A DNA stretch of 64,000 bases from positions 3,586,672 through 3,650,671 of the forward strand of contig KK106981.1 of NCBI GenBank assembly GCA_000611775.1. The letters run 5' to 3'. The position numbers and the translations under genes are program-made. Position 1 is the first letter of the stretch. Every line of letters begins with the position of its first letter. This document shows positions 1-64,000 of this stretch, piece by piece. Source of the stretch: Umbilicaria muhlenbergii. Taxonomy: Eukaryota > Ascomycota > Lecanoromycetes > Umbilicariales > Umbilicariaceae. A model generated the notes under the pieces. It did no database searches. It saw only the letters and a list, made by a program, of their open reading frames with translations, and was not told the DNA's origin.

Positions 1-2
1 CC

Positions 3-506
3 CAAACCTCATCCTGGAACACCTCCATAATCGTCAGTCCGCCCAACCATCCCTCTCCAAGCCGCCCCCCCCCCAGCCCTCTCGTGCCCGGCTAACCTCC
101 CTCCCAGAACTCCATCCTCCAATCCCTCATCTCCGCCACCAGCACCCCCAACTCCCCCCCGGCCTACAAATACGCCGTCACCAGCACCATCATCCAGCAC
201 ACCTCCACCCCATCCCCACGTCAACCCACCGCCGACGACTTCCCGCGCCCTCCGAGCTCGATGGCGGGTGCGTCCGAGGCGACGCTCGGGGGTGGCAATG
301 ACGAGGGGCGTGCGACTGTCTCGGATGAGAGAGCGGTTGGGAAGACGGGGAGTGCAGGCAAGGGGGGCGTGGCCAGGAGGGGGATGCATTCGGCTACGGG
401 TGCTTTTTGGGATAGCCAGAAGGATGGGATGTGGAGTTTCAAGTATGAGGGGGGGGAGGCGAGGGGGTTTGATGTCGTGGTTAGTGTGGTTTGGATCTCG
501 ATATAA
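3..506 (+). CDS. Tctex-type dynein light chain, 3' part
   Basis: This is the C-terminal part of a Tctex-1/DYNLT family light chain, the small dimeric subunit that binds dynein intermediate chain and cargo. Exons lie at 3-32 and 108-506; the 75-nt intron has donor GTCAGT, branch point GCTAAC and acceptor CAG, and both junctions are phase 0. The exons read WNTSIINSILQSLI, then a YKYAVTSTIIQH strand, and end with HSATGAFWDSQKDGMW and a final VVVSVVWISI strand. These match the conserved ends of the Tctex-1 fold (family: YxVTCxIMQK ... ASSCxWDxxTDG ... VFGLxI). Between the two strands is a Gly/Ala/Arg-rich insertion of about 60 residues that the 113-aa animal proteins lack. The N-terminus is outside the window. 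The family call rests on the conserved strands and is firm. Confidence 0.85.
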
Positions 507-770
507 GCGGGGGCTTGTGTTCGGGTCGGACGGGCGGGGGTGGGAAAGTTGAGTGAGTGCGCAAGGCGTGATGGAGATGACTTAAACTATTGGCGTTGTC
601 GGGTTCTGGTAGTGCGGATTTCGAAAAGCTGCTTCGACCAGGGGTGACTTCTCTCCAAGTTGAAGGGCTGCCCGGCTGTATTATGGCAGTCAAGATGGGG
701 CCCCGTTATCGAACCCCTTTATAGCATTTTGGACTCGATCAATTTGAAACAAACATCCATTCTCTGTCGG

Positions 771-1727
771 CTATGGACTGAACCTAAACCCCCCATTCGC
801 GCAAACCACACTCCCAGTGCACCACCCACTGTCCGCCGTACAAAGCATGCCAACGACCCCAGCAATCTCATGATCATACGCCGGCCGTCCTCCCGCCTTC
901 TCATTATCTCTCACAAAGACCTCATCGTCAATACCCTCGCGCACCTTTTGCAGCGGCGCATTCAGCATAAACGGCTTCATCTGCCGCTGAAACTCCGGCG
1001 ACGTCCCCCCATACATGTCCGTCGCCACCGGCCCCGGATTCACCGCATTGACCGTACACCGCTCCGCCAACTCGCGACTCCACGTGCGCGTCATCGACTC
1101 CAGCGCGGCCTTGGTGCCGCCGTAGATGGTCTGGTCGCGGAAGCCCATGGAGGCGGAGACGGAGGAGAGGTTGACGACGCGGCCGGAGCGGTCGTGGGGG
1201 AGGTAGGGCAGGGCGGCTTGCATGAGCAGGATGGGGGCTAGGACGTTGACTCGGTATTGGTCGTGGAAGGAGTCCGGGGTGCAGGCTTCGAGGGGCATGT
1301 TTTCGCTGACGCCGGCGTTGTTGATCACGATGTCGATTTGGAAGGCGGAGGTTTTGGGGTGGGAGAAGTGCGATTTGGCGATGGTGATGATGTGGGCGGG
1401 GCCGGCGGGGTCGCCGAGGTCGGCTTGCACGGTGATGGCTTTGATGGAGTGGGTTTCGGAGAGCTCGGTGGCGAGGGCGGAGGCGCGCGGGGCCGAGGAG
1501 TCGGAGGTGTAGTTTAGGACTAGGTGGGCGCCTTTGGCGGCGAGGTTGCGCGCAATTGCTGCGCCGATGCCTGGGGAGGGTCAGTGTGTGCTTGTGGTGT
1601 TGGGGTGGAAGGTGTGTGGACCTCGTGAGCCTCCTGTGATGATGGCAAGCTTGCCCTCTAGTGGGCGTACGACAGTGCCGCCCGTGAGGTTCGTCGACGA
1701 CACTCTTTGGTATCCTGGACGTGACAT
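771..1727 (-). CDS. short-chain dehydrogenase/reductase (3-oxoacyl-ACP reductase-like)
   Basis: NAD(P)-dependent classical SDR of 301 aa in two exons (1727-1622 and 1570-771) joined by a 51-nt intron that splits the Gly of the cofactor motif. Order of motifs: TGGSRGIG near residue 30 (dinucleotide binding), NNAG after beta-4, SSVSAS with the catalytic Ser, and YGGTK with the catalytic Tyr and Lys, followed by VNAVNPGPVATDM. The C-terminus reads GSVVCANGGFRFSP, typical of FabG-like reductases. The ATG at 1727 is the first in frame; an upstream in-frame TTG is not a plausible start. The fold and catalysis are clear. The substrate is not: such proteins act on ketoacyl groups, sugars, quinones or secondary metabolites, and the neighbours do not help. 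Confidence 0.85.
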
Positions 1728-2671
1728 ATTGCAGACGGATGTAGATGTTCCTAATGTATACACCAAGTCCGTGTCCGTAAATTTCTGTTCCGATCTTTGC
1801 GTGGAGTTGAGGGAGATTCAATTGATAAATACATGAGGGGCCTTGGATGGCGTCGGCGAAGTCTACTGTTTTCGACGTGCAATGCGGGTGTCCCTGGCGT
1901 GAGTGGCCTGGACCCTGTCGTGCTGTTTACATATACCTACCTAGATAGGGACCTAGGCTGTTCAAGCCTGAGGCTCGCCTTACCGGCAGTCCATGATCGA
2001 CATGGGCGCCGGGATCATCATCAACCTTAAGGTAAGCGTTCCCTTCTTCCTCGTGTTCCCAACTTCACTCTCAACTCGTCTCATGCTTCTTAGGTTGTCT
2101 CAGTCAGCTCAGACCCTCCTTGGCTTAGCGTCGCTTCGCATCCCACTAGACTTCAAAAGGCAATTCTTGAAGTCTGGAGGGAATGACCCACGGCTAAAGC
2201 GTAAGCGCGGGCAGGGAATTGGCGCAGCCACTAAGGTAATGACTGACGAGTCTAAGCCGACTGAGACAACTTCTTAGGCTGAAACCATTGCAGACACGGC
2301 ACGCTCGAACTTCTCGGCTTCCCAACGATGCTGAAGACTATGTCTTACTAATCAGATATAGCACTCCGCCCTCTTCGTCCAAAAGGTGCGCTTCGTATAA
2401 GGTATGTACTATGATTTCGCTGATGAGCCATAAATAGAAATGCCAGGGTTGTTTAAAACGATCGCGAGAGATCGGCGAGGCGCAATGACTTCAAGAACGG
2501 CGGGCAACAGGGGCAACAAGTTGAAGGCGGAGTTCTCTATGGATTTTAATTTAAAGCTCTTCTTTCCATTGCCGTATGTCCTTGTATCAACAGCAGCAGC
2601 GAGCTTTTCATCCAATCTTCTGCCTTTTCAACCTATCTTCTGCCTTTTCATCCTCTCCCAACGCACTCAAT
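1728..2671. other. intergenic region with a possible tiny spliced gene
   Basis: The region between the divergent SDR and membrane-protein genes holds no clear gene. A short ATG frame at 1993-2031 (MIDMGAGIIINLK) ends at a textbook 62-nt intron (GTAAGC ... TTCTTAG, 2032-2093). The next frame reads VVSVSSDPPWLSVASHPTRLQKAILEVWRE before a stop. A second intron-like element with donor GTAATG and acceptor CTTAG lies at about 2235-2277. I do not recognise the product and cannot close a convincing model. Just before the membrane-protein ATG, a unit of about 16 bp (ATCTTCTGCCTTTTCA) occurs twice near 2619-2650, probably in its 5' leader. Confidence 0.25.
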
Positions 2672-3657
2672 ATGGTCTTCACTGCCTCGGCGCGTGCGAG
2701 GATAAAGGACGCTGAACCTCGATGGATGCCAAAATTCATCATAAGAGCCGCTACAACGGTGGCTTCCATAGTCGCTGTGGGTTGCATAGCGTGGGCTCTC
2801 GCAACAACAGTTGGAAGATATAGAGCGAGCGAAGTCCTCTATCTTACTCCCTGGGTTTTCATCGGCGTAATTACATGCTCCTCCAGTTCACCTTACCACA
2901 GAACTGACAGCTCAACAGCTCGGCTTTTCTATATTCTGGAACGTTGTCAACTTTATCGTTCTTCTTGCGCGCCGTCGTCCAATCCATCCTGGAGCCAACG
3001 TCGGCTGCGATTTAGTCATCTGGCTTGCATTGATTGTCACCGGTGCTTTCGCTGTCATTGCGGCATGGGACAACCTCAATTATCCCTCAGACTACAGCTA
3101 CAACAGCCAAGACTCGTCTTGTTATGCACAGTCGGGGTACCGCACATACTCTAACGGAACTCAATATTACTATGACGCTTGTGTCGACACGAAGGACTGC
3201 CCTGGGTATGATAGCTGCGCTCAGCGAGATGCTATCTACGGCGCTATCGTCCATATAGCAGTTGTGATAGCCGTCGGATGCGCTTTCACATTACTAGCAG
3301 GGTAAACCACTATCTGGAAGCCTTTTTTCATTGTATAGTGGCTGACTGATGGACAGCATACTGCATTTCGTGCTCTTCGTATGGGCATGCCGAGACACCG
3401 ACATGCGCAACAGGACCAGAACTGATCGAAGAGCTGAAGTGCTCGCCCGGGAAATCATCACCAAGATGACGGAACAGGGTCGGCTTCCGCCGACTAGCCA
3501 ACCACTGCTTTGGAACAGGGAGGCTGGACCAGAACATACTCCACGCGTGCCATTAGACCCTGCTTCGGAAGGGCTGAACGACGCGGGCCCAGCTGATGAG
3601 CCCTACGTCAACTCATCCGTCAATAGCATCCATCACACGGGAAGCGTTACAAAGTGA
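2672..3657 (+). CDS. four-helix integral membrane protein, unknown function
   Basis: Predicted 292-aa protein from three exons (2672-2866, 2919-3301, 3357-3657) with consistent phases 0 and 2. There are four hydrophobic segments: near residues 22-45 (FIIRAATTVASIVAVGCIAW), 60-85 (YLTPWVFIG joined across intron 1 to LGFSIFWNVVNFIVLL), 98-115 (LVIWLALIVTGAFAVIAAW) and about 170-200 (YGAIVHIAVVIAVGCAFTLLAG continuing into ILHFVLFVW). A Cys-containing, Tyr/Ser/Asn-rich loop lies between helices 3 and 4. The tail from CRDTDMRNRTRTDRR onward is hydrophilic and probably cytosolic. The layout resembles fungal MARVEL-like tetraspan proteins, but I see no diagnostic motif, so this is a topology call only. 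Intron 1 has several nearby AG acceptors; the one chosen keeps the third hydrophobic block in frame. Confidence 0.7.
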
Positions 3658-4460
3658 CCCAAATCCAATGACTGTTGTAGTCTGGGTCCCTGGTGTTGAC
3701 CTACTCATGGGATCCTGGCAACATTCGTCGAGTCAGAGGTACCTGACTGAGCAGATTGTGTCTAACAAGCTCAAACTGGCCCACATGACGCCCTGCCGTC
3801 TAAAAGATTTCCCATCATGAGAGCGTCATGAGCGTAGGCCTGCTATCAAGAGCGAGAGAGCTCCAGGCGCATTGTATTCTGCCACGGCACAGCATATCAC
3901 GGAAGAACGAGAACTGGGGTCCGAGAAAATGGAGAGTTATGCCAACGAAGGGAGGTTTTGCTCAATAAACATAGGGGACAGAACCTTAGATACCAGGTCG
4001 CTCAGAGAGCGCACCACCACATTACAGGCAGTTGCTAGATCTAGGAACCCCTTAATACCTTAAGACCTTAATACCTTAATACCTCAGCGGCGGAACAAGA
4101 CTTGGAAAAGGGTCAATTGCGCCAGGAGCTGTGAGCCGTTGAGCTCTGCAAATTGTGCCATCAGCGTTGCTGGACATCAATAAATTGGACCCATGGGTGT
4201 CTCGATTTGCTCGTGCGCCGTAAGGGTCCTCAGCCCTGATCTCGGATAGGGCTGCCGTAGAGTACGCACAGATGTAGGGGGTAGCTTACCTTAAGGTCGT
4301 ACCTCTCCCACAGGGGTTCCCCGCAATGACAACTGCAGCTACAGCTATAGCTTTAAGTAGCCACTTTATCATCTGACCTAGCATTACTCGTACATCCAAT
4401 TCCATTGAGATACCGGACTCTAACATTGACCCTCTAGTGTCGACCTTGAAGTAAACCAAC
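3658..4460. other. intergenic, short repeated ACCTTAAT motif
   Basis: No gene seen. The stretch 4045-4090 repeats the word CCTTAATA/CCTTAAGA four times in tandem. A near-palindromic TACCTTAAGGT lies at about 4288. The rest is probably the 3' end of the membrane-protein gene and the promoter of the dehydrogenase gene. Confidence 0.5.
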
Positions 4461-5753
4461 ATGGACTCCCACTTCACAATCCCAGGTGAAACCTTCCGCT
4501 CTGCCTTCCCAGATCGAGAAAACCCCAAGATCAGCTTTGGCACTTCTTTCCACGAAGCCTGCCGCAAACATGTCGATTCCACGTTCAACGCTTCCAGAGT
4601 GTACATCATCTCGTCTGCATCGCTTGCCAAGAACACGGAGGCACTTGTCAGCCTCCAATTGGCACTGGGCAGCAAGGTGGTTGGGACAAGGGTTGGCATG
4701 AAGCCGCACACTCTATGGAGCGACATCTTGCAAATTGTGAAAGAGGCTCAAGACGTCCGAGCAGATCTGTTGGTCACATTAGGAGCTGGCAGTCTGACGG
4801 ATGGTGCGAAGATCGTTGCACTGGTGACTTCTAAAGAGACCTGCAAGCTGTACACGTTGAAGCTAACACCATAGGCCCTTGCAAATGACGCGACGACGTT
4901 TGATGCCCTGGCTACACTTCCGCCAGATTCTCCAACTAGGAGAGAACATGTCGCACCCCCTACAATTCCTATCATCAGCATACCTACTTCCCTTTCCGGC
5001 GGTGAATATTCGGATTTTGCAGGTGGTACGAACGACCACACACACCGGAAGCACTCGTTCTCCAGGCCAAACAAAGGCCCTGCCCTTGTGGTCCTTGATG
5101 CTGCACTTACCACAACTACACCTGCCTCAATATGGCTGAGCACGGGTATCAGAGCCGTGGATCACTGCGTGGAGGCGCTGTGCTCTTTGCAGGGCAAACC
5201 CGAAGCAGACAAGGACGCTGAGAAGGGTCTAAGCCTTCTAGTACCTGGCCTGCTACGGTGCAAGCAGGATCCACATGATACGGAAGCAAGACATCTTTGC
5301 CAGATGGGTGTTATTGACGCAATGGCGGCAGTAGGGCACGGTGTGCCAATGGGCGCCAGCCACGGGATCGGCCATCAACTCGGCCCTTTGGGAGTCGGGC
5401 ATGGCGAGACCAGCTGCATTCTACTACCTGCCGTGTGCAAGTATAATGGTGATCGAAAAGCGAACGTCGAGAGGCAACAGAAGGTCGCTGATATCCTGTG
5501 GAGATATCCAGAGGTGCAGGACGTGCTAAATACTAAAGGCCTGAAACAAGAAGAGACCCAGTTGTCGGATGTGCTTGATGCGATCATCAGGGAGCTGGGT
5601 ATGCCTAGGAGTCTGAACGATGTAGGCGTCGGCAGAGACAAGATCGATCAGCTTGCGGAAAACAGTCTGCACGATCGATGGGTTGCCACAAATCCTGTGC
5701 CTTTGAAGGAGAAGCACCAGGTGCTCGAAGTGTTGGAGATGGTCGTTGAATGA
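4461..5753 (+). CDS. iron-containing alcohol dehydrogenase-like protein
   Basis: A 412-aa group III (metal-dependent) alcohol dehydrogenase. Exons 4461-4823 and 4875-5753 are joined in phase 0 by a 51-nt intron with branch point GCTAAC. The N-terminal NAD(P) half carries GAGSLTDGAK, a variant of the family GGGSxxD motif. The C-terminal helical half carries the metal ligands: VDHCVEAL, then GASHGIGHQLG and GVGHGE. It resembles the maleylacetate-reductase/hydroxyacid-oxoacid branch more than plain ethanol dehydrogenases, because the protein is short and has SLSGGEYSDFAG where many relatives have a similar TAGTGSE loop. That would suggest a role in aromatic or short-chain alcohol metabolism, but no catabolic partners lie next to it. 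Fold firm, substrate inferred. Confidence 0.85.
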
Positions 5754-6556
5754 GCGGCATTGGGAAGCCATATTTCGCAAATAAGCAAGGCCGCTGGAAA
5801 CAGGCCCAACGTTGTACGGTGAGTGTAACCTCCAGGCTGGCCTGATCGCTGCCAGGCAGCTAGCTACTATATGCTGATTCATCAACCAAAATGCAAAAAG
5901 GAAGCGCTGGTATATTCCATCCTCTATAAGTAGGCCGACGCGGAAAAGACACTACCTGCAAGGCCGAGCACGCTCAAGCCCATTCGCGGGTACAATTGCG
6001 GTGATGATCTTAGTATCGCTCAGAGGGTTCTCCACACTGGGGCAGCTGCGAGTCGAGGGTGCTTATCCTCTGCAACGTGGATATTCTCGTACGCAGCGGA
6101 TACGCTGGGCAGACGTCAATGCACTCAATCCGGGCGCCATCTTCGCTCTGTTGAAAGTTGTATCGTTGGAACAACTGGCTTTAGGGGTTTCTCCCTTCGG
6201 CAAGGTTTATATAGCCTTGATTGCAGAGGAAATCACCGAATCGAAGTTACCATAGAATACTTTGAAGTTTCATTTGATCTCTCCAGCGGAGCCTCTTGTG
6301 TGCTGTTTGATCATACCCTCTGTCCGATGACATTAGACAAAGTTTTGCGAGCCCTTGTCATCCGCGTCGGCCGTGTCTTATTACCTCTTCTCGCAAGCCA
6401 TCAGGCTGGCAGGGCATACGGTCGCCGTCTGTCGCAGGCTCACATACGGCGGCTCGATATCCCAAGATTCCACAACATGAAGGAAGACGGATCTCTTGTC
6501 ACAACATAATACTAATAGATAGCGACATAACGGTGAATCATGAGCTAGCCAAGATA
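5754..6556. other. convergent intergenic region
   Basis: Lies between the 3' ends of the dehydrogenase gene (+) and AFG1 (-). Short open frames here have no recognisable similarity or splice logic. Nothing else seen. Confidence 0.4.
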
Positions 6557-8982
6557 TCAAGACTTCCCGTCCGCACCATTCGGTTCCGCTCCAACTTTCT
6601 CTTTACTGCTCTTCTTCTCCTCCAACCCCTCCGGTCCCTTCCCCCACGCCCCCGCCTTCTTCCCCCATTTCATCATCCCCCACGCATGGACCCACGCAAA
6701 CTTCGGCGGCGGCTCCTGGCTTGTTCTGAACGGACTCGCGCCATGCCGAAATAGCTTCTCCTTCTCCTCACCCTTATCCCCAGTCTCCTGCCCGCCATTT
6801 CCTGCATCCACCTCCTTGTTCACGACACCACTGCTGCCACTCCGAACCGCCGTTCCATCATCCCCCTCCCACCGCCTGACTTCCCGGCTCACAGGCCTCC
6901 ACCACCCCTCCTCATTTCTCTCCCACCACCGCCGGCCACACATCTCCCACAAACGGCTTCTCGCCCTCTTGTAAGCGAACTTCTCGTCCTCCCCAGTGAA
7001 CGTTCCTATCTTGGCAAAGTCGGGTCGGTCCTGGCGGCCGATCTCATTGCCTGCCCCCGGAGCACCGTCGCTGGGACCACGGGTCCCGGAAAAACGGCCA
7101 GCTCCGTAGACGGGGCCGAAATCGGAATCTTCGTCGGCGAGGATAGAGCGGGTGGAGAGATCCGAGGTGTTGCTCGACTGCGGGGTAGAGGGGAGAGGGG
7201 ATGACGGGTAAGATGGAGGAGAGGCAGAAGAGGTGTATGAGGATATATTAGGGCGGAACGGCGACGTTTGATCCTGGTATATCTCGGAAAACACCTCCGA
7301 GTAAACGCCGCCGTCGTCGTTGCTATTGCGGTCGTCTGCAGTACCAGAGCCGCGCCCGGCGCGGGTATCGGGGAAGAAAATGTCGTCCGGCCCTGCTTCG
7401 GCGCGGATGAGGAGTTTACAGCGGGCTTCGTAGAGGGCGTCAAGAAGGGTGATGAAACGGCGGGCTTCGTTCTTCTGGAGAAGTGTGAGAATGGGGACGG
7501 AGTCTAGAATTAAGGTGTGGAAAGTTGATGCGAGAGTGATGTAATCGGCAGGCCCGAGGTTGCTGCTGCATAGTTCGGAAAAGGTCCACATCGTCACGCC
7601 AGAGTGGTACCGGGGGACGAAAACATCGCGGCCGTATACTCGTAGGTAGGTGCTTTCCCAAGGGACCTCGGTCAAAGAAGAAGGTAATCCATGGTCATAT
7701 AGTGCGGCTTTGAGCACTGCGCTTCCCCAGGCTTGCTGGTTGAGCTCGGCCACGTCGTCTGTTGACGAAGCTACGTGGTAATGCCTTGGATTAACCGGCT
7801 TTGCAGACTTCGACAACTGGGAGATCACCTCGGTTTCGGATGTAGTATTTCGACTCTGTTCATATCCCAATCCACCATTGCTATCTTCAAGTTCTCCAAA
7901 GTTCACTGCAATTTCCGACGAGATATCTGGACCCGCTGTATACTCCACGGTATCGTCCTCATCGGCCTCGCGCCTTCTCCAGTCTTTCCCACCTTCCATG
8001 TCCCAAACCTCACATCTAGCCCGGAGCACCTCCAGAAAAGCGGCAAAGTCTCCTTTTCCAGAGAACATGTTCTCGCTTCTACCTTGCTGATGGCCGGACC
8101 CAAGAAGACCCCACCTGTTCCCTAGTAGTCCTAATCGTGAGGGTGAAGGCCGCACATACTCAATGCCAGATGCATTAGCAAGTTCCTCCGGCATGCGGTT
8201 GCTTGTTGCCACTAGCACGCCTAACATACCATAAGCAAGTCAGTTAATAATTCTTGGGAGCGCGACATACCACCAAGATGGAAGAAAGCGGTGAAGAGAT
8301 TCGACAAAATTTTCGATGCTGCACGGTCTGGTAACTGGAACTCGTCCAGAAACAGAATGGGTGAGGTTGATATCATATCCCGAGCGAGCCACAGCAGCGA
8401 GTTCTCCTCATCCTGGTTTCTACCATCCGAATGACGTGACGGGCTGTTCAAGCGGCTTCGCCGTAGCTGTTCCAACCTTGCGAATATTTCCAGCATGAAA
8501 GTGTTGAAGTGCCAGCGCCGCTTCTTTCGACTAGGTAAACAGTCCGCAAGCAGATCGACTAGCATACTCTTTCCCGTACCCACTTCCCCATACAGTAGAA
8601 GTCCCTTGGGTGATTGCAGATGCACGGCCGACTCATGGCTTGTCAGCTTCCGCGTAAGGGCCAAGGTGTCTGCCCTCTCTCTCTGCTGCCTGAACAGCGA
8701 AAGGATGCCCTCGCGCTTCCCGTCGTTCTGTACATCCCCATTGTGTTTCGGTAGATCTGATTGGTCTGCTGAGCTACCAATACTACGACTAATTTGCTCT
8801 AACCGTCGGCCGTATTCGATCTCAGGTTCGTAGTCTTTAAGACGGTAGTAGAGCTTCTGGAGATGGAGTGCAAGCCGATGTTGGGAAGGATCTGGGTCAA
8901 TGCGCTTTGTTGCCAGTAATGCTCGATACAGCACAAGAGGGTTAGTAATAGCAAGGCCTGTGGATGTGGGCAGTGATGGCAT
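6557..8982 (-). CDS. AFG1: AFG1-like mitochondrial ATPase
   Basis: A 791-aa AAA-type ATPase of the Afg1/LACE1 family, a mitochondrial membrane-associated factor in protein quality control and respiratory complex turnover. Exons 8982-8271 and 8220-6557 are joined by a 50-nt intron with branch TTAACTGAC. Motifs: QKLYYRLKDY near the N-terminus, Walker A GEVGTGKS, Walker B ILFLDEFQ, then across the splice junction HLGGVLVATSNRMPEEL (sensor 1 region), WTFSELCSSNLGPADYITLA and FITLLDALYEARCKLL. These follow the family order. A Ser/Asp/Gly-rich insert of roughly 120 residues follows before the fungal tail FAYKRARSRLWEMCGRRWW, and a Lys/Glu-rich end closes the protein, making it much longer than yeast Afg1 (509 aa). 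No clear targeting peptide is visible before the first ATG. An out-of-frame ATG lies 34 nt upstream of the start. Confidence 0.9.
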
Positions 8983-10252
8983 GAGGCCGGATCCAATGAA
9001 GACTGTAGGTGGCCATGTTGCGGTTACGGTGGGCGGGGATATGGTGCTGGTATGAGCGCATCATCGAGCTCTAACGCTAAACCCAGAATGAGGTAGTCGT
9101 GACTACTACTGCTAGGGGGCTGAAGGCAAACAAGTCTACAGAAGCCAGCAGCAATGGCAATATATCAATAAAGTGCTAGCCGTCACACATTCAGTGAGAT
9201 TCTTCGACTCTTCCCAATTAAACCGCTAGCCTTCCCATTGGTTGGAACCAATTCTCCAGGCCAGATAATCATGTTAGGGCTAATCAGTGACTGATTGAAC
9301 TGCAGACTGCAAAAGAAGAGGGACGGGTCGTAAAATCTAGTGTGACTGGCAAAGGTGTTGTTCGCAAAGTCTTTCGTAGAGGACCAGTATTTCAACCACC
9401 GATAAGGACGTTGAAGCCCGCCGGTAGCTTATAGGCAGTGATTCTAATTCTAGGCAAATCTTCCACAATTACATGTGCAGGATTACACCTGGCACAGCCA
9501 GTGCTCTTGAGCCGCCCACCATCCCGCTGGCACCCATTTCCTCGTGCTGCATATTTCTCTGGATTGATTGGATTACTGGCGTTGCAGTATTATAGTGTTG
9601 ACCCCGGCCTGTTCACTACGGCGTCTCTCAAATCCTCCAACAAAAATGGATAACTAGGGGATGTTGAGCCGCCTCTCAGTGATTGATTGGTACTTGTATG
9701 ACGAAAAATGCCAGTCCACCAAGTTGAGCTGCACAGGCCTAAATCGCGTCCATGATGGCCAGCACAGCTGAATGGTGAGATACGCTGAGGCTAGAAATGC
9801 AATGATGATTACCTTCAATCAATCACCCGCAACCAGCTTCTGCCCCTATCGCTTCACCGTCGTGATGTGACTACCTTCGAGGCCTAAGCACACAAAGTCT
9901 CCTCGCCAAGGGCGTCCGTTTCCATGAAGCTGGTGACTGGTTTATTGGCGTGACCGATACCGCTCTCGTTCCGCTCACACAATGTCTTTTTTTACACCCC
10001 TCCTGAATCCTGATGAAGTAAAGGTGCAGCCTCGAGTGGGCTGGATATCCTGTTTCTCCAACCAATACGATACTTCGTACACATAAGCTCTCTAGGGCAT
10101 CGTGACTTAAGAGTCAGGTACCTGTTGCTTCTGGGTGTGACGAGCAATGGATGGATCAGATAGTGCACCGGAGACCTATCGTCTTCGCCTGCTCCACGGC
10201 TCACGGTCGGTATCACGGGATCAGCTTCGGTTTCACCACCGTTACCATACTT
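8983..10252. other. intergenic region, nothing recognised
   Basis: About 1.3 kb between the 5' side of AFG1 and the 3' end of TRAPPC2L. Short frames only, no tRNA-like fold or repeat noticed. Confidence 0.4.
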
Positions 10253-10919
10253 TTATATCTTCGTTACGCCAGGCGCCCACATCTCCCCAATCCGTTTGAC
10301 CTCTGCAATGAATCGCCGACTCGTGATCTCCCCACCTTTACCTCTGCCATTTGCAATAGTCATTGGGGTGTGTTCATCGGGCGTATAGAAAGGATTGCGT
10401 AGAAGATGTATATAAGCCGTCTGAAGTGCTCTGAAAGCCTATCGCTCCTTGATCAGCGCCCTTCTTCTTCATCCGCAGAATGCACAGGGGGTGTTCTATT
10501 GTGGACAGTAAGGTAGCCTACTGGCTTCAGTTCCCCATCCCTCAATCCCATCACTTGCCCCTCGGCGACACCCTCCTTTCCGAACATATCCACTACAATA
10601 CAAAATCTTATACCTGTTCCCGTCTCCCAACCCCAGCAACTCAATCGTTCATCCACCGCCTGCAGAAGCCCCAAATCCTGATCAACAGAGGTGTTGCTCT
10701 TTTGGCGCGTCCTTAGGTCGAAGATGTCCAGTGTGGAGTTGAGAAGGTAGGAGAACTCTAGGTACGCGCCTGGAGCGCTTGAGTGCGGTGGGAAGAGGGC
10801 AATGTGCAGAGGGTTATCCTATTGAATTTAGCGGAAACAGAAGCTTTGTGATACGTAATGCAGAATTCTCATACATGTTTGCCTATTATGCCTACGCACG
10901 CGATCGATGGGGTAGACAT
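10253..10919 (-). CDS. TCA17: TRAPP complex subunit 2-like (TRAPPC2L/Tca17)
   Basis: A 175-aa sedlin-fold subunit of the TRAPP tethering complex, acting in Golgi and endosomal vesicle traffic. Three exons: 10919-10875, 10818-10522 and 10438-10253, with introns of 56 and 83 nt, both phase 0. The first exon gives MSTPSIACVGIIGKH, the expected first beta strand. The second begins DNPLHIALFPPHS and runs through YLEFSYLLNSTLDIFDLRT, GLLQAVDERLSCWGW and IRFCIVVDMF. The third reads AFRALQTAYIHLLRNPFY and ends in RFIAEVKRIGEMW. This is the full TRAPPC2L pattern (human: IAVIxK ... NYPLYIR ... VKFVMVVD ... NPFYNPGD). The exons are so short that the gene is easily missed. The length matches fungal orthologues, which carry a longer loop before the last helix. 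Confidence 0.9.
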
Positions 10920-11202
10920 GTTGATAGTGTGGTCTTGGGAGCCAGCTTGCATTCGGAATGCAAGGTTGACGTATGATGGTTGGCTGAGGGTTATGGACTG
11001 CCCCGAAGAGGAGCGGCCCGCTACAATAGCAAATATCTACACTGCCAATGACTACCTTTACTCGTAAAGTGAACGCAACATTTCCAACTGTATATAAATT
11101 CCAAGGTTGAGTGTCCAGGTTTAGTGGACCGATCGCTAATTATAGATGTGGAAGTGCCTCGAAGACAGCATCCCTATGGGCCTCTATGTTCCAAGGATCT
11201 TC

Positions 11203-12569
11203 TTACACCACCTTAACTGCACGTCTGCTCAACACATTCCTTCCTCTGCTCTTCAGCTTCGCAGATCCTTGGAGCTGCTCAGTGATCTCGAGATTTTTCG
11301 GGACTTTAGAATTGGAGATTTGCTCTTCATCGGTATTAACCATATCATTTGCTCCAATAACCGCCCAATCATCATCCCCGCACTTTGTTCTACCTCTGAC
11401 CTGAAGCATGTAGCTATGAGCTCTGTGCAAGCTCTCCACTGACCATGACAAGGGCGGAGTACACGGAGGAAATGGAGGAGTAGGTTTGGGAAAGTAGTAC
11501 AAGGCGAGCGGCTCCGAGTGCGGTAGAGATGAACAAATGAGACCCGTAGTGTATTCAGCGACCGTCCAATTCTCTGTAGGGTCCATCCACCAGGTTATGT
11601 CCGCGTTGAACTCAGCGACGGGGATCGTTTAAGTCAGTCGAGCGAGCAGACAGGTACACGGACTATGGACACAGATAACGGTCAGTAAAGATCCCAAGAT
11701 TGCCATATAGGTCTTACACTAGTCCCGCGGTAAAGAATCCTATTACAAGTAGTCTCTTTCTCAATGGCATTTGCAAACCCCAGACCGCTGGGACAGGCAG
11801 AAGAACTATCAGGATCTCCGTGAGCAAGCTGATGACGGCCTGCGAGGCAAACAGAAAGTCCTGGTTCAGACATTTCCCATTTTGCGAGACGTCCCAAGCC
11901 TTCGATACGGGTTTGCATTGGAACGCTGTGATGAAGATGTTCACAAAGCCGAATAGCACACAAAACGCCATGAGACTAAAGGCATAGCATCTGAAACAAA
12001 GCGACGGAAAGATCCGAAGGAGCATCAAAAGTATCAAGGATTTGATTAGGGTGACGATCACCAAGTAATCGAGCTGAGTGACGTAGAAATTCTGCACGTT
12101 TCTCAGTCTGACAGGCTGTGTGGTGGATACCCGTCCACCGAATCCTCACCTTCAAGGTATACCTTAGGTGCATTGAACGGGTGGTCTCGTTCATATGCAT
12201 CGCAGCTCCATGGGGGATGCAGGATAAAATGAGAATCGGTCGTAACACTCCGAATGCCTGGCGATATTTAGCCAGCTCCCAAGTGTGTTCTGTTTCTTGC
12301 TTAACCCATACCATGGACACCATGATAAGGTAGTCATCCAATCCGGGCCTTTTCACGATCAGATATCGTTTTAGTAAGCGAAGGACAACCAAGATTAGAG
12401 CAAAAGCGGTCATTGCAATCTGCACGCCTAACAGCTGCGCCCTTCGAGCTGTATAATTGACGTCGTTCAGTGAGCGTGTATTTGCCAGTGGCGTTGGTGT
12501 TTCCGACAATACTCCAGCAGTGGCGGCAATGATCATGATCATAAAAATATACAGGGGCAGCAGCGGCAT
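11203..12569 (-). pseudogene. PTH11-like rhodopsin-domain membrane protein, possibly decayed
   Basis: Multi-helix protein of the fungal CFEM-less PTH11/rhodopsin-domain group, which includes receptors for surface and host cues. Exon 1 (12569-12312) gives a hydrophobic N-terminus, QLLGVQIAMTAFALILVVLR and RPGLDDYLIMVSM. Exon 2 (12257-12150) gives FGVLRPILILSCIPHGA and MNETT. Exon 3 (12091 to about 11718) gives NFYVTQLDYLVIVTLIKSLI, LLMLLRIFP, ITAFQCKPVSKAWD and AVISLLTEILIVLLPVPAVW, all typical. The last part reads DITWWMDPTENWTVAEYTTG and LICSSLP (frame ending at 11203). Between exon 3 and this part I cannot find one open, correctly phased route: the expected sixth helix is interrupted by an in-frame TAA near 11629 unless a 109-nt intron removes the helix. 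Either the gene is decaying or the intron is unusual. Family firm, integrity doubtful. Confidence 0.7.
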
Positions 12570-13290
12570 TGAGAAGAGTAGGAATAATGCATTAGGTAGT
12601 CGAAGCCATGATAGACGGCACAATACATACACGTGGGAAACATGACTATAGCAGATGAAGCAAATATGAAGCTTGGCAAAGGACAAATTATCCACGGTAC
12701 AGGCAGGAAGAGACGGTAGAAACTGATTGTCCGGCGAGGCAGGTACATTCGACCAAGGCTGACCTCCAAGCTTTCAGCCATGCACCATATGAGGGCGGCC
12801 GATGATGATTAGAGTGAGTGCAAGTATGATGATTCCGTGACAATGAAGCATACTTCATCTCCGCTGTGCGCCCAAGCCCACTTTTTGGGTGGAAAGGTAA
12901 CGCCATCTCCCATTCCCAGAGATGATGCCCGCAGGACAGCAAGATCCGAGGCTGAGACCTGACTGCTCTTCGGGGACCAATTGATAAGACTGCTATGATT
13001 TCGAGCCTTAATTGCAGTCTTGTTAGAAGCTACCTGGTGTTTCTGGCGAGGTAGTCACGGAATTCTCATAAGAACTTGCATTCTCGAGTCTTTTGAGGGC
13101 GCAGAGAGGGTCTAAGAACTCCTCGAACATTCTAGCCAATCAAATCTGCAGCTTAAGTCAGCCACCCACGCTAGTCTCTATTCATCACATCAACCATCGA
13201 AACCCGCATCATCCTTTTGCCCCACGACCCCAAAAGATCGCCGTTGTTTTCTTCTGTCCTGCCATTCCTATTCTTCTGTAAATTGGAACG
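12570..13290. promoter_or_regulatory. divergent promoter region of the PTH11-like gene and NDUFS7
   Basis: 720 nt between two divergent start codons. The last 90 nt before the NDUFS7 ATG are C/T-rich (CATCCTTTTGCCCC ... CTGTCCTGCCATTCC), typical of fungal transcription start regions. No specific factor site is claimed. Confidence 0.4.
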
Positions 13291-14152
13291 ATGTTCGCAT
13301 CAGCACGATCGACCGCCGCTCTGGCATTGAGAGGTATTGCAAATATTGACTCTGATCGGAACGCCACCCATAGCTAAACCCATCTATCTACAGCCAAGCC
13401 ATCGACCGCCCTTCTTCCTCTACGAGCTGTACCCTCCGCATTCATATCTTCCACCTCGGCAAAACCAGCCACTGCAATCCAAAGATCACACGATGTAGAA
13501 GGTCCGCCACTTAGCGTTACGGGCAAGCCGCGCCGGGAGGTGCCTTTGCCCAGTCAAGAGAAGAAGGAGGGGGTTATGCAATACGCACTGTACGTACCAC
13601 AGGCTCACCTGCACTTCTGACTAAAAATTCTGTCCACGGCTTGGTGGAAAGCGGCCGCTTTTCGTTGCTTGGCCTCTCAGTACTGATATCGCTCACCTCA
13701 GAACTACACTCGACCAAATCGCCAATTGGGCTCGCCAAAGCTCTCTTTGGCCCATGACCTTCGGCCTGGCCTGCTGCGCCGTTGAGATGATGCACCTTTC
13801 CACCCCTCGCTACGATCAAGACCGTCTCGGTATAATTTTCCGCGCTTCGCCTCGCCAATCCGACGTCATGATTGTCGCCGGCACTCTCACCAACAAAATG
13901 GCTCCAGCACTACGGCAAGTCTACGACCAGATGCCGGATCCTAGATGGGTGATCAGTATGGGAAGTTGCGCCAACGGTGGTGGGTACTATCACTACAGTT
14001 ACAGTGTTACAAGAGGCTGTGATCGCATTGTACCTGTAGACATTTACGTGCCTGGGTGTCCGCCGACGAGTGAAGCATTGATGTACGGAGTTTTTCAGCT
14101 GCAGAAGAAGATGAGGCATACTCGGATTACGCGTATGTGGTACAGGAAGTAG
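13291..14152 (+). CDS. NDUFS7: complex I 20-kDa iron-sulfur subunit (NDUFS7/PSST/NuoB)
   Basis: A 229-aa subunit of mitochondrial NADH:ubiquinone oxidoreductase that holds cluster N2 next to the quinone site. Exons 13291-13333, 13394-13589 and 13702-14152 (phases 1 and 2). The N-terminus [14 protein letters not shown] with later Arg/Ser content looks like a mitochondrial presequence. The mature part begins near [20 protein letters not shown]. Cluster ligands are visible: the tandem Cys in [10 protein letters not shown], Cys in MGSCANGGG and Cys in [30 protein letters not shown] and the end RITRMWYRK are family-typical. Intron 1 follows within the presequence, a common arrangement for fungal mitochondrial genes. 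Very firm. Confidence 0.97.
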
Positions 14153-15324
14153 ATGGAGAAAGTAGAAGGTCAATCCGTAGGCTTGCTCACAGCATGCGGG
14201 CGGAATGGGTTTGGGCCCCCGCAGACAATGATGTGCTTTTCGGGGCGTTCGGAGTTGTAAGATAGTGTCTTCGGTACATAAGATTCTCTTCAAACTGCGG
14301 CAGTCAAAGTTAGTCTACCCTGTCAATGCGAGGATGCATCATAAGAGGACAGCCTCATGGCAGAACTACAAGCACCGCCCGGGCCGGTGTACCTGTTCTA
14401 TCCTTTCGGAGCCGTCACATCAATAACCTAAGCTTCCGCTCGTGCAATGAATAGTGAAGATCGCTGGGAAGTAACTTCAGAGGCTCGTGATAACCCCAGC
14501 CTTGTAAGCAGAACGCTCACGACCACCAGCGGCACTCCATCAAACTAAATGGCGGGTTACTTTTGGAAATTGGGGACATCCTGATGGACTAATAACCATA
14601 ATAACATCGGGAAGAGAGTCAATGTACGCAGATTTTGGAAGTCACTGAGGGCGCTAAGGTTTGCCCTCCTAGCATTGCTGATGATCAGGTTCATTGCTGA
14701 TCTGCTGCTGAGGATCGCCCGGTCTTTCCTCTGAAAACTGCCAAGTCATCTTATTGTACCCCTGAGCCATCGTAAGGAATGGCCCACATAACTCAATCCC
14801 TTGCAGCGTGTACACCGCTTCTTCCACGAAGCTGCACTCTCGCACACCGCCACAACAGCCCTCAACCAACACGGTGGGCAGTGGCCGGCTTCCACGCCTC
14901 CGGTGACCGCTGTCACTCACCCTTAGGAGTGGGGGGGCGGTAATCGTGCAAATGGTGAGCATTGATGATCGCGTCATTGCAGTAACATAAAGCCGTTTTG
15001 TGCCGATTGACGGTGACATGCCTTTCAGGACTATTCCGACAAACGTTTGAACAACCGACTTGGAAACACAGGTTGGTCCCCAAATCCACTGTATATGGCT
15101 GGAAGAATATACCCGCTGGCGCTCCAGGGTAATGGTGAGCTAGGGCTGATGAGCTGTGGCCGATGTGAACGATCAGTAGCGACAAGGTCGAAGGTGTGCT
15201 TGTTTTGGATACCTGAAGGATATACACAACCCGTGGGCGTCTATTTCGGCTCAGGGCTTGCTTCGGGTCCTCTTCGTAATAGAGGGGATTTAGGCCTTAT
15301 GCCTACCGTCTCACGAGGAGGCTC
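14153..15324. other. convergent intergenic region with one doubtful minus-strand ORF
   Basis: Lies between the 3' ends of NDUFS7 and MCT1. The minus-strand frame 15019-14669 (116 codons from the ATG MSPSIGTKRLYV) contains CCGGVRECSFVEEAVYTLQG and MAQGYNKMTWQFSEE. It has a canonical GTGAGT donor at about 14933 and a TTGAG acceptor near 14877 that would remove an Arg-rich stretch in frame. No family recognised; it could be a small unknown gene or chance. Confidence 0.3.
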
Positions 15325-16642
15325 TCAGTCGCCTGCATCTAGGCCTTCCGTCTCTTCCAAGGCCCGCAATACCAGCTCTGCCTCTTTAGGTCCACTGATA
15401 CCCCACACTCCACCGCCTCTAACCACGTCTTTCCCTCTCATGCCAACCTCTTTGCCGACGAGATTCCTGCCTACCTTTCCCGGCCCTATGCCCACCCATC
15501 TTCTAATTCCTACCTCCTGATCAAGATATTTGACACTATCCCACCATTGGACAGTCTCCACGCATTGTCGAGCGAGTAGATCCTTCAGGTCTGCAGCCGA
15601 TTCGAATGGTCTAGCCGAAACATTGGATACGCAGGGAAATCTTCCAGGAAATGTAATTGTTGTCTTAGAGAGTATGCTCCGCATGATCTCTGCAGCCGGG
15701 GCCATGATGGGCGAGTGAAATGGGCTATCACTCTTCAACCTCACATTTCTTGGGTCATGACCACCAAACTGCCGCAGTTGCACAAGAAGCGTATTTATCC
15801 GCTCGATACTCCCACTCAACACGATCTGGTTCTTGCTGTTGACATTCGCTATCAGCACTTGCTGAATTGGGGGAGCATTGAAGCTGGAATCATCTTTAGA
15901 GCCGGGAGATGAGTGCCCCAAAAATTCGTGAATTGCGGAGATGAGCGACGAGAGCTGGCCAGGTTCGCATACCAACGCTACCATGCCAAACTCACCGCCA
16001 TCGGCGAGCGAAGCTTCGCGGCTACATCGTGCCATGGTTTCTGCTCGCCGTCGAACCAACTTCAAAGCATCAATGTAATTCAAATAGCCACCTGCAACAA
16101 GTGCAGCAAACTCGCCAAGAGAATGGCCCAAGGTGACGTCGACGCGGTCATGAGTTTTGAAACCAAGCTCTCCCTCGAGGACGCGCAGTATCATTATACT
16201 AGTGGCCATGATAGCGGGTTGCGCGTTCTCGGTGGCCATGAGGGTGGAGTTGGGTCCCTCTTCGATGATCCGCGAAAGCGGAGTAGAGAGAGTATGGTCC
16301 ATCTCCTCAAGAAATGGCTTGCAGGTTCTTGGAAATGCCTCGAGCCATGGGGTTATCATTCCCACTCTTTGCACGCCCTGGCCTATGACCGTTACTCTCC
16401 ACTCCAACCAAGAGAAGAGAGGGGTTCATACCGGGGAAGAAGATGGCAGTGCGGGAGCGTTTGGCTGGAGCTGTTGACGCCCATCTTCCGCAAAAGAGCG
16501 CCCCGCGAAATTCTTTCGAGATAGGCAAAGCACCACCAATGGTACCTGTAAAATGAGGGGGAATTGGTCTGGCTGGTGAGATGCTACCAGATGGCCTGCA
16601 TCCCCTCCAAAACTCCCACGACCTGGCCGCTGACCTCTGCAT
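15325..16642 (-). CDS. MCT1: mitochondrial malonyl-CoA:ACP transacylase
   Basis: A 422-aa FabD-type transacylase that loads malonate on mitochondrial acyl carrier protein for type II fatty acid (and so lipoate) synthesis. Exons 16642-16432 and 16382-15325 are joined by a 49-nt intron inside FFPG|QGVQRVGM, the first conserved motif. Further motifs: ENAQPAIMATS, the nucleophile elbow GHSLGEFAAL, IANVNSKNQIVLSGS, and SDSPFHSPIMAPA with the catalytic His, then a WVGIGPGKVGRNL end. The first 45 residues are rich in Arg and Ser (MQRSAARSWEFWRGCRPSG), consistent with mitochondrial import. All catalytic elements are intact. The gene is convergent with NDUFS7 over 1.2 kb. Confidence 0.93.
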
Positions 16643-19600
16643 CGTACGAGTCGACTTCTAAGCTCACTTGATTCTCAAGGATGACACGAGACTCTACAGC
16701 ATGACGCTCTTTAGTCGGAGCAAATAAGTGTTGCGCGCTGTAGCTCTGGACATCACGGTTCGGGGAACTGATATCGGGCGTCGGCGGTTAGCTACATTGG
16801 CCGAGGGCCGGCAAACCGCAGTAACATTCCTCCGAGTCAAAGCCCTAAATCTTTTCGAATCAAAGCTTTAGATCTTACACGGAACCATCATAAGGGCATC
16901 GGTTGTGTTCTGGGCCGATGGGTGCAATAGTCTTGCATGGTTGCATGCAGATTCTATCTGGTTTGTAGACGAGGTGCTTTATTCTATTTGATCTGAGCTT
17001 CCTCTGGCGTTTTCGATGCAGTCTCATATTTAATTACTTGCCTACGGAGGTCGCCAACTACCCTGGAGGTGTTCAAACCGCTCATGTAATTACAGAACCG
17101 AGGCACCTTGCTCCATTCAAGAACAGAAATTGCTCCGTGAGGTGGAGTAGGACGCACGCTACCACGCCAAACTGAATGAATGGCAAGGACAACCACCAGC
17201 TTTGCAGAGCACATCTCAAATCCATCAGCTCTATTGGTAGCTCGACAGTACCTATTAGCGGAAGCTCCAGAAGAGTCTCGTCCACCCTGCCTGGCCTTGC
17301 TGGCCACATCTCCCTCTCCCGACATCAGTTTGTGTGCTACTATACGCATAGTAAGCGCCAGGAATGGCTTTTGAAGGATCAGCCAACATGAACATAGAGA
17401 TAAATCGTAGTACCGATGGGCTTTGGACGATACTAGACCACGTGGAGTGACTGTGCCTCTGATAACAGTAGACGGGGAGTCGTACAAGGGCACCAGATGA
17501 ATTCGTGCCACACGCGGTCAAACTTCTGCATCATGGAGAGACACGGAAAAATTAACAATGAGCTCGTCTTTCTCGGAATGTCCAAGACAGAAATGACTGA
17601 CTCGAGCAGGCAGCAATAGTAAGTCTGGTTGTTGCGAAGGCCAAAGATGGAGTGGAAGCGCTGCGGCTTCAAATTCTGGTTGACAGGAATTTGAAGCTGC
17701 TGAGAATCTGCAGTAGTAATTTCAAAGAGAATCTTAAGGCAAGCTATGCACGTCGTCCTTGCCAAGGTGGTGAGCAGAAGATGAAATTGCAGATCAGTTA
17801 GAAGCCGTATGCAGTCATTCAGCATTAAGCAAGACTATGCCGGTGCCCTCAGCAGGCGCCGATGCGAACATCTCGCATTTCCCCATCAATTGGCGCACGG
17901 CTTGGGAAGCAACAGAGACGCCAAGGGCCCGATGGGTTAGCGCAGCGTGGTGATCTTTCTGTACCATTGTATGCTGATATGTTGTACGCAGCACTGAGAT
18001 CGGCGGCTAACATCTGCAGTAGAAAATGTAACGCTGGTCGCTTGTTCTAAACAACAGTCATGCAGCAAGCACTCGTAACGCAACACCTTGCCATCAACAG
18101 TGCAACACAAGGGGCAACGCGTTTCTCCAACCTCTTTAAGCTCAGGTCACACGCTCAGAGGCCTAGAGGCTTAGAGGCTTGAGACGCTTGGGGCGACTGG
18201 AATACGAAGGAAGCTTCCGATGGGCCGATCATATTGCTCGAGACGCAGGCAAGATGTACCTTTATTGAGGCGTGGTGGCTCCTGCAATACTTTAGGTACA
18301 TGGACGTAACGCTTTGACTTTTGAGTCTTCATATTCATTCCGGCGTCTTGCTAACCTTGTCGGCTCACTCGGCTGCGAACATATGGTACCAATAGGGTGT
18401 ACTTCCCTGCCGCGATTGGTGTTGGCTTTACAGGTTCAATGTTGGCCGTTGGCGACTGGAGGATTATCTTTATTGACCACGACCAAAACCGGCTAGAAAG
18501 CCAGACAGGAGACACGCTTGTATACAAGCCCTCAGCCCTCAGCCTGCCTGCCCGCCCATTCATTCCATCGCTCGGGGTGCTAAGCGCAGGCCGCAGGCCG
18601 CTTTCCTGCAACACCCTTTTTACAACACCACGACTTCGAAACGTCCCATGTTGTGTTCACTCAATCTCAACCGGCTTTTGACATTCCTGTGCCATCCTAT
18701 AGGAGCCGAAAGAGGACTGTTGCATAAGCGGCACCGATATGGTCGTTTCCCGCAGCGTCGTGAAGACGTTTTGAAAGCTGTGCATGTGCGAAAATTAAAT
18801 TTGCCCTCTACCAGCATCAAATGGACGTACAGCTTCAACGGCGCCCATGTGGCCTCACCGTTTCCGAGCAGGCCAATAAATAATCGGTGTTGGCCCATCA
18901 CCACTTGCTGTTCTTCCAAGTAACCCAGCGTTCCATGATCCTATCTCTACCACTAAAAGCCACACATAGTAACCATGATGCCGACCACAATCCATAGATC
19001 GTGTTATTGTCTTCGTGAGATTCCTCTACTTACTGTGCCAGCCCCTCGCATGAGTGGTGGAATTACCGCTCGAAGGGGCCAGCTCTTGTCTGATCAGGTG
19101 AAGGGTTCCAAGACATCACGTCCAACAGATGGCTGTTGTTCTTTCTTCCGGAAGTATCCAATGTCTCAGAGTATAGTTCGTCTCCTGGCTGTCCGGTGTG
19201 GCCTATCTCTCTTTAGGTAATCGCCATCGCCCACGGCCCTTGTCCTTGGCCCGGGTCCTGGGTGCTGCGGGCGTGAGGAATATAAGCGCCGTTTGACGAT
19301 CAACCAATAGCCGTGGATCAACACGACGGCCCTCGCTCTGATTCACCCGAATCGTTCGCACGGATGGTATGCAGCAAGAGTCAAACGCCTGCGACACTGC
19401 GACCGTTTTGCGTGGAGCAGGCAAGTGCTCGAGTGGCATGGCTCCTCAGGCTCGCTGGACCAGTGAGGACTGAACAGCACGCACTGAGTACCACTCATAG
19501 TGCACCTTCCAGCCGGACCCTGGCCCTTGGCGCCCCGTGCAACAGTGCCAGAGTGGGGAGAGTGCCGGATATTGCTGGCGCTGCGATTAACATGATTACT

Positions 19601-21087
19601 CCCACACCCTTGCGCTTACTCTCCCGTGCGGAAGTATTCAGGCTGCCTTTTGGGGCTGGCGAACGCCGCAAGCGCTGCCAACCGAGTGATGAGTGACGAA
19701 TGTTCCGTATTCCGTACGGAAGTACACTATCATTTATGGGATGAGCACAGCCGCCTCACTCCCCATGCTCCCTGGCCCATGGCCCATGGCCCATGCCCCT
19801 GTGGCCCATACCCCTGTGCCCCGTGCTTCGTCCGTTCCCCATGGCATGAGCAACGAGAGCTCACGCCAATCCGAATGGTTAACGGTCGACAGACTCGACA
19901 GCCCTCCCCCCTTCCCCCTCCCCCTCCCTTCGCCTCCCCGATTTTCCCTCCAGGATGCGTTGAGGATGATGGGCGGCAGGCATCATCAGACTTTACCACT
20001 GCGCCGGGTGCCCGGCTCTCCTCGTTCTCCTTGTTTTTCGCCTCCTGCATCTCGCACCTTCTGTGCAGAATTCCACCTTTGCGGATGGCGGATGGCTGAT
20101 GACGGATGACTGATGGCCAATGGCCAAGACTAAAAATACGAATAGGAAGCATGCTACGACCTAGGCACGGAATGCGGAATGCCATGTATCATGTTGATGA
20201 CTGTCCCTTTTCCCTTTTCCCGTTTCCCTTTTCCCCATTGCACATGAAACTGAACCGCGCAGGCAAGCGAGCCTCAGCCGTTTTGCGCATTTGCCGATGG
20301 AGAGCCCTCCCGCGCTACTTTTAGTACCGCTCTAAGAGCAACACTGTCACCTTCGACCTTGGGCATCAACACCTGCACGCTGCTTTCCCACTCCAACCAC
20401 CACACCACCCCACAAACCTTCCCCCGACCTTTTCCCCGATCTCTGTTCATTCTCGAGTGTCATTGTCCACGTTGCGCAAGCAAGTATCACAACAGAGCCA
20501 AGTCTGCTACCGACGTCCATTTCTACTGCGTTCAATCGTGCGCTTCTTTCGTCTGAGCGGTTGTAGACGCACCAAGCGCCGTTGAGTCCAATATCCTTCG
20601 CGACAACGCACTCATCGCTATTCTTTGCTTTCATTCCAACGTATCTGGCCTTTCTGAGTAGCTGAGAACACTGTCAAGTAACGGCGCTGCTGAAAAGTCG
20701 CCGTCGCCGCGCCTACTAAGCGCGCCAGGGCTCCAGCACCACTTCGCCCGTTTTTGGGCGGCCAAGTGGAGGACTGAGCCTTCTAGCTCGGGCTTCACAC
20801 CAGACCTCTCTGTTAGGTGCTAGTCGGGGCTGTTGCTTCACTGTGAGCGTCTCCGGTGATCAACGCAAGTCATCCTCTCGAAGGTTTTAGAATTACTCAA
20901 ACTCTTTCAGCCTGCGCGCGAGGAACTTCTGGACCACAGCTTCCTCTTCAAGTCTACTCTGGGTAGTAAGGCTGTTAATCTGAAAGGGGCTTTTTGGATC
21001 TCCCTGCTACAGTCAGTCAACAGCGCGAGACTCATCGGCGTCTAACGCGGCAAGTGCGCAACTGTTTAGCCCTCCCCGGCGTCAGCC
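16643..21087. other. gene-poor region with low-complexity blocks
   Basis: About 4.4 kb without a gene I can support. Minus-strand frames near 17000-17800 contain hydrophobic patches but no family, and their splice sites do not give a consistent model. Simple-sequence blocks: AGAGGCTT-like units near 18155-18185; GGCCCATG repeated near 19775-19800; a C/T tract near 19905-19950; GGATGGCT/GATGACT-type repeats near 20080-20125; TTTCCC repeats near 20200-20240. A short hairpin (CGCCC, loop GTTTTT, GGGCG) lies at 20745-20760. The last 700 nt are probably the promoter and leader of the Zn2Cys6 gene. Confidence 0.45.
19773..20240. repeat. cluster of simple tandem repeats
   Basis: Four adjacent simple-sequence blocks: GGCCCATG-type units, a polypyrimidine tract of CCCCTT words, GGATGGCT/GATGACT-type units, and CCCTTT units. 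They are imperfect. Long frames read through them (for example a minus frame at about 19730-20185) are composition artefacts. Confidence 0.6.
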
Positions 21088-23484
21088 GTGCCCGCGGGAA
21101 TGGCAGCAGTCGCGTCAAACTCCATGACAGAAGGATTTCGTGAGTCAGAAACCGAGCGATTTGCAGAGTCAAGTCCATCGCGCTTCACCGCGGTTAATGG
21201 ACATGAATCGCCAGCGCCAATTCCCAAACCCGATGCATCGAATGGGACTGGACATCTGGGAGAAGGAGCTGAATCCTCAAAGCCTCAACATACCGGTAAG
21301 GAGGTACGAGCAGAATCGCCGGCTGGAGAGCAAATGGAGAACGTTGTCCATCAGTCTAGTCCCGGCAACGAGCCTCATGGCGAAACGGATGCAAAGTCGC
21401 TGACGATAAGCCCTTTAGCACCCCCGAGTCGTCAGAAAACAGAAAATACAGTTTCACTAAAAAGGAAGAGATCGTATCCTGATGAATACAGCAATGCAGA
21501 GGACCAAGTATACCATACTCATGGGCTTCCTTCGAGTCCAACAAGACTGAGGCTCTCTACGGGTGAGACCATTCACACTCGTGAACCAAACGGAGGAGAA
21601 TCGGACCATCGAGTTCAACTTCCGCGGGAGCGTGCAAGTCCCGCCCCGGAAGCTTATGCACGACCACCAAGCACCTATTCCCGTGTATATGACCTAGAAC
21701 CAGTCAGGGCCTCGGCTGAGAGAGCCGATTATGATCCGCATCCTCAACAGCCGAATCGTGCAGAGCGGCCGTACTACAACCCCCAGGCGGATGTTTCGGA
21801 ATCACACTTGGCCGAAGCTCTACAACGAGAAAATCGTGGGTACAACGCAGGCCCCCGAGGTGGCGACTTCGTCAGCCCGGAAGACGAGGAAGACCCGCAG
21901 TCGCATCAATACGGTGATTATGGAACGAACCGTAGTTCCCAGTCCGGAGTCGAGGTAGATCGAAAGCGGCGTAAGAGAGTCTTCAGCAACCGGACGAAAA
22001 CAGGATGCATGACGTGCAGGAAACGGAAGAAAAAATGCGACGAACAGCATCCTGAATGTGTGTGATATAAAAAATTGGCGCTCTACGCAAGGCTAACGTT
22101 TTTGGCAGGTAACAATTGCCTTCGCGGCGGCTTTGTTTGCGAGGGCTATTCCATGAGGAACACATGGCAGAAGCCTTCGAATAACAAAGGACCCGTGCCT
22201 CTCCAATCGAAGGTTGGCTACGCTGACACACCGTCCCGTCCGCCTCAGATCTCGCAGAATCATTCCCGCTACGCCAATGAGGCAAATCATGAGTTCGCCG
22301 GCCGAACCCCTCCCGTGCAGAAACAGATGCCCGCATCCGATGGCGACCGAGTCAAGCCGATCGTACTTGAGGAAGAACAGCATGAGGGAGAACGTGAACG
22401 TGAGCCATCTCATTTAATGTCCAGCCCTCCTGGTGTATATGGGAAAACCACCTGGTCTAAAGCGGCGCGACCATATCCAAGCAATCCTCCACATATCTCG
22501 AAGTACCAGCCTGAAAGCGACAATCGTAACTCCACCCACGATATACCTCATGAGATCCAAGACCAAGCCACCCTTCATCCGCCATCAGCCTCCCAACGCC
22601 ACAGTTACTCTCAACCACCGGTCCACTCCGCTGCGGCCCACAACTCCCAAAGCGCCCCCGCCGTGGCCCAAGCTGCTCTTCAGCACACCACCTCCCTGCG
22701 CCCATCCCCGCAACGCCGCCTCGAACTCACCGAGCGCGAAAAAATGTTGAAAGGCGAGTACTACCTCCCTTTCTCGCCCGCCCTCGTCGAAGATCGTGAG
22801 CGCTGCGCAGCCGCGATCTGGCGCTTCAACAACTCCACCAACCCCAATCACGGTGTCAGTCCTGAAGAGCGATCTCGTCTCTTCAAAGCTATCCTCACCC
22901 TCCGGCCGTCTCCAGAGCCGAGTCCCAGCGTTGAAGGCCCTGGGCGGAGCTCCAGCACGCCCAGTTCGACTCCACCCGTTCCGCTCCCAATCGGCAGCGT
23001 CGGTGAACGCGTGGTCGTGGAAGCGCCATTTCACTGCGACTACGGGTATAACATCAGCATCGGAGATGACGTGCTGATCGGCGCGGACTGTCGGATTTCG
23101 GACACGTGCTCCGTATCTATCGGGGCGAGGTGTATCTTCAGCCCGAATGTGAAATTGGTCAGCGCAGGCTATGCCATAGATCCCAGGAGGAGGATGGGCA
23201 GTCAAGGCCAGGCGCTGGGGAGGAATATTGTGATCGAAGATGATTGCTGGATCGGGAGTAACGTGACAATTTTGCTGGGGGTGCGGATCGGAAAGAGTAG
23301 CACTGTGGCCGCAGGGAGTGTGATTCACAAGGTACGTGGGACTGGATTCGCCTCCGGTGATCTCTACCGGGTCCAATCTGTGCTGATCGAGTCCCCACAG
23401 GATGTTCCCCGGTTCACCGTCGTGGCTGGAAATCCCCAGAAGGTGGTTCGGGGAATCTACGATGGCAACAACGAAACGACTTAG
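21088..23484 (+). CDS. Zn2Cys6 regulator fused to a maltose/galactoside O-acetyltransferase domain
   Basis: A 758-aa protein from exons 21088-22057, 22109-23331 and 23401-23484. Residues 1-300 are disordered and Ser/Pro/Glu-rich. A basic stretch (RKRRKRVFSNRTKTG) leads into a Zn2Cys6 cluster at about 307-334 (C-x2-C-x6-C-x6-C-x2-C-x6-C, first half CMTCRKRKKKC), split by intron 1. A long Ser/Pro/Gln linker follows. Then comes a Mac domain (about 530-590: LTEREKMLKGEYYLPF ... RCAAAIWRFNNS) and a left-handed beta-helix of hexapeptide repeats (ISIGDDVLIGADCRI, IVIEDDCWIGSNVTILLG, VAAGSVI) ending FTVVAGNPQKVV. The protein thus joins DNA binding with a NodL/LacA-type acetyl-CoA enzyme fold. The hexapeptide His used in catalysis is not obvious, so activity is open. 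Intron 2 (23332-23400) is 69 nt and free of stops. Confidence 0.88.
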
Positions 23485-23932
23485 CGACAGTCAAGCATTG
23501 CTGGTACGACATACACACCATGTAGTAACATAGCTCTTTGAACAAGCTTCTCAGGTTATTTTCGTCCATTGTACCATATAGGCGGGCCTGCACTTCCTTG
23601 TTTGTTGAATGATTTCGGCATGATGGGTGCGCGGCTGTATTGCACCCGGCCCGAGTTTGCTGTAGACACTCTGTGCGTACTGTAATATTACATAAAGGAG
23701 TGTTCGATGATGCGGGACAAAGAACACAGAAGAACAAACTGATTACGCCTAGGATATATGCTGCTATTGCTCCCTCAACTCCGCCCATGATGCACGTTGC
23801 CTCGCTCGCCGTTACTCCTTCCCACCCCCGTACCCTGCCAGAGGCCTTCTGGTGGAAACCCATCTACTCAAGGTATGCCTCGAGCATTGCCGTTGATACA
23901 CCACCCGAGGAGGGAAAGATGTCGATTAGACA
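23485..23932. other. convergent intergenic region
   Basis: 3' ends of the Zn2Cys6 fusion gene and sepH face each other over 448 nt. Nothing else seen. Confidence 0.4.
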
Positions 23933-26900
23933 CTATGTCCACCGCGAATCGCCAGTGACCTGCCTTCGTCTCCGGGAATTTGGCATCGCGATCAACGGAG
24001 TCCCGTCTCTCACTGCGTTAGGTGTAATGTTTTCCTCGCCTCCTGTCCTCGCCAAAGATGGCATGGCTTGTCGCGAAGACCGACCCGCAGTCGTCCGTGG
24101 TAATCTGCTCTTCGCGGCGCTGCCAGATCCGTTGACGAGACCTGGCGTGCCGCTCCGACCGCCGCTTCCATCTCTGCTAGTAGGTCGGAATGGTATCGAT
24201 CCGTTGATTGCACTGCGCTGCTGCCTGTTCTCTCTCTCACCGCCGAAATAACTTGTTGAATGCGACGATCGACTGCTCGTCGGTGTTGGTGGCATTGATA
24301 AGCTGTGCATTAGCCCAGGGGGTGTGCTTGCTGAGCTAGCACACCTTGCCGTTCTGCGCTTGCTGCTGCCGCCACTGATACCAAGCCTATCATTTTCTTC
24401 ACTCGACCTGATCAGCTCACCAGCCATGTTTCGGACCAAGACAGCCCCATCCACCTCTGCCAGCCGTTGGATAGCATCCACTAGACCATACTGGCTGATG
24501 AGGCCGCCCTGTTCGTCGCTAGCATCACAAATGCTGCGGATGATCCGTAGAAGATTAAGCCTAACAACAGCCTTGTTCGACTGCAATTTTTGGAGAATGC
24601 GACGGAACAATTCGGCATGGGCAAGGCTGAGGGCGACTGGGGGACTAAGTCGCAAGAGTTTTTGCAGAGGCTCAAGGAGGTTTTCGAATGCGTTTGCCTT
24701 GGAGGTAGTGAAGCACTTAATGATGGCATTAGTAAAAGAACCGTCAAGGAGATGTTCTTCCACTTTTGCCGTCTCTTCTTGGAGCCTGTACATTGTGCAA
24801 CCGAGTTAGCTAACGGCGGCGATGGTGGTAGAAGCGAGAAAGAAACGGGGTAGCTACCAGATGAAAATAGCATCCAAAGCCGTCACCTGCCAGTACGGGT
24901 CCGCAAGAAGAGATATGTAGAAAGGAAGGCCCTTGTTTCGCCACAACTCTCGGCGCCCGACCTTACCAGAATGAGCCATATCACACAGTATGGGAAGTGC
25001 GAATTCCTTGAGTGGCCTTTCGGTCTTCAAGATGCGTAGCAGAATGGGAATGATGCCATTGAGGGCGGCATCCTCCTGCCTCAATTTGTTCAGACGGCAC
25101 AGGTTGTAGATGGTGTTGAGCACTTGGTTCGAGATCTCTCTGAAGTGAGACTCCTTCATGCTGGTGCGGAGCAGTTCCGTGAGCACATCTATGGCGTTTG
25201 AGTTTTGCAACGAATCGAGGGTGGTAGAGAGCATAGAAAGGTTTTTAATAAATTTAAGCATGGTGATCTGGTGGGTTGGCGACATACGCTTCAGTTCCTT
25301 GAGAACCCCTGATTTTTGGTCAGCCAAGTCTCGGAACACAGGGTGCTTCAACTGACGATGCAAGACCGTCCGATCTGCAACAACTTCTTTCACGTAATTT
25401 TCAGCCTGCGAGAAAAAGAAGAAAATGTTCGCAATGCGTCCTTCACACAACTCTGCCAGTGCGCCATCCTCATCAAGCACTCTGCTCAAGACCAATGATA
25501 GAGGATCCAGAACCGAGTTGCGTGACAAGATCCGGCAGAAGTCGTTCTTCGGGGTAGGCCCTTGTAGCTCGAAAACACTCCACACCCCGTTCACTCCGAT
25601 TAGGACCAGATCCCGTTCCTCTTCGTAGTCTTCCTCGAGGAACTCAACAAGCACCTTGAGCCCTCCAGCACTAACGAACATCTGCAGGGTCAATGTCGAA
25701 GTCTGAAACATTTGACGGACAAATGCGGCCGCTTCCAGCCTTATCTCACTGGGGTATTTCTTCGACGCAAACTTTGTAATAATTGGAATGCCCCCAACGA
25801 AGCATAGGTTCTCCTGAATTTCAACCTCGCTATATATGATCATGTTGACTATCTTGAGGAGGTTGAAAATTACATCCCTTCGCCGACAAGTCTCCAAGAT
25901 CTCCAAGATCGGCAGCATCCCATGGGCACTGATGATAACGGACTTCGTCTCCGGCAGATCCGACAGGATGTCTAGCAGTTGCTCAGACAAGTCTGCCAGT
26001 GTTTCTTCTGCCTGAGAAACCTTCAAGGAGCTAACAAGGCCCTCAACCTGTGTACACAGGCGAGCGTACTTGTCACGAGCAACGTTTGCTTCAAGGTCTG
26101 TTTCATCGAACCCTTCCTCCAGCTGTGCGAAAGGATCATCATCGTCGTCCTCATCCCCAAGCCATGAGTGGTTAGATAATTTAGAGGTGAGCATAAGGGT
26201 CCCACCGTCCGATCCCCTCTCGCTGTCTGGCTTGTCAACCACGGCCAGGGGTTTGCCGAAAACGTCCGAGAAGTCTTCATCATGCTCATCCTCCGCATAC
26301 CTCTGGATCTCTACGGAGGATCGTGTTCTCCGCATTGACGGCTGCCGCGCAGGCACCGGTTGCCGACGCAAACTACCCCCGGGTCGTGGAGACTGCATCA
26401 AACGCAGCGAGTTTTTTAGATCCGAAGGATGAAATAATTTTGGCGAGATCGTATCGTTCTTCTATTTGGCTTTTAGTACCAGTTCATTGGTTGTAAGGCC
26501 TCTCCCACCCTACCTGACTTACAACTAGGCTGCTCTCGAACGCACCCTCATTTGCCGCCACCAGGTCTGAGTAGTCCTCTTCGGAATCCTCAGTATAAAG
26601 CGAAGCCGTACAAACTGACGCTGTAGGCGCAGGCGTGACGGGCATTGGCCGGGGGGTAAGAGCGGCCTCAGCTTGTCTATAGGCCGCCCGTTGGGTCTTG
26701 GATTCTAGGAGATTGGTAGGTGCAGCAAGTTTGGTCTCGTTGTTACCGGCTCGTCTCTGATAATGTGCCCGAATGGTCTGCAGCGGATCGGAACTTGGTA
26801 GCTGCAGAGGACTTTTCATGGTCAGGTCTCCCTCAAAGTTATCATCCCAGTTCGACTCTTCAGTGACCGTCTCAAACGAAGCGTAAGCTTTAAGCTTTTC

Positions 26901-28475
26901 CGATGAAAGCAGTCCCCCAAAATTGTCTTGTGGTCTTAAGCGTGGGCGCTGCAGAGCACTCGGTGATGGAGCAGAATCGAAGTCGTTGTCCCAGTTGTCG
27001 TCGGCTGTGTTATCTGGTGACCGAAACTGTTCGGCGATGGCCCGTGGCTTCGCAAGACTAAGAGGACCTTTCCCTGGTGTGACGAGTGGAGTAGGCGGCT
27101 CACGCCGTCCTGGAATAGGACTGGAGGACGTCGGGCGTGACGCTTTTCGTAAGGACCCTGGGTTAGGAGATTTGAGGGCTTCGTTCCACTGCTGTACACT
27201 TTTGACGGCCTCCTCATACTCGGTTGGTTTTTTAGGTACTACGGAATCCGATCTTCGTGCGTTGACTATCCAAGGGTGTTTAAGAAGCTTTCTTGCAGAG
27301 ACCCTAAGATTCGGATCTTTCTGAAAGCACTGCATAAGGAAATCCCGAACAACCTAGATTAGAGTCAGCGTATCTGTAGTGGCTTTTGAAGGTGATAAGG
27401 CTAGTCACAGGAGAAGCTCCCTCTGGCAGAGGAGGATGGTCATCATTCACAATACGAAAAAGAGCATGCATAGGCTGCAGTTTATGATATGGAGGCTTCC
27501 CATCGAGAAGCTCAATCACCGTGCAGCCCAGACTCCATATGTCTGAAGCTGTTGTGGCTCCAGATAACTCGATCACCTCTGGAGCCATCCAGTAGGGTGT
27601 GCCAACAACGCTAGACTCATGCAATGTTGTTGTCCGTGTAGCAACGCCGAAATCAGCAAGTTTGACTAGCCCCTGTTTTGTAGTGAGGATATTGGCTCCC
27701 TTGATGTCGCGATGTATAACACCTTGTTCGTGAAGGTAAAGTAATCCATGCAGTACTTGAGACATGTATAAGCCTACGAGGTTTTCCGGGAATTTGCCAA
27801 AGTTCTTGGAGATCGAGTGGAGGGAACCGTTCTCGCAATATCTGTGCGGTGTTAGCCAGGAGGAGCAAAGGTCGTTAAGCGGTATGACGTACTCAAGGAT
27901 AATATTCAGTGATTCCGTAGACTTTACGAAGCCCCGATACTTGACAATGTTGGGATGCTAGGGTTTGTGAGTGAGCGCCTTGATATTGGATACTTAGTGC
28001 GGACGTACATCCAAATTCTTGAGGAGATCGATCTCGAGCTGAGTAGAAGCTGAAGATTAGCCAGCCCTCGCACAATAATCGGACTTGGGTGCCAACCGTG
28101 ATGACCCTGATCTCACTCTTTGGCAGATCGGCAAGTTTGACTTGCTTCACAGCTACAGTCTCTCCAGTGCCCATATTCAAGGCCCTATAGACGGAGCCAA
28201 AAGCTCCTTTGCCCAGACAGTCCCCGATTTTCTAAACCAACCAGTCAGCCATGATCTCATGCACAAGGTAGATTGAACGTTTCGGAATGGCATACATAGT
28301 CCTTGAGCTCAGCAACATCCTGCGCTGGCTTCGGCGTGCCCGCTTCCTTCTTAGGCTGACGTGGGGTCCCATGCCCTTGTCCCTTTCCGTCCCTTATCTG
28401 CGTCTGTGCTTGAGGACCATTGCCCTGACCGGCATTGGTGGAGTCCTCCTCGTACTGAGGTACGCGGGACACCAT
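23933..28475 (-). CDS. sepH: septation initiation network kinase SepH (Cdc7/Cdc15 type)
   Basis: A 1376-aa MAPKKK-like kinase of the septation/mitotic-exit network, orthologous to A. nidulans SepH and S. pombe Cdc7, acting at the spindle pole body to start septum formation. Eight exons: 28475-28296, 28231-28097, 28038-28009, 27957-27893, 27841-27409, 27353-26523, 26461-24858 and 24785-23933; all phases agree. Kinase domain about residues 60-320: [25 protein letters not shown] (Lys), [27 protein letters not shown] linker with repeated NWDDNFE/NWDNDF motifs follows. Then an armadillo-like region ([17 protein letters not shown] ... [17 protein letters not shown]) spans about 650-1230, before a Ser/Arg-rich tail. 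The third exon is only 30 nt. No broken motif. Ends and junctions are well supported. Confidence 0.95.
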
Positions 28476-29144
28476 TTTGTACCGGTTTTTTTATCGGGGG
28501 TGGCCGGGGTTGTCTCGCGTTCAACCTTGTGCTGATTTTCATAGCAGCTCCCTCGAGTTATTTTTATGACTCTGCTACGCTGTGTTGATGTAGACCTTGG
28601 CCGTGAGTTGGTAAATCAATGTCCATAAAAGGCATCAGTGGTAGGGGGGTCATGCGTGAAGGCACGCCAAAGCTCCTGCTTCAATTGCTTGTCAGAAGGA
28701 CCCAGGGACTCAGAAGCTCCATACCTACCAATACCCTTGCACTTATGTCTTCAGGGCAGCCAGCCTCCTGCGGTCGGCTCCACAATCACAATTGCACGTC
28801 ATGGTGGTGCGTTGTAATAACTTGAGGCTGAGATGAAGTTTCGGGATCGACACAAGCACATCCGATCTACAAGGGCTCGAGCAAATAAACGAGGAGAACC
28901 TTCACCACATCAAGCCGGGGAAACGTTTTACCTATCAGGATATTATTGAAGACCCCGTTCATGATGAGTATTGAGATTTTCGTTATTACCAAAATAGAAG
29001 CCTTTGTTTACTTAACCACAGCAGAGCAGATAAACCCCGCCAAATTGTATCATTGGAATGCTAAGAAAGGGGTGGCCGAAATCATAGCAAGTTACATCCC
29101 AACCCAGTAGGTCTTAGGGGTGCCTGGCTTTTGGCCAGACAACG
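28476..29144. other. upstream region of sepH, 3' side of FOL3
   Basis: Promoter side of sepH (minus strand) and the 3' flank of FOL3. AT-richer near 28900-29060. No gene or repeat recognised. Confidence 0.4.
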
Positions 29145-30392
29145 TCAACTGCTCGTTTCAGAGCGTCTCATCAAGCGGAGTACATCAGATACTAGATAGA
29201 GACTTCCGGCGATTACCAATGGTCCTCCCCGAGCGATACCACTGGCCTGCTGAAGAGCAAGCTCAATGTCGCCTGGGTGTTCAAGGCGACACGTCAATGC
29301 ACCAAAGCTGTAAGCTGAGTTTAAAATGTCCTTCGCGGCCGCAGGCTGGACCCATGGCATCCCATCTACTGGGCTGAACTCGACGGCAACCACATTGTCT
29401 CCAGGCTGGATTAGGAATAGTAGTATCCGCTGTATATCCTTTCCTTTCGACATTGCAATGGTCCAAGTCACGGACACTCCTCTTTGCCGCAGCTTGCCAT
29501 TGACGTACAAGCCAAGTACGTGTGCTGACTGTGGATTGTGGGCACCGTCAAGTAATATGTCCTCTGTTCGGCCGGTTATGTGGCGAATGCTCAGATTCTG
29601 CAGACGGCCAGGCCACGACGCCTTTTTGATCGCGGGAAGAAGCTGGGAAGGCTTCACTGATGAGTGCAAGCGGGCCAGGGCTTGTTTAACAGCCTCGTAT
29701 GCAAGTCGAAGATTGACTCGTTGATGAAGCTCGAACTCATTCATAGGAAACGCCTTCCAGAGCTCGTCATCTGCTCCGTTGATAGTTGGTGAAATTAGAA
29801 TGATCGGACCTGCCTCTACGATAGCTGCCTGTCTCTCAAAGACTTTCAGCAGAGGGAGATTCATTCCATCGATGACACATGGTACTCCCGGTTTCATAAT
29901 TCCTGCCTTCTCCGCGGCAATCTTTTCAAGGGTGTTTCCTAGGAAAGTTTCATGGTCTATGCCGATTCTTGTGATGACGGAGACCAATGGATCCTGTAAG
30001 ACGTTGGTCGCGTCAAGCCTTCCACCCATGCCAACCTCAATCACGCCTACTTCGACTTTTTCTCCGGCGAAGATCTCGAATGCTGTAGCCGTAAGGAGCT
30101 CAAATTCAGAAGCCCCAACCCTTTCTTTCTTGTCCCTAGCCTTTATTTCAGCCTCGGCTTTACGGAAAACGCTTTCTTCGACAGTCTTCTCGTTGATGGT
30201 AATGCAGTCCCATCTGTCGATCAGATGTGGAGAGGTGAAGCGTCCGCAGCTGATGTTACCGGCGTGCAACATAGCTGAGACATAAGCACACACAGAGCCT
30301 TTGCCATTAGTGCCGGCGACGTGGATCGCTCGCCAGGGCAAGTTCGTATGCTGCAGAAGACGGCCGATGCGGGCCAATCCGAGCTCGATCAT
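29145..30392 (-). CDS. FOL3: dihydrofolate synthetase
   Basis: An intronless 415-aa Mur-ligase-family enzyme that adds glutamate to dihydropteroate in folate synthesis (Fol3), related to folylpolyglutamate synthase. Motifs: IHVAGTNGKGSVCAYVS (P-loop), TSPHLIDRWDCITIN, EVGMGGRLDATNV, TRIGIDHETFLG, EKAGIMKPGVP, DGAHNPQSAHVL. It lacks the extra N-terminal segment of mitochondrial/cytosolic folylpolyglutamate synthases, and its length matches Fol3. The start ATG at 30392 sits directly before IELGLARIGRLL, the normal beginning of the family. Confidence 0.92.
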   Translation of the reverse strand: MIELGLARIGRLLQHTNLPWRAIHVAGTNGKGSVCAYVSAMLHAGNISCGRFTSPHLIDRWDCITINEKTVEESVFRKAEAEIKARDKKERVGASEFELLTATAFEIFAGEKVEVGVIEVGMGGRLDATNVLQDPLVSVITRIGIDHETFLGNTLEKIAAEKAGIMKPGVPCVIDGMNLPLLKVFERQAAIVEAGPIILISPTINGADDELWKAFPMNEFELHQRVNLRLAYEAVKQALARLHSSVKPSQLLPAIKKASWPGRLQNLSIRHITGRTEDILLDGAHNPQSAHVLGLYVNGKLRQRGVSVTWTIAMSKGKDIQRILLFLIQPGDNVVAVEFSPVDGMPWVQPAAAKDILNSAYSFGALTCRLEHPGDIELALQQASGIARGGPLVIAGSLYLVSDVLRLMRRSETSS

Positions 30393-30979
30393 GGCAGACT
30401 CGGTGGCATGATTGCAACGGACCGGAGCTTAACAGAAAGTGGTCAGACCGGTTGATCGTATGTTGTGGGCGGCCATTTTTGGGACTGCCTCACTCTTGGC
30501 ACCGGCTGGCTGACTAGTGTAGAACAACAGTGTATGATGGTGGTGTAAGGGGTGAAAGACGAAAGGACCAAAAAACCCAAGGACCAAAGGTCTCTTCAGG
30601 CAGAAGACAGAAGACAGAAGACAGAAGGAAGCTTGACATGTCGAACCAAGCCCGAAATGGGAAGATGGCATGCTTACATAAGTCTGGCTCTGCTCTTGTC
30701 CGAGTGTTGCCTCAGTTAACTCAGACCCATTGCGAAGAACATGGCTGCGCCACAACTAGTCCCCTTCAAGAACTTCTTCTCCATAGGGTCTGAGCGCGTT
30801 ATTGATAATTACAGGCTGAAATCACTTCCAGACATGTAATTTAAGTTTAGTGCAATGCTCAGATATTTCTGCTGTGTACATCTGAGAAATACTTGTTTTC
30901 TATCTAGTAATCAAAAACATAAACAAACTTCTCACACGTTGAGAACTTATCTCTTTACACTTATTTTCTGTCACTGCTC

Positions 30980-31125
30980 TGCTGCCTTTTCTGCTGCCTT
31001 TTCTGCTGTTTTGCTGCTGTTTTCTCTGCTGTTTTTTCTGCTGATTTTGCTGCTGTTTTCTCTGCTGTTTTTGCTGCGGTTTTCTCTGCTGTTTTTGCTG
31101 CGGTTTTCTCTGCTGTTTTCTGCGC
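30980..31125. repeat. CTGCTGTTTT minisatellite
   Basis: Imperfect tandem repeat built from CTGCTGTTTT and CTCTGCTGTTTTTGCTGCGG units; the 3' half repeats a unit of roughly 24 bp almost exactly. Translated frames give Gln/Lys-rich or Leu/Phe-rich strings that are not genes. Confidence 0.8.
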
Positions 31126-31760
31126 GCGCAAGTTTTGTGCATGTTATGCACATCACTATGCAGAAGTTATGCAAAATCTCTACATTTTCATCATACAGAA
31201 GATTCTGTGCTAGGGATTTTTATATAACTCAGTCCGGAGGCTGCTATCAATGAGTCTAAATGGCGAAGCAATTTTGAGAGAGTGTGACCGTCTAGTTTTT
31301 GAGATATAAGATCACTGTTTTGAACTGAAAAGTGCACTCTGTGAAGACTTAAGAAACTGTTCAATAACAAGACACTTTTTTGAAATACTGACTACAGCAT
31401 TAGATAAAGCGGCCATTATATAATCTATTACAGTTGTAAAATTGAATAACAAAATTGTGGTTGATTTTGTGTGACAGTTGTGCCTACAAGACTTGAGATT
31501 TTGACACGAAGCGTTTTCTATATACAGTCATAATGGGTGTGTGTACAGCTAAACGAAGCGTTTTCTGGCCTGTTTTTAGAATTACGCTCAGACCCTCCCC
31601 GGAAAACGCACACAGTCAGCGTTTGTAGCTAATCCCAAAGGGCATTAGGGCCCGGCTAGTCCTAGCCGAGGCAGGGGGTTCTGAGTGACTGAGGCAACAA
31701 AATCCTCTAGCTGCAACTACCTTGTCACCAGATCAGAGCAACATGAGATTCTTTTGCCGA

Positions 31761-31945
31761 TGTGTGACAGCCCCTTACAATTACTATGTGATTCCTTTTC
31801 CACATCGCGCATAATGCAGTTATAAAAGGGTCTTCTTGCATAAAATCCCATTTTCTGACGTATCAAAACTTGCTTACTGTGAGAGAACACTAATAGGGTT
31901 ACCTTACCGTATTTACCCTCTCGGCCAAGAGATCGGTTCCAGGGG
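31761..31945. mobile_element. possible LTR-like fossil fragment
   Basis: Inside the AT-rich island a stretch starts TGTGTGACAGCCCC, contains a TATA-like TATAAAAGGG about 60 nt later, and is followed by AT-rich sequence. This layout is seen in LTRs of fungal retroelements. No coding part, partner LTR or target duplication was found, and the right end is uncertain. If real it is an old, broken fragment, probably a solo LTR. Confidence 0.2.
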
Positions 31946-32173
31946 AGATGACATCAGATGAAGCGTGCAGATGGTGTTCGTCCTCGGCACTCACTACAGA
32001 GATCTAGAAGGTTCCACTTGCTCCGTTTGGTTCTTTATGCAGAGACGAGCCTGGCCCAACGCTGGTTGCTTTCCCAGTCGGGCAGGCTCTCAACCAAGAC
32101 CCTGCTGCTGCCCCTCTCCTACGGTGACGTCAGCCGATCAGATGATGTCACTGGCTCGCCACCAGCTGCCGTG

Positions 32174-32221
32174 CCCCACGGGAATTCCATCACATGCAGT
32201 TGCCTAGCCGCAATAGTGGGG
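32174..32221. promoter_or_regulatory. inverted pair of CreA/Mig1-type sites upstream of grg-1
   Basis: CCCCAC at 32174-32179 and GTGGGG at 32216-32221 are inverted copies that both match the SYGGRG consensus of the carbon catabolite repressor CreA. They lie about 135-180 nt before the grg-1 ATG. Since this gene family is glucose-repressed in Neurospora and others, the sites are plausible operators. The match is short, so chance is possible. Confidence 0.4.
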
Positions 32222-32355
32222 CACGTCCCTGGGTACAAGAACCCCGCTTCAACCTGGTTCTCTTCCCTTTCCACATCAACAACGTCTCGAAATCCATTTC
32301 ATCTCTCAAACCAAACTCAAACTCAACAACTCTTTCCAAACTACCAACCTACGCA

Positions 32356-32777
32356 ATGGAGACCGTCAAGTGAGTCTTCCACAGGCCCTGTTCATCTCCA
32401 GGGGAGCACTGCTAATCTCACCTCGGTAGGAACGCCGCCAACTACGTATCCGAGTCGGTTCAGGGTGGAGGTGCCACCGCTTCCAAGGAGGCCAACAAGA
32501 GTAAGTCTTCCTGTCTGGGCGATCCAGATTACTACACCATTTGTCCAACACCACGGCTAACATACCATCCTTTCTTCCAGACGTTGCCAAGGACAGCGAC
32601 GCTTCCCTCAGCTCCCGTGCCAGCGCTGCCAAGGATGCCGTTGGTGATAAGGTCGACGAGTCCAGCCACAACGTCAGTCAACCCTTTCCAACCTTGTATA
32701 CTCTTTCCATGTTCGTTACTGACTTGCTTTCACTGCAGACCAAGGCCGATGTCAACAAGGAGGCTGCTAAGCACTAA
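32356..32777 (+). CDS. grg-1: glucose-repressible protein Grg-1/CCG-1
   Basis: A 71-aa hydrophilic protein in four tiny exons: 32356-32369, 32430-32500, 32581-32672 and 32739-32777 (phases 2, 1, 0). The protein begins METVKNAANYVSESVQGGG, continues ATASKEANKNVAKDSDAS, then RASAAKDAVGDKVDESSHN, and ends TKADVNKEAAKH. This is nearly the Neurospora Grg-1/CCG-1 sequence, a starvation-, clock- and stress-induced, abundantly transcribed protein of unknown molecular role. The last exon codes only 12 residues. High Ala/Lys/Asp content and lack of hydrophobic core suggest a disordered, LEA-like protein. Confidence 0.93.
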
Positions 32778-34178
32778 ATGTGCATAGCTCGCATATCGGG
32801 ACTGTCATAGAGATACCCGGGTTGCTTTTGCGACGGCATAGCGAGAGACTGTTGTGCTATTAGCAGGTGGCTTACGAGCAATGAACACAGTCGACGAGCT
32901 TTAATGATCCTGTGCACCTGCAACGTGACGAAATATGACACCCTTGGTGTATTCTGATGATTCCCGCACCTATCGTGTGACCGATGACTACACCCTCAAT
33001 TCTTTGAAACACCAATTACGTGACAAATGCTTGACTTTAATTCCTCGATTACGTTGGACTTAGAATCCTCACCAGTCATTCCCCCACGACCCTCTGTTTC
33101 ACCACCTTAGAGGACCTTGAAACATAGGCGAGTAGTAAGGTTGAGTGTTGTGCTTGTCGGCGATTTCTACATACGGCAGGTGTTAACTGTCACATGTATA
33201 TCTGACTACTTCCAACCGACTATCCAAGCAAACAAACCAAAACCGCCTCGTGTTCTCACAGCGTACGTTCTCCCATTTTAACAGCCAGACATAAAGAGTT
33301 CCGCAGCTACCACAATCATAGAACTAAAGGAGCTTTCCACTTATACGCTCTAGCCCTTGTCAAACGACAACCCGTGATTGTTACATTAACAACCCCATGA
33401 ACACACATATCTAACTCCAGCCACCTACCCGCTCGCTTCGCTGCGCTCGCTCCTAGGCCTAACCCCATATCGACGGCCTCGGTATTCTATTACTGCAGAG
33501 TTTTGCGCAGAATTCATCATCGTGGAAGGGGGGGAGGAGGTGGTAGCGAGCACTGTAAAGCGCTTGTGTTGCGAATGTTATCTTGGGCTGGGGTTTAGAA
33601 TAGGTAGGCCTCGAATCGAGTGTTCTACTCCGAGTATGTTGTAGGGGGGCCGGTTGGTGTCAATGTACTCCGATAAGAAATGGGGGTGCCGTTTTACGAG
33701 GACCCCAACCCGGACACGGATTCCCGCTGATGCCCGATCACTTATTTAGTGCAAGGCAAGAGTTGACCCAGGCTTTGAGAACTTCAAGTCAAGTCTAACG
33801 AGTGATATTTGAGTTGCCGTTATCCCCCTTCAGGACAGCAATGAATGATGGCGCAGAGTGAAGCTATCTCGGCTCTCAACAAGGAACGCCAGATAAGGGA
33901 TAGGCGCCACCAAGCAAACTCGTCTCGGAAGAGAAAAGAGTGGGAAAAGAAGCGTTGAGTGGGTATCATCGTCGCGAAAACAAAACAACTCGAAAAACCC
34001 AATTCGAGTACATCGACGAGGAAAATGAGCGCCTGTAAAGTCCTTCCCCCCAATGCATGCAAGTCATTCAGTCATTCATAGATCCATCCGTGCCCGCCCA
34101 GTCCAGTCCAGTCCAATCCACGAGCCAGACCCCATTCAATCGATCGACCCAGCGACCGAACCAAACCGTTTGCCTCAT
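32778..34178. other. intergenic region, nothing recognised
   Basis: 1.4 kb between the 3' ends of grg-1 and the Ser/Thr kinase gene. A short GCTCGCTTCGCTGCGCTCGC string occurs near 33430. No gene, tRNA or clear repeat found. Confidence 0.4.
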
Positions 34179-36203
34179 TCAGCTTTCCTTCCACTCGCTA
34201 TTAATCTCTGCCAGCATCTCCTCGCAGCCATTAAGCCATCGACTCTCCAACACCTGCGTCACCGTCCACCGATTCTCACTCTGCATCTCCAAGCACCCTC
34301 TGACCAGCTCCAAGACCTCTTCTTCCGTGCCCGCCGCTCCCTTGGCCCGCCGCAGAGCCGATTGGTCCCATTTGCCGGCTAGGATCATCATCTGCACTCG
34401 CGGTTGCAAGATGTGCTGGAAGGGTAAATCGCCGACGAGGAGCGCGTAGACGATCACGCCGAAAGCCCATAGATCCACCACCGTGCTGAGGAGACCGGCG
34501 GGGCTGAGGATTAGCTCGGGGGACGCGTACTGCAGACTGCCTGCGATGGAGGTGCTGGTCTCGGATGGTCCGATGTTTCGCTGTGGAGGCCTGTCCGCGG
34601 CTCTCTCGTATGGATCCGGGGAGTTGCTGCGAGAATTACTGCGGGTTTCGTTGGTGATGAATTCCGAAAGACCGAAATCACAGAGAAGTAAATGGCCTCC
34701 TTCGATCGCGGCGTTCGGCCCGGAGAGGTCAATCAGACAGTTCTCCAACTTGAGATCTCGGTGCACGACACGGACATCGTGGTGAAGGTAGCGGATAGCA
34801 GAGGCGAGTTGGTACGCGTAGCGCCGGGCAAGATCTCGTGGGAGACCTTGTCTATTCGCGCGGACGAGGTCGAAGAGGGTGCCACCGGTGTTCAGCTTTG
34901 TGAAGCAAAAGGTTGCAAAGTCCGTGACATGGACCGCAATGAGCGGGAGAATATGTCGATGACTCAAGCACCGCCAGAGTCCCACTTCATGCTCGAATTC
35001 GGCTTGTAGTTGCTCATTCTCAAGATCTGCTCTGCCAATGACCTGTTTTCGAACGATCTTGACGGCGCGGCAAACACGCTCCCCACCTTCGAGTGTGTAC
35101 GCCTCCCTGATAATGCTGAAGCCCCCAAAGCCAATCTGTTTCCCTAACACGTAGTCACCTATTTCTTGACCCTCCTCGTCCGGCTCAGGGGCTCGCTCCT
35201 CTTTGGCCCATTTCGATAAGAAGGCAACTGCTGGTGAGATGGATGATGATGTGGACCGGCGTGAACTTCGACGCCTGCCTTGAGGCGAACTTCCGGATCT
35301 CTCAAGGATATAGCTCTTGGTCCTGCTAGAGCCTTGCCGTCTTACTAGTTTGGGCCACGCGCTTGATTCCTCAAGGGAGATGGGATGGTGAAAAGGTGAG
35401 TATGCAGAGATCGGGGAGAGGCATTCCATATTTCCGTTCGGCGGCGTGCGTACTTCTTCGGTGACTGGCGATGCTGTTGAGGCCGAGGTTAATGATGCGT
35501 CCCGCTCCAAGTCGGATGTTTTGTTATCACTCCTAAGGTTGTGGAGGATGGGGTACCGAGGGCTTTGAGGTAAACGCCGCCTAAGCAAGGACTCCCTCGG
35601 TTTGTCCGATGATATAGGGAGCTGGCCAGTAAGAGGACTGTAATTGGAGCGCTCTGCTTCAATTTGGGCTCTTCCGGGCAAGTGCGAGAGATGATGGGTT
35701 TCGGCCTGGAAAAGGGAACGGCCCCTTGGGGGAGTCTCGATATGTAGCTTGGGCAATGGCTCCTCCAAAGCATGCCGGTGCCCTGATTCGAGCGTAACTT
35801 GCGGGTTAAAGCTTATGGAAGGCCGCCGGTTGCGAAGGAATTCCTCTAGCGGTGAGGGTTCGTAGTATCTGGACTCGTCAACAAAGCTATCGTTATCAGC
35901 CGGCCATGTCGGAAAGTCTGCAGCAGCTGCAGGCATGTCGATCGGCGGCGTGGGCGCATGACTCTCGTCATCCAAGTAAGCTAGGTGCCTCGCATTACTG
36001 TCTGCGGCGCCGGCAGAAGCTTGATTCGTATCCGAGGGGCCTTGCTGTATTTCTGATAGCCAGGCATCATGATCTGCCAGCCTATCTGCTCCGTCGCTGC
36101 CATTGTCGCGGTTGGGCGACGGTCGTTTCGAGGCGGTGGGCGATAGGGATGCGGAGGTGTCTATTCTCAGCTTTTGGAACAACGGCTGCGTGTCGCAGGC
36201 CAT
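34179..36203 (-). CDS. Ser/Thr protein kinase with long disordered N-terminus
   Basis: A 674-aa protein. Residues 1 to about 350 are Ser/Pro/Arg-rich and low in order. The kinase domain (about 360-660) starts DYVLGKQIGFGGFSIIREAY (a Gly-loop variant), with VCRAVKIVRK (Lys), VVHRDLKLENCLID, LLLCDFGLSEF and GSLQYASPELIL (SPE in place of APE), then VVDLWAFGVIVYALLVGDLPF. These place it in the CAMK-like/Snf1-related fungal kinases; I cannot name the orthologue. An Asn/Ser-rich insert lies in the activation segment. The frame is open for about 70 codons upstream, but the first ATG is at 36203, before MACDTQPLFQKLRID. An upstream exon cannot be excluded. Confidence 0.85.
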   Translation of the reverse strand: MACDTQPLFQKLRIDTSASLSPTASKRPSPNRDNGSDGADRLADHDAWLSEIQQGPSDTNQASAGAADSNARHLAYLDDESHAPTPPIDMPAAAADFPTWPADNDSFVDESRYYEPSPLEEFLRNRRPSISFNPQVTLESGHRHALEEPLPKLHIETPPRGRSLFQAETHHLSHLPGRAQIEAERSNYSPLTGQLPISSDKPRESLLRRRLPQSPRYPILHNLRSDNKTSDLERDASLTSASTASPVTEEVRTPPNGNMECLSPISAYSPFHHPISLEESSAWPKLVRRQGSSRTKSYILERSGSSPQGRRRSSRRSTSSSISPAVAFLSKWAKEERAPEPDEEGQEIGDYVLGKQIGFGGFSIIREAYTLEGGERVCRAVKIVRKQVIGRADLENEQLQAEFEHEVGLWRCLSHRHILPLIAVHVTDFATFCFTKLNTGGTLFDLVRANRQGLPRDLARRYAYQLASAIRYLHHDVRVVHRDLKLENCLIDLSGPNAAIEGGHLLLCDFGLSEFITNETRSNSRSNSPDPYERAADRPPQRNIGPSETSTSIAGSLQYASPELILSPAGLLSTVVDLWAFGVIVYALLVGDLPFQHILQPRVQMMILAGKWDQSALRRAKGAAGTEEEVLELVRGCLEMQSENRWTVTQVLESRWLNGCEEMLAEINSEWKES

Positions 36204-39183
36204 CCCCCACGGGGGCACCCGTACCCAGGGGTACGGAGCTCCCTGCTGTATCGTAGGCTGCAGCGGTGAATGCTTCAGGCGCTCCTCTCGCGATTCGGTG
36301 TTTCGGTAGGGAGTTGAAAGCGAGCCCGAGACGAGAGACCCCCGGTCAAGGAGAGTGCTCCGAGCGTCGCCCTGCTTCCTAGAACACCCGACCAGTGTGT
36401 ATGACAAGATTAACAAGTTGTACAGGAAGGTGGCTATGCTGTTGCTCGATCACGAGGCGGGCGAGGTGAAACGACGATGAAGAAGTGCGATGAATGAAAG
36501 CGAGCGTATGAAGGTGGGAAACGGCGGGCTAAATGTCGAGGTGGAGGAGAGGGTGGTCTTTGTTCACCGATAAGAGGGAGGCCCCCACGTGGACGACTGC
36601 ACAGTGATGGTGGCGCTTCCGTCCTGCGCCTCGTTTCAGTGCTCGCTCGACAATGGATAGGTTGAGATAGCAACGTGCATGAGGGACTTGGACTTGGCGA
36701 CGAGGGAGAATGATGACTGCGACTGCTTGGAATGAAAATCGAGGGAGAAGATGGAGACTTGGATGGCTACTTAAATCCGCAAATCAGGTGGGGATGGAGT
36801 GGAGGAGAAATCGAATTCTCGTTTATCTTACCTAAGAGGTTGAGCCAGCCTAAGTTCAAGCTTAAGGGTCCGCTGGGTCTGTTGCTCCCGGCGAGGCACA
36901 GCTTAATTCCAGTACCTTAGCAGCTTACCACGCTTACCTTAAGGTGCCTGACACTGCTCGTACCTTAAGGCATCGCCTACTGGCAGCTGCGGCCCCACCG
37001 CATTCTTGGCAAGGCAGCACTTGCGTGACACTGTCCATCGACCTTCCTGCGCTCACCTCTCAGCCATCAGTGATTGGACCACCATGCTTCAAGGAATGGG
37101 ACCGACAGTTCCGCAAGCAGCCGCTGGGGATCCGGAGCAAACTGCCTGCTCATTATGCCTGTATCGATGCCTTTGTCGATGCCTGTGTCCAAGTCGATGC
37201 CAATAGTTGAGACAATTTGTGTGTCGTGCACAGCAACGAGCATCCCCCGAGACTGCCGGACAGCACCGCCCCGCCTCCGTTGGGATATTGTGCGTACCAA
37301 TCAACAGACCGACCATCCCCATGTTTCCATTATATAACACATATGTACCTCTGCTCGCGACCACGATTTCTTCTCTTCTCATGCGCCAGATCTCCGCGGT
37401 ATCACATACCACAGTGCTTGCGCATGTTCGTCTGTACGCACCGTTCGTGCTGCGCTCATAGCTTTCGAGCCATTCCGGGGCTGGGAGATGCACTTTTTAT
37501 GCTTTCTTGCTTCTATGCCGCCATACCCATCTTCACCACACCTGACGTCCCACACTCGGCGTGTGTATGACGTGACATCACTATAGCCAGATTGCTTGCG
37601 CAATAGGCTCATCAGACTTGACAAAGAGGCCATCAACGGGGTTTGCTAGCGAAGTGAACGCTGTACGCCTCTAATTAACCCGAAAGCCGCGCTTGGGTCA
37701 CGTTGACCGGAAAAATAAACAAATCGGTACACACGGCGAGGGAAATCAGAGACTCAGAGGCCGGAAAACTCCCAGATTTCATTGAGCGAGCAGTGAGAGT
37801 CGTTCGCTGATGCGTTCCACATATATTTAACAGCTTCAAAAGCGATGATATTTGATTATAGGTTTCAATGGGTCGTACTATTCTTCCATTCGCTGTGCTC
37901 AAGTACATTCAAGGCTTTGTATGCAGGCTCCCTCCCGGGAGAACTGGGCTGTGGAGGCCATGTTTAGTTTGGAATTCAAAGCTTGCTCGAAGAACATTGA
38001 TCATTTCATTTCATTACGTTTTTGCGCTGCGCTGTGTCTCACCGTCTCAACTTTTGCATCTTCTTGCTCCCAATCACAACATTGCGTTTTTCGACATCGT
38101 CCCTAAAGCGCCAAAGCCGGGCCCCGGACTCCGTAGACGTCAGTGTAGTACGACAGTCTTGAACGCCATGGCCAGGTACGTCAACCGGCCTCCGTGGAGA
38201 TATTCGATGCGCGCGTGTCACCCGAAGAGACTCGGATTTTAGCTGGCACAGAAGCCTTGCTCTTACGCAATAACTTCTCCCCCTTGAATCTACAAAGCTT
38301 CCTAGAAGGTGCCAATTTCTGTCTTCGGAACTATGCTATGCCCCGTTGGTTGGAGACCTCACCGGCCCCCCTGGTGTCCATGTACCTCTGAGTTAGATTG
38401 TCAAGAACGGAGGACGTCAGGTGAAGGAACGAATGGTAGTTTTGTCTTTTCGAGTCAGCCGTGCTGTTTTGATCAAAGCGTGCTCGCCTTACACTCAGTT
38501 TGGAAGTGTTAGGGCAAGCACCCTCTTTGTTACAAACACCTCCTAATCCACGGCGACAGGGACTGCTTGAAGCCTTTCCGGGAGCTTTCCTGATGCGAAC
38601 ATGTTCAACCATCGCTTCCCACACGTCTGTCTGGACTTCTATAGGAAAGGTTTCAGAGAACGCTAGGAGAGGGGAGGTGGTTTGTGGTTAGCTCTGCTCG
38701 GATTTTATGATAGCTTTCAGTGTCCACTTCGTGAGCCAATGAGAAAAAGGTCAGAAGTAGATAAATCATATGTCTTGCAGGCAGCGCCTACGGTAGCTGA
38801 AGTGATAAAGTACGATGATATAACCTAAGTACCGAAGAAGATCAAACCATACCCTCCAGATTACTCTCTCAGCCATGATAATTATATTCTCGGGATTCAC
38901 GCGATCGATATGTTCAAGATAGGCTGGTTCCACAAGGGTCGCGTGCCAAAGCAAAGTAGGGGAGAACAATTAGCCGTAGTTGTGACTGTGAAGGCATCTC
39001 AGTAAAGGCAAAATGAACCCATGTCATGACGCTACCGTACCGAAAGCTCCGTTGGCGACGTGAAGCTTCAAGCTGTCGACGAGCACAGCAACGGCCGACA
39101 AATTTCACAGCAATTTATATCCTACCCAGGCCTTCGAGGTAGATCGTGTTTTAATATTTCTGGACGGCGCTGTCACATCCACG
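36204..39183. other. long intergenic region between kinase and MVP1
   Basis: About 3 kb between two divergent genes. Short frames only. Two TACCTTAAGG words lie 26 nt apart near 36936-36972. No coding family, tRNA or obvious mobile element recognised; part is leader and promoter of the kinase gene. Confidence 0.4.
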
Positions 39184-41599
39184 ATGTCGCTGTTCGGAAG
39201 CTCGCCTGACGATTCGAGCTTACCGTCGCATTCGCGGCCTCAGTCCAAGTCGCTCTTCGAAGACGATCCTACCCCTGGCGCGACGTCCAATGCCTCCCTG
39301 TTTGCAGATGAAGCCGACGGTAGCGGCCCCTCGCCCTGGGCCTTGCCAACGCCAAAGAAAGCTGGGCGAAGCGAGCTTGTCAAGACATTGCTGCCAGCAT
39401 CTGCAGTACCAGAAAGCTACATTGACATGTTCGATACCGTCTTAGAATCCGGAGATCGGCTTGGGTCAGGAATTAGCCTCACAGGCATCAAAAAGATCCT
39501 GGAAGATAGTGGACTGGATGCAACCGAGCAAGCTAGGGTTCTCAATTTAGTCATACCTGGTGGGAAAGAAGGCGCTGGGGGCTTGGGAAGGAGCGAGTTC
39601 AATGTTTTGCTTGCTCTCATAGGGCTATCGCAGGAGGATGAAGAGGCAACCTTAGATGGAGTGGATGAGCGACGGAAGAGTGAGTGCATCAATCTTGCTA
39701 TTAGAGGTTTAAGTAAGGCCGCCAAGCTGACATTCGTGCTAGATCTTCCAAAACCATCATTGCCCTACATCAAGCGGATCAAGACAGCTAAGGTGTCAGA
39801 AAACCTTGGAGCGTCAACAGCGGAGCAACGTGAAGCAGCTCCGTCACAGAAACCAAAATCTTCAGCTCCGTCTCCGATGAAATCGCGTCAGATCCGCAGG
39901 GACTCATTGGAGAATTCAGAGGTGGATCCATGGGCTAGCCCGGAAATGCATGTCGGTCATACCCATCCAGTCAACAATGATCTCACGCCGAAGTCGAACG
40001 GAACAACCGCGGCGAGACCGATAACAAACGGGCACAGCGGCCCCGTGAGAACCACAAGCGCCTTCACCACTCACCCAGAGTCGCCCACGAATACGTCATT
40101 GAGCGCACCTCCCCCTCAAGAACCTCAATCTGGCGGTAGTGGAGAAGGGTGGGACGCCAGCGGCGGCTTCCCAAACGCCGATCAGTCAGGCCTGGGTCCC
40201 GAGGGGTTTGGACCTTCTGGTGATCGGCAACGAGACTCAAGTGGTAGTGCTATGGGTAGGTCAATTGGTGGTGGCCACACGACTAGTCGCGGCGTGGAGG
40301 AAATTGTTACGATTACAGTGCTCCCCGAGAAAGAGGGCATGTTCATGTTTCAGCATAGGAATTACGAGGTCAAGAGTGCTAGAAGATCAAGTACAGTCGT
40401 CCGACGATACAGCGATTTCGTATGGCTACTGGATTGTCTGCATAAGCGGTATCCATTTAGACAATTACCCTTGCTGCCTCCGAAGAGGGTTGCGGGTATG
40501 TTCGGGCCTCTCTGTGATTGCGAATTGGACTAACTCAGATGTCTGACGAAGTGAACGGGAGGCATCTCTCGTCAGATGTGACGTTCATCGAAAAGCGGAG
40601 AAGAGGTCTCGCAAGGTTCACCAACGCCTTGGTCCGACATCCAGTCCTCGGTCAAGAGCAGCTTGTTGTCATGTTTTTGACGGTACCGACAGTGAGTACA
40701 AATATAGTAAGATTTAGTTACAAGCCGGCTCATAATCAGCATCAGGAACTCGCCGTGTGGCGAAAGCAAGCTACGATTTCCGTACAAGAAGAGTTCTCCG
40801 GCAAGCCGCTTCCACCGGGCCTTGAAGACTCTCTTCCTACCAACCTAGCCGATACGTTCGACACTGTTCGAGCTGGCGTCCGTCGTTCGGCAGACGCCTA
40901 TATCAGTCTCTGCAGTCTGCTTGAGCGCTTGGCGAAACGGAATCAAGGTTTAGCCGTGGACCAGTTGCGGTTTTCTCTCGCTCTGACAGCGCTGACAGAG
41001 CACTCGGACAGCACATACGCGGTAGACACTAATGACGTTCCCTCCCTCAATGCGGGGATCCACGCAACAGCCAAACACCTTTCCAACAGCCAGACTTTGC
41101 TAGAAGATGAAGCACGTGGCTGGGACGAGGGTGTGCTAGAAGACTTCAAGAGGCAAAGGGACACCCTAGTAGGCGTCCGAGATATGTTCGATCGGCGAGA
41201 TCGATTTGCCAGGGACAACATCCCACAGCTTGAAAGGCGTATAGAAAATAATGAGAACAAATTGGCCGGTTTAAGAGGCAGGCCCGAAGGGACGGTGAAG
41301 CCTGGAGAAGCCGAGAAGGTCGAGCAAGCAATTCAGAGTGTAAGGACAGCCGTAGCCATGATGACCTACCTCGACTAACCGGATTGTAGGACAAACGATC
41401 TATTGTAGAGCAACATGCGCGGGGCATCTTCATCAAAGAGTGCATACGAGACGAGTTGATATACTTCCAACAGTCACAGTATCATGTGACCAAGCTGCAT
41501 CAGGACTGGAGTCAGGAGCGGGTCAAATACGCCGAGCTCCAGGCGGACAACTGGAGAGCGTTGAGCGAGGAAGTGGAAAACATGCCAACAGGGGACTAG
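39184..41599 (+). CDS. MVP1: sorting nexin MVP1
   Basis: A 751-aa PX-BAR sorting nexin of the Mvp1/SNX8 type, acting in endosome-to-Golgi retrieval. Exons 39184-40495, 40552-40691, 40746-41339 and 41390-41599. Residues 60-180 form an EH-like region (VPESYIDMFDTVLE ... SLTGIKKILEDSGLD). A disordered linker follows. The PX domain starts EEIVTITVLPEKEGMFMFQH and has RRYSDFVWLLDCL and PPKRVAVNGRHL (the lipid-contacting Arg/Lys cluster), then FIEKRRRGLARFTNALVRHPVL. The C-terminal BAR part (ELAVWRKQATISVQEEF ... IRDELIYFQQSQYHV) is helical. The acceptor of intron 1 is taken at 40551 because only this restores KRVAVNG. Intron 2 (54 nt) is stop-free and a multiple of three. Confidence 0.93.
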
Positions 41600-42094
41600 A
41601 TGGCTTGGTACTGAGTACAATGATTCGGAGCTTTGCCTCTGACAGCATTAGCAAGGTGTTGGGCGGTGTCGTACACAGTCAGATTGTCATATACCGGTGT
41701 TGACAAGACTATCTTTTCATGCAAAGTTTGCTATATAAGTTCAACGTGAGTCTCGTATTGCGTCGAAGATAACAAAGTCACCAGCAATCTTGCAGTGGGT
41801 AAGAGACCTAATGGTGAATGGCCACCGAGGAAGTTTAGGCACGAGTTTTGGCGTATCTCGGGCAGGTAGAGACGGGCGCGATAGGCTCCTCCAAGCACCC
41901 GGACCCCTGTGGCTCCTGCCTAAGCGTGCTAAGGTCCCGGCGAATTGGTTCCGCCTTCGCCGATGCATTCAGCCCTACAACCTATCGTCACTTTGCATTC
42001 GGTCATTGGTGATTGCTCTCCATTATACACATATCTACATTCTCTGAACTGCGTGGAGCCTGTGAGCCGTGCCATTCAGCCTTTTACTCTCACA
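41600..42094. promoter_or_regulatory. MVP1-DCN1 intergenic region, DCN1 promoter side
   Basis: 495 nt holding the 3' flank of MVP1 and the upstream region of DCN1. No specific site recognised. Confidence 0.4.
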
Positions 42095-45000
42095 ATGCCG
42101 CCCCCATATACGCCCTCGCAGAAAAACGCCATCGCCCAGTTCGTGAGCTTCACACACGCCAAGGACAGTATTGCTGCAAGAGTAAGTCGCATCCCCCATG
42201 ACTCCATGCGCCGACGGCTCCTTCATGTACTGCCCTGTTATCCTGCACTGTACTGTCTTTTCCCCAGACGCCCTACCGTCGTTCCTTCTCGATCTGGCAA
42301 AGCAATTGGCTAACACTGGGCTACCCGTAGCACCTCAAATCGCATGCATGGAACGTGGAGCAAGCGGTAGATGCGTATGTAAATATCAATTTCTTCACAT
42401 CGTTTTCCTGGTTTTCTTTAGGTTGTATCATACAGGGGCGTTGTCAACAAGGACTACGAGGCCTAGAGTGTCATGGGGGGCAAGTCACACGAGGGCCCCT
42501 GGAATACCCCTCAGGCTTCTCACTGCAAGGACGAGACTCCAGAGGCAGACCAAGTCTGGGAAGACCAAGGGGATGATACCGCGGAGAGGAGGCTCCGCAA
42601 GGCGAGAGCTCGACTGGACAGGAAACTAGCGCAGAATCACCTGAGTCGTGGAAGGGAGACCATGCTAGACGACGACGAGGAGGAGAACTCCAAGATGCTG
42701 CTCAACCTAGACGACACAGGTTCATTTGAATATGATCTCGGCGAATACCTGCATGATGATCCGGAACAATCATTGGACCCGTTGCACTCGAGGGAGATCT
42801 CTATGCTCAAAATACAGGACACCTTCCTCCTGCTATGTGAAAAAGCAAAGGATCCCACTAGTTGGGTCGATCCCAAAAAACTACCTTCAATGTTTCGCTT
42901 CGCTCTCCGTCGTCCCTTGATGCCAGAAAGGGAGCTTTACTGGAACTTGGCGGTTGTCGGTATAGATCCTTCCCTTGGATTCCTTGACCGCGACGATTAT
43001 ACCCCAGAGGGATCCCATCGACGGCCTAGACAGATATTGAAGGGCATAACGTTCAGTCAAGAAGAAAGAGGTCATGTTAGTAGGAGGTACGAACGTTTAC
43101 CGAAGGGCCTTTGCCTCCTGACGGGTCATGTAGATGATGTCGATGATGCTAGCTCCGCGGAAGATGAACCCACTGATCAGGATGAGATGATAGCAGAACT
43201 TTGGACTGTTTTCAACGGAGTCGAAGCTCACGAGATACGCCTCGAAGATGCACCAACGAGGTATCGGGATGTCCTAAGCGCCTTTGACTGCGGCAATGAT
43301 GAACTTGCGGCGTGGTTGGAAGATCTTGAGATTCCTAGCGACCACATTGATTGTGGTAGTCATCAGGCAGCACTCTCGAAAGCCTCTGGTAGTCCGAGCG
43401 TTGCTACAAGTCCCACGCTGCTCAAACAAATTGCAAGGCTAGTCCAGCTTCATCGCTCAAAAGATATCCGAGTGGAAGACTTTCTTACACTTCTCCGAGG
43501 AAGAATGGCTGGCTTCATCTTCAACGAGGATGTAATCATGGGCTATGTTAGGAATTCTGGCTTCGACGCAGAAGCGGTTGCTGATCTCCTTGTTGGGAAG
43601 AGCAACTCAACGTCCTCTTCTGCTAACGGAAGTGCAACACCTGCACAGGAAGAGTTATATCGATCGCCCCTTGAAACATCAAAGCTCGAAAGACCTGTGT
43701 TGGGCGATTCCGTCAAGCAAGACCTCAAAGGAGAATTCGCAGCAATACATAGGGAGGTATTGTGCTCACATATCTCTTTTGGCCGCGCCCTATCACGTTT
43801 CCGGGAGCTTTTGGGTGATCCTGATATGAGCAACGCCGTATTGTCCAAAAACCTTGTGGCGTATGGTATTCCCCCGGACCTGTTCTTTGGAGGTGAGAAC
43901 CTCGATGAAACCCCTCCAAAACTAGATGGCAGTTTAGAGGAAGCACAAATACCCTGTTTCAAAAAACCACGGATAACCCTGAGGCTTCCGGCGAAATCCA
44001 GTTGTCCTACCTCGCCCAGAGATCTAAATTCGACGACTACAGCATCCCGCAGTGTTTCAACAAACAGAGATACAGAAGATCATGTTCTTACTGAGAAAGC
44101 AATGCTCAAGATGCCCCCTCATGATGATTACGATGCAGCTTTGAAAGTTCAGGCAGATACAACGCCCGGCACCATCTTACAGTCCTCACCGGCCTCTTCT
44201 GGAGGTATATCGTCTGATGAGCAACAGTCTCCAACCACTCAAGCCAAGCAGCAGCCGGAGCAGCATCGAGAGGATGGTTCTTGCCAGACCGCCTTGACAA
44301 CTCAGTCTACGCAGAAAGCTCATTCGAGAAGTAATGAAAAGTCTGTAGATCTTCAGGGCTTAGTGCCCACCAGCATGCTAACAGATCCCGTGGATCCACA
44401 CTCCAAGCCTGAGGTCACTGAGATTGCTCAATCCGTTGAGCACGCAACTTTTGCGCAACCCCTCCTTTGTAATAGGCTAGACAAGTCTAAACAGAACAAT
44501 AAGGCACAAGCAGAGTCACCAAAACCACGAGCTGGAACGCCCATGCCGAGTGCCTCACTGCCACTGTCTGTCTTATCGCAACGTCGCAACGAAAGTATAG
44601 GGATTGAATGGAAGCGGTATGCGACTTGTTTCGCAGGGAACCCTAGCGAGGAGTTTTATGATCGCGGAAGGCTATCTGTCTCCCCCGAGAAGGGTACTTC
44701 GGTCGACTTGTTTGGATTGCCCATCCCTACAAAAGATGCTCGCGACATGGCCAAGGCCATGAAATTGCCACCCGATTTTGCCGAAAGGCGGATCCGGTCT
44801 ACAACGCCTCGAAGGGTCAGTGCACAAAGATTTGAGAAAGCAACCTCCAATATAACATTACCGAGCCCTAAGCGTAAATCCTCTACCACTTCGGAACCGG
44901 GTCATCGGAAGATGATGAAACAGGAGGCCACAGAACCTGATGTGTTCGCTGCAGAAGGGCAAGATCATGACGACTTCATTCGAAGCTTATTTACCCCTGA

Positions 45001-47133
45001 GATTCTAAGTCAGTCGGGTCTGGCATGCGGCTGGTGTCTTGAAATGAAATGCCTTTGCGGTAGAAGCAAGGAGACAAAGGAGGAGGACGCCTCTGAGAAA
45101 CTGAGTAGCACACCCATGGAGCGAGATACACATCCAATGCTTCTTCAACAGCCCCCGACTTCTGTGGAAAAAAATGAACACAGTTCCACGACAGATCTAA
45201 GCTGGCATCTTCTCAAAGAGGCAAGCGAGACCTGTATCTTTGGCGCGGTGGGTACTGACGAAGCCGCCAATGCTGCTCTTTCCTTGACTTCGATTGCAAC
45301 AAATCATCAGATTACGCTGGATACTGTTGTAGGGAATAAGCGCAAGAGCAATGTTATATCTGCAAGGAATCTCCCAGCCAGCGATGAGACCACCAATGGA
45401 AGTACAGAACACATTGAAGTTTCAAGCCAAGACGAGTGCCCTCCCAAGAAGGGTGAAAAGTTAACCTCAGAGGCAACAGATCAACGGTCCAGTGGTCGTG
45501 GCGAAGATATTGCTCCACCTCCCACACCTGGGCAAACTTCGTGGGAATCAAGTCCTCTTCCGGCCGTCAGATACTCAATAGTAGATGACGTCGGATTAAT
45601 CTCGCCTGTCTCTCGTGATTCATCTTTCTCGTACGAACCGATGGGCCAGGGGTTGGAGGATCCATCAGACCTGGAAGAAACTGCAGCACCCGATGAACCG
45701 AGCTTACCACTGTCGCGGTGTCCATTCTCCTCATCCACATCAGCACTTCGTGAATCATCTGCACAGGCAGAATCAGAAGATACAGCAGGGGCAGATCCAG
45801 TGACGCTATCCATGTCACGGCGTCCGCGTTCATCGTCAAAGTCTACGCTTGTAGAGTGGCCTGGCCAGACAAAGGAACAAGACGCAGGGGTCCCAGATGA
45901 ATTGATGCCGCCACTGTCGCCCCGTCCACCACCCACGCCACACCCAAGAGCGCTGAAATTACCGGGCAAGCTACTGGATAGCTCCTCCTCAATAGATGAA
46001 AGTCAAGCCAAACAAATTGGATCAGGAGGACTGCATCGACGACGTGCATCAATTCGAGCACGCACCGGATCCGAAACCCTGTCGGTTCGTACGAACAAGT
46101 TAAAGGCACAACGGCGGCGATACAAACTGTTTGAGCGTAGGAGAAACAGGCAAAAGGGGATGTCATACGCTCGGACGCTCGACCGGGTACTGGAAGAGGG
46201 CCGTCGTGAACACAAGTCGTATTTTGTTGTCATGGCGGAATTGAGACACAAAAGAATTCAAGCTAACTTGCTAGCGCGTCAATACAGGTTTTTCCAGACT
46301 TCTAACGGCCTGTCGGGCCCTTCGGGGCAGACGGTAGCTCTCAGCAAACTGTTCGACAAATATCGAGGTTCGCGAAACTCCATCAAGTCCTTTTGCAGTG
46401 GTAATGGCTAATGAGTATGCTCTTGGTGCAGAAGAAGCGACCGAGAGCCCCGACACCATCGGCGTCGAAGGCTCAATGAAATATCTCGGCGATCTCGGCG
46501 TCAACCTAGACGAAGTCGTCGTCCTCGCCGTCCTCGCAGAGCTCCAAGCCCCCACCATGGGCGAATTCAGCCGCGAAGGATTCATCCAAGGCTGGAAAAC
46601 CTACAGGCACTCCCCCCCCCCAACCAAACCCCTTGTTCCCCAAAACCCACTCCCCCACAAGTCCGCACCGCTAACATACTCCCCCGTTCCCTCACCGCAG
46701 CGCCGACACCCTCACCAAACAACAATCCCTGATCCCCCAATTCCGGCGCCACCTCACTACCGCCCCCGACTTCTTCAAACGCGTCTACAAACACACCTTC
46801 CTGATCGCGCGCTCCCCCGGCCAAAAGTCCGTCCAACTCGACACCGCAATCGAATACTGGCGCCTCCTCTTCACCAACCCCAGCATCGCGTGGCATACCC
46901 CCACGACCCCTTGGCTGGAGTGGTGGATCGAGTATCTCGAGGCCAGGTGGAAGAAGAGCGTTAATAAGGACATGTGGGACCAGACGGGGATTTTTGTGGG
47001 GAAGAGTCTGGCGGATGAAAGTATGGGCTGGTGGAGTGAGGATGGGGCGTGGCCGGGGGTGTTGGATGAGTTTGTGGGGTTTGTGAGGGAGAAGAGGGCG
47101 GAGGCGGAGGGGGAGAGGATGGAGGTGGAGTGA
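42095..47133 (+). CDS. DCN1: DCN1, cullin neddylation E3 (interrupted by a 3.9-kb intron)
   Basis: Canonical product of 272 aa (yeast Dcn1 is 269), the scaffold that helps Ubc12 transfer NEDD8 to cullins. Exons 42095-42181, 42331-42374, 46288-46367, 46432-46606 and 46701-47133, phases 0, 2, 1, 2. The first two exons give the UBA domain ([16 protein letters not shown], then [15 protein letters not shown]). Exon 3 gives FFQTSNG and LSKLFDKYR. Exons 4-5 give the PONY domain ([60 protein letters not shown]). Intron 2 (42375-46287) is 3.9 kb. It has a GTATGT donor, a GCTAAC branch site at 46262-46267 and a TACAG acceptor, and contains a 1,300-codon ORF. Intron 4 (46607-46700) appears to be GC-AG. 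Domain calls firm; how the 3.9 kb is used is open. Confidence 0.9.
42473..46411 (+). CDS. large ORF inside DCN1 intron 2, in frame with DCN1 exon 3
   Basis: An uninterrupted 1,312-codon ORF on the same strand as DCN1. No family recognised. The N-terminus is acidic ([16 protein letters not shown]). Residues about 100-330 look folded ([50 protein letters not shown]). The middle is Ser/Thr/Pro/Gln-rich. A Cys cluster [12 protein letters not shown] lies near 852-863. The C-terminal 100 residues are basic and helical ([20 protein letters not shown] ... [17 protein letters not shown]). It has no stop before the DCN1 acceptor: it runs in the DCN1 frame through exon 3 (FFQTSNG ... FDKYR) and stops 44 nt into intron 3. 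It may be a cassette exon of a giant Dcn1, or a nested gene sharing the DCN1 3' end. A start at ATG 42473 or splicing from DCN1 exon 2 are both possible. Confidence 0.7.
46607..46700 (+). other. probable GC-AG intron of DCN1
   Basis: The DCN1 frame demands a junction after TACAG at 46606, where the next bases are GCACTC, not GT. A run of ten C follows. The branch point GCTAAC near 46672 and the acceptor ACCGCAG at 46700 are normal. No usable GT donor restores phase 2 nearby. The resulting junction reads [12 protein letters not shown]. Confidence 0.65.
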
Positions 47134-47575
47134 GGGTGGGTTGTGAGTGGGTCGAGTGAGGGGTGTGAGCGCTGAAGCGGAGTGACGGGCTGATGAGGAT
47201 AGGAATTAATGATTATGAGCGTTGTTTTCAGCGGTTGACTGCTCGCTAGCATGGTTAGGGCGCGGGTGGGATGGAACTGCTTATGAGACAGACGTACCTT
47301 AGATATTGATCATAGAAGCATGATCCGGTCGTTTATCAGTCAGGAAGTAAGATCTTCCTTCCGGGTATTCTTGACCACTGTGCATTTTTATTTACCACCA
47401 GCTTACCTACATTTCCGGTGGTTTATCACAACTCGTCAGCTATATGAGAACATCAAGAACCGTGCCCCAACTCCCGGAAGAGAGAACAGAACGAAGTGCG
47501 CGAATCCATTCAAACCCATCATCCTCAGCCCATACCATATGTACGCCCTCATCTCCAACTCCCCCCGACCTTTTC
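47134..47575. other. convergent intergenic region
   Basis: 3' ends of DCN1 and the F-box/RCC1 gene face each other over 442 nt. The only frames are shadows with Ser/Pro-rich content. Nothing else seen. Confidence 0.4.
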
Positions 47576-50103
47576 TTACTCCTCTCTCATCCCCCAATCC
47601 GGCTCCTCACCCCTCCATTCCGTCAACGGCACACTCCCCGGCATCTCCTCCCCACCCGGCAATCTCAACCTCGGAAACGGCCGATCCCGCCACGCATACA
47701 CCACCCCATCCACCCCTCCATCCGCATCCGCCCCACTTTCGCCCATCCCACTCTCCTGCGCCACCATCGAAGCGACCCCTGCCCCGGTCCCCGGTCCCAC
47801 ACTCCCACTCCCCCCCCTGGCTCCCAGCCCCAAAAACCACCTGCCGAGCATAACGACATAAGCCCAATACCACGCGATCGCAATCTCGACCTGCTCGAAC
47901 GGCGAATGCGGTCCATTGGGCCCATCCTCCTCATCGCTGCCCGGTCCATCATCCCCCTCATCGTCGGCGACAAAGTCTTCGTCGAATTCTCGTTCCAACT
48001 CCGCGGCTTGCACGGCGGCGGATTTGAGGATGTGGAGGTGTTCGACGCGGGTGGCTTTGGCTTCGTCGACGAGGACGAGAGCGCCGCTGTGCCAGCCGGC
48101 GGCGCTGACTTTGAGGGCGAAGAAGGGGGTGAGGTCGGGGGTGGGGGTCGTGGGTGCGTTACTGGAGGAAGACGAGGAGGGGGATGAGGAAGGTGAGGAA
48201 GGGAGACTGGTGGTCCAGGCTCGGCCTTCGCGTTCGAACCATTCGCTCGTGACGATGTGGGCGTCCGAGGTGGAGTCGCTGATCATGCGCCAGCGGTCCG
48301 CGGCTTCGGGCTGTTGAGCTTTGGTCACCATGTCCTGCAGCCAGATTCGCTTTTCCTTTTCGAACCAGATGCTGCGGCCGAGGCGGATCTTGTTGGCTTC
48401 GAGATAGGCGTCTTGGGCGAAGCCGCCGTCGGCTCGGACGCCGCGGAGGAGAGCGTGTATGCGGGTTCCGAGGCCTAGGGCACCACATGCTCGGGACTCG
48501 CGGCCCCAGGAGGTGATGATGCCGTTGGAGTGGAGGGCGTGGAAGTGGTAGTCGCCGAAAGCGAGGGAGATGACGTTAGTATTCTGGAGGGCTGGTATTA
48601 TGGTGGGTTGTGGGAGCGTAACTTCCGGTGATGAGCCATTGATCCTGTGGGAACGGACAGCATCGAGGAAGGCCCTGTCAGCGATGAGGACCTTGCCAGA
48701 GGCAGTGAACACCGCAAAACTTCTGAAAGACCCTTGAACGTCACAGATCGGATCATCAGGTGATGAAAATGACGTGATTTCAATAGGACCCTCTCCCGTA
48801 GACCCTTGATGAGTGGACTGGGATGTCGTATCGAAGAGAAAAACTTTGTTCAGGCTGGTTTTGAAGACTATGTACCTCTCAAGAACGATGTGATTAGTGA
48901 CTTCGCCGACTTCATGCGCTGACGGCGAGTTGCGGTCGTCGCCTCTCTGACGGTAGCCAGTTCCAGGAATCGTGAAGCATTCAGACTCAAGCGTATCTTC
49001 TCCTACCCTTCCAAGAGGCGGTAATTCGTATGGCCAGTAAATTATACCTGTGCCGTTAACATAAATGGTGCTTTTGTCCCAGCCTATCAGGAGTTTCGTA
49101 AGCTCTTTCTATCTGAATAATTGCAATGGATCGTGCCATTGTCTTACCAGCAACGACCCGTGTGACTCTTCCCACTCCCGACGTCAGCCCATTCTCAACC
49201 AAGTCAACGTGCAGAGGCCGCATGTTCCAACCGTGTTGGTTGATGTTGTGCCACATCCACACCTTGCCACTGTCTGCCAATCCGAGAACGTGAGAGCGAC
49301 CCGTAGAGAATTGTCTTATAGCTGTAGCAGGTTCGTACCACCTGTTACTACTCATTGGGTAACCCGGAGGGAAATGTAATCGGACCAGGCTTGGCATGGG
49401 TGCTTGATCGAAAAGTTCCCCATTCATCACACCAACAGCATAGACAGCGCCATCGGCGTTAAGCAGTGTAGTCGACCATCCCCTACCTCAATGTTAAGAT
49501 TAGCCCCACGAGTCTCCAAAGATTTCAGATCGTTTAAACCCCCATTGTCTATCTTGACTTACCCACATTGTAGGTCTGCAACGACACCAACGTCGTCCAC
49601 ACCCTCCATCCTTGCAGGCCATCCTACCGTCCTACCTGCCCTCAATTGTCGCTGGTAGTGCGGCAACCGATTCGATTCATCTCCTGTGGGATAGCCATGT
49701 CCTAGGTTACCTTGTTCATTGTTGCCCCACGTAAAGACCCTCGTTTGTGTTAGGAGATGCCTGTAAAGCCATTGCCAGCGGGCGCCATCGGCCTGGAGGA
49801 GGGGTTGCGGGGGAATGCGGAAAGTGTTACGGGTAAGAGTGCGCCAAAAGGTAGGGTCAAGGCGAAATGAAAGTAAAGCTTTCTTACATACGGAAGAAAT
49901 CAGCAGATTCGTTGGAGAAGGGAGGGGAGAAAAGGGTTAATCAAAGAGTACCTACAGCAGAACTCGTGAGGGAAAGGAAATCCTGAGCATCGAGGTAGGG
50001 GAAGATAGCGAAAAGGACGTCAGTGGCTGTCTCGTGATATCAGAGGCAAGCCGGTCTTTCTGTAGCAACGTTGATACATACGCAGGTCGGTGAGCAGCAT
50101 CAT
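47576..50103 (-). CDS. SAF1: F-box and RCC1-repeat protein (SCF-associated factor Saf1-like)
   Basis: A 751-aa probable SCF substrate receptor. Exons 50103-50082, 50026-49956, 49882-49563, 49482-49148 and 49083-47576. The F-box is at the very N-terminus (LLTDLPTDVLFAIFPYLDAQ, then LTSSAKALLSFRLDPTFWR). RCC1-type beta-propeller blades follow: RVFTWGNNEQGNLGHGYP, GGWSTTLLNADGAVYAVG, SHVLGLADSGKVWMWHNI, GWDKSTIYVNGTGIIYWP, SFAVFTASGKVL, DYHFHALHSNGIITSWGRE and WHSGALVLVD. The layout is that of yeast Saf1, which targets adenine deaminase; the substrate here is unknown. The C-terminal third has a Ser run, an acidic block and a Gly-rich tail. The first exon codes only seven residues. The gene is convergent with DCN1. 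Confidence 0.87.
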
Positions 50104-50729
50104 GTCAAGACTAGAAGCCAGACTTGATTTCGTCTCCGCTGAAACGGCTGAAGGCTTGTGGTTGATGTGCCCAACATGTCCTTTAAGATGATGGGCGAAC
50201 ACAGATCGAGCAGCTAAGGCAAGGTACGCTTGAGAATATCACATGTTAGCATCGGGGAGGAGAAAGCACGCGTCAACAGCTGCAGCTTAGTCATGTCACT
50301 ACCTGAAGGTAGGGTATTTGCTGTACGGCAAACAGGTCTCCTCAGCCGGATGGATTTACAACACAATTTCCTTGAAATGGATCCTTCCGATTGCCTTAGA
50401 CTGAAGGACGGCTAGGTTGAGGCTAAAGAAATAGTCACGTTGATGTATGACGCTACCTTAGTAAGTGGAAATCTCCCCGAAGTTGTGCTTCATTTCCAAC
50501 GCAAGACTAATGCCGAGAAACGACATGCCAAAACAAATTAGATATTCTTATTTTACACCTACAGCACTTCTCTCAATCCGACTCAAGTCGGCAACCCGTA
50601 GGCTCACCGATTCATCGTAGAGTTGTCTAGCAATACCATGGTCCGCTGCCGAGGCTCCTTAGGGCTCCCATTCATCGACTCCTTCCCAGTTCCAGCACCA
50701 AAAGCCAAACTATCGACAGCTTGCCCCTA
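50104..50729. other. intergenic, nothing recognised
   Basis: Upstream region of the F-box/RCC1 gene and 3' flank of the small gene at 50.7 kb. No signal found. Confidence 0.4.
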
Positions 50730-51248
50730 TCACTTCCCAACCCACGTCACATTCCCAGAACCAACCTGGTTGGGCCCGTCATGAATGTCGAAGTTCATTC
50801 CGCCGTTGAAACTGAAGTACTGGACAAAATCCAACAAGGCACTATACGCGGCGCTCAACACCCCCCACGTCGTTTGATGGTTGCCTGCATCCCACGTTTG
50901 CACGTCCACGGGCCCAGAGATGTACTGCAATGGATGCCCTATCACGCGGTCATTGGTCATTGCCAATTCTCCCCGAATGTCAACAGCAATCTCGCGGAGC
51001 GAGGAGTAGAGGGCCGAGGCTTGCGGGCCGGCGGGGAAGGGCGAGGTGAGGGTGATTGAAACGAACGACTCGGTCCCCATGGCGCACCATATGACAGGCT
51101 TCTCCTGGCGTTTGACAAAGGGCGGGGGAACGGCACCCTGCAAGAAAGTGCTGGATAGTCCTGTAAGCTTTGCTTTCTTCCTTGCCCAGTGCGATTGACA
51201 AGGAACGCTGGAATTACCTTCCGGCCACTGTGTTTGGGGAATTGGCAC
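50730..51248 (-). CDS. small hypothetical protein, N-terminus unresolved
   Basis: The frame ending at 50730 contains an orderly coding stretch: VIWCAMGTESFVSITLTSPF, SALYSSLREIAVDIRGELA, VIGHPLQYISGPVDVQTWDA, YFSFNGGMNFDIHDG and GSGNVTWVGK at the end. I recognise no family. Upstream in frame there is no ATG before 51248. A canonical intron (donor GTAATT at 51217, acceptor TTACAG or TTGCAG near 51161/51138) probably joins an exon I cannot place. A dibasic site (VKRQEK) before the conserved part could be a Kex2 processing site of a secreted precursor, but no signal peptide was found. The real start is likely elsewhere. Confidence 0.5.
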   Translation of the reverse strand: MPIPQTQWPEGNSSVPCQSHWARKKAKLTGLSSTFLQGAVPPPFVKRQEKPVIWCAMGTESFVSITLTSPFPAGPQASALYSSLREIAVDIRGELAMTNDRVIGHPLQYISGPVDVQTWDAGNHQTTWGVLSAAYSALLDFVQYFSFNGGMNFDIHDGPNQVGSGNVTWVGK

Positions 51249-52353
51249 AATATGGTACAGGTAGAATTGGGGTCGGTCGATGCGTGGGTCCTCTAAAGAA
51301 GGACTCTGCTAAGCTTAGAACAGCGCATTGGCTCCATCCTAAAAGGACGGAGAGACTGGAGGCGCGCATTGTCCTTTTTCTCCAGAATATGAAGGACCAA
51401 AGGTGACACATAATGTCACCAGCGACTTATTTACATGTTTTCGATCCCTTCCTTTGGTCGTGTAGACAGAAAGGCCAACAGCAGTCTCGCTCCTCGCCGG
51501 CCCGAGAAGTCGCCTATAGCGATATGTTTCAAGGTGTTTCCGATCCCAGCTTCAAACATGCATCTGCACAGCCGGCAGTCCGGATTACAACCAACGAGAT
51601 TAGAAAATCTGAAGCGTACCTGAGGTACTTAATAAATTGACACCGAGAAACCAAGGATGAAAATTATACATATTAGAGCACCATCCAGATGCTTGAATTT
51701 CATTTGCCATCCTCAATTGGGACAAAGTTACCGAATGAATCACCAAGTTTTGTGTATGGAACTTGAATCATGCAGTCAACATACCGACATCGAGCTGATT
51801 CTTCTGACCATGTATATTGAAGGGTACCTTTGCACAACCAATAGGTGTGGACAAGGCACAGTCTCGGTTGGTGATAGCTGCGCCTTTGACAACCCCAGAT
51901 TGTATGGTGGCCATTTACCAAGTTCACCGTAATCGCTGAAGCTCCCGCAGAGGCTGAAGATAGTGATTTCAGGGTAACTTGCATCTCATACGAGAAAGTA
52001 AGTAATCCTATAGGGTGGCAATGAACGCCTAGAGTTTGCGCGTGCAGCTCTTCAGATCGTCATCATGATGATCATTAGGAGCAAGAGTGTATCGTCTCGC
52101 TCCGATAGCGGGCATGGTGGGCGCGATGGGCTAAAACAAGGGATACACTTCGACGGGAGATCATCCCTTCTGCATGCTCCTCCAGTGTTTCTGCGGAGAT
52201 GCTGAAGCTAATGCATACGTGAAAATATGCATGAACTTGGATAAGTTCCCTGGGTCGCGGGAGATGTAACGCTCTTCGCGGCGTTGAAGACCCTTGGTCA
52301 TGAGCTTCCGAAACCCCCGAAAGCATATGTCGCGCGAGATCGTTTCCTAGATC
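51249..52353. other. intergenic, nothing recognised
   Basis: 1.1 kb of mildly AT-rich DNA between minus-strand genes. No gene, repeat or RNA seen. Confidence 0.4.
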
Positions 52354-53481
52354 TCATCGTGGTGGTGGTGCGTAGGACATTGACTCTGGTGCGATGTATG
52401 CACCGCTTGCAGGACCTGCATGTCTTCGAATGAGCTCCTCTCGGTCGCGTACTTCTCTCTCATCTTGCATCAGGACGCAACAGCAGCAGCAAAGCGACTT
52501 GAGACAGTCTTGACCGAAGCTGCCATGGAGGTGGTAGAGTTTACGGATTCGTGTATGTTGAATCATAGCGGCAGCCCCTACAAGAAAGTATCAGCGCATC
52601 GTATGCTTGCGCAGACTACGGCTAGGGCTCATCTTACATTGAAACCCGCATACCGACGCCATAATCCCACAGGAGCCATTGCAAGACTTATAGCCTAAAA
52701 GATCCGTAGCGTCTTGTTTTTGGGCTTTCTGTGACAGGCGGTACTGTGTCTTGCCGTAGAGCACGCAAGGGCACCAGATACCCAAGCAGCATATTGTGTC
52801 AATTTCACAAAGACCATGTTTCCATTCGGGGTTCACTGCCGCGTTAGGATGCGGAACTTGTCCTGGCCGATGAGCTTCAGGTGCACTGTTGGGTCCCAAA
52901 AGAGAATCAGGATTATAGACAGCCGGCCTGCGGTCAACGTCAGGTGCTACTGCTTGCGCATGGAGCGCTGACAGGCCAGTCGTAGCAGTTGGTGGCAAAA
53001 CTGGAGTTGGCACTGAGCCTGCCATTTCGCCCTCAGTCTTGATTGGTATCGGTCCAGGGGACTGTGGAGGTTGTGGTTGTGATCTGTGCTCTTGTCGCTG
53101 TGGAGACATCCCGTCATCGGCATATGGGGCGAAGTGTGCCGGGTGAGATTGTGAAGGAGCTGGGAAGTTGTATGGCGATGCTGTGCGCTCAACCGCTGGT
53201 TTCTTTTCAACAGGATATCCCGAGTCCACGTAAGGCAGTGGAAGCCCCCTGAGGTCTTGCTTTGATACTGGTGACATTGGAGACTCCTCGATCATGGAAT
53301 CGGTCGGGCTTGACAGGGGGTAGAATGTGGGCCGCTGCATTTCGATTGGCGTTTCTGCGTACGAGTATCGAGGGTCGCGATTTGTGTCTTGAGTTTGTTG
53401 GAGCTGGCCTGGCGAAGCTTCCAAACGCATTCTACGTTGTCCTGAGGAGCCTCTCGTGGCAATCTGGGGGTTTGAAGCCAT
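52354..53481 (-). CDS. PLAC8-family Cys-rich protein
   Basis: A 355-aa protein from exons 53481-52638 and 52577-52354 (phase 1, 60-nt intron). Residues 1-230 are Pro/Ser/Gln-rich and disordered. The PLAC8 domain (about 235-345) has WKHGLCEIDTICCLGIWCPC, VLYGKTQYRL, then FQWAAAMIQHTRIRKLYHL across the splice junction and DCLKSLCCCCCVLMQDERE, followed by EVRDREE. The CCxxxxCPC and five-Cys blocks are hallmarks of the family, whose members in plants and fungi act in heavy-metal resistance, cell size or calcium influx. The fungal role is unknown. No signal peptide. Family firm, function open. Confidence 0.9.
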
Positions 53482-54728
53482 CGTGCCAACAGGTATCTGG
53501 TCTAAAGGCTTCCTGCAAGAACATGCATGTCAGAGATAAGCTTGAAATTTGAATACTTGATCGCACCTTTGCTGCCCTGTCAAGCCCCGTTAGGACAATT
53601 GTCAGCTGCGTATGCCGAGTCCAGGGTGTGTGATATCAGTGGAGAATCGGGTGTGGTATGATACTGACAGTCCTCCAAGCGCGGCTTGAAGCCGCTTACA
53701 TGGGTGACTTCCTGTGATACTCTATGACTGGTAGTCGATGTTCTGCATCTTGGGGTCTCTGAGCCCGCCTCGAGCACGCCGAGGGCGGCGTAAGGAGCCA
53801 TTGGAGGATACGGGGTAAGCGCCGAAGGCTGAGAAGCGAGGGGAGGGCACAAGCGAATCAAATACGAGGAACCCCTGCTAGTCCACCCGTCGTAACGGCT
53901 GCTGTGGCAGGGGTGGCGAAGATCAAGGTCGTGCTTGACTCGATGAGGATCGCGAAGTCCGAAAGGTGCGGATCTTTTACCACTGAGGGATGAGACCTCG
54001 GTCAGAAGTGGCAATACGAGGTAAGTAAGCCATCTGTTGCCAGCCGATTGGGTGCAACAAGTGGCTCATGTCACTGACCTGATAAGTCGACAACCAAGTT
54101 TTAATTCCAGAATCTACGATTGCGATTTCACTTCTCAATGATCGTTGATTTCCAATGACTACACCTTGCATCCGTCCTTCCCAACGTTCTTGCGTGTTGA
54201 GTAGTTCGTGGAGCCCCGCAGCTGAGAATGGGATATGAAGAATCATCTGAATAAATCAAGAATGGAAAGGCGAAGTAAGAAAACCCTAAGCATGAAGGTC
54301 ATACGGCTTAAGCTCCTCCTTCACACATTGGGTGTCAATGATGGAGGGTGTCCCGCCCGACGATTGGCACTCGTTTTGACCCTGCGCCTGACGATCGAAT
54401 GTAGAACACCCCGTTCCAAGGGTGGGAAGGAACAATCGCGATGCAATGAGACTACCAAGGAGCATGGTCGGATGTCTCCAATAAGGAGTCTTGAATTGTT
54501 CGAGATCAACTGCGCTTTTCCCGGTAATGTACACTATTTACATTATGATTGCATAGCAATAGGTCAACAGCAGTTGCTCAACAGTACTTCCCGAGCTTGA
54601 CCTATCACACCGAGGCTGAGGGGCCTTCCTGATACGACCGTTGAACATGCCTTCACATTCAAAGCTGACAAAGCGCCCTCTTTGCTACGTCTGGACAATT
54701 TCATTACAGCCAATCACTCCTCGACCTC
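53482..54728. other. intergenic, nothing recognised
   Basis: Promoter side of the PLAC8 gene and 3' flank of the acidic protein gene. Short frames on both strands show no family. Confidence 0.4.
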
Positions 54729-55981
54729 CTATTCTCGAGGGTCTACGGTTCCTTTGGCTTTGGCAGTTTCCGGACTACCGTCACTCTTCGAAGACTTCTC
54801 CTCATCACCGGCAACATCCGTTGAGTGCTTGGTATCGGTGTTCGTCAATCCTGCTTGCTTGCCAGACATAGTGTTTTGGCTTCCCTCTGGCTTCGATGGA
54901 GCGGGCTGTGTTGTTGTCAGCACACGACCAATAACGACATCTCTCTTGCCTAGATGCCGGGGACTAACCTTATCCCTAACTTTGCCATCCACTCTTGTTT
55001 GCCCTTCAGGGTCTTCAGCTTGTTTTATCCCGTAGTCACTCTCTATCCTCTTCTTGTTTCCACCCTTCGGGTCTGGGTAGCTCTTTCTCGTATCACCTGG
55101 CTTGCCGTCCTTCGTAGCACCCTTGAATTGGACACCTTCGACATCTCCACCGCCATCCTTCAGCTGGGTTTCATTTTCCGACTCCTCGTCGTCCGAAGTA
55201 TCTGGAGTGTTTTGCTGCTCTTCTTCCTCGCCACTCGACTCCTCAGACTTACCCTCCTCTTCGTCAGACCCGCTTGTATCATCACTGGACTGCGTTTCAT
55301 CTTTCTCATCACCTTCAGGTTCGCTGTCATTACCGTCCTCGGATGTCGCATCCTCCTCTACATGCTCTTGATGACCACGGCCCTCATGTTCCGGATCGTG
55401 GTGCCCGTGGCCCTTATCTGGACCCGGTTGAAGAAGAAACGCGCAAGATGGAACAGTGACCGCAATGGCTCCAATCAACCTATCAGCAACCATTATATTA
55501 GCTAATCATACTGCATTGATTTTCAAAAGACATTCCAAGGATGTAAAAGCAGCAGGTACGTGGCCATTAGGATCGGCGGTTGCCTGTTTGGGGGCAATGT
55601 CAACAATACAACAATCAAGAAACATCCTGTCAGATATCCAGCATGTAAATTCCGGAAGCCAATGGCCCGTATCAATGGCATTCTAGGAATTGCTCGGTAT
55701 TAAGTAGTCGACGGCTCTAGGAACTGAGAAATGCTACTTCTTTTGATCTTGCGCCTGGTAGTGTTTCTAGAGCGCTTGAAGAGACACAGATGAATGACAA
55801 TCATGCGTTGAGCATACCAGGGCAGATCACTTCCTGATTTTGTTGCACCATGATCACCTCCACTTGCATAGCCTCTTCTTAGTATCTGACGCCATAGTTG
55901 AGGGCGAGACGGAGCACGGGCTGTCCTCACAGCTGGGTTCCTGAGAGCACCCCAAGGAATCGAAGCTCGCGGAAGTACCAT
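54729..55981 (-). CDS. acidic protein with mitochondrial presequence and one membrane segment
   Basis: A 304-aa protein from exons 55981-55818 and 55479-54729 (phase 2), with an unusually long 338-nt intron. The N-terminus (MVLPRASIPWGALRNPAVR ... WRQILRRGYASGG) is Arg-rich without acids and has an RRGYAS processing-like site, as in matrix-targeted precursors. SGSDLPW|LIGAIAVTVPSCAFLL follows, a single hydrophobic span. Then a His-rich hinge (DKGHGHHDPEHEGRGH) leads into a long Glu/Asp/Ser tail (SEDGNDSEPEGDEKDETQSS) and a Lys/Gly-rich end. I know this layout from unnamed proteins across ascomycetes; I do not know a function. The His-rich loop could bind metal (speculation). The intron is supported because its two ends restore SDLPWLIGA. 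Confidence 0.75.
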
Positions 55982-56559
55982 TGCAGAAGATAGAATATAA
56001 TTGCGGTGAATACAAAAGTTCTCTGAGAATAAGGGCACTTTCCGTGGGCACTCAATTGGACAAAACCGAGGTAGATGATTGGGAGGTCGTGGTCGGAGGA
56101 GGGTTGGAGCTTTGAGGTTGAGAAGAGACTACGTCAGGCACAGCCGAAAGCTCAAGCTCAACACCAGCAGACACACCTTGCCTTAACAGGAACCCCGCCG
56201 CCCAGGACTGAGGCAGCCCTATCGCAAGGTATTGGGGCTCAGATAATTAGGTCAACAGTAGATTTATCTTGTGTCTCTGGCCTTGAGTTCGTCGTCTTGT
56301 TCCAGTCTCTTAGAATAAACGAAGGGATGCTCTCATTTCCGTGACATGCATTTGCAGAGAGGTGCCACGCGTTTTCTACAGTGTACGTCTGTTTTCCACC
56401 TCAAATGGGGGGTGTTTTCTAAACAACTGCCAGTTGTGATCTAGCTTTCATTTGACTACCTCACTCACGATTTCCTGCGACCCTGACGATCTCACCAAAC
56501 CCCAATAAGCCAAGATTACCGCCTAATCTGTTTGCCCTCTCAAAGTACATGATCCAACC
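55982..56559. promoter_or_regulatory. divergent promoter of the acidic mitochondrial protein gene and CAND1
   Basis: 578 nt between divergent start codons. No specific site claimed. Confidence 0.4.
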
Positions 56560-59500
56560 ATGTCGAGCGCCGTTCCCCAGCACCCAAACGCGAACAATGT
56601 AGCAGCGTTGCTGCCCAAACTCAACGATCCAGACTCCGACCTCCGGTACATGTCACTCAATGACCTCTACAATATATTGAACGCGGGAGCCCCGAATTTC
56701 CTGCTCAGCGACTATAACACATGCGCACGGACGATCGATGGCCTGCTGAGGACGTTAGACGACCAGAATGGTGAGGTCCAGAATCAAGCGATCAAGTGGT
56801 AAGCGCCTCCAGAACAAGGTACATGGAGAGCTCTTCTCCGGCTAAGTCTGTTCACAGTCTCGGTCCCCTGGCTCAGAAGGTGCCTCCGGAGATTCTGGCT
56901 CCATTGATCGAAAAGCTTTCGAATCTAAAAACCACAAACTCGGTGGATAACTCAATACCTGCTACTGCTTTACGGACCCTGATCATCTCCTTCCCAAGAC
57001 CAGTACCAGCAATACCGCCTTCTAAGCCCACTCAAGACGCATACTCCGCCATCAGCAAAGTGCTCATACCTCGCCTCGTCGGCTACGTAGTGATATCTCA
57101 TGGGATCCGAAATCAGCCGAATCCTCCACCTGGGCTGTTGGAAGTTGATCCGGAGAGGGGCGTCGACAGTGATGCAATCGATGTTCTTACTGAGGTTGTG
57201 AGGTGTTTCGGGCCGATGCTTCAGGATGCGGAGAAGAAAGCTCTACAGAGAGCCATCGTCAAGGTTCTCGACAACGAGCGGACAGGGACTATTATCAAGA
57301 AGAAAGCAGTGATTGCAATCTCTATACTGGCAGTCTATCTTTCCGATGCACTGCTGAGCGCCTTTGTCTCTGACACCATCGAGAGCTTCCGAAATCCTCA
57401 TTTGACCCTTGCTAAGCGGCGCCTGCTCATTTCTATGGTAGGCTCACTCGCGAGGTCTGTACCACAAAGACTCGGACCTTATTTGAAAACTCTGGCCCCA
57501 TTCGTGTTGAGTGCTCTGAGCCAGCAGGAGTACGAAGACTCGCTCGAAGAAATTGCTGAAGATGGTAGTCAAAACCCTGAGATTGAGGATGTCAGGGAAG
57601 CTGCTCTAGTGACCTTGGACAGCTTTCTTTCGTCGTGCAGTACCGAGATGCGTCTGTATACTGAGGAAGCCATTGAAGCCGCACTTCGCTATATTAGTTA
57701 TGATCCAGGTTTGGCAATGGTTGAAGATGACGAAGAAATGGGAGGAACTCAAGATAGAGACGACGAGGAAGATGGGGATGGATCTGACGGGCTTGAAGAC
57801 GAAGAGGATGACTTCGAGGAAGAAGAAGGAATGAGTGATGATGACAACGCGAGTTGGAAAGTACGACGATGTGCAGCAAAAGTACTTTACACCATTATAT
57901 CAACGCGGGGCAGTGGAGACCTCCTGGAGAATGGTACGCTATATGAGAAGGTAGCACCAGCACTAATTAGCTGCTTCAAGGAGCGAGAAGAGAACGTCAG
58001 GCTTGAGATATTAACAACATTGGCATCGTTGGTAAGGAAGACAGGCGAAGGGGTAACGTTACCTATATCTAGTGGGACCGATGCCGGCTATGTCTCGGCT
58101 TCGCAGACGACTTATTCTCGAAAGCGTCGACGAGGTGGAAGTGACGCCAACCTTTTCGATACTCATGGCACCTTTTCTTCCTCTATGGGAGCCAGTTCGC
58201 CAGCCGTTTCGCCACCTCCTGTTTCTGGTCCACGGGCTGATCTTGCCCGACTCAGCTCACCCATCATCCGAGGTGTTGCTAAATTGCTCAGGCAAAGCTC
58301 ACTACCTACCAAGCAAGCTGGAATTACTTTACTGCGCGATATGGTTACAGTTCAACATGGCGGGCTCTCTGACCATTTGAGTCAGCTATCTGACCCAATC
58401 ATCGATGCTGTCAAAACTTCGAGTGCGCTAGCCGGGGGCTCTACTACCACCTCAACTGGCGGGGCTGCGTCTGCTACTGGTAGCAGTCTCCGGATCGAGG
58501 CGCTGCAGCTTGTAAGCGTCATCTGCGATACCCATTCATCGAGGCTGATAGTGCCATACGTTGGAGGGATTACCACGGCCGTCATCGCAGCAGTCAAAGA
58601 TAAATACTACAAGGTAGCAAGTGAGGCTATCTACACAGCTGAAAGTCTTGTCAAGGTGATTACACCACCTAGATCTGCCGGTGCTGAGCAACAGCATCAG
58701 GCGTATCTGGACAACCTTTTCGATGTGATCCTTGACCGTATCACTGCGTATGACGCTGATCTTGAAGTACGGCAACGAGCTATGCATGCTCTAGGCGTGC
58801 TATTGGCTCGCACATCAGCAACGAATGTTGCAAGGCTCCTTTCACCCACAAAACGGTCGAGTGCACTTGATGTGTTGTATGATCGCCTGAAGAATGAAAC
58901 CACTCGGATCGCGGCCGTAGGAGCAATCGATAATGTGGCGGCGTCAGCAGCAGACAAGGATGGACTAAAATCAGACTGGGTACGAAATGTATCCCTGGAA
59001 TTAGGAGCGCAACTGCGCAAGTCTGATCGGATACTGCGAGGTGCCAGCTTGGCGGCTTTGAAAAACATCGTAACCAACCGAGTTGCGCTTGCGAATCTTG
59101 ACGACAGAACTGTTCGGGGATTAGTCGAGATGCTTCTCCCTCTGCTGAATGCGAACGACCTTAGTCTTCTGGGTCTGGCCTTAGTCGTCCTAGCGAACCT
59201 CGTCAAGCGTAATCCCAAGCGGGTTGTCGATAGCAAACTGGACAGTGCATTGTGTACAGTTGTCCTAGCACCACTCGGCGGTGCCGTTCTCGATGCCTTC
59301 CTTGTCCTCGTCAGTGCCATTGGGGAACAGGGCGTTGGTGGAGCACTGATGCAAGGCTTCCTTAAGAATGTGGGGGTTACTGGTGAGCCAGCAATTGTGG
59401 GCAAAGCGATAGGCACACTCCTGGTTTGTGGTGGCCTTACGGTTGGTGTCAAGCTCGAAGATTTTGCAGCTGAATTGCAGTCTGCACAGGATGATCAGCG

Positions 59501-60794
59501 CAAGTGCTTAGCGCTTTCAATCCTTGGTGAAGCCGCTTTTCGCCTAGGAACGGCGTCGTCTCTACGTCCAAACCTTTTCATCACTCATTTCAAGTCGAAA
59601 TCGGAGCAGGTACCTCGTGCGGCGGCTGTTGCATTAGGACGTGCAGGAGCTGGTAATGTGCCTATGTACTTACCTGTCATCTTGAAAGACATGGACAAGT
59701 CGGGGGAAACACAATACCTGCTCTTACATTCAATCAAAGAAATATTACAATATGCCAGTAAAACGCGGACTGATCTATCCCCGCATACAAAAGAGATCTG
59801 GAAAAAGCTGCTGGCGACATCACAAGCAGAAGACAATAAGGCTGTGGGAGCTGAATGTATAGGAAGATTGGCTATTATAGAGCCAGGGACCTTTCTTCCT
59901 TTGCTTCAGGTGAGAGTGTGCAGCGTTACCGGTCGGATCAATGGCTAACATAGCACGATCAGGGCTACCTTCAAGATTCAGTGCCCGCGGTGCGCGGTAT
60001 GGTAATCCAGGCAGTACGCTTCACTCTTGCCGATAGTGATGAGAATTTTGACGAGGTCTTGAGGCCAAACCTGATTGGCATGCTGAAGACCATGCTGAAC
60101 GATAGCAACTTGGAGAACCGACGACTGGCCTTGACAACCCTGAACTCTGCCACGCATAATAGACCACACATCATTCTTCCGCATTTAGCCCAGCTGCTAC
60201 CATTAGTGATGAAGGAGTCGAAAATCAAGCCGGAACTTGTGCGAGAAGTACAGATGGGTCCCTTTAAGCACAAGGTTGACGACGGCCTGGAGATTCGCAA
60301 GGTTAGTGCGGCCAGTTCCTTGGCTTCATTGCTCGTCTAACGTCAGGGAACAGAGTGCCTACGAGACTCTATACGCCCTCATGCAAAGCGCGTTCTCTCG
60401 CATCAACCCCATTGATCTTCACGACCGTGTGATTGCGGGTCTCGAAGACGAGCACGACATCAAAGTGCTCTGCAACCTTATGCTTACAAAGCTAGTCACG
60501 CTGGACCCAGAAGAGACGGTCCGCCGACTCGATTCCATCGCCGAGCGGTTCCGGACCATTCTCGCGTTCAAGCCGAAGGAAAACGCAGTCAAGCAGGAAG
60601 TGGAGAAGGCGCAGGAGGCCAGTAAAGGTGTTTTAAGGGTCACTGTGATACTGCACAATGCGTTCCCGGCCACTGTGGGCCCAGCAGCGACTGCGCATGG
60701 CCAGGCTTGGAAAGGCTACTGGGAATGGGTGGCGAAGGACTACAAGGCGCCGCTACTGGCCATGGAGCAGGAAGTTAAGAACCAGAATGGTTGA
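56560..60794 (+). CDS. CAND1: CAND1, cullin-associated NEDD8-dissociated protein
   Basis: A 1356-aa HEAT-repeat solenoid that clamps un-neddylated cullin-RBX1 and swaps SCF substrate receptors. Exons 56560-56798, 56858-59909, 59963-60301 and 60354-60794, phases 2, 0, 0. The first repeat reads ALLPKLNDPDSDLRYMSLND, then LLRTLDDQNGEVQNQAIKCL across intron 1. An acidic loop (DDEEDGDGSDGLEDEEDDFE) precedes NASWKVRRCAAKVLYTIIS, as in human TIP120. The C-terminus has LEIRKSAYETLYALM, HDIKVLCNLMLTKLVTLDP and ENAVKQEVEKAQE, close to the TIP120 domain that blocks the cullin neddylation site. Length is slightly above human CAND1 (1230 aa) because of loops. It shares the window with DCN1 and an F-box gene, its functional partners. 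Confidence 0.95.
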
Positions 60795-62220
60795 TAGCCA
60801 GTTTTGCCGTCGTTGGCATATGGAGAGGCGGTGAATGCCCTCTGCTTTACATTGAGGGACTCCTCACGGTACTTCCAGACAGGTTAGACAAATTCCAAGA
60901 GTCGAACAAGTGACGACCCAGTTCACAATCTAGCACTTGTGCTTGATATACGAGTAAGAGGTTGCTTCTCTTGTCCAATGCCCTTTAAACAAGCGCTGGT
61001 TGAGCGCTAAATCGTAAGAATATTCTGCTTGGCGGTGCATCGGAGTAAGGTAGCATGCTCAACTCGGCGGTATCTTCACCCTTGATCCAAAATTACGTGT
61101 TGTGACAGTGAAACGCTCTGGTGTTTTCAGTAAGATACGAATGGTCTGTTACTCTAGGCCACCCCGCGTTCACGCCTTTAGCGCCGATTGAAGGGTCCGC
61201 TTCATCGCTCGTGGGGCAGTCCGACAGCAGACTTCCGAGGCTTCGGTACTTGCTACCATAGACCATCAAGCCTACATCCTACCGAGTGCCCGTTAACCTC
61301 TCCGCTCGAACCTGCTTTTCGGGTGGCGTGCCAGCAGCGGGAAGCTGTGCCTAAGTCTGTCGCCAGCTCCACGTACTTGGTAGCGGCTGTATTTACCCTT
61401 CCTCGCCTTCCCCACAACCCCATGGGACTGCAAACTACATAACCTTTGTTACCGCTGCCCTTGGAGCAACGGCCTACATAATCGAGCATACCCATCCTGC
61501 TCTGTCTTCCGCTATTTCCTTTGGGGCTTTGTGCTGGACATCGGCGAGGCTATTTCCCACGCTTCCGCTGATCGTCAAGCCACCTCGAAAGTGACCCTAC
61601 GTGCGTCATCGTGCTCCAACGACCACTCCAGGGTTCGAATCCCCAACTTCCCCTGGCGTCAAACAAATTCACCTACTCCACGACGCTGAATGATCGAATT
61701 GACTATCCAAAGCTCTCACAGACACTCACCACAGTAAGTCCGCATCAGCTGCGCGCGAAGTGAGATGACTCTGCCAACAAGGCACTTTGCCTGAACGCTG
61801 AGAAGAACCCCACCCGCTGTTCAACTCTACGCTGCGTAAAAGGCACCCTTGTTCACGTGTGATTCTTTGATTCCCTGGCAAATTAAGATCCAGATCACTC
61901 AGGTAGAACCGAGCTGACTTGTGTCTGCAAGTAGTCACTTCGACCAGTTTCCACTTGACCTCCTATCTTCCAAACGGTAACCCCTTCAAGAACGAGTTTC
62001 CAACGGTGCCCGTTGCTCAAGTCTTAGTTGACTTAGGTCTACTGCTCAAACTTGATACGGAATTCTTCTTCTCGGGCCCTTTCGAGGACATAAAAGATCG
62101 CTACCGGCGTCAAACGAGCGGCTTGTCTCTACCGGAGACTTCCACGATTAATCTTACAAACTGGCAGGCAACAAGAGGCGGAGCTTCTCCACCCAGGGGG
62201 GAGGTGGCTTGTTGAACAGG
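60795..62220. other. intergenic region between CAND1 and the PP2C gene
   Basis: 1.4 kb without a supported gene. GGTTCGAATCC-like bases near 61630 resemble a tRNA B box, but no cloverleaf forms. The last several hundred nt are probably the PP2C promoter and leader. Confidence 0.4.
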
Positions 62221-64000
62221 ATGTTCGGAAGTTCCAACAGTCCACCCAAAGACGGCGAGACCATAGTTGCATCACATTCCCCTCCAAAGTCAAGTGTAGG
62301 ACCTGGAAGTATACCGGACGGAGTTTCTCTAAGCCCCGAGGATGATGCCTCAAGCAGCGGTGGAGAGAAGAGAACTTCGGTGGGCCCAAGTGCAGGAAGG
62401 AAATCGACTGACGAGGCCAGGCCTAGTGGTGAAAAGAAGCGAAGAAGCAGCGGAGTAGCGAAGGCCAGTGCACTCTTCTCCAGTGCGAGGAATTCATTGC
62501 ATCTATCTGGATCTTCGCATTCAACCCCGCCGGATAGTCCACTTATTCCACAGCCAACCCCAATGCAGAAGCTTGGCAAAACAGATGCTGCCCTTAGTGT
62601 ACCGCAAGGCTCGCTCAACAATTCTGCAGGAGACTCGCGGCCTGGGCCTAGATCTACATTTCGTGTCGGGGTGACCGAGGACAAGAACAAGAAATGCAGG
62701 CGAACTATGGAGGATACACATGCTTACTTATACAATTTCCTAAGCACTCCTGCTCCAGCCGTCGGACCAGAAGGAACCCCGATTTCACGTACCAAGACAA
62801 GTGCATCCAAAGATTCAGCGGACTCGAGCAGCAGTCTTTCGGTGCAATCACATGTTGTGGAAACTGATAACGGATATTTTGCCATCTTTGATGGTCATGC
62901 TGGCACTTTCGCTGCAGATTGGTGTGGTAAGAAACTCCACATTCTGCTGGAGGATATGATACGAAAAAATCCCAATACTCCAATTCCCGAACTCCTGGAT
63001 CAGACGTTCACCAACGTCGATCAGCAATTAGAAAAGCTTCCGCTCAAGAACAGTGGCTGTACAGCCATTTGTGCCGTCCTTAGGTGGGAGGATCGAATAC
63101 CAAATTCTCAGTCGGCCACGGGCTCAACAGCCATTGCACCTGCAACAGCTGCAGTGGTGAAGGCCTCGGAATCTACGACCGATAGTTCTACTTCTGGGTC
63201 CTTGGAGGCTCTGGCGTCGCAGATCAATGCGGCTTCAGCAGACCCCTCAAGTACCCTACCCAAGCTTCAGGAATCCGCCTTGCGACAGCGTGTGCTGTAC
63301 ACAGCAAATGTTGGAGATGCTCGAATCGTGCTTTGCCGCAACGGAAAGGCGCTAAGGTTGTCTTATGACCATAAGGGGAGCGATGAGAACGAAGGGAGGC
63401 GGGTTGCCAATGCCGGCGGCTTGATACTCAACAACCGAGTGAACGGTGTTTTAGCAGTTACAAGAGCACTGGGGGATGCCTACATGAAGGATCTTGTCAC
63501 TGGCCATCCTTACACGACAGAGACGGTAATTCAGCCTGACATCGATGAATTCTTAATCTTAGCTTGTGACGGTGTAAGTACAAGTTCCTTACCTTACTCT
63601 TCACGCCGTTTCTTTGACACATCGTGAACGTAGCTCTGGGATGTATGTACCGATCAGGAAGCAGTCGATCTAGTCCGGCATACACACGATCCTCAACTTG
63701 CGTCTAAACAACTTGTCGATCACGCCCTCGCGCGCTTCTCCACTGATAATCTTTCTTGCATGATTGTCCGATTCGACGGCAAAGCTGTCCAGCAGACAGT
63801 TGAGCGGAAAATGGAACCCATCGGTGTTGAGGGTGATCCTTCATCTACCAAGAAAGGCGGGATTAGTGAGGCGGATGCGATTGTGCAAGAAGCGAGGAAG
63901 AGTATGGACGATTCTGGTTTGGGTGGTAGTGGCAAGGAAGAGAGCCCGTCGTCGGCACGGACGGATCTCAGTCAAGAGACAATCGAGGAGGAGCAAGGCA
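62221..64000 (+). CDS. PTC1: PP2C protein phosphatase (PTC1 type), 3' end outside window
   Basis: Metal-dependent Ser/Thr phosphatase that in yeast dampens the Hog1 and cell-wall MAPK pathways. Exons 62221-63573 and 63634 to the window edge (573 codons visible, still open). The start is the first ATG ([13 protein letters not shown]); the frame is open a little upstream only through TTG. Residues 1-145 are Ser/Pro/Lys-rich. The PP2C domain: [20 protein letters not shown] (metal Asp), [74 protein letters not shown] and [19 protein letters not shown], where the intron falls between metal-binding Asp-Gly and Leu-Trp, then [13 protein letters not shown] Ser/Thr/Ala-rich insert of about 60 residues interrupts the domain after LRWED. 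All metal ligands are present. Confidence 0.92.

Follow-up and report, generated by a model that had tools for sequence, protein, structure and literature searches.

One DCN1 locus in Umbilicaria muhlenbergii probably encodes two proteins that share a PONY domain

The window analyzed here is a 64,000-nucleotide stretch of Umbilicaria muhlenbergii DNA (assembly GCA_000611775.1, contig KK106981.1, positions 3,586,672 to 3,650,671), and all features described below lie on its forward (+) strand. Splice enumeration at the DCN1 locus gave an open reading frame of 272 aa in five exons. Exon 1 (42095..42181) encodes the start of the UBA domain, and exon 2 (42331..42374) encodes its remainder up to the residues VDA and ends in phase 2. 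Exons 3 (46288..46367), 4 (46432..46606), and 5 (46701..47133) follow, with the bulk of the PONY domain in exon 5. Pfam analysis of the spliced protein detected a UBA-like domain at its N-terminus (UBA_4, 8.2e-13; UBA_8, 4.4e-9) and a PONY domain (Cullin_binding, PF03556, 1.7e-32), the latter being the only hit that PF03556 gave in the genome. In addition, human DCN1-like protein 1 aligned with residues 7–262 (6e-34), and this alignment, which concerns sequences and not transcripts, spans the 42374/46288 junction between exons 2 and 3 (AVDAFFQ in the query, ATDNFFQ in the human protein). An earlier sequence-only reading had proposed intact DCN1 exons that yield 272 aa if 3.9 kb is skipped, and this was borne out by the splice enumeration and Pfam; the intron size that it had given, 50–80 nt, needs correction, as the other DCN1 introns measure 149, 64, and 94 nt.

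The skipped piece is intron 2 (42375..46287; 3,913 bp), which has the donor GTATGT, a CTAAC branch point, and the acceptor ACAG. An intron of 3.9 kb is of unusual size for a fungus. Within this segment, donors of the form GTRNGT were found at 42375 and 45248 and nowhere else; intron 4 uses a GC donor. If intron 2 is left unspliced, the reading from exon 2 stops after 110 aa, in a frame other than that of the long open frame described next.

Intron 2 encloses a giant stop-free frame of 1,314 codons (42467..46411; first ATG at 42473), which has homologues in other fungi. This frame crosses exon 3 in the same frame as DCN1, as the sequence-only reading had described for about 1,300 codons, and stops in intron 3 if that intron is not removed. 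Inside the segment, the stop-free run reaches 1,273 codons, compared with 306 for the longest among 300 first-order Markov copies. When introns 3 and 4 were removed, the frame from ATG 42473 entered the PONY domain and gave a product of 1,500 aa, in agreement with the length of about 1,500 aa proposed earlier. The giant first coding exon would thus run from MGGKSH to FDKYR (42473..46367) and, with exons 4 and 5, complete this product. The giant part matched no Pfam-A family up to E = 1. The sequence evidence, with members from two fungal classes, supports the giant frame as a real coding sequence in frame with the PONY half of DCN1.

Homologues joining a giant segment to PONY were found in 17 named Lecanoromycetes and Candelariomycetes, together with 12 further proteins; one search returned 9 proteins and the long-protein search 29. 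These protein searches were aimed at the giant and at long PONY proteins, and the long-protein search is blind to short DCN1 models. A profile search gave 8 matches, all already known, among 7,999 candidates scored. The presence of the segment in relatives, which the sequence-only reading had named as a check, was thus confirmed by protein comparison in both classes. Thirty members, partly gene models of uncertain quality, were analyzed for the boundary and start counts given below, including the truncated P0012, which was positioned by hand after the search pattern missed it. P0028, P0029, P0030, and P0032 were left out of the counts as mergers with neighbor genes: DNA polymerase names or domains occur in P0028, P0029, and P0032, and PF01655 in P0030, the verdict for P0032 resting on name and domains only and that for P0028 and P0029 also on a short segment. 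The uncounted P0030 also has Arg at the exon 3 boundary. P0019 (Psora), with PONY and part of the giant, lacks the boundary and was likewise not counted.

The homologous long products combine a variable N-terminus with PONY in the same protein: Cullin_binding was detected in 11 of the 15 members scanned, and Pfam-A found only PONY and UBA models in these 15 up to 0.01. Database entries for the relatives (1,072–1,892 aa) are named 'Scaffold-type E3 ligase' or 'Defective in cullin neddylation protein'. They apparently represent the same long product; however, they are single entries, and the visible parts of their names are silent on two products. The arrangement was not found in the titles and opening parts of abstracts of the papers listed in literature searches, and passages of PMC10512270 contained nothing on this gene.

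The N-terminus of the long form comprises 1,271 residues from one exon, with repeats of about 49 aa, a weakly conserved middle, a Cys motif, and a KRK-S motif. Three repeat units were located by profile: a partial unit 1 at residues 132–167 (42866..42973; 3.5e-14), unit 2 at residues 243–291 (43199..43345; 8.5e-19), and unit 3 at residues 422–470 (43736..43882; 1.7e-20), units 2 and 3 being among the profile seeds. In a held-out test, the repeat was recovered in 21 of 23 proteins (P0012 and P0021 were missed) and in none of 460 shuffles. Against Pfam, the repeat units gave weak scattered matches only, the best being LEM at 0.0037 in 1 of 17, and solved structures offered no credible relative (best E 0.2). 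The repeat, without a match to any Pfam family, sits in one protein with a domain for cullin neddylation. One weak lead is that its tail may resemble LEM, given that single LEM match and emerin chains at 0.28–0.44. Further downstream lie a conserved box of 24 residues (44681..44752), with near-invariant columns in two alignments (10 and 15 rows), and an 11-residue cysteine motif, CxxCx4-6CxC (45026..45058), whose pattern occurs in 20 of 30 members, a count made without a chance control. Two poor patterns for an SPE box occurred in 15 and 11 of the 30 members.

At the boundary with exon 3, the splice signals of intron 2 coincide with codons of the giant frame. The branch-point-like CTAAC (46263..46267) lies within the codons GCT AAC (Ala-Asn), and the acceptor AG|G lies under an AGG codon (46286..46288), which encodes Arg in the long form and whose final base completes an Ala codon in the short form. 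All 30 members have either R (24) or S (6) at the boundary, compared with 14/30 for the best of the 25 preceding columns, and so do 14/14 diverged clusters against a background of 0.21; this pattern and the dipeptide described below were both spotted by eye in the proteins before counting, and the counts are not blind. Two Candelina proteins that are 88% identical in the giant differ as R and S at this residue. Moreover, the dipeptide [AT][ND], corresponding to RCTRAY, starts at codons -9 to -7 in 29/30 members and 13/14 diverged clusters (3.5% expected), and reaches a maximum of 9/30 elsewhere in the intervals from -300 to -13. The residue before the boundary is compatible with a codon ending in C or T in all 30 members and 14 clusters, a weak test alone given a background of 0.74. 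For the relatives, the AGN codons and the branch point are deduced from amino acids, and DNA was read for the window only. Scans of viral_contigs and genome_contigs for the relatives' DNA gave no match, in keeping with the fungal origin of the locus. Against a dual use of these signals, P0016 lacks the branch-point dipeptide, and the column at codon -7 is likewise C/T-capable in 30/30 members. Overall, both the intron signals and the reading frame seem to be kept at this boundary.

Two products are likely because the giant is coding and continues in frame into PONY, and because the residues characteristic of the DCN1 splice signals persist at the same place. We assign a probability of roughly 80% to the core of this reading, namely that one locus gives rise to two proteins sharing PONY. 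Splicing of exon 2 to exon 3 (42374/46288) would make the whole 3.9 kb an intron and yield an ordinary UBA–PONY Dcn1 of 272 aa. Transcription from in or near intron 2, with read-through of the acceptor at 46287, would make the same 3.9 kb the giant first coding exon. Translation of the long form would then begin at ATG 42473, enter exon 3 without a break and, after removal of introns 3 and 4, pass through PONY, giving 1,500 aa without a UBA domain. Both uses would be mutually exclusive at one acceptor, the branch point serving as Ala-Asn codons and the AG as part of an Arg/Ser codon. We infer that both RNAs exist, that the long form starts internally, and that its N-terminus has a targeting role. 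Against the two-product reading, an intron of 3.9 kb may splice poorly, and third-position GC is 0.47 in the giant vs. 0.75 in DCN1.

Where the long form starts is a separate matter, and the two-product core together with a start of the long form's own is held with moderate confidence. The MGG start of the window is shared within the Umbilicaria group by four proteins (P0001, P0002, P0003, and P0006), and an MLTA start is shared by Letharia, Alectoria, and P0034. Initiation at the giant's own ATG is favored over a join to the UBA exons because the start methionine is shared by closer relatives. Against an own start, the MGG methionine is missing from P0004, in which a methionine lies further upstream, and in 9 of the 30 members the protein opens with DCN1 exon 1 and continues into the giant. 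The latter fits the alternative that a short intron joins exon 2 to the giant as a cassette exon, giving a UBA–giant–PONY long form beside the short Dcn1. Suitable phase-0 joins exist (for example 42378/42515 and 42378/42467), with products of 1,534 and 1,550 aa; the sequence-only reading had put the first at about 1,531 aa. UBA matches are present in P0015 and P0020, and the Umbilicaria vellea protein P0005 joins UBA sequence at what is apparently the acceptor proposed in that reading (residues ASRSK). However, close relatives have the giant's first ATG in common, and so do members of the Letharia group; the join sites also differ between models, as may happen with ab initio predictors. Furthermore, an in-frame TAG lies two codons upstream of ATG 42473 in the window, and therefore any UBA join must enter downstream of it. 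We regard this alternative as unlikely, while giving it real weight.

It is improbable that the locus makes the long protein alone, with the intron of the short DCN1 left as a relic. The unusual size of such an intron in fungi would suit this idea, but the acceptor signature in 30/30 and the branch-point signature in 29/30 members argue against it, as do the strong GTATGT donor, the intact UBA exons in the window, and the single PONY match that the genome search gave. It is very improbable that the giant is a nested gene in its own right, with a protein terminating at the intron 3 stop and no more than an overlap with DCN1 exon 3. The unspliced frame does stop at 46411, 14 codons past FDKYR, and the unspliced-tail proteins P0001, P0003, P0004, P0006, and P0008 end no more than 37 residues from that stop. 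However, the intron 3 tail is variable, P0009 passes from giant to PONY with no intron residues between, and P0002, P0016, P0027, and P0031 contain intron 3 residues yet reach the PONY end in frame. At the protein level, the frame thus crosses the acceptor into exon 3 and relatives continue into PONY. Finally, a short intron in the C-terminal end of the giant, to which the conserved acceptor would belong, is more improbable still: the proteins test the acceptor side only and weak donors are possible, but no GTRNGT donor is present in 45900–46287, and the long intron agrees with both the phases of exons 2 and 3 and the UBA sequence.

With respect to origin, one copy of the segment was found in the genome, and no intron-bearing parent copy was found elsewhere in it, by protein and DNA searches limited by a first-look filter. 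A retroposed gene or mobile element was considered and found unsupported, given one copy found, no family match, and presence in two fungal classes. Recent insertion is not supported either, since these searches gave a single copy and both Lecanoromycetes and Candelariomycetes have the arrangement. Thus, of the sequence-only proposal of two products or an inserted, perhaps retroposed gene, the coding, PONY-linked frame with its conserved splice signature stood, and retroposition and recent insertion did not.

The short product resembles Dcn1 and DCN-like protein 1 in its UBA_4 and Cullin_binding domains and its alignment to the human protein, but the 3.9-kb Umbilicaria intron 2 would itself be a coding exon of another product. 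In exitrons, or retained coding introns, splicing decides whether a sequence is intron or codons. The same holds in the two-product reading; however, the open frame does not include the donor here, the two intron ends do not both lie in one frame, and stops precede the giant ATG. GNAS XL-alpha-s has a large alternative first coding exon spliced to shared exons. The giant is likewise a large N-terminal exon in frame with shared downstream exons, but the GNAS exon is spliced on, whereas the giant would read through the acceptor, its signals being codons. Mammalian DCNL3-5 are encoded by separate genes. The N-termini of mammalian DCN-like proteins set localization, and DCNL3-5 have PONY in common with differing N-termini (PMC4886823). 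These are separate proteins with short N-termini, in contrast to the one locus here, where a single exon would supply an N-terminus of 1,271 residues. By analogy with the special N-termini of animal DCN-like proteins, the long N-terminus would most likely place PONY at a particular location or partner.

The same two-product arrangement probably extends across a group of fungi most of which form lichens, as judged from their proteins. We tentatively suggest that a splice switch may have persisted while the two classes diverged, with one 3.9-kb sequence as the longest exon of its gene and also its longest intron. A UBA-bearing Dcn1 and a giant scaffold for neddylation would then draw on one PONY domain, each RNA form would come at the expense of the other, and splicing could tune cullin activation. 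If the two-product reading is true, any single gene model of the DCN1 locus would leave one product out of sight, and the locus would be a clean test case for splice signals that have been maintained as codons through long periods of evolution. The locus also yields a repeat outside the Pfam families with a link to cullin neddylation. Mammals have several DCN-like proteins with PONY in common and differing N-termini; these fungi apparently gain a second N-terminus from one gene and a dual-purpose acceptor.

The DCN1 gene was reconstructed on the plus strand from five exons (42095–42181, 42331–42374, 46288–46367, 46432–46606, and 46701–47133), which splice into a 272-aa open reading frame, as the sequence-only reading had expected if 3.9 kb were skipped. 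A domain search detected UBA_4, UBA_8, and Cullin_binding (PONY, PF03556, exons 3–5) on the spliced protein, and human DCN1-like protein 1 aligned with it through the exon 2/exon 3 junction. A single Cullin_binding match was detected in the whole genome (34.8 Mb, 7 contigs). Introns 1, 3, and 4 are 149, 64, and 94 nt long, and intron 2 is 3,913 nt long, with a strong donor (GTATGT), a branch-point sequence (CTAAC) whose A lies 21 nt upstream of the intron end, and an ACAG acceptor. The intron 3 donor is weak (GTTCGC), and intron 4 (46607–46700) is a GC–AG intron with the donor GCACTC. Upstream lies an Mvp1/Snx8-type sorting nexin (PX and BAR; 39202–41378, plus strand), whose PX domain is split across two frames, and downstream a minus-strand gene with weak RCC1-like matches (47576–49108). 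A Psora protein (P0019) fuses PONY with an additional stretch and with an RCC1-like domain (PF25390), which suggests from the sequence that the order of DCN1 and its RCC1-like neighbour is conserved.

The large frame within intron 2, termed the giant, was confirmed at the predicted size of about 1,300 codons: 42467–46411 is open for 1,314 codons, including 1,273 inside the intron, compared with a maximum of 306 among 300 copies generated from the segment by a first-order Markov model. It crosses the acceptor into exon 3 in DCN1's own frame, and from the ATG at 42473 it gives the anticipated 1,500 aa to the DCN1 stop when introns 3 and 4 are removed. In-frame stops precede this ATG, the nearest being a TAG two codons before it. 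Exon 2 read on with intron 2 unspliced meets a stop after 110 aa in a different frame. Third-position GC is 0.47 in the giant (42473–46287) versus 0.75 in DCN1, so codon usage differs between the two predicted products of the locus.

Related giant–PONY proteins (P0001 and so on) were sought with the giant frame, giving nine matches from 7,999 scored candidates, and with the PONY part alone among long proteins, giving 29 from 531 candidates, four of them shared with the first search; a profile search for giant homologues yielded no members beyond those already known. P0028, P0029, P0030, and P0032, proteins of other fungi that seem to be merged with adjacent genes, and P0019, where the boundary is absent, were left out. 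The analysed set (n = 30) comprised the window, 12 unnamed proteins, and 17 named species: Umbilicaria vellea, five Xylographa, Letharia, Alectoria, Stereocaulon, Pycnora, Trapelia, Heterodermia, Lambiella, Agyrium, two Candelina, and Candelaria. Taxonomy look-up for seven genera, covering 11 of the 17, placed Pycnora and Candelaria in Candelariomycetes and Umbilicaria, Letharia, Heterodermia, Agyrium, and Xylographa in three subclasses of Lecanoromycetes; the remaining six (Alectoria, Stereocaulon, Trapelia, Lambiella, and the two Candelina) are taken to belong to the same two classes. Any age estimate is a lower bound, since other classes were covered only through long PONY proteins and two giant searches.

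The top match to the window giant was P0001 (74%), whose group contains Umbilicaria vellea. Identity to the window in the giant and in exons 3–5, respectively, was 67% and 87% for P0002, 60% and 89% for P0005, 29% and 71% for P0010, and 27% and 62% for P0018; by this comparison the giant is fast-evolving and the shared exons are slow-evolving. All 30 members formed one connected group at BLAST E < 1e-5, a comparison within a small set in which part of the Pycnora links depends on a 29-aa exon 1 match. Moreover, of the 30 giants, 29 carry a repeat of about 49 aa (42866–43882; consensus [49 protein letters not shown]) in one to seven copies each, and P0012, a truncated model, carries none; the window has three units and the Candelina proteins seven, one of which is weak in P0023. 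A profile seeded with two window units and grown only within the seven Umbilicaria-group members matched 21 of the 23 members held out, Pycnora and the three Candelariaceae among them, and 0 of 460 shuffled copies; P0012 and P0021 lacked a match, and a variant in which training and test sets leaked slightly reached 22 of 23. On these alignments, the giants are one family despite fast divergence. The repeat has no Pfam family, and its second half is faintly LEM-like.

The boundary between the giant and DCN1 exon 3 was compared across the members at the level of residues. The exon 3 acceptor (AG|G) is phased so that AGN is a single giant codon, any N giving alanine (GCN) in the window's short form; use of this acceptor in all these fungi would therefore restrict the boundary residue to R or S. 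Of the 30 members, 24 have R there and 6 have S, against a maximum of 14/30 for R plus S in the 25 columns upstream. The two Candelina giants are 88% identical, yet one has R and the other S. The preceding residue is compatible with C or T at the third codon position, as YAG needs, in 30/30, a weak test because 74% of nearby residues qualify and codon −7 also scores 30/30. In the window's register, a CTRAY branch point (RCTRAY) reads as an [AT][ND] dipeptide, which starts at codons −9 to −7 in 29/30 members (expected, 3.5%), P0016 being the exception; elsewhere between −300 and −13, no interval exceeds 9/30. The window codons are AGG at the boundary and GCT and AAC at the branch point. When one member was counted for each of 14 clusters (40% identity over 300 aa), the scores were 14/14 for R/S, 14/14 for the C/T test, and 13/14 for the dipeptide; the R/S binomial value of 4e-10 (background 0.21) treats the clusters as independent, which holds only approximately, and both patterns had been seen by eye before testing and are not blind predictions. 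No GTRNGT donor was found in 45900–46287 and two occur across the segment (42375 and 45248), so 42375 would be the simplest partner of the acceptor.

We propose that splicing of 42374 to 46288 would give Dcn1, whereas reading through the acceptor would give the long form; since the same bases cannot serve both uses in one RNA, the two products would compete. The long RNA could not start at the DCN1 ATG without other splicing because that frame stops, and the simplest source would be a transcript beginning downstream of it. An own ATG is favoured because start methionines are shared, MGG by the window and four relatives and MLTA by Letharia, Alectoria, and P0034. These shared starts speak against a join of UBA to giant, which may nevertheless produce the long form, as DCN1 exon 1 is followed by giant sequence in 9/30 members and P0004 lacks the MGG methionine. 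Intron 3 residues lie in frame between giant and PONY in P0002, P0016, P0027, and P0031, so the frame is open there, and P0002 also carries intron 4 residues; they may reflect chance, introns missed by the models, or intron retention.

Counted with no chance control, a cysteine motif (CxxCx4-6CxC) occurs in 20/30 members and a KRK-S motif, compatible with a nuclear signal, in 21/30; both are leads only as functional clues. Mammalian DCN-like proteins have PONY in common and differ in their N-termini, which determine location (PMC4886823). By analogy with them, the N-terminus of the long form would direct the PONY domain.
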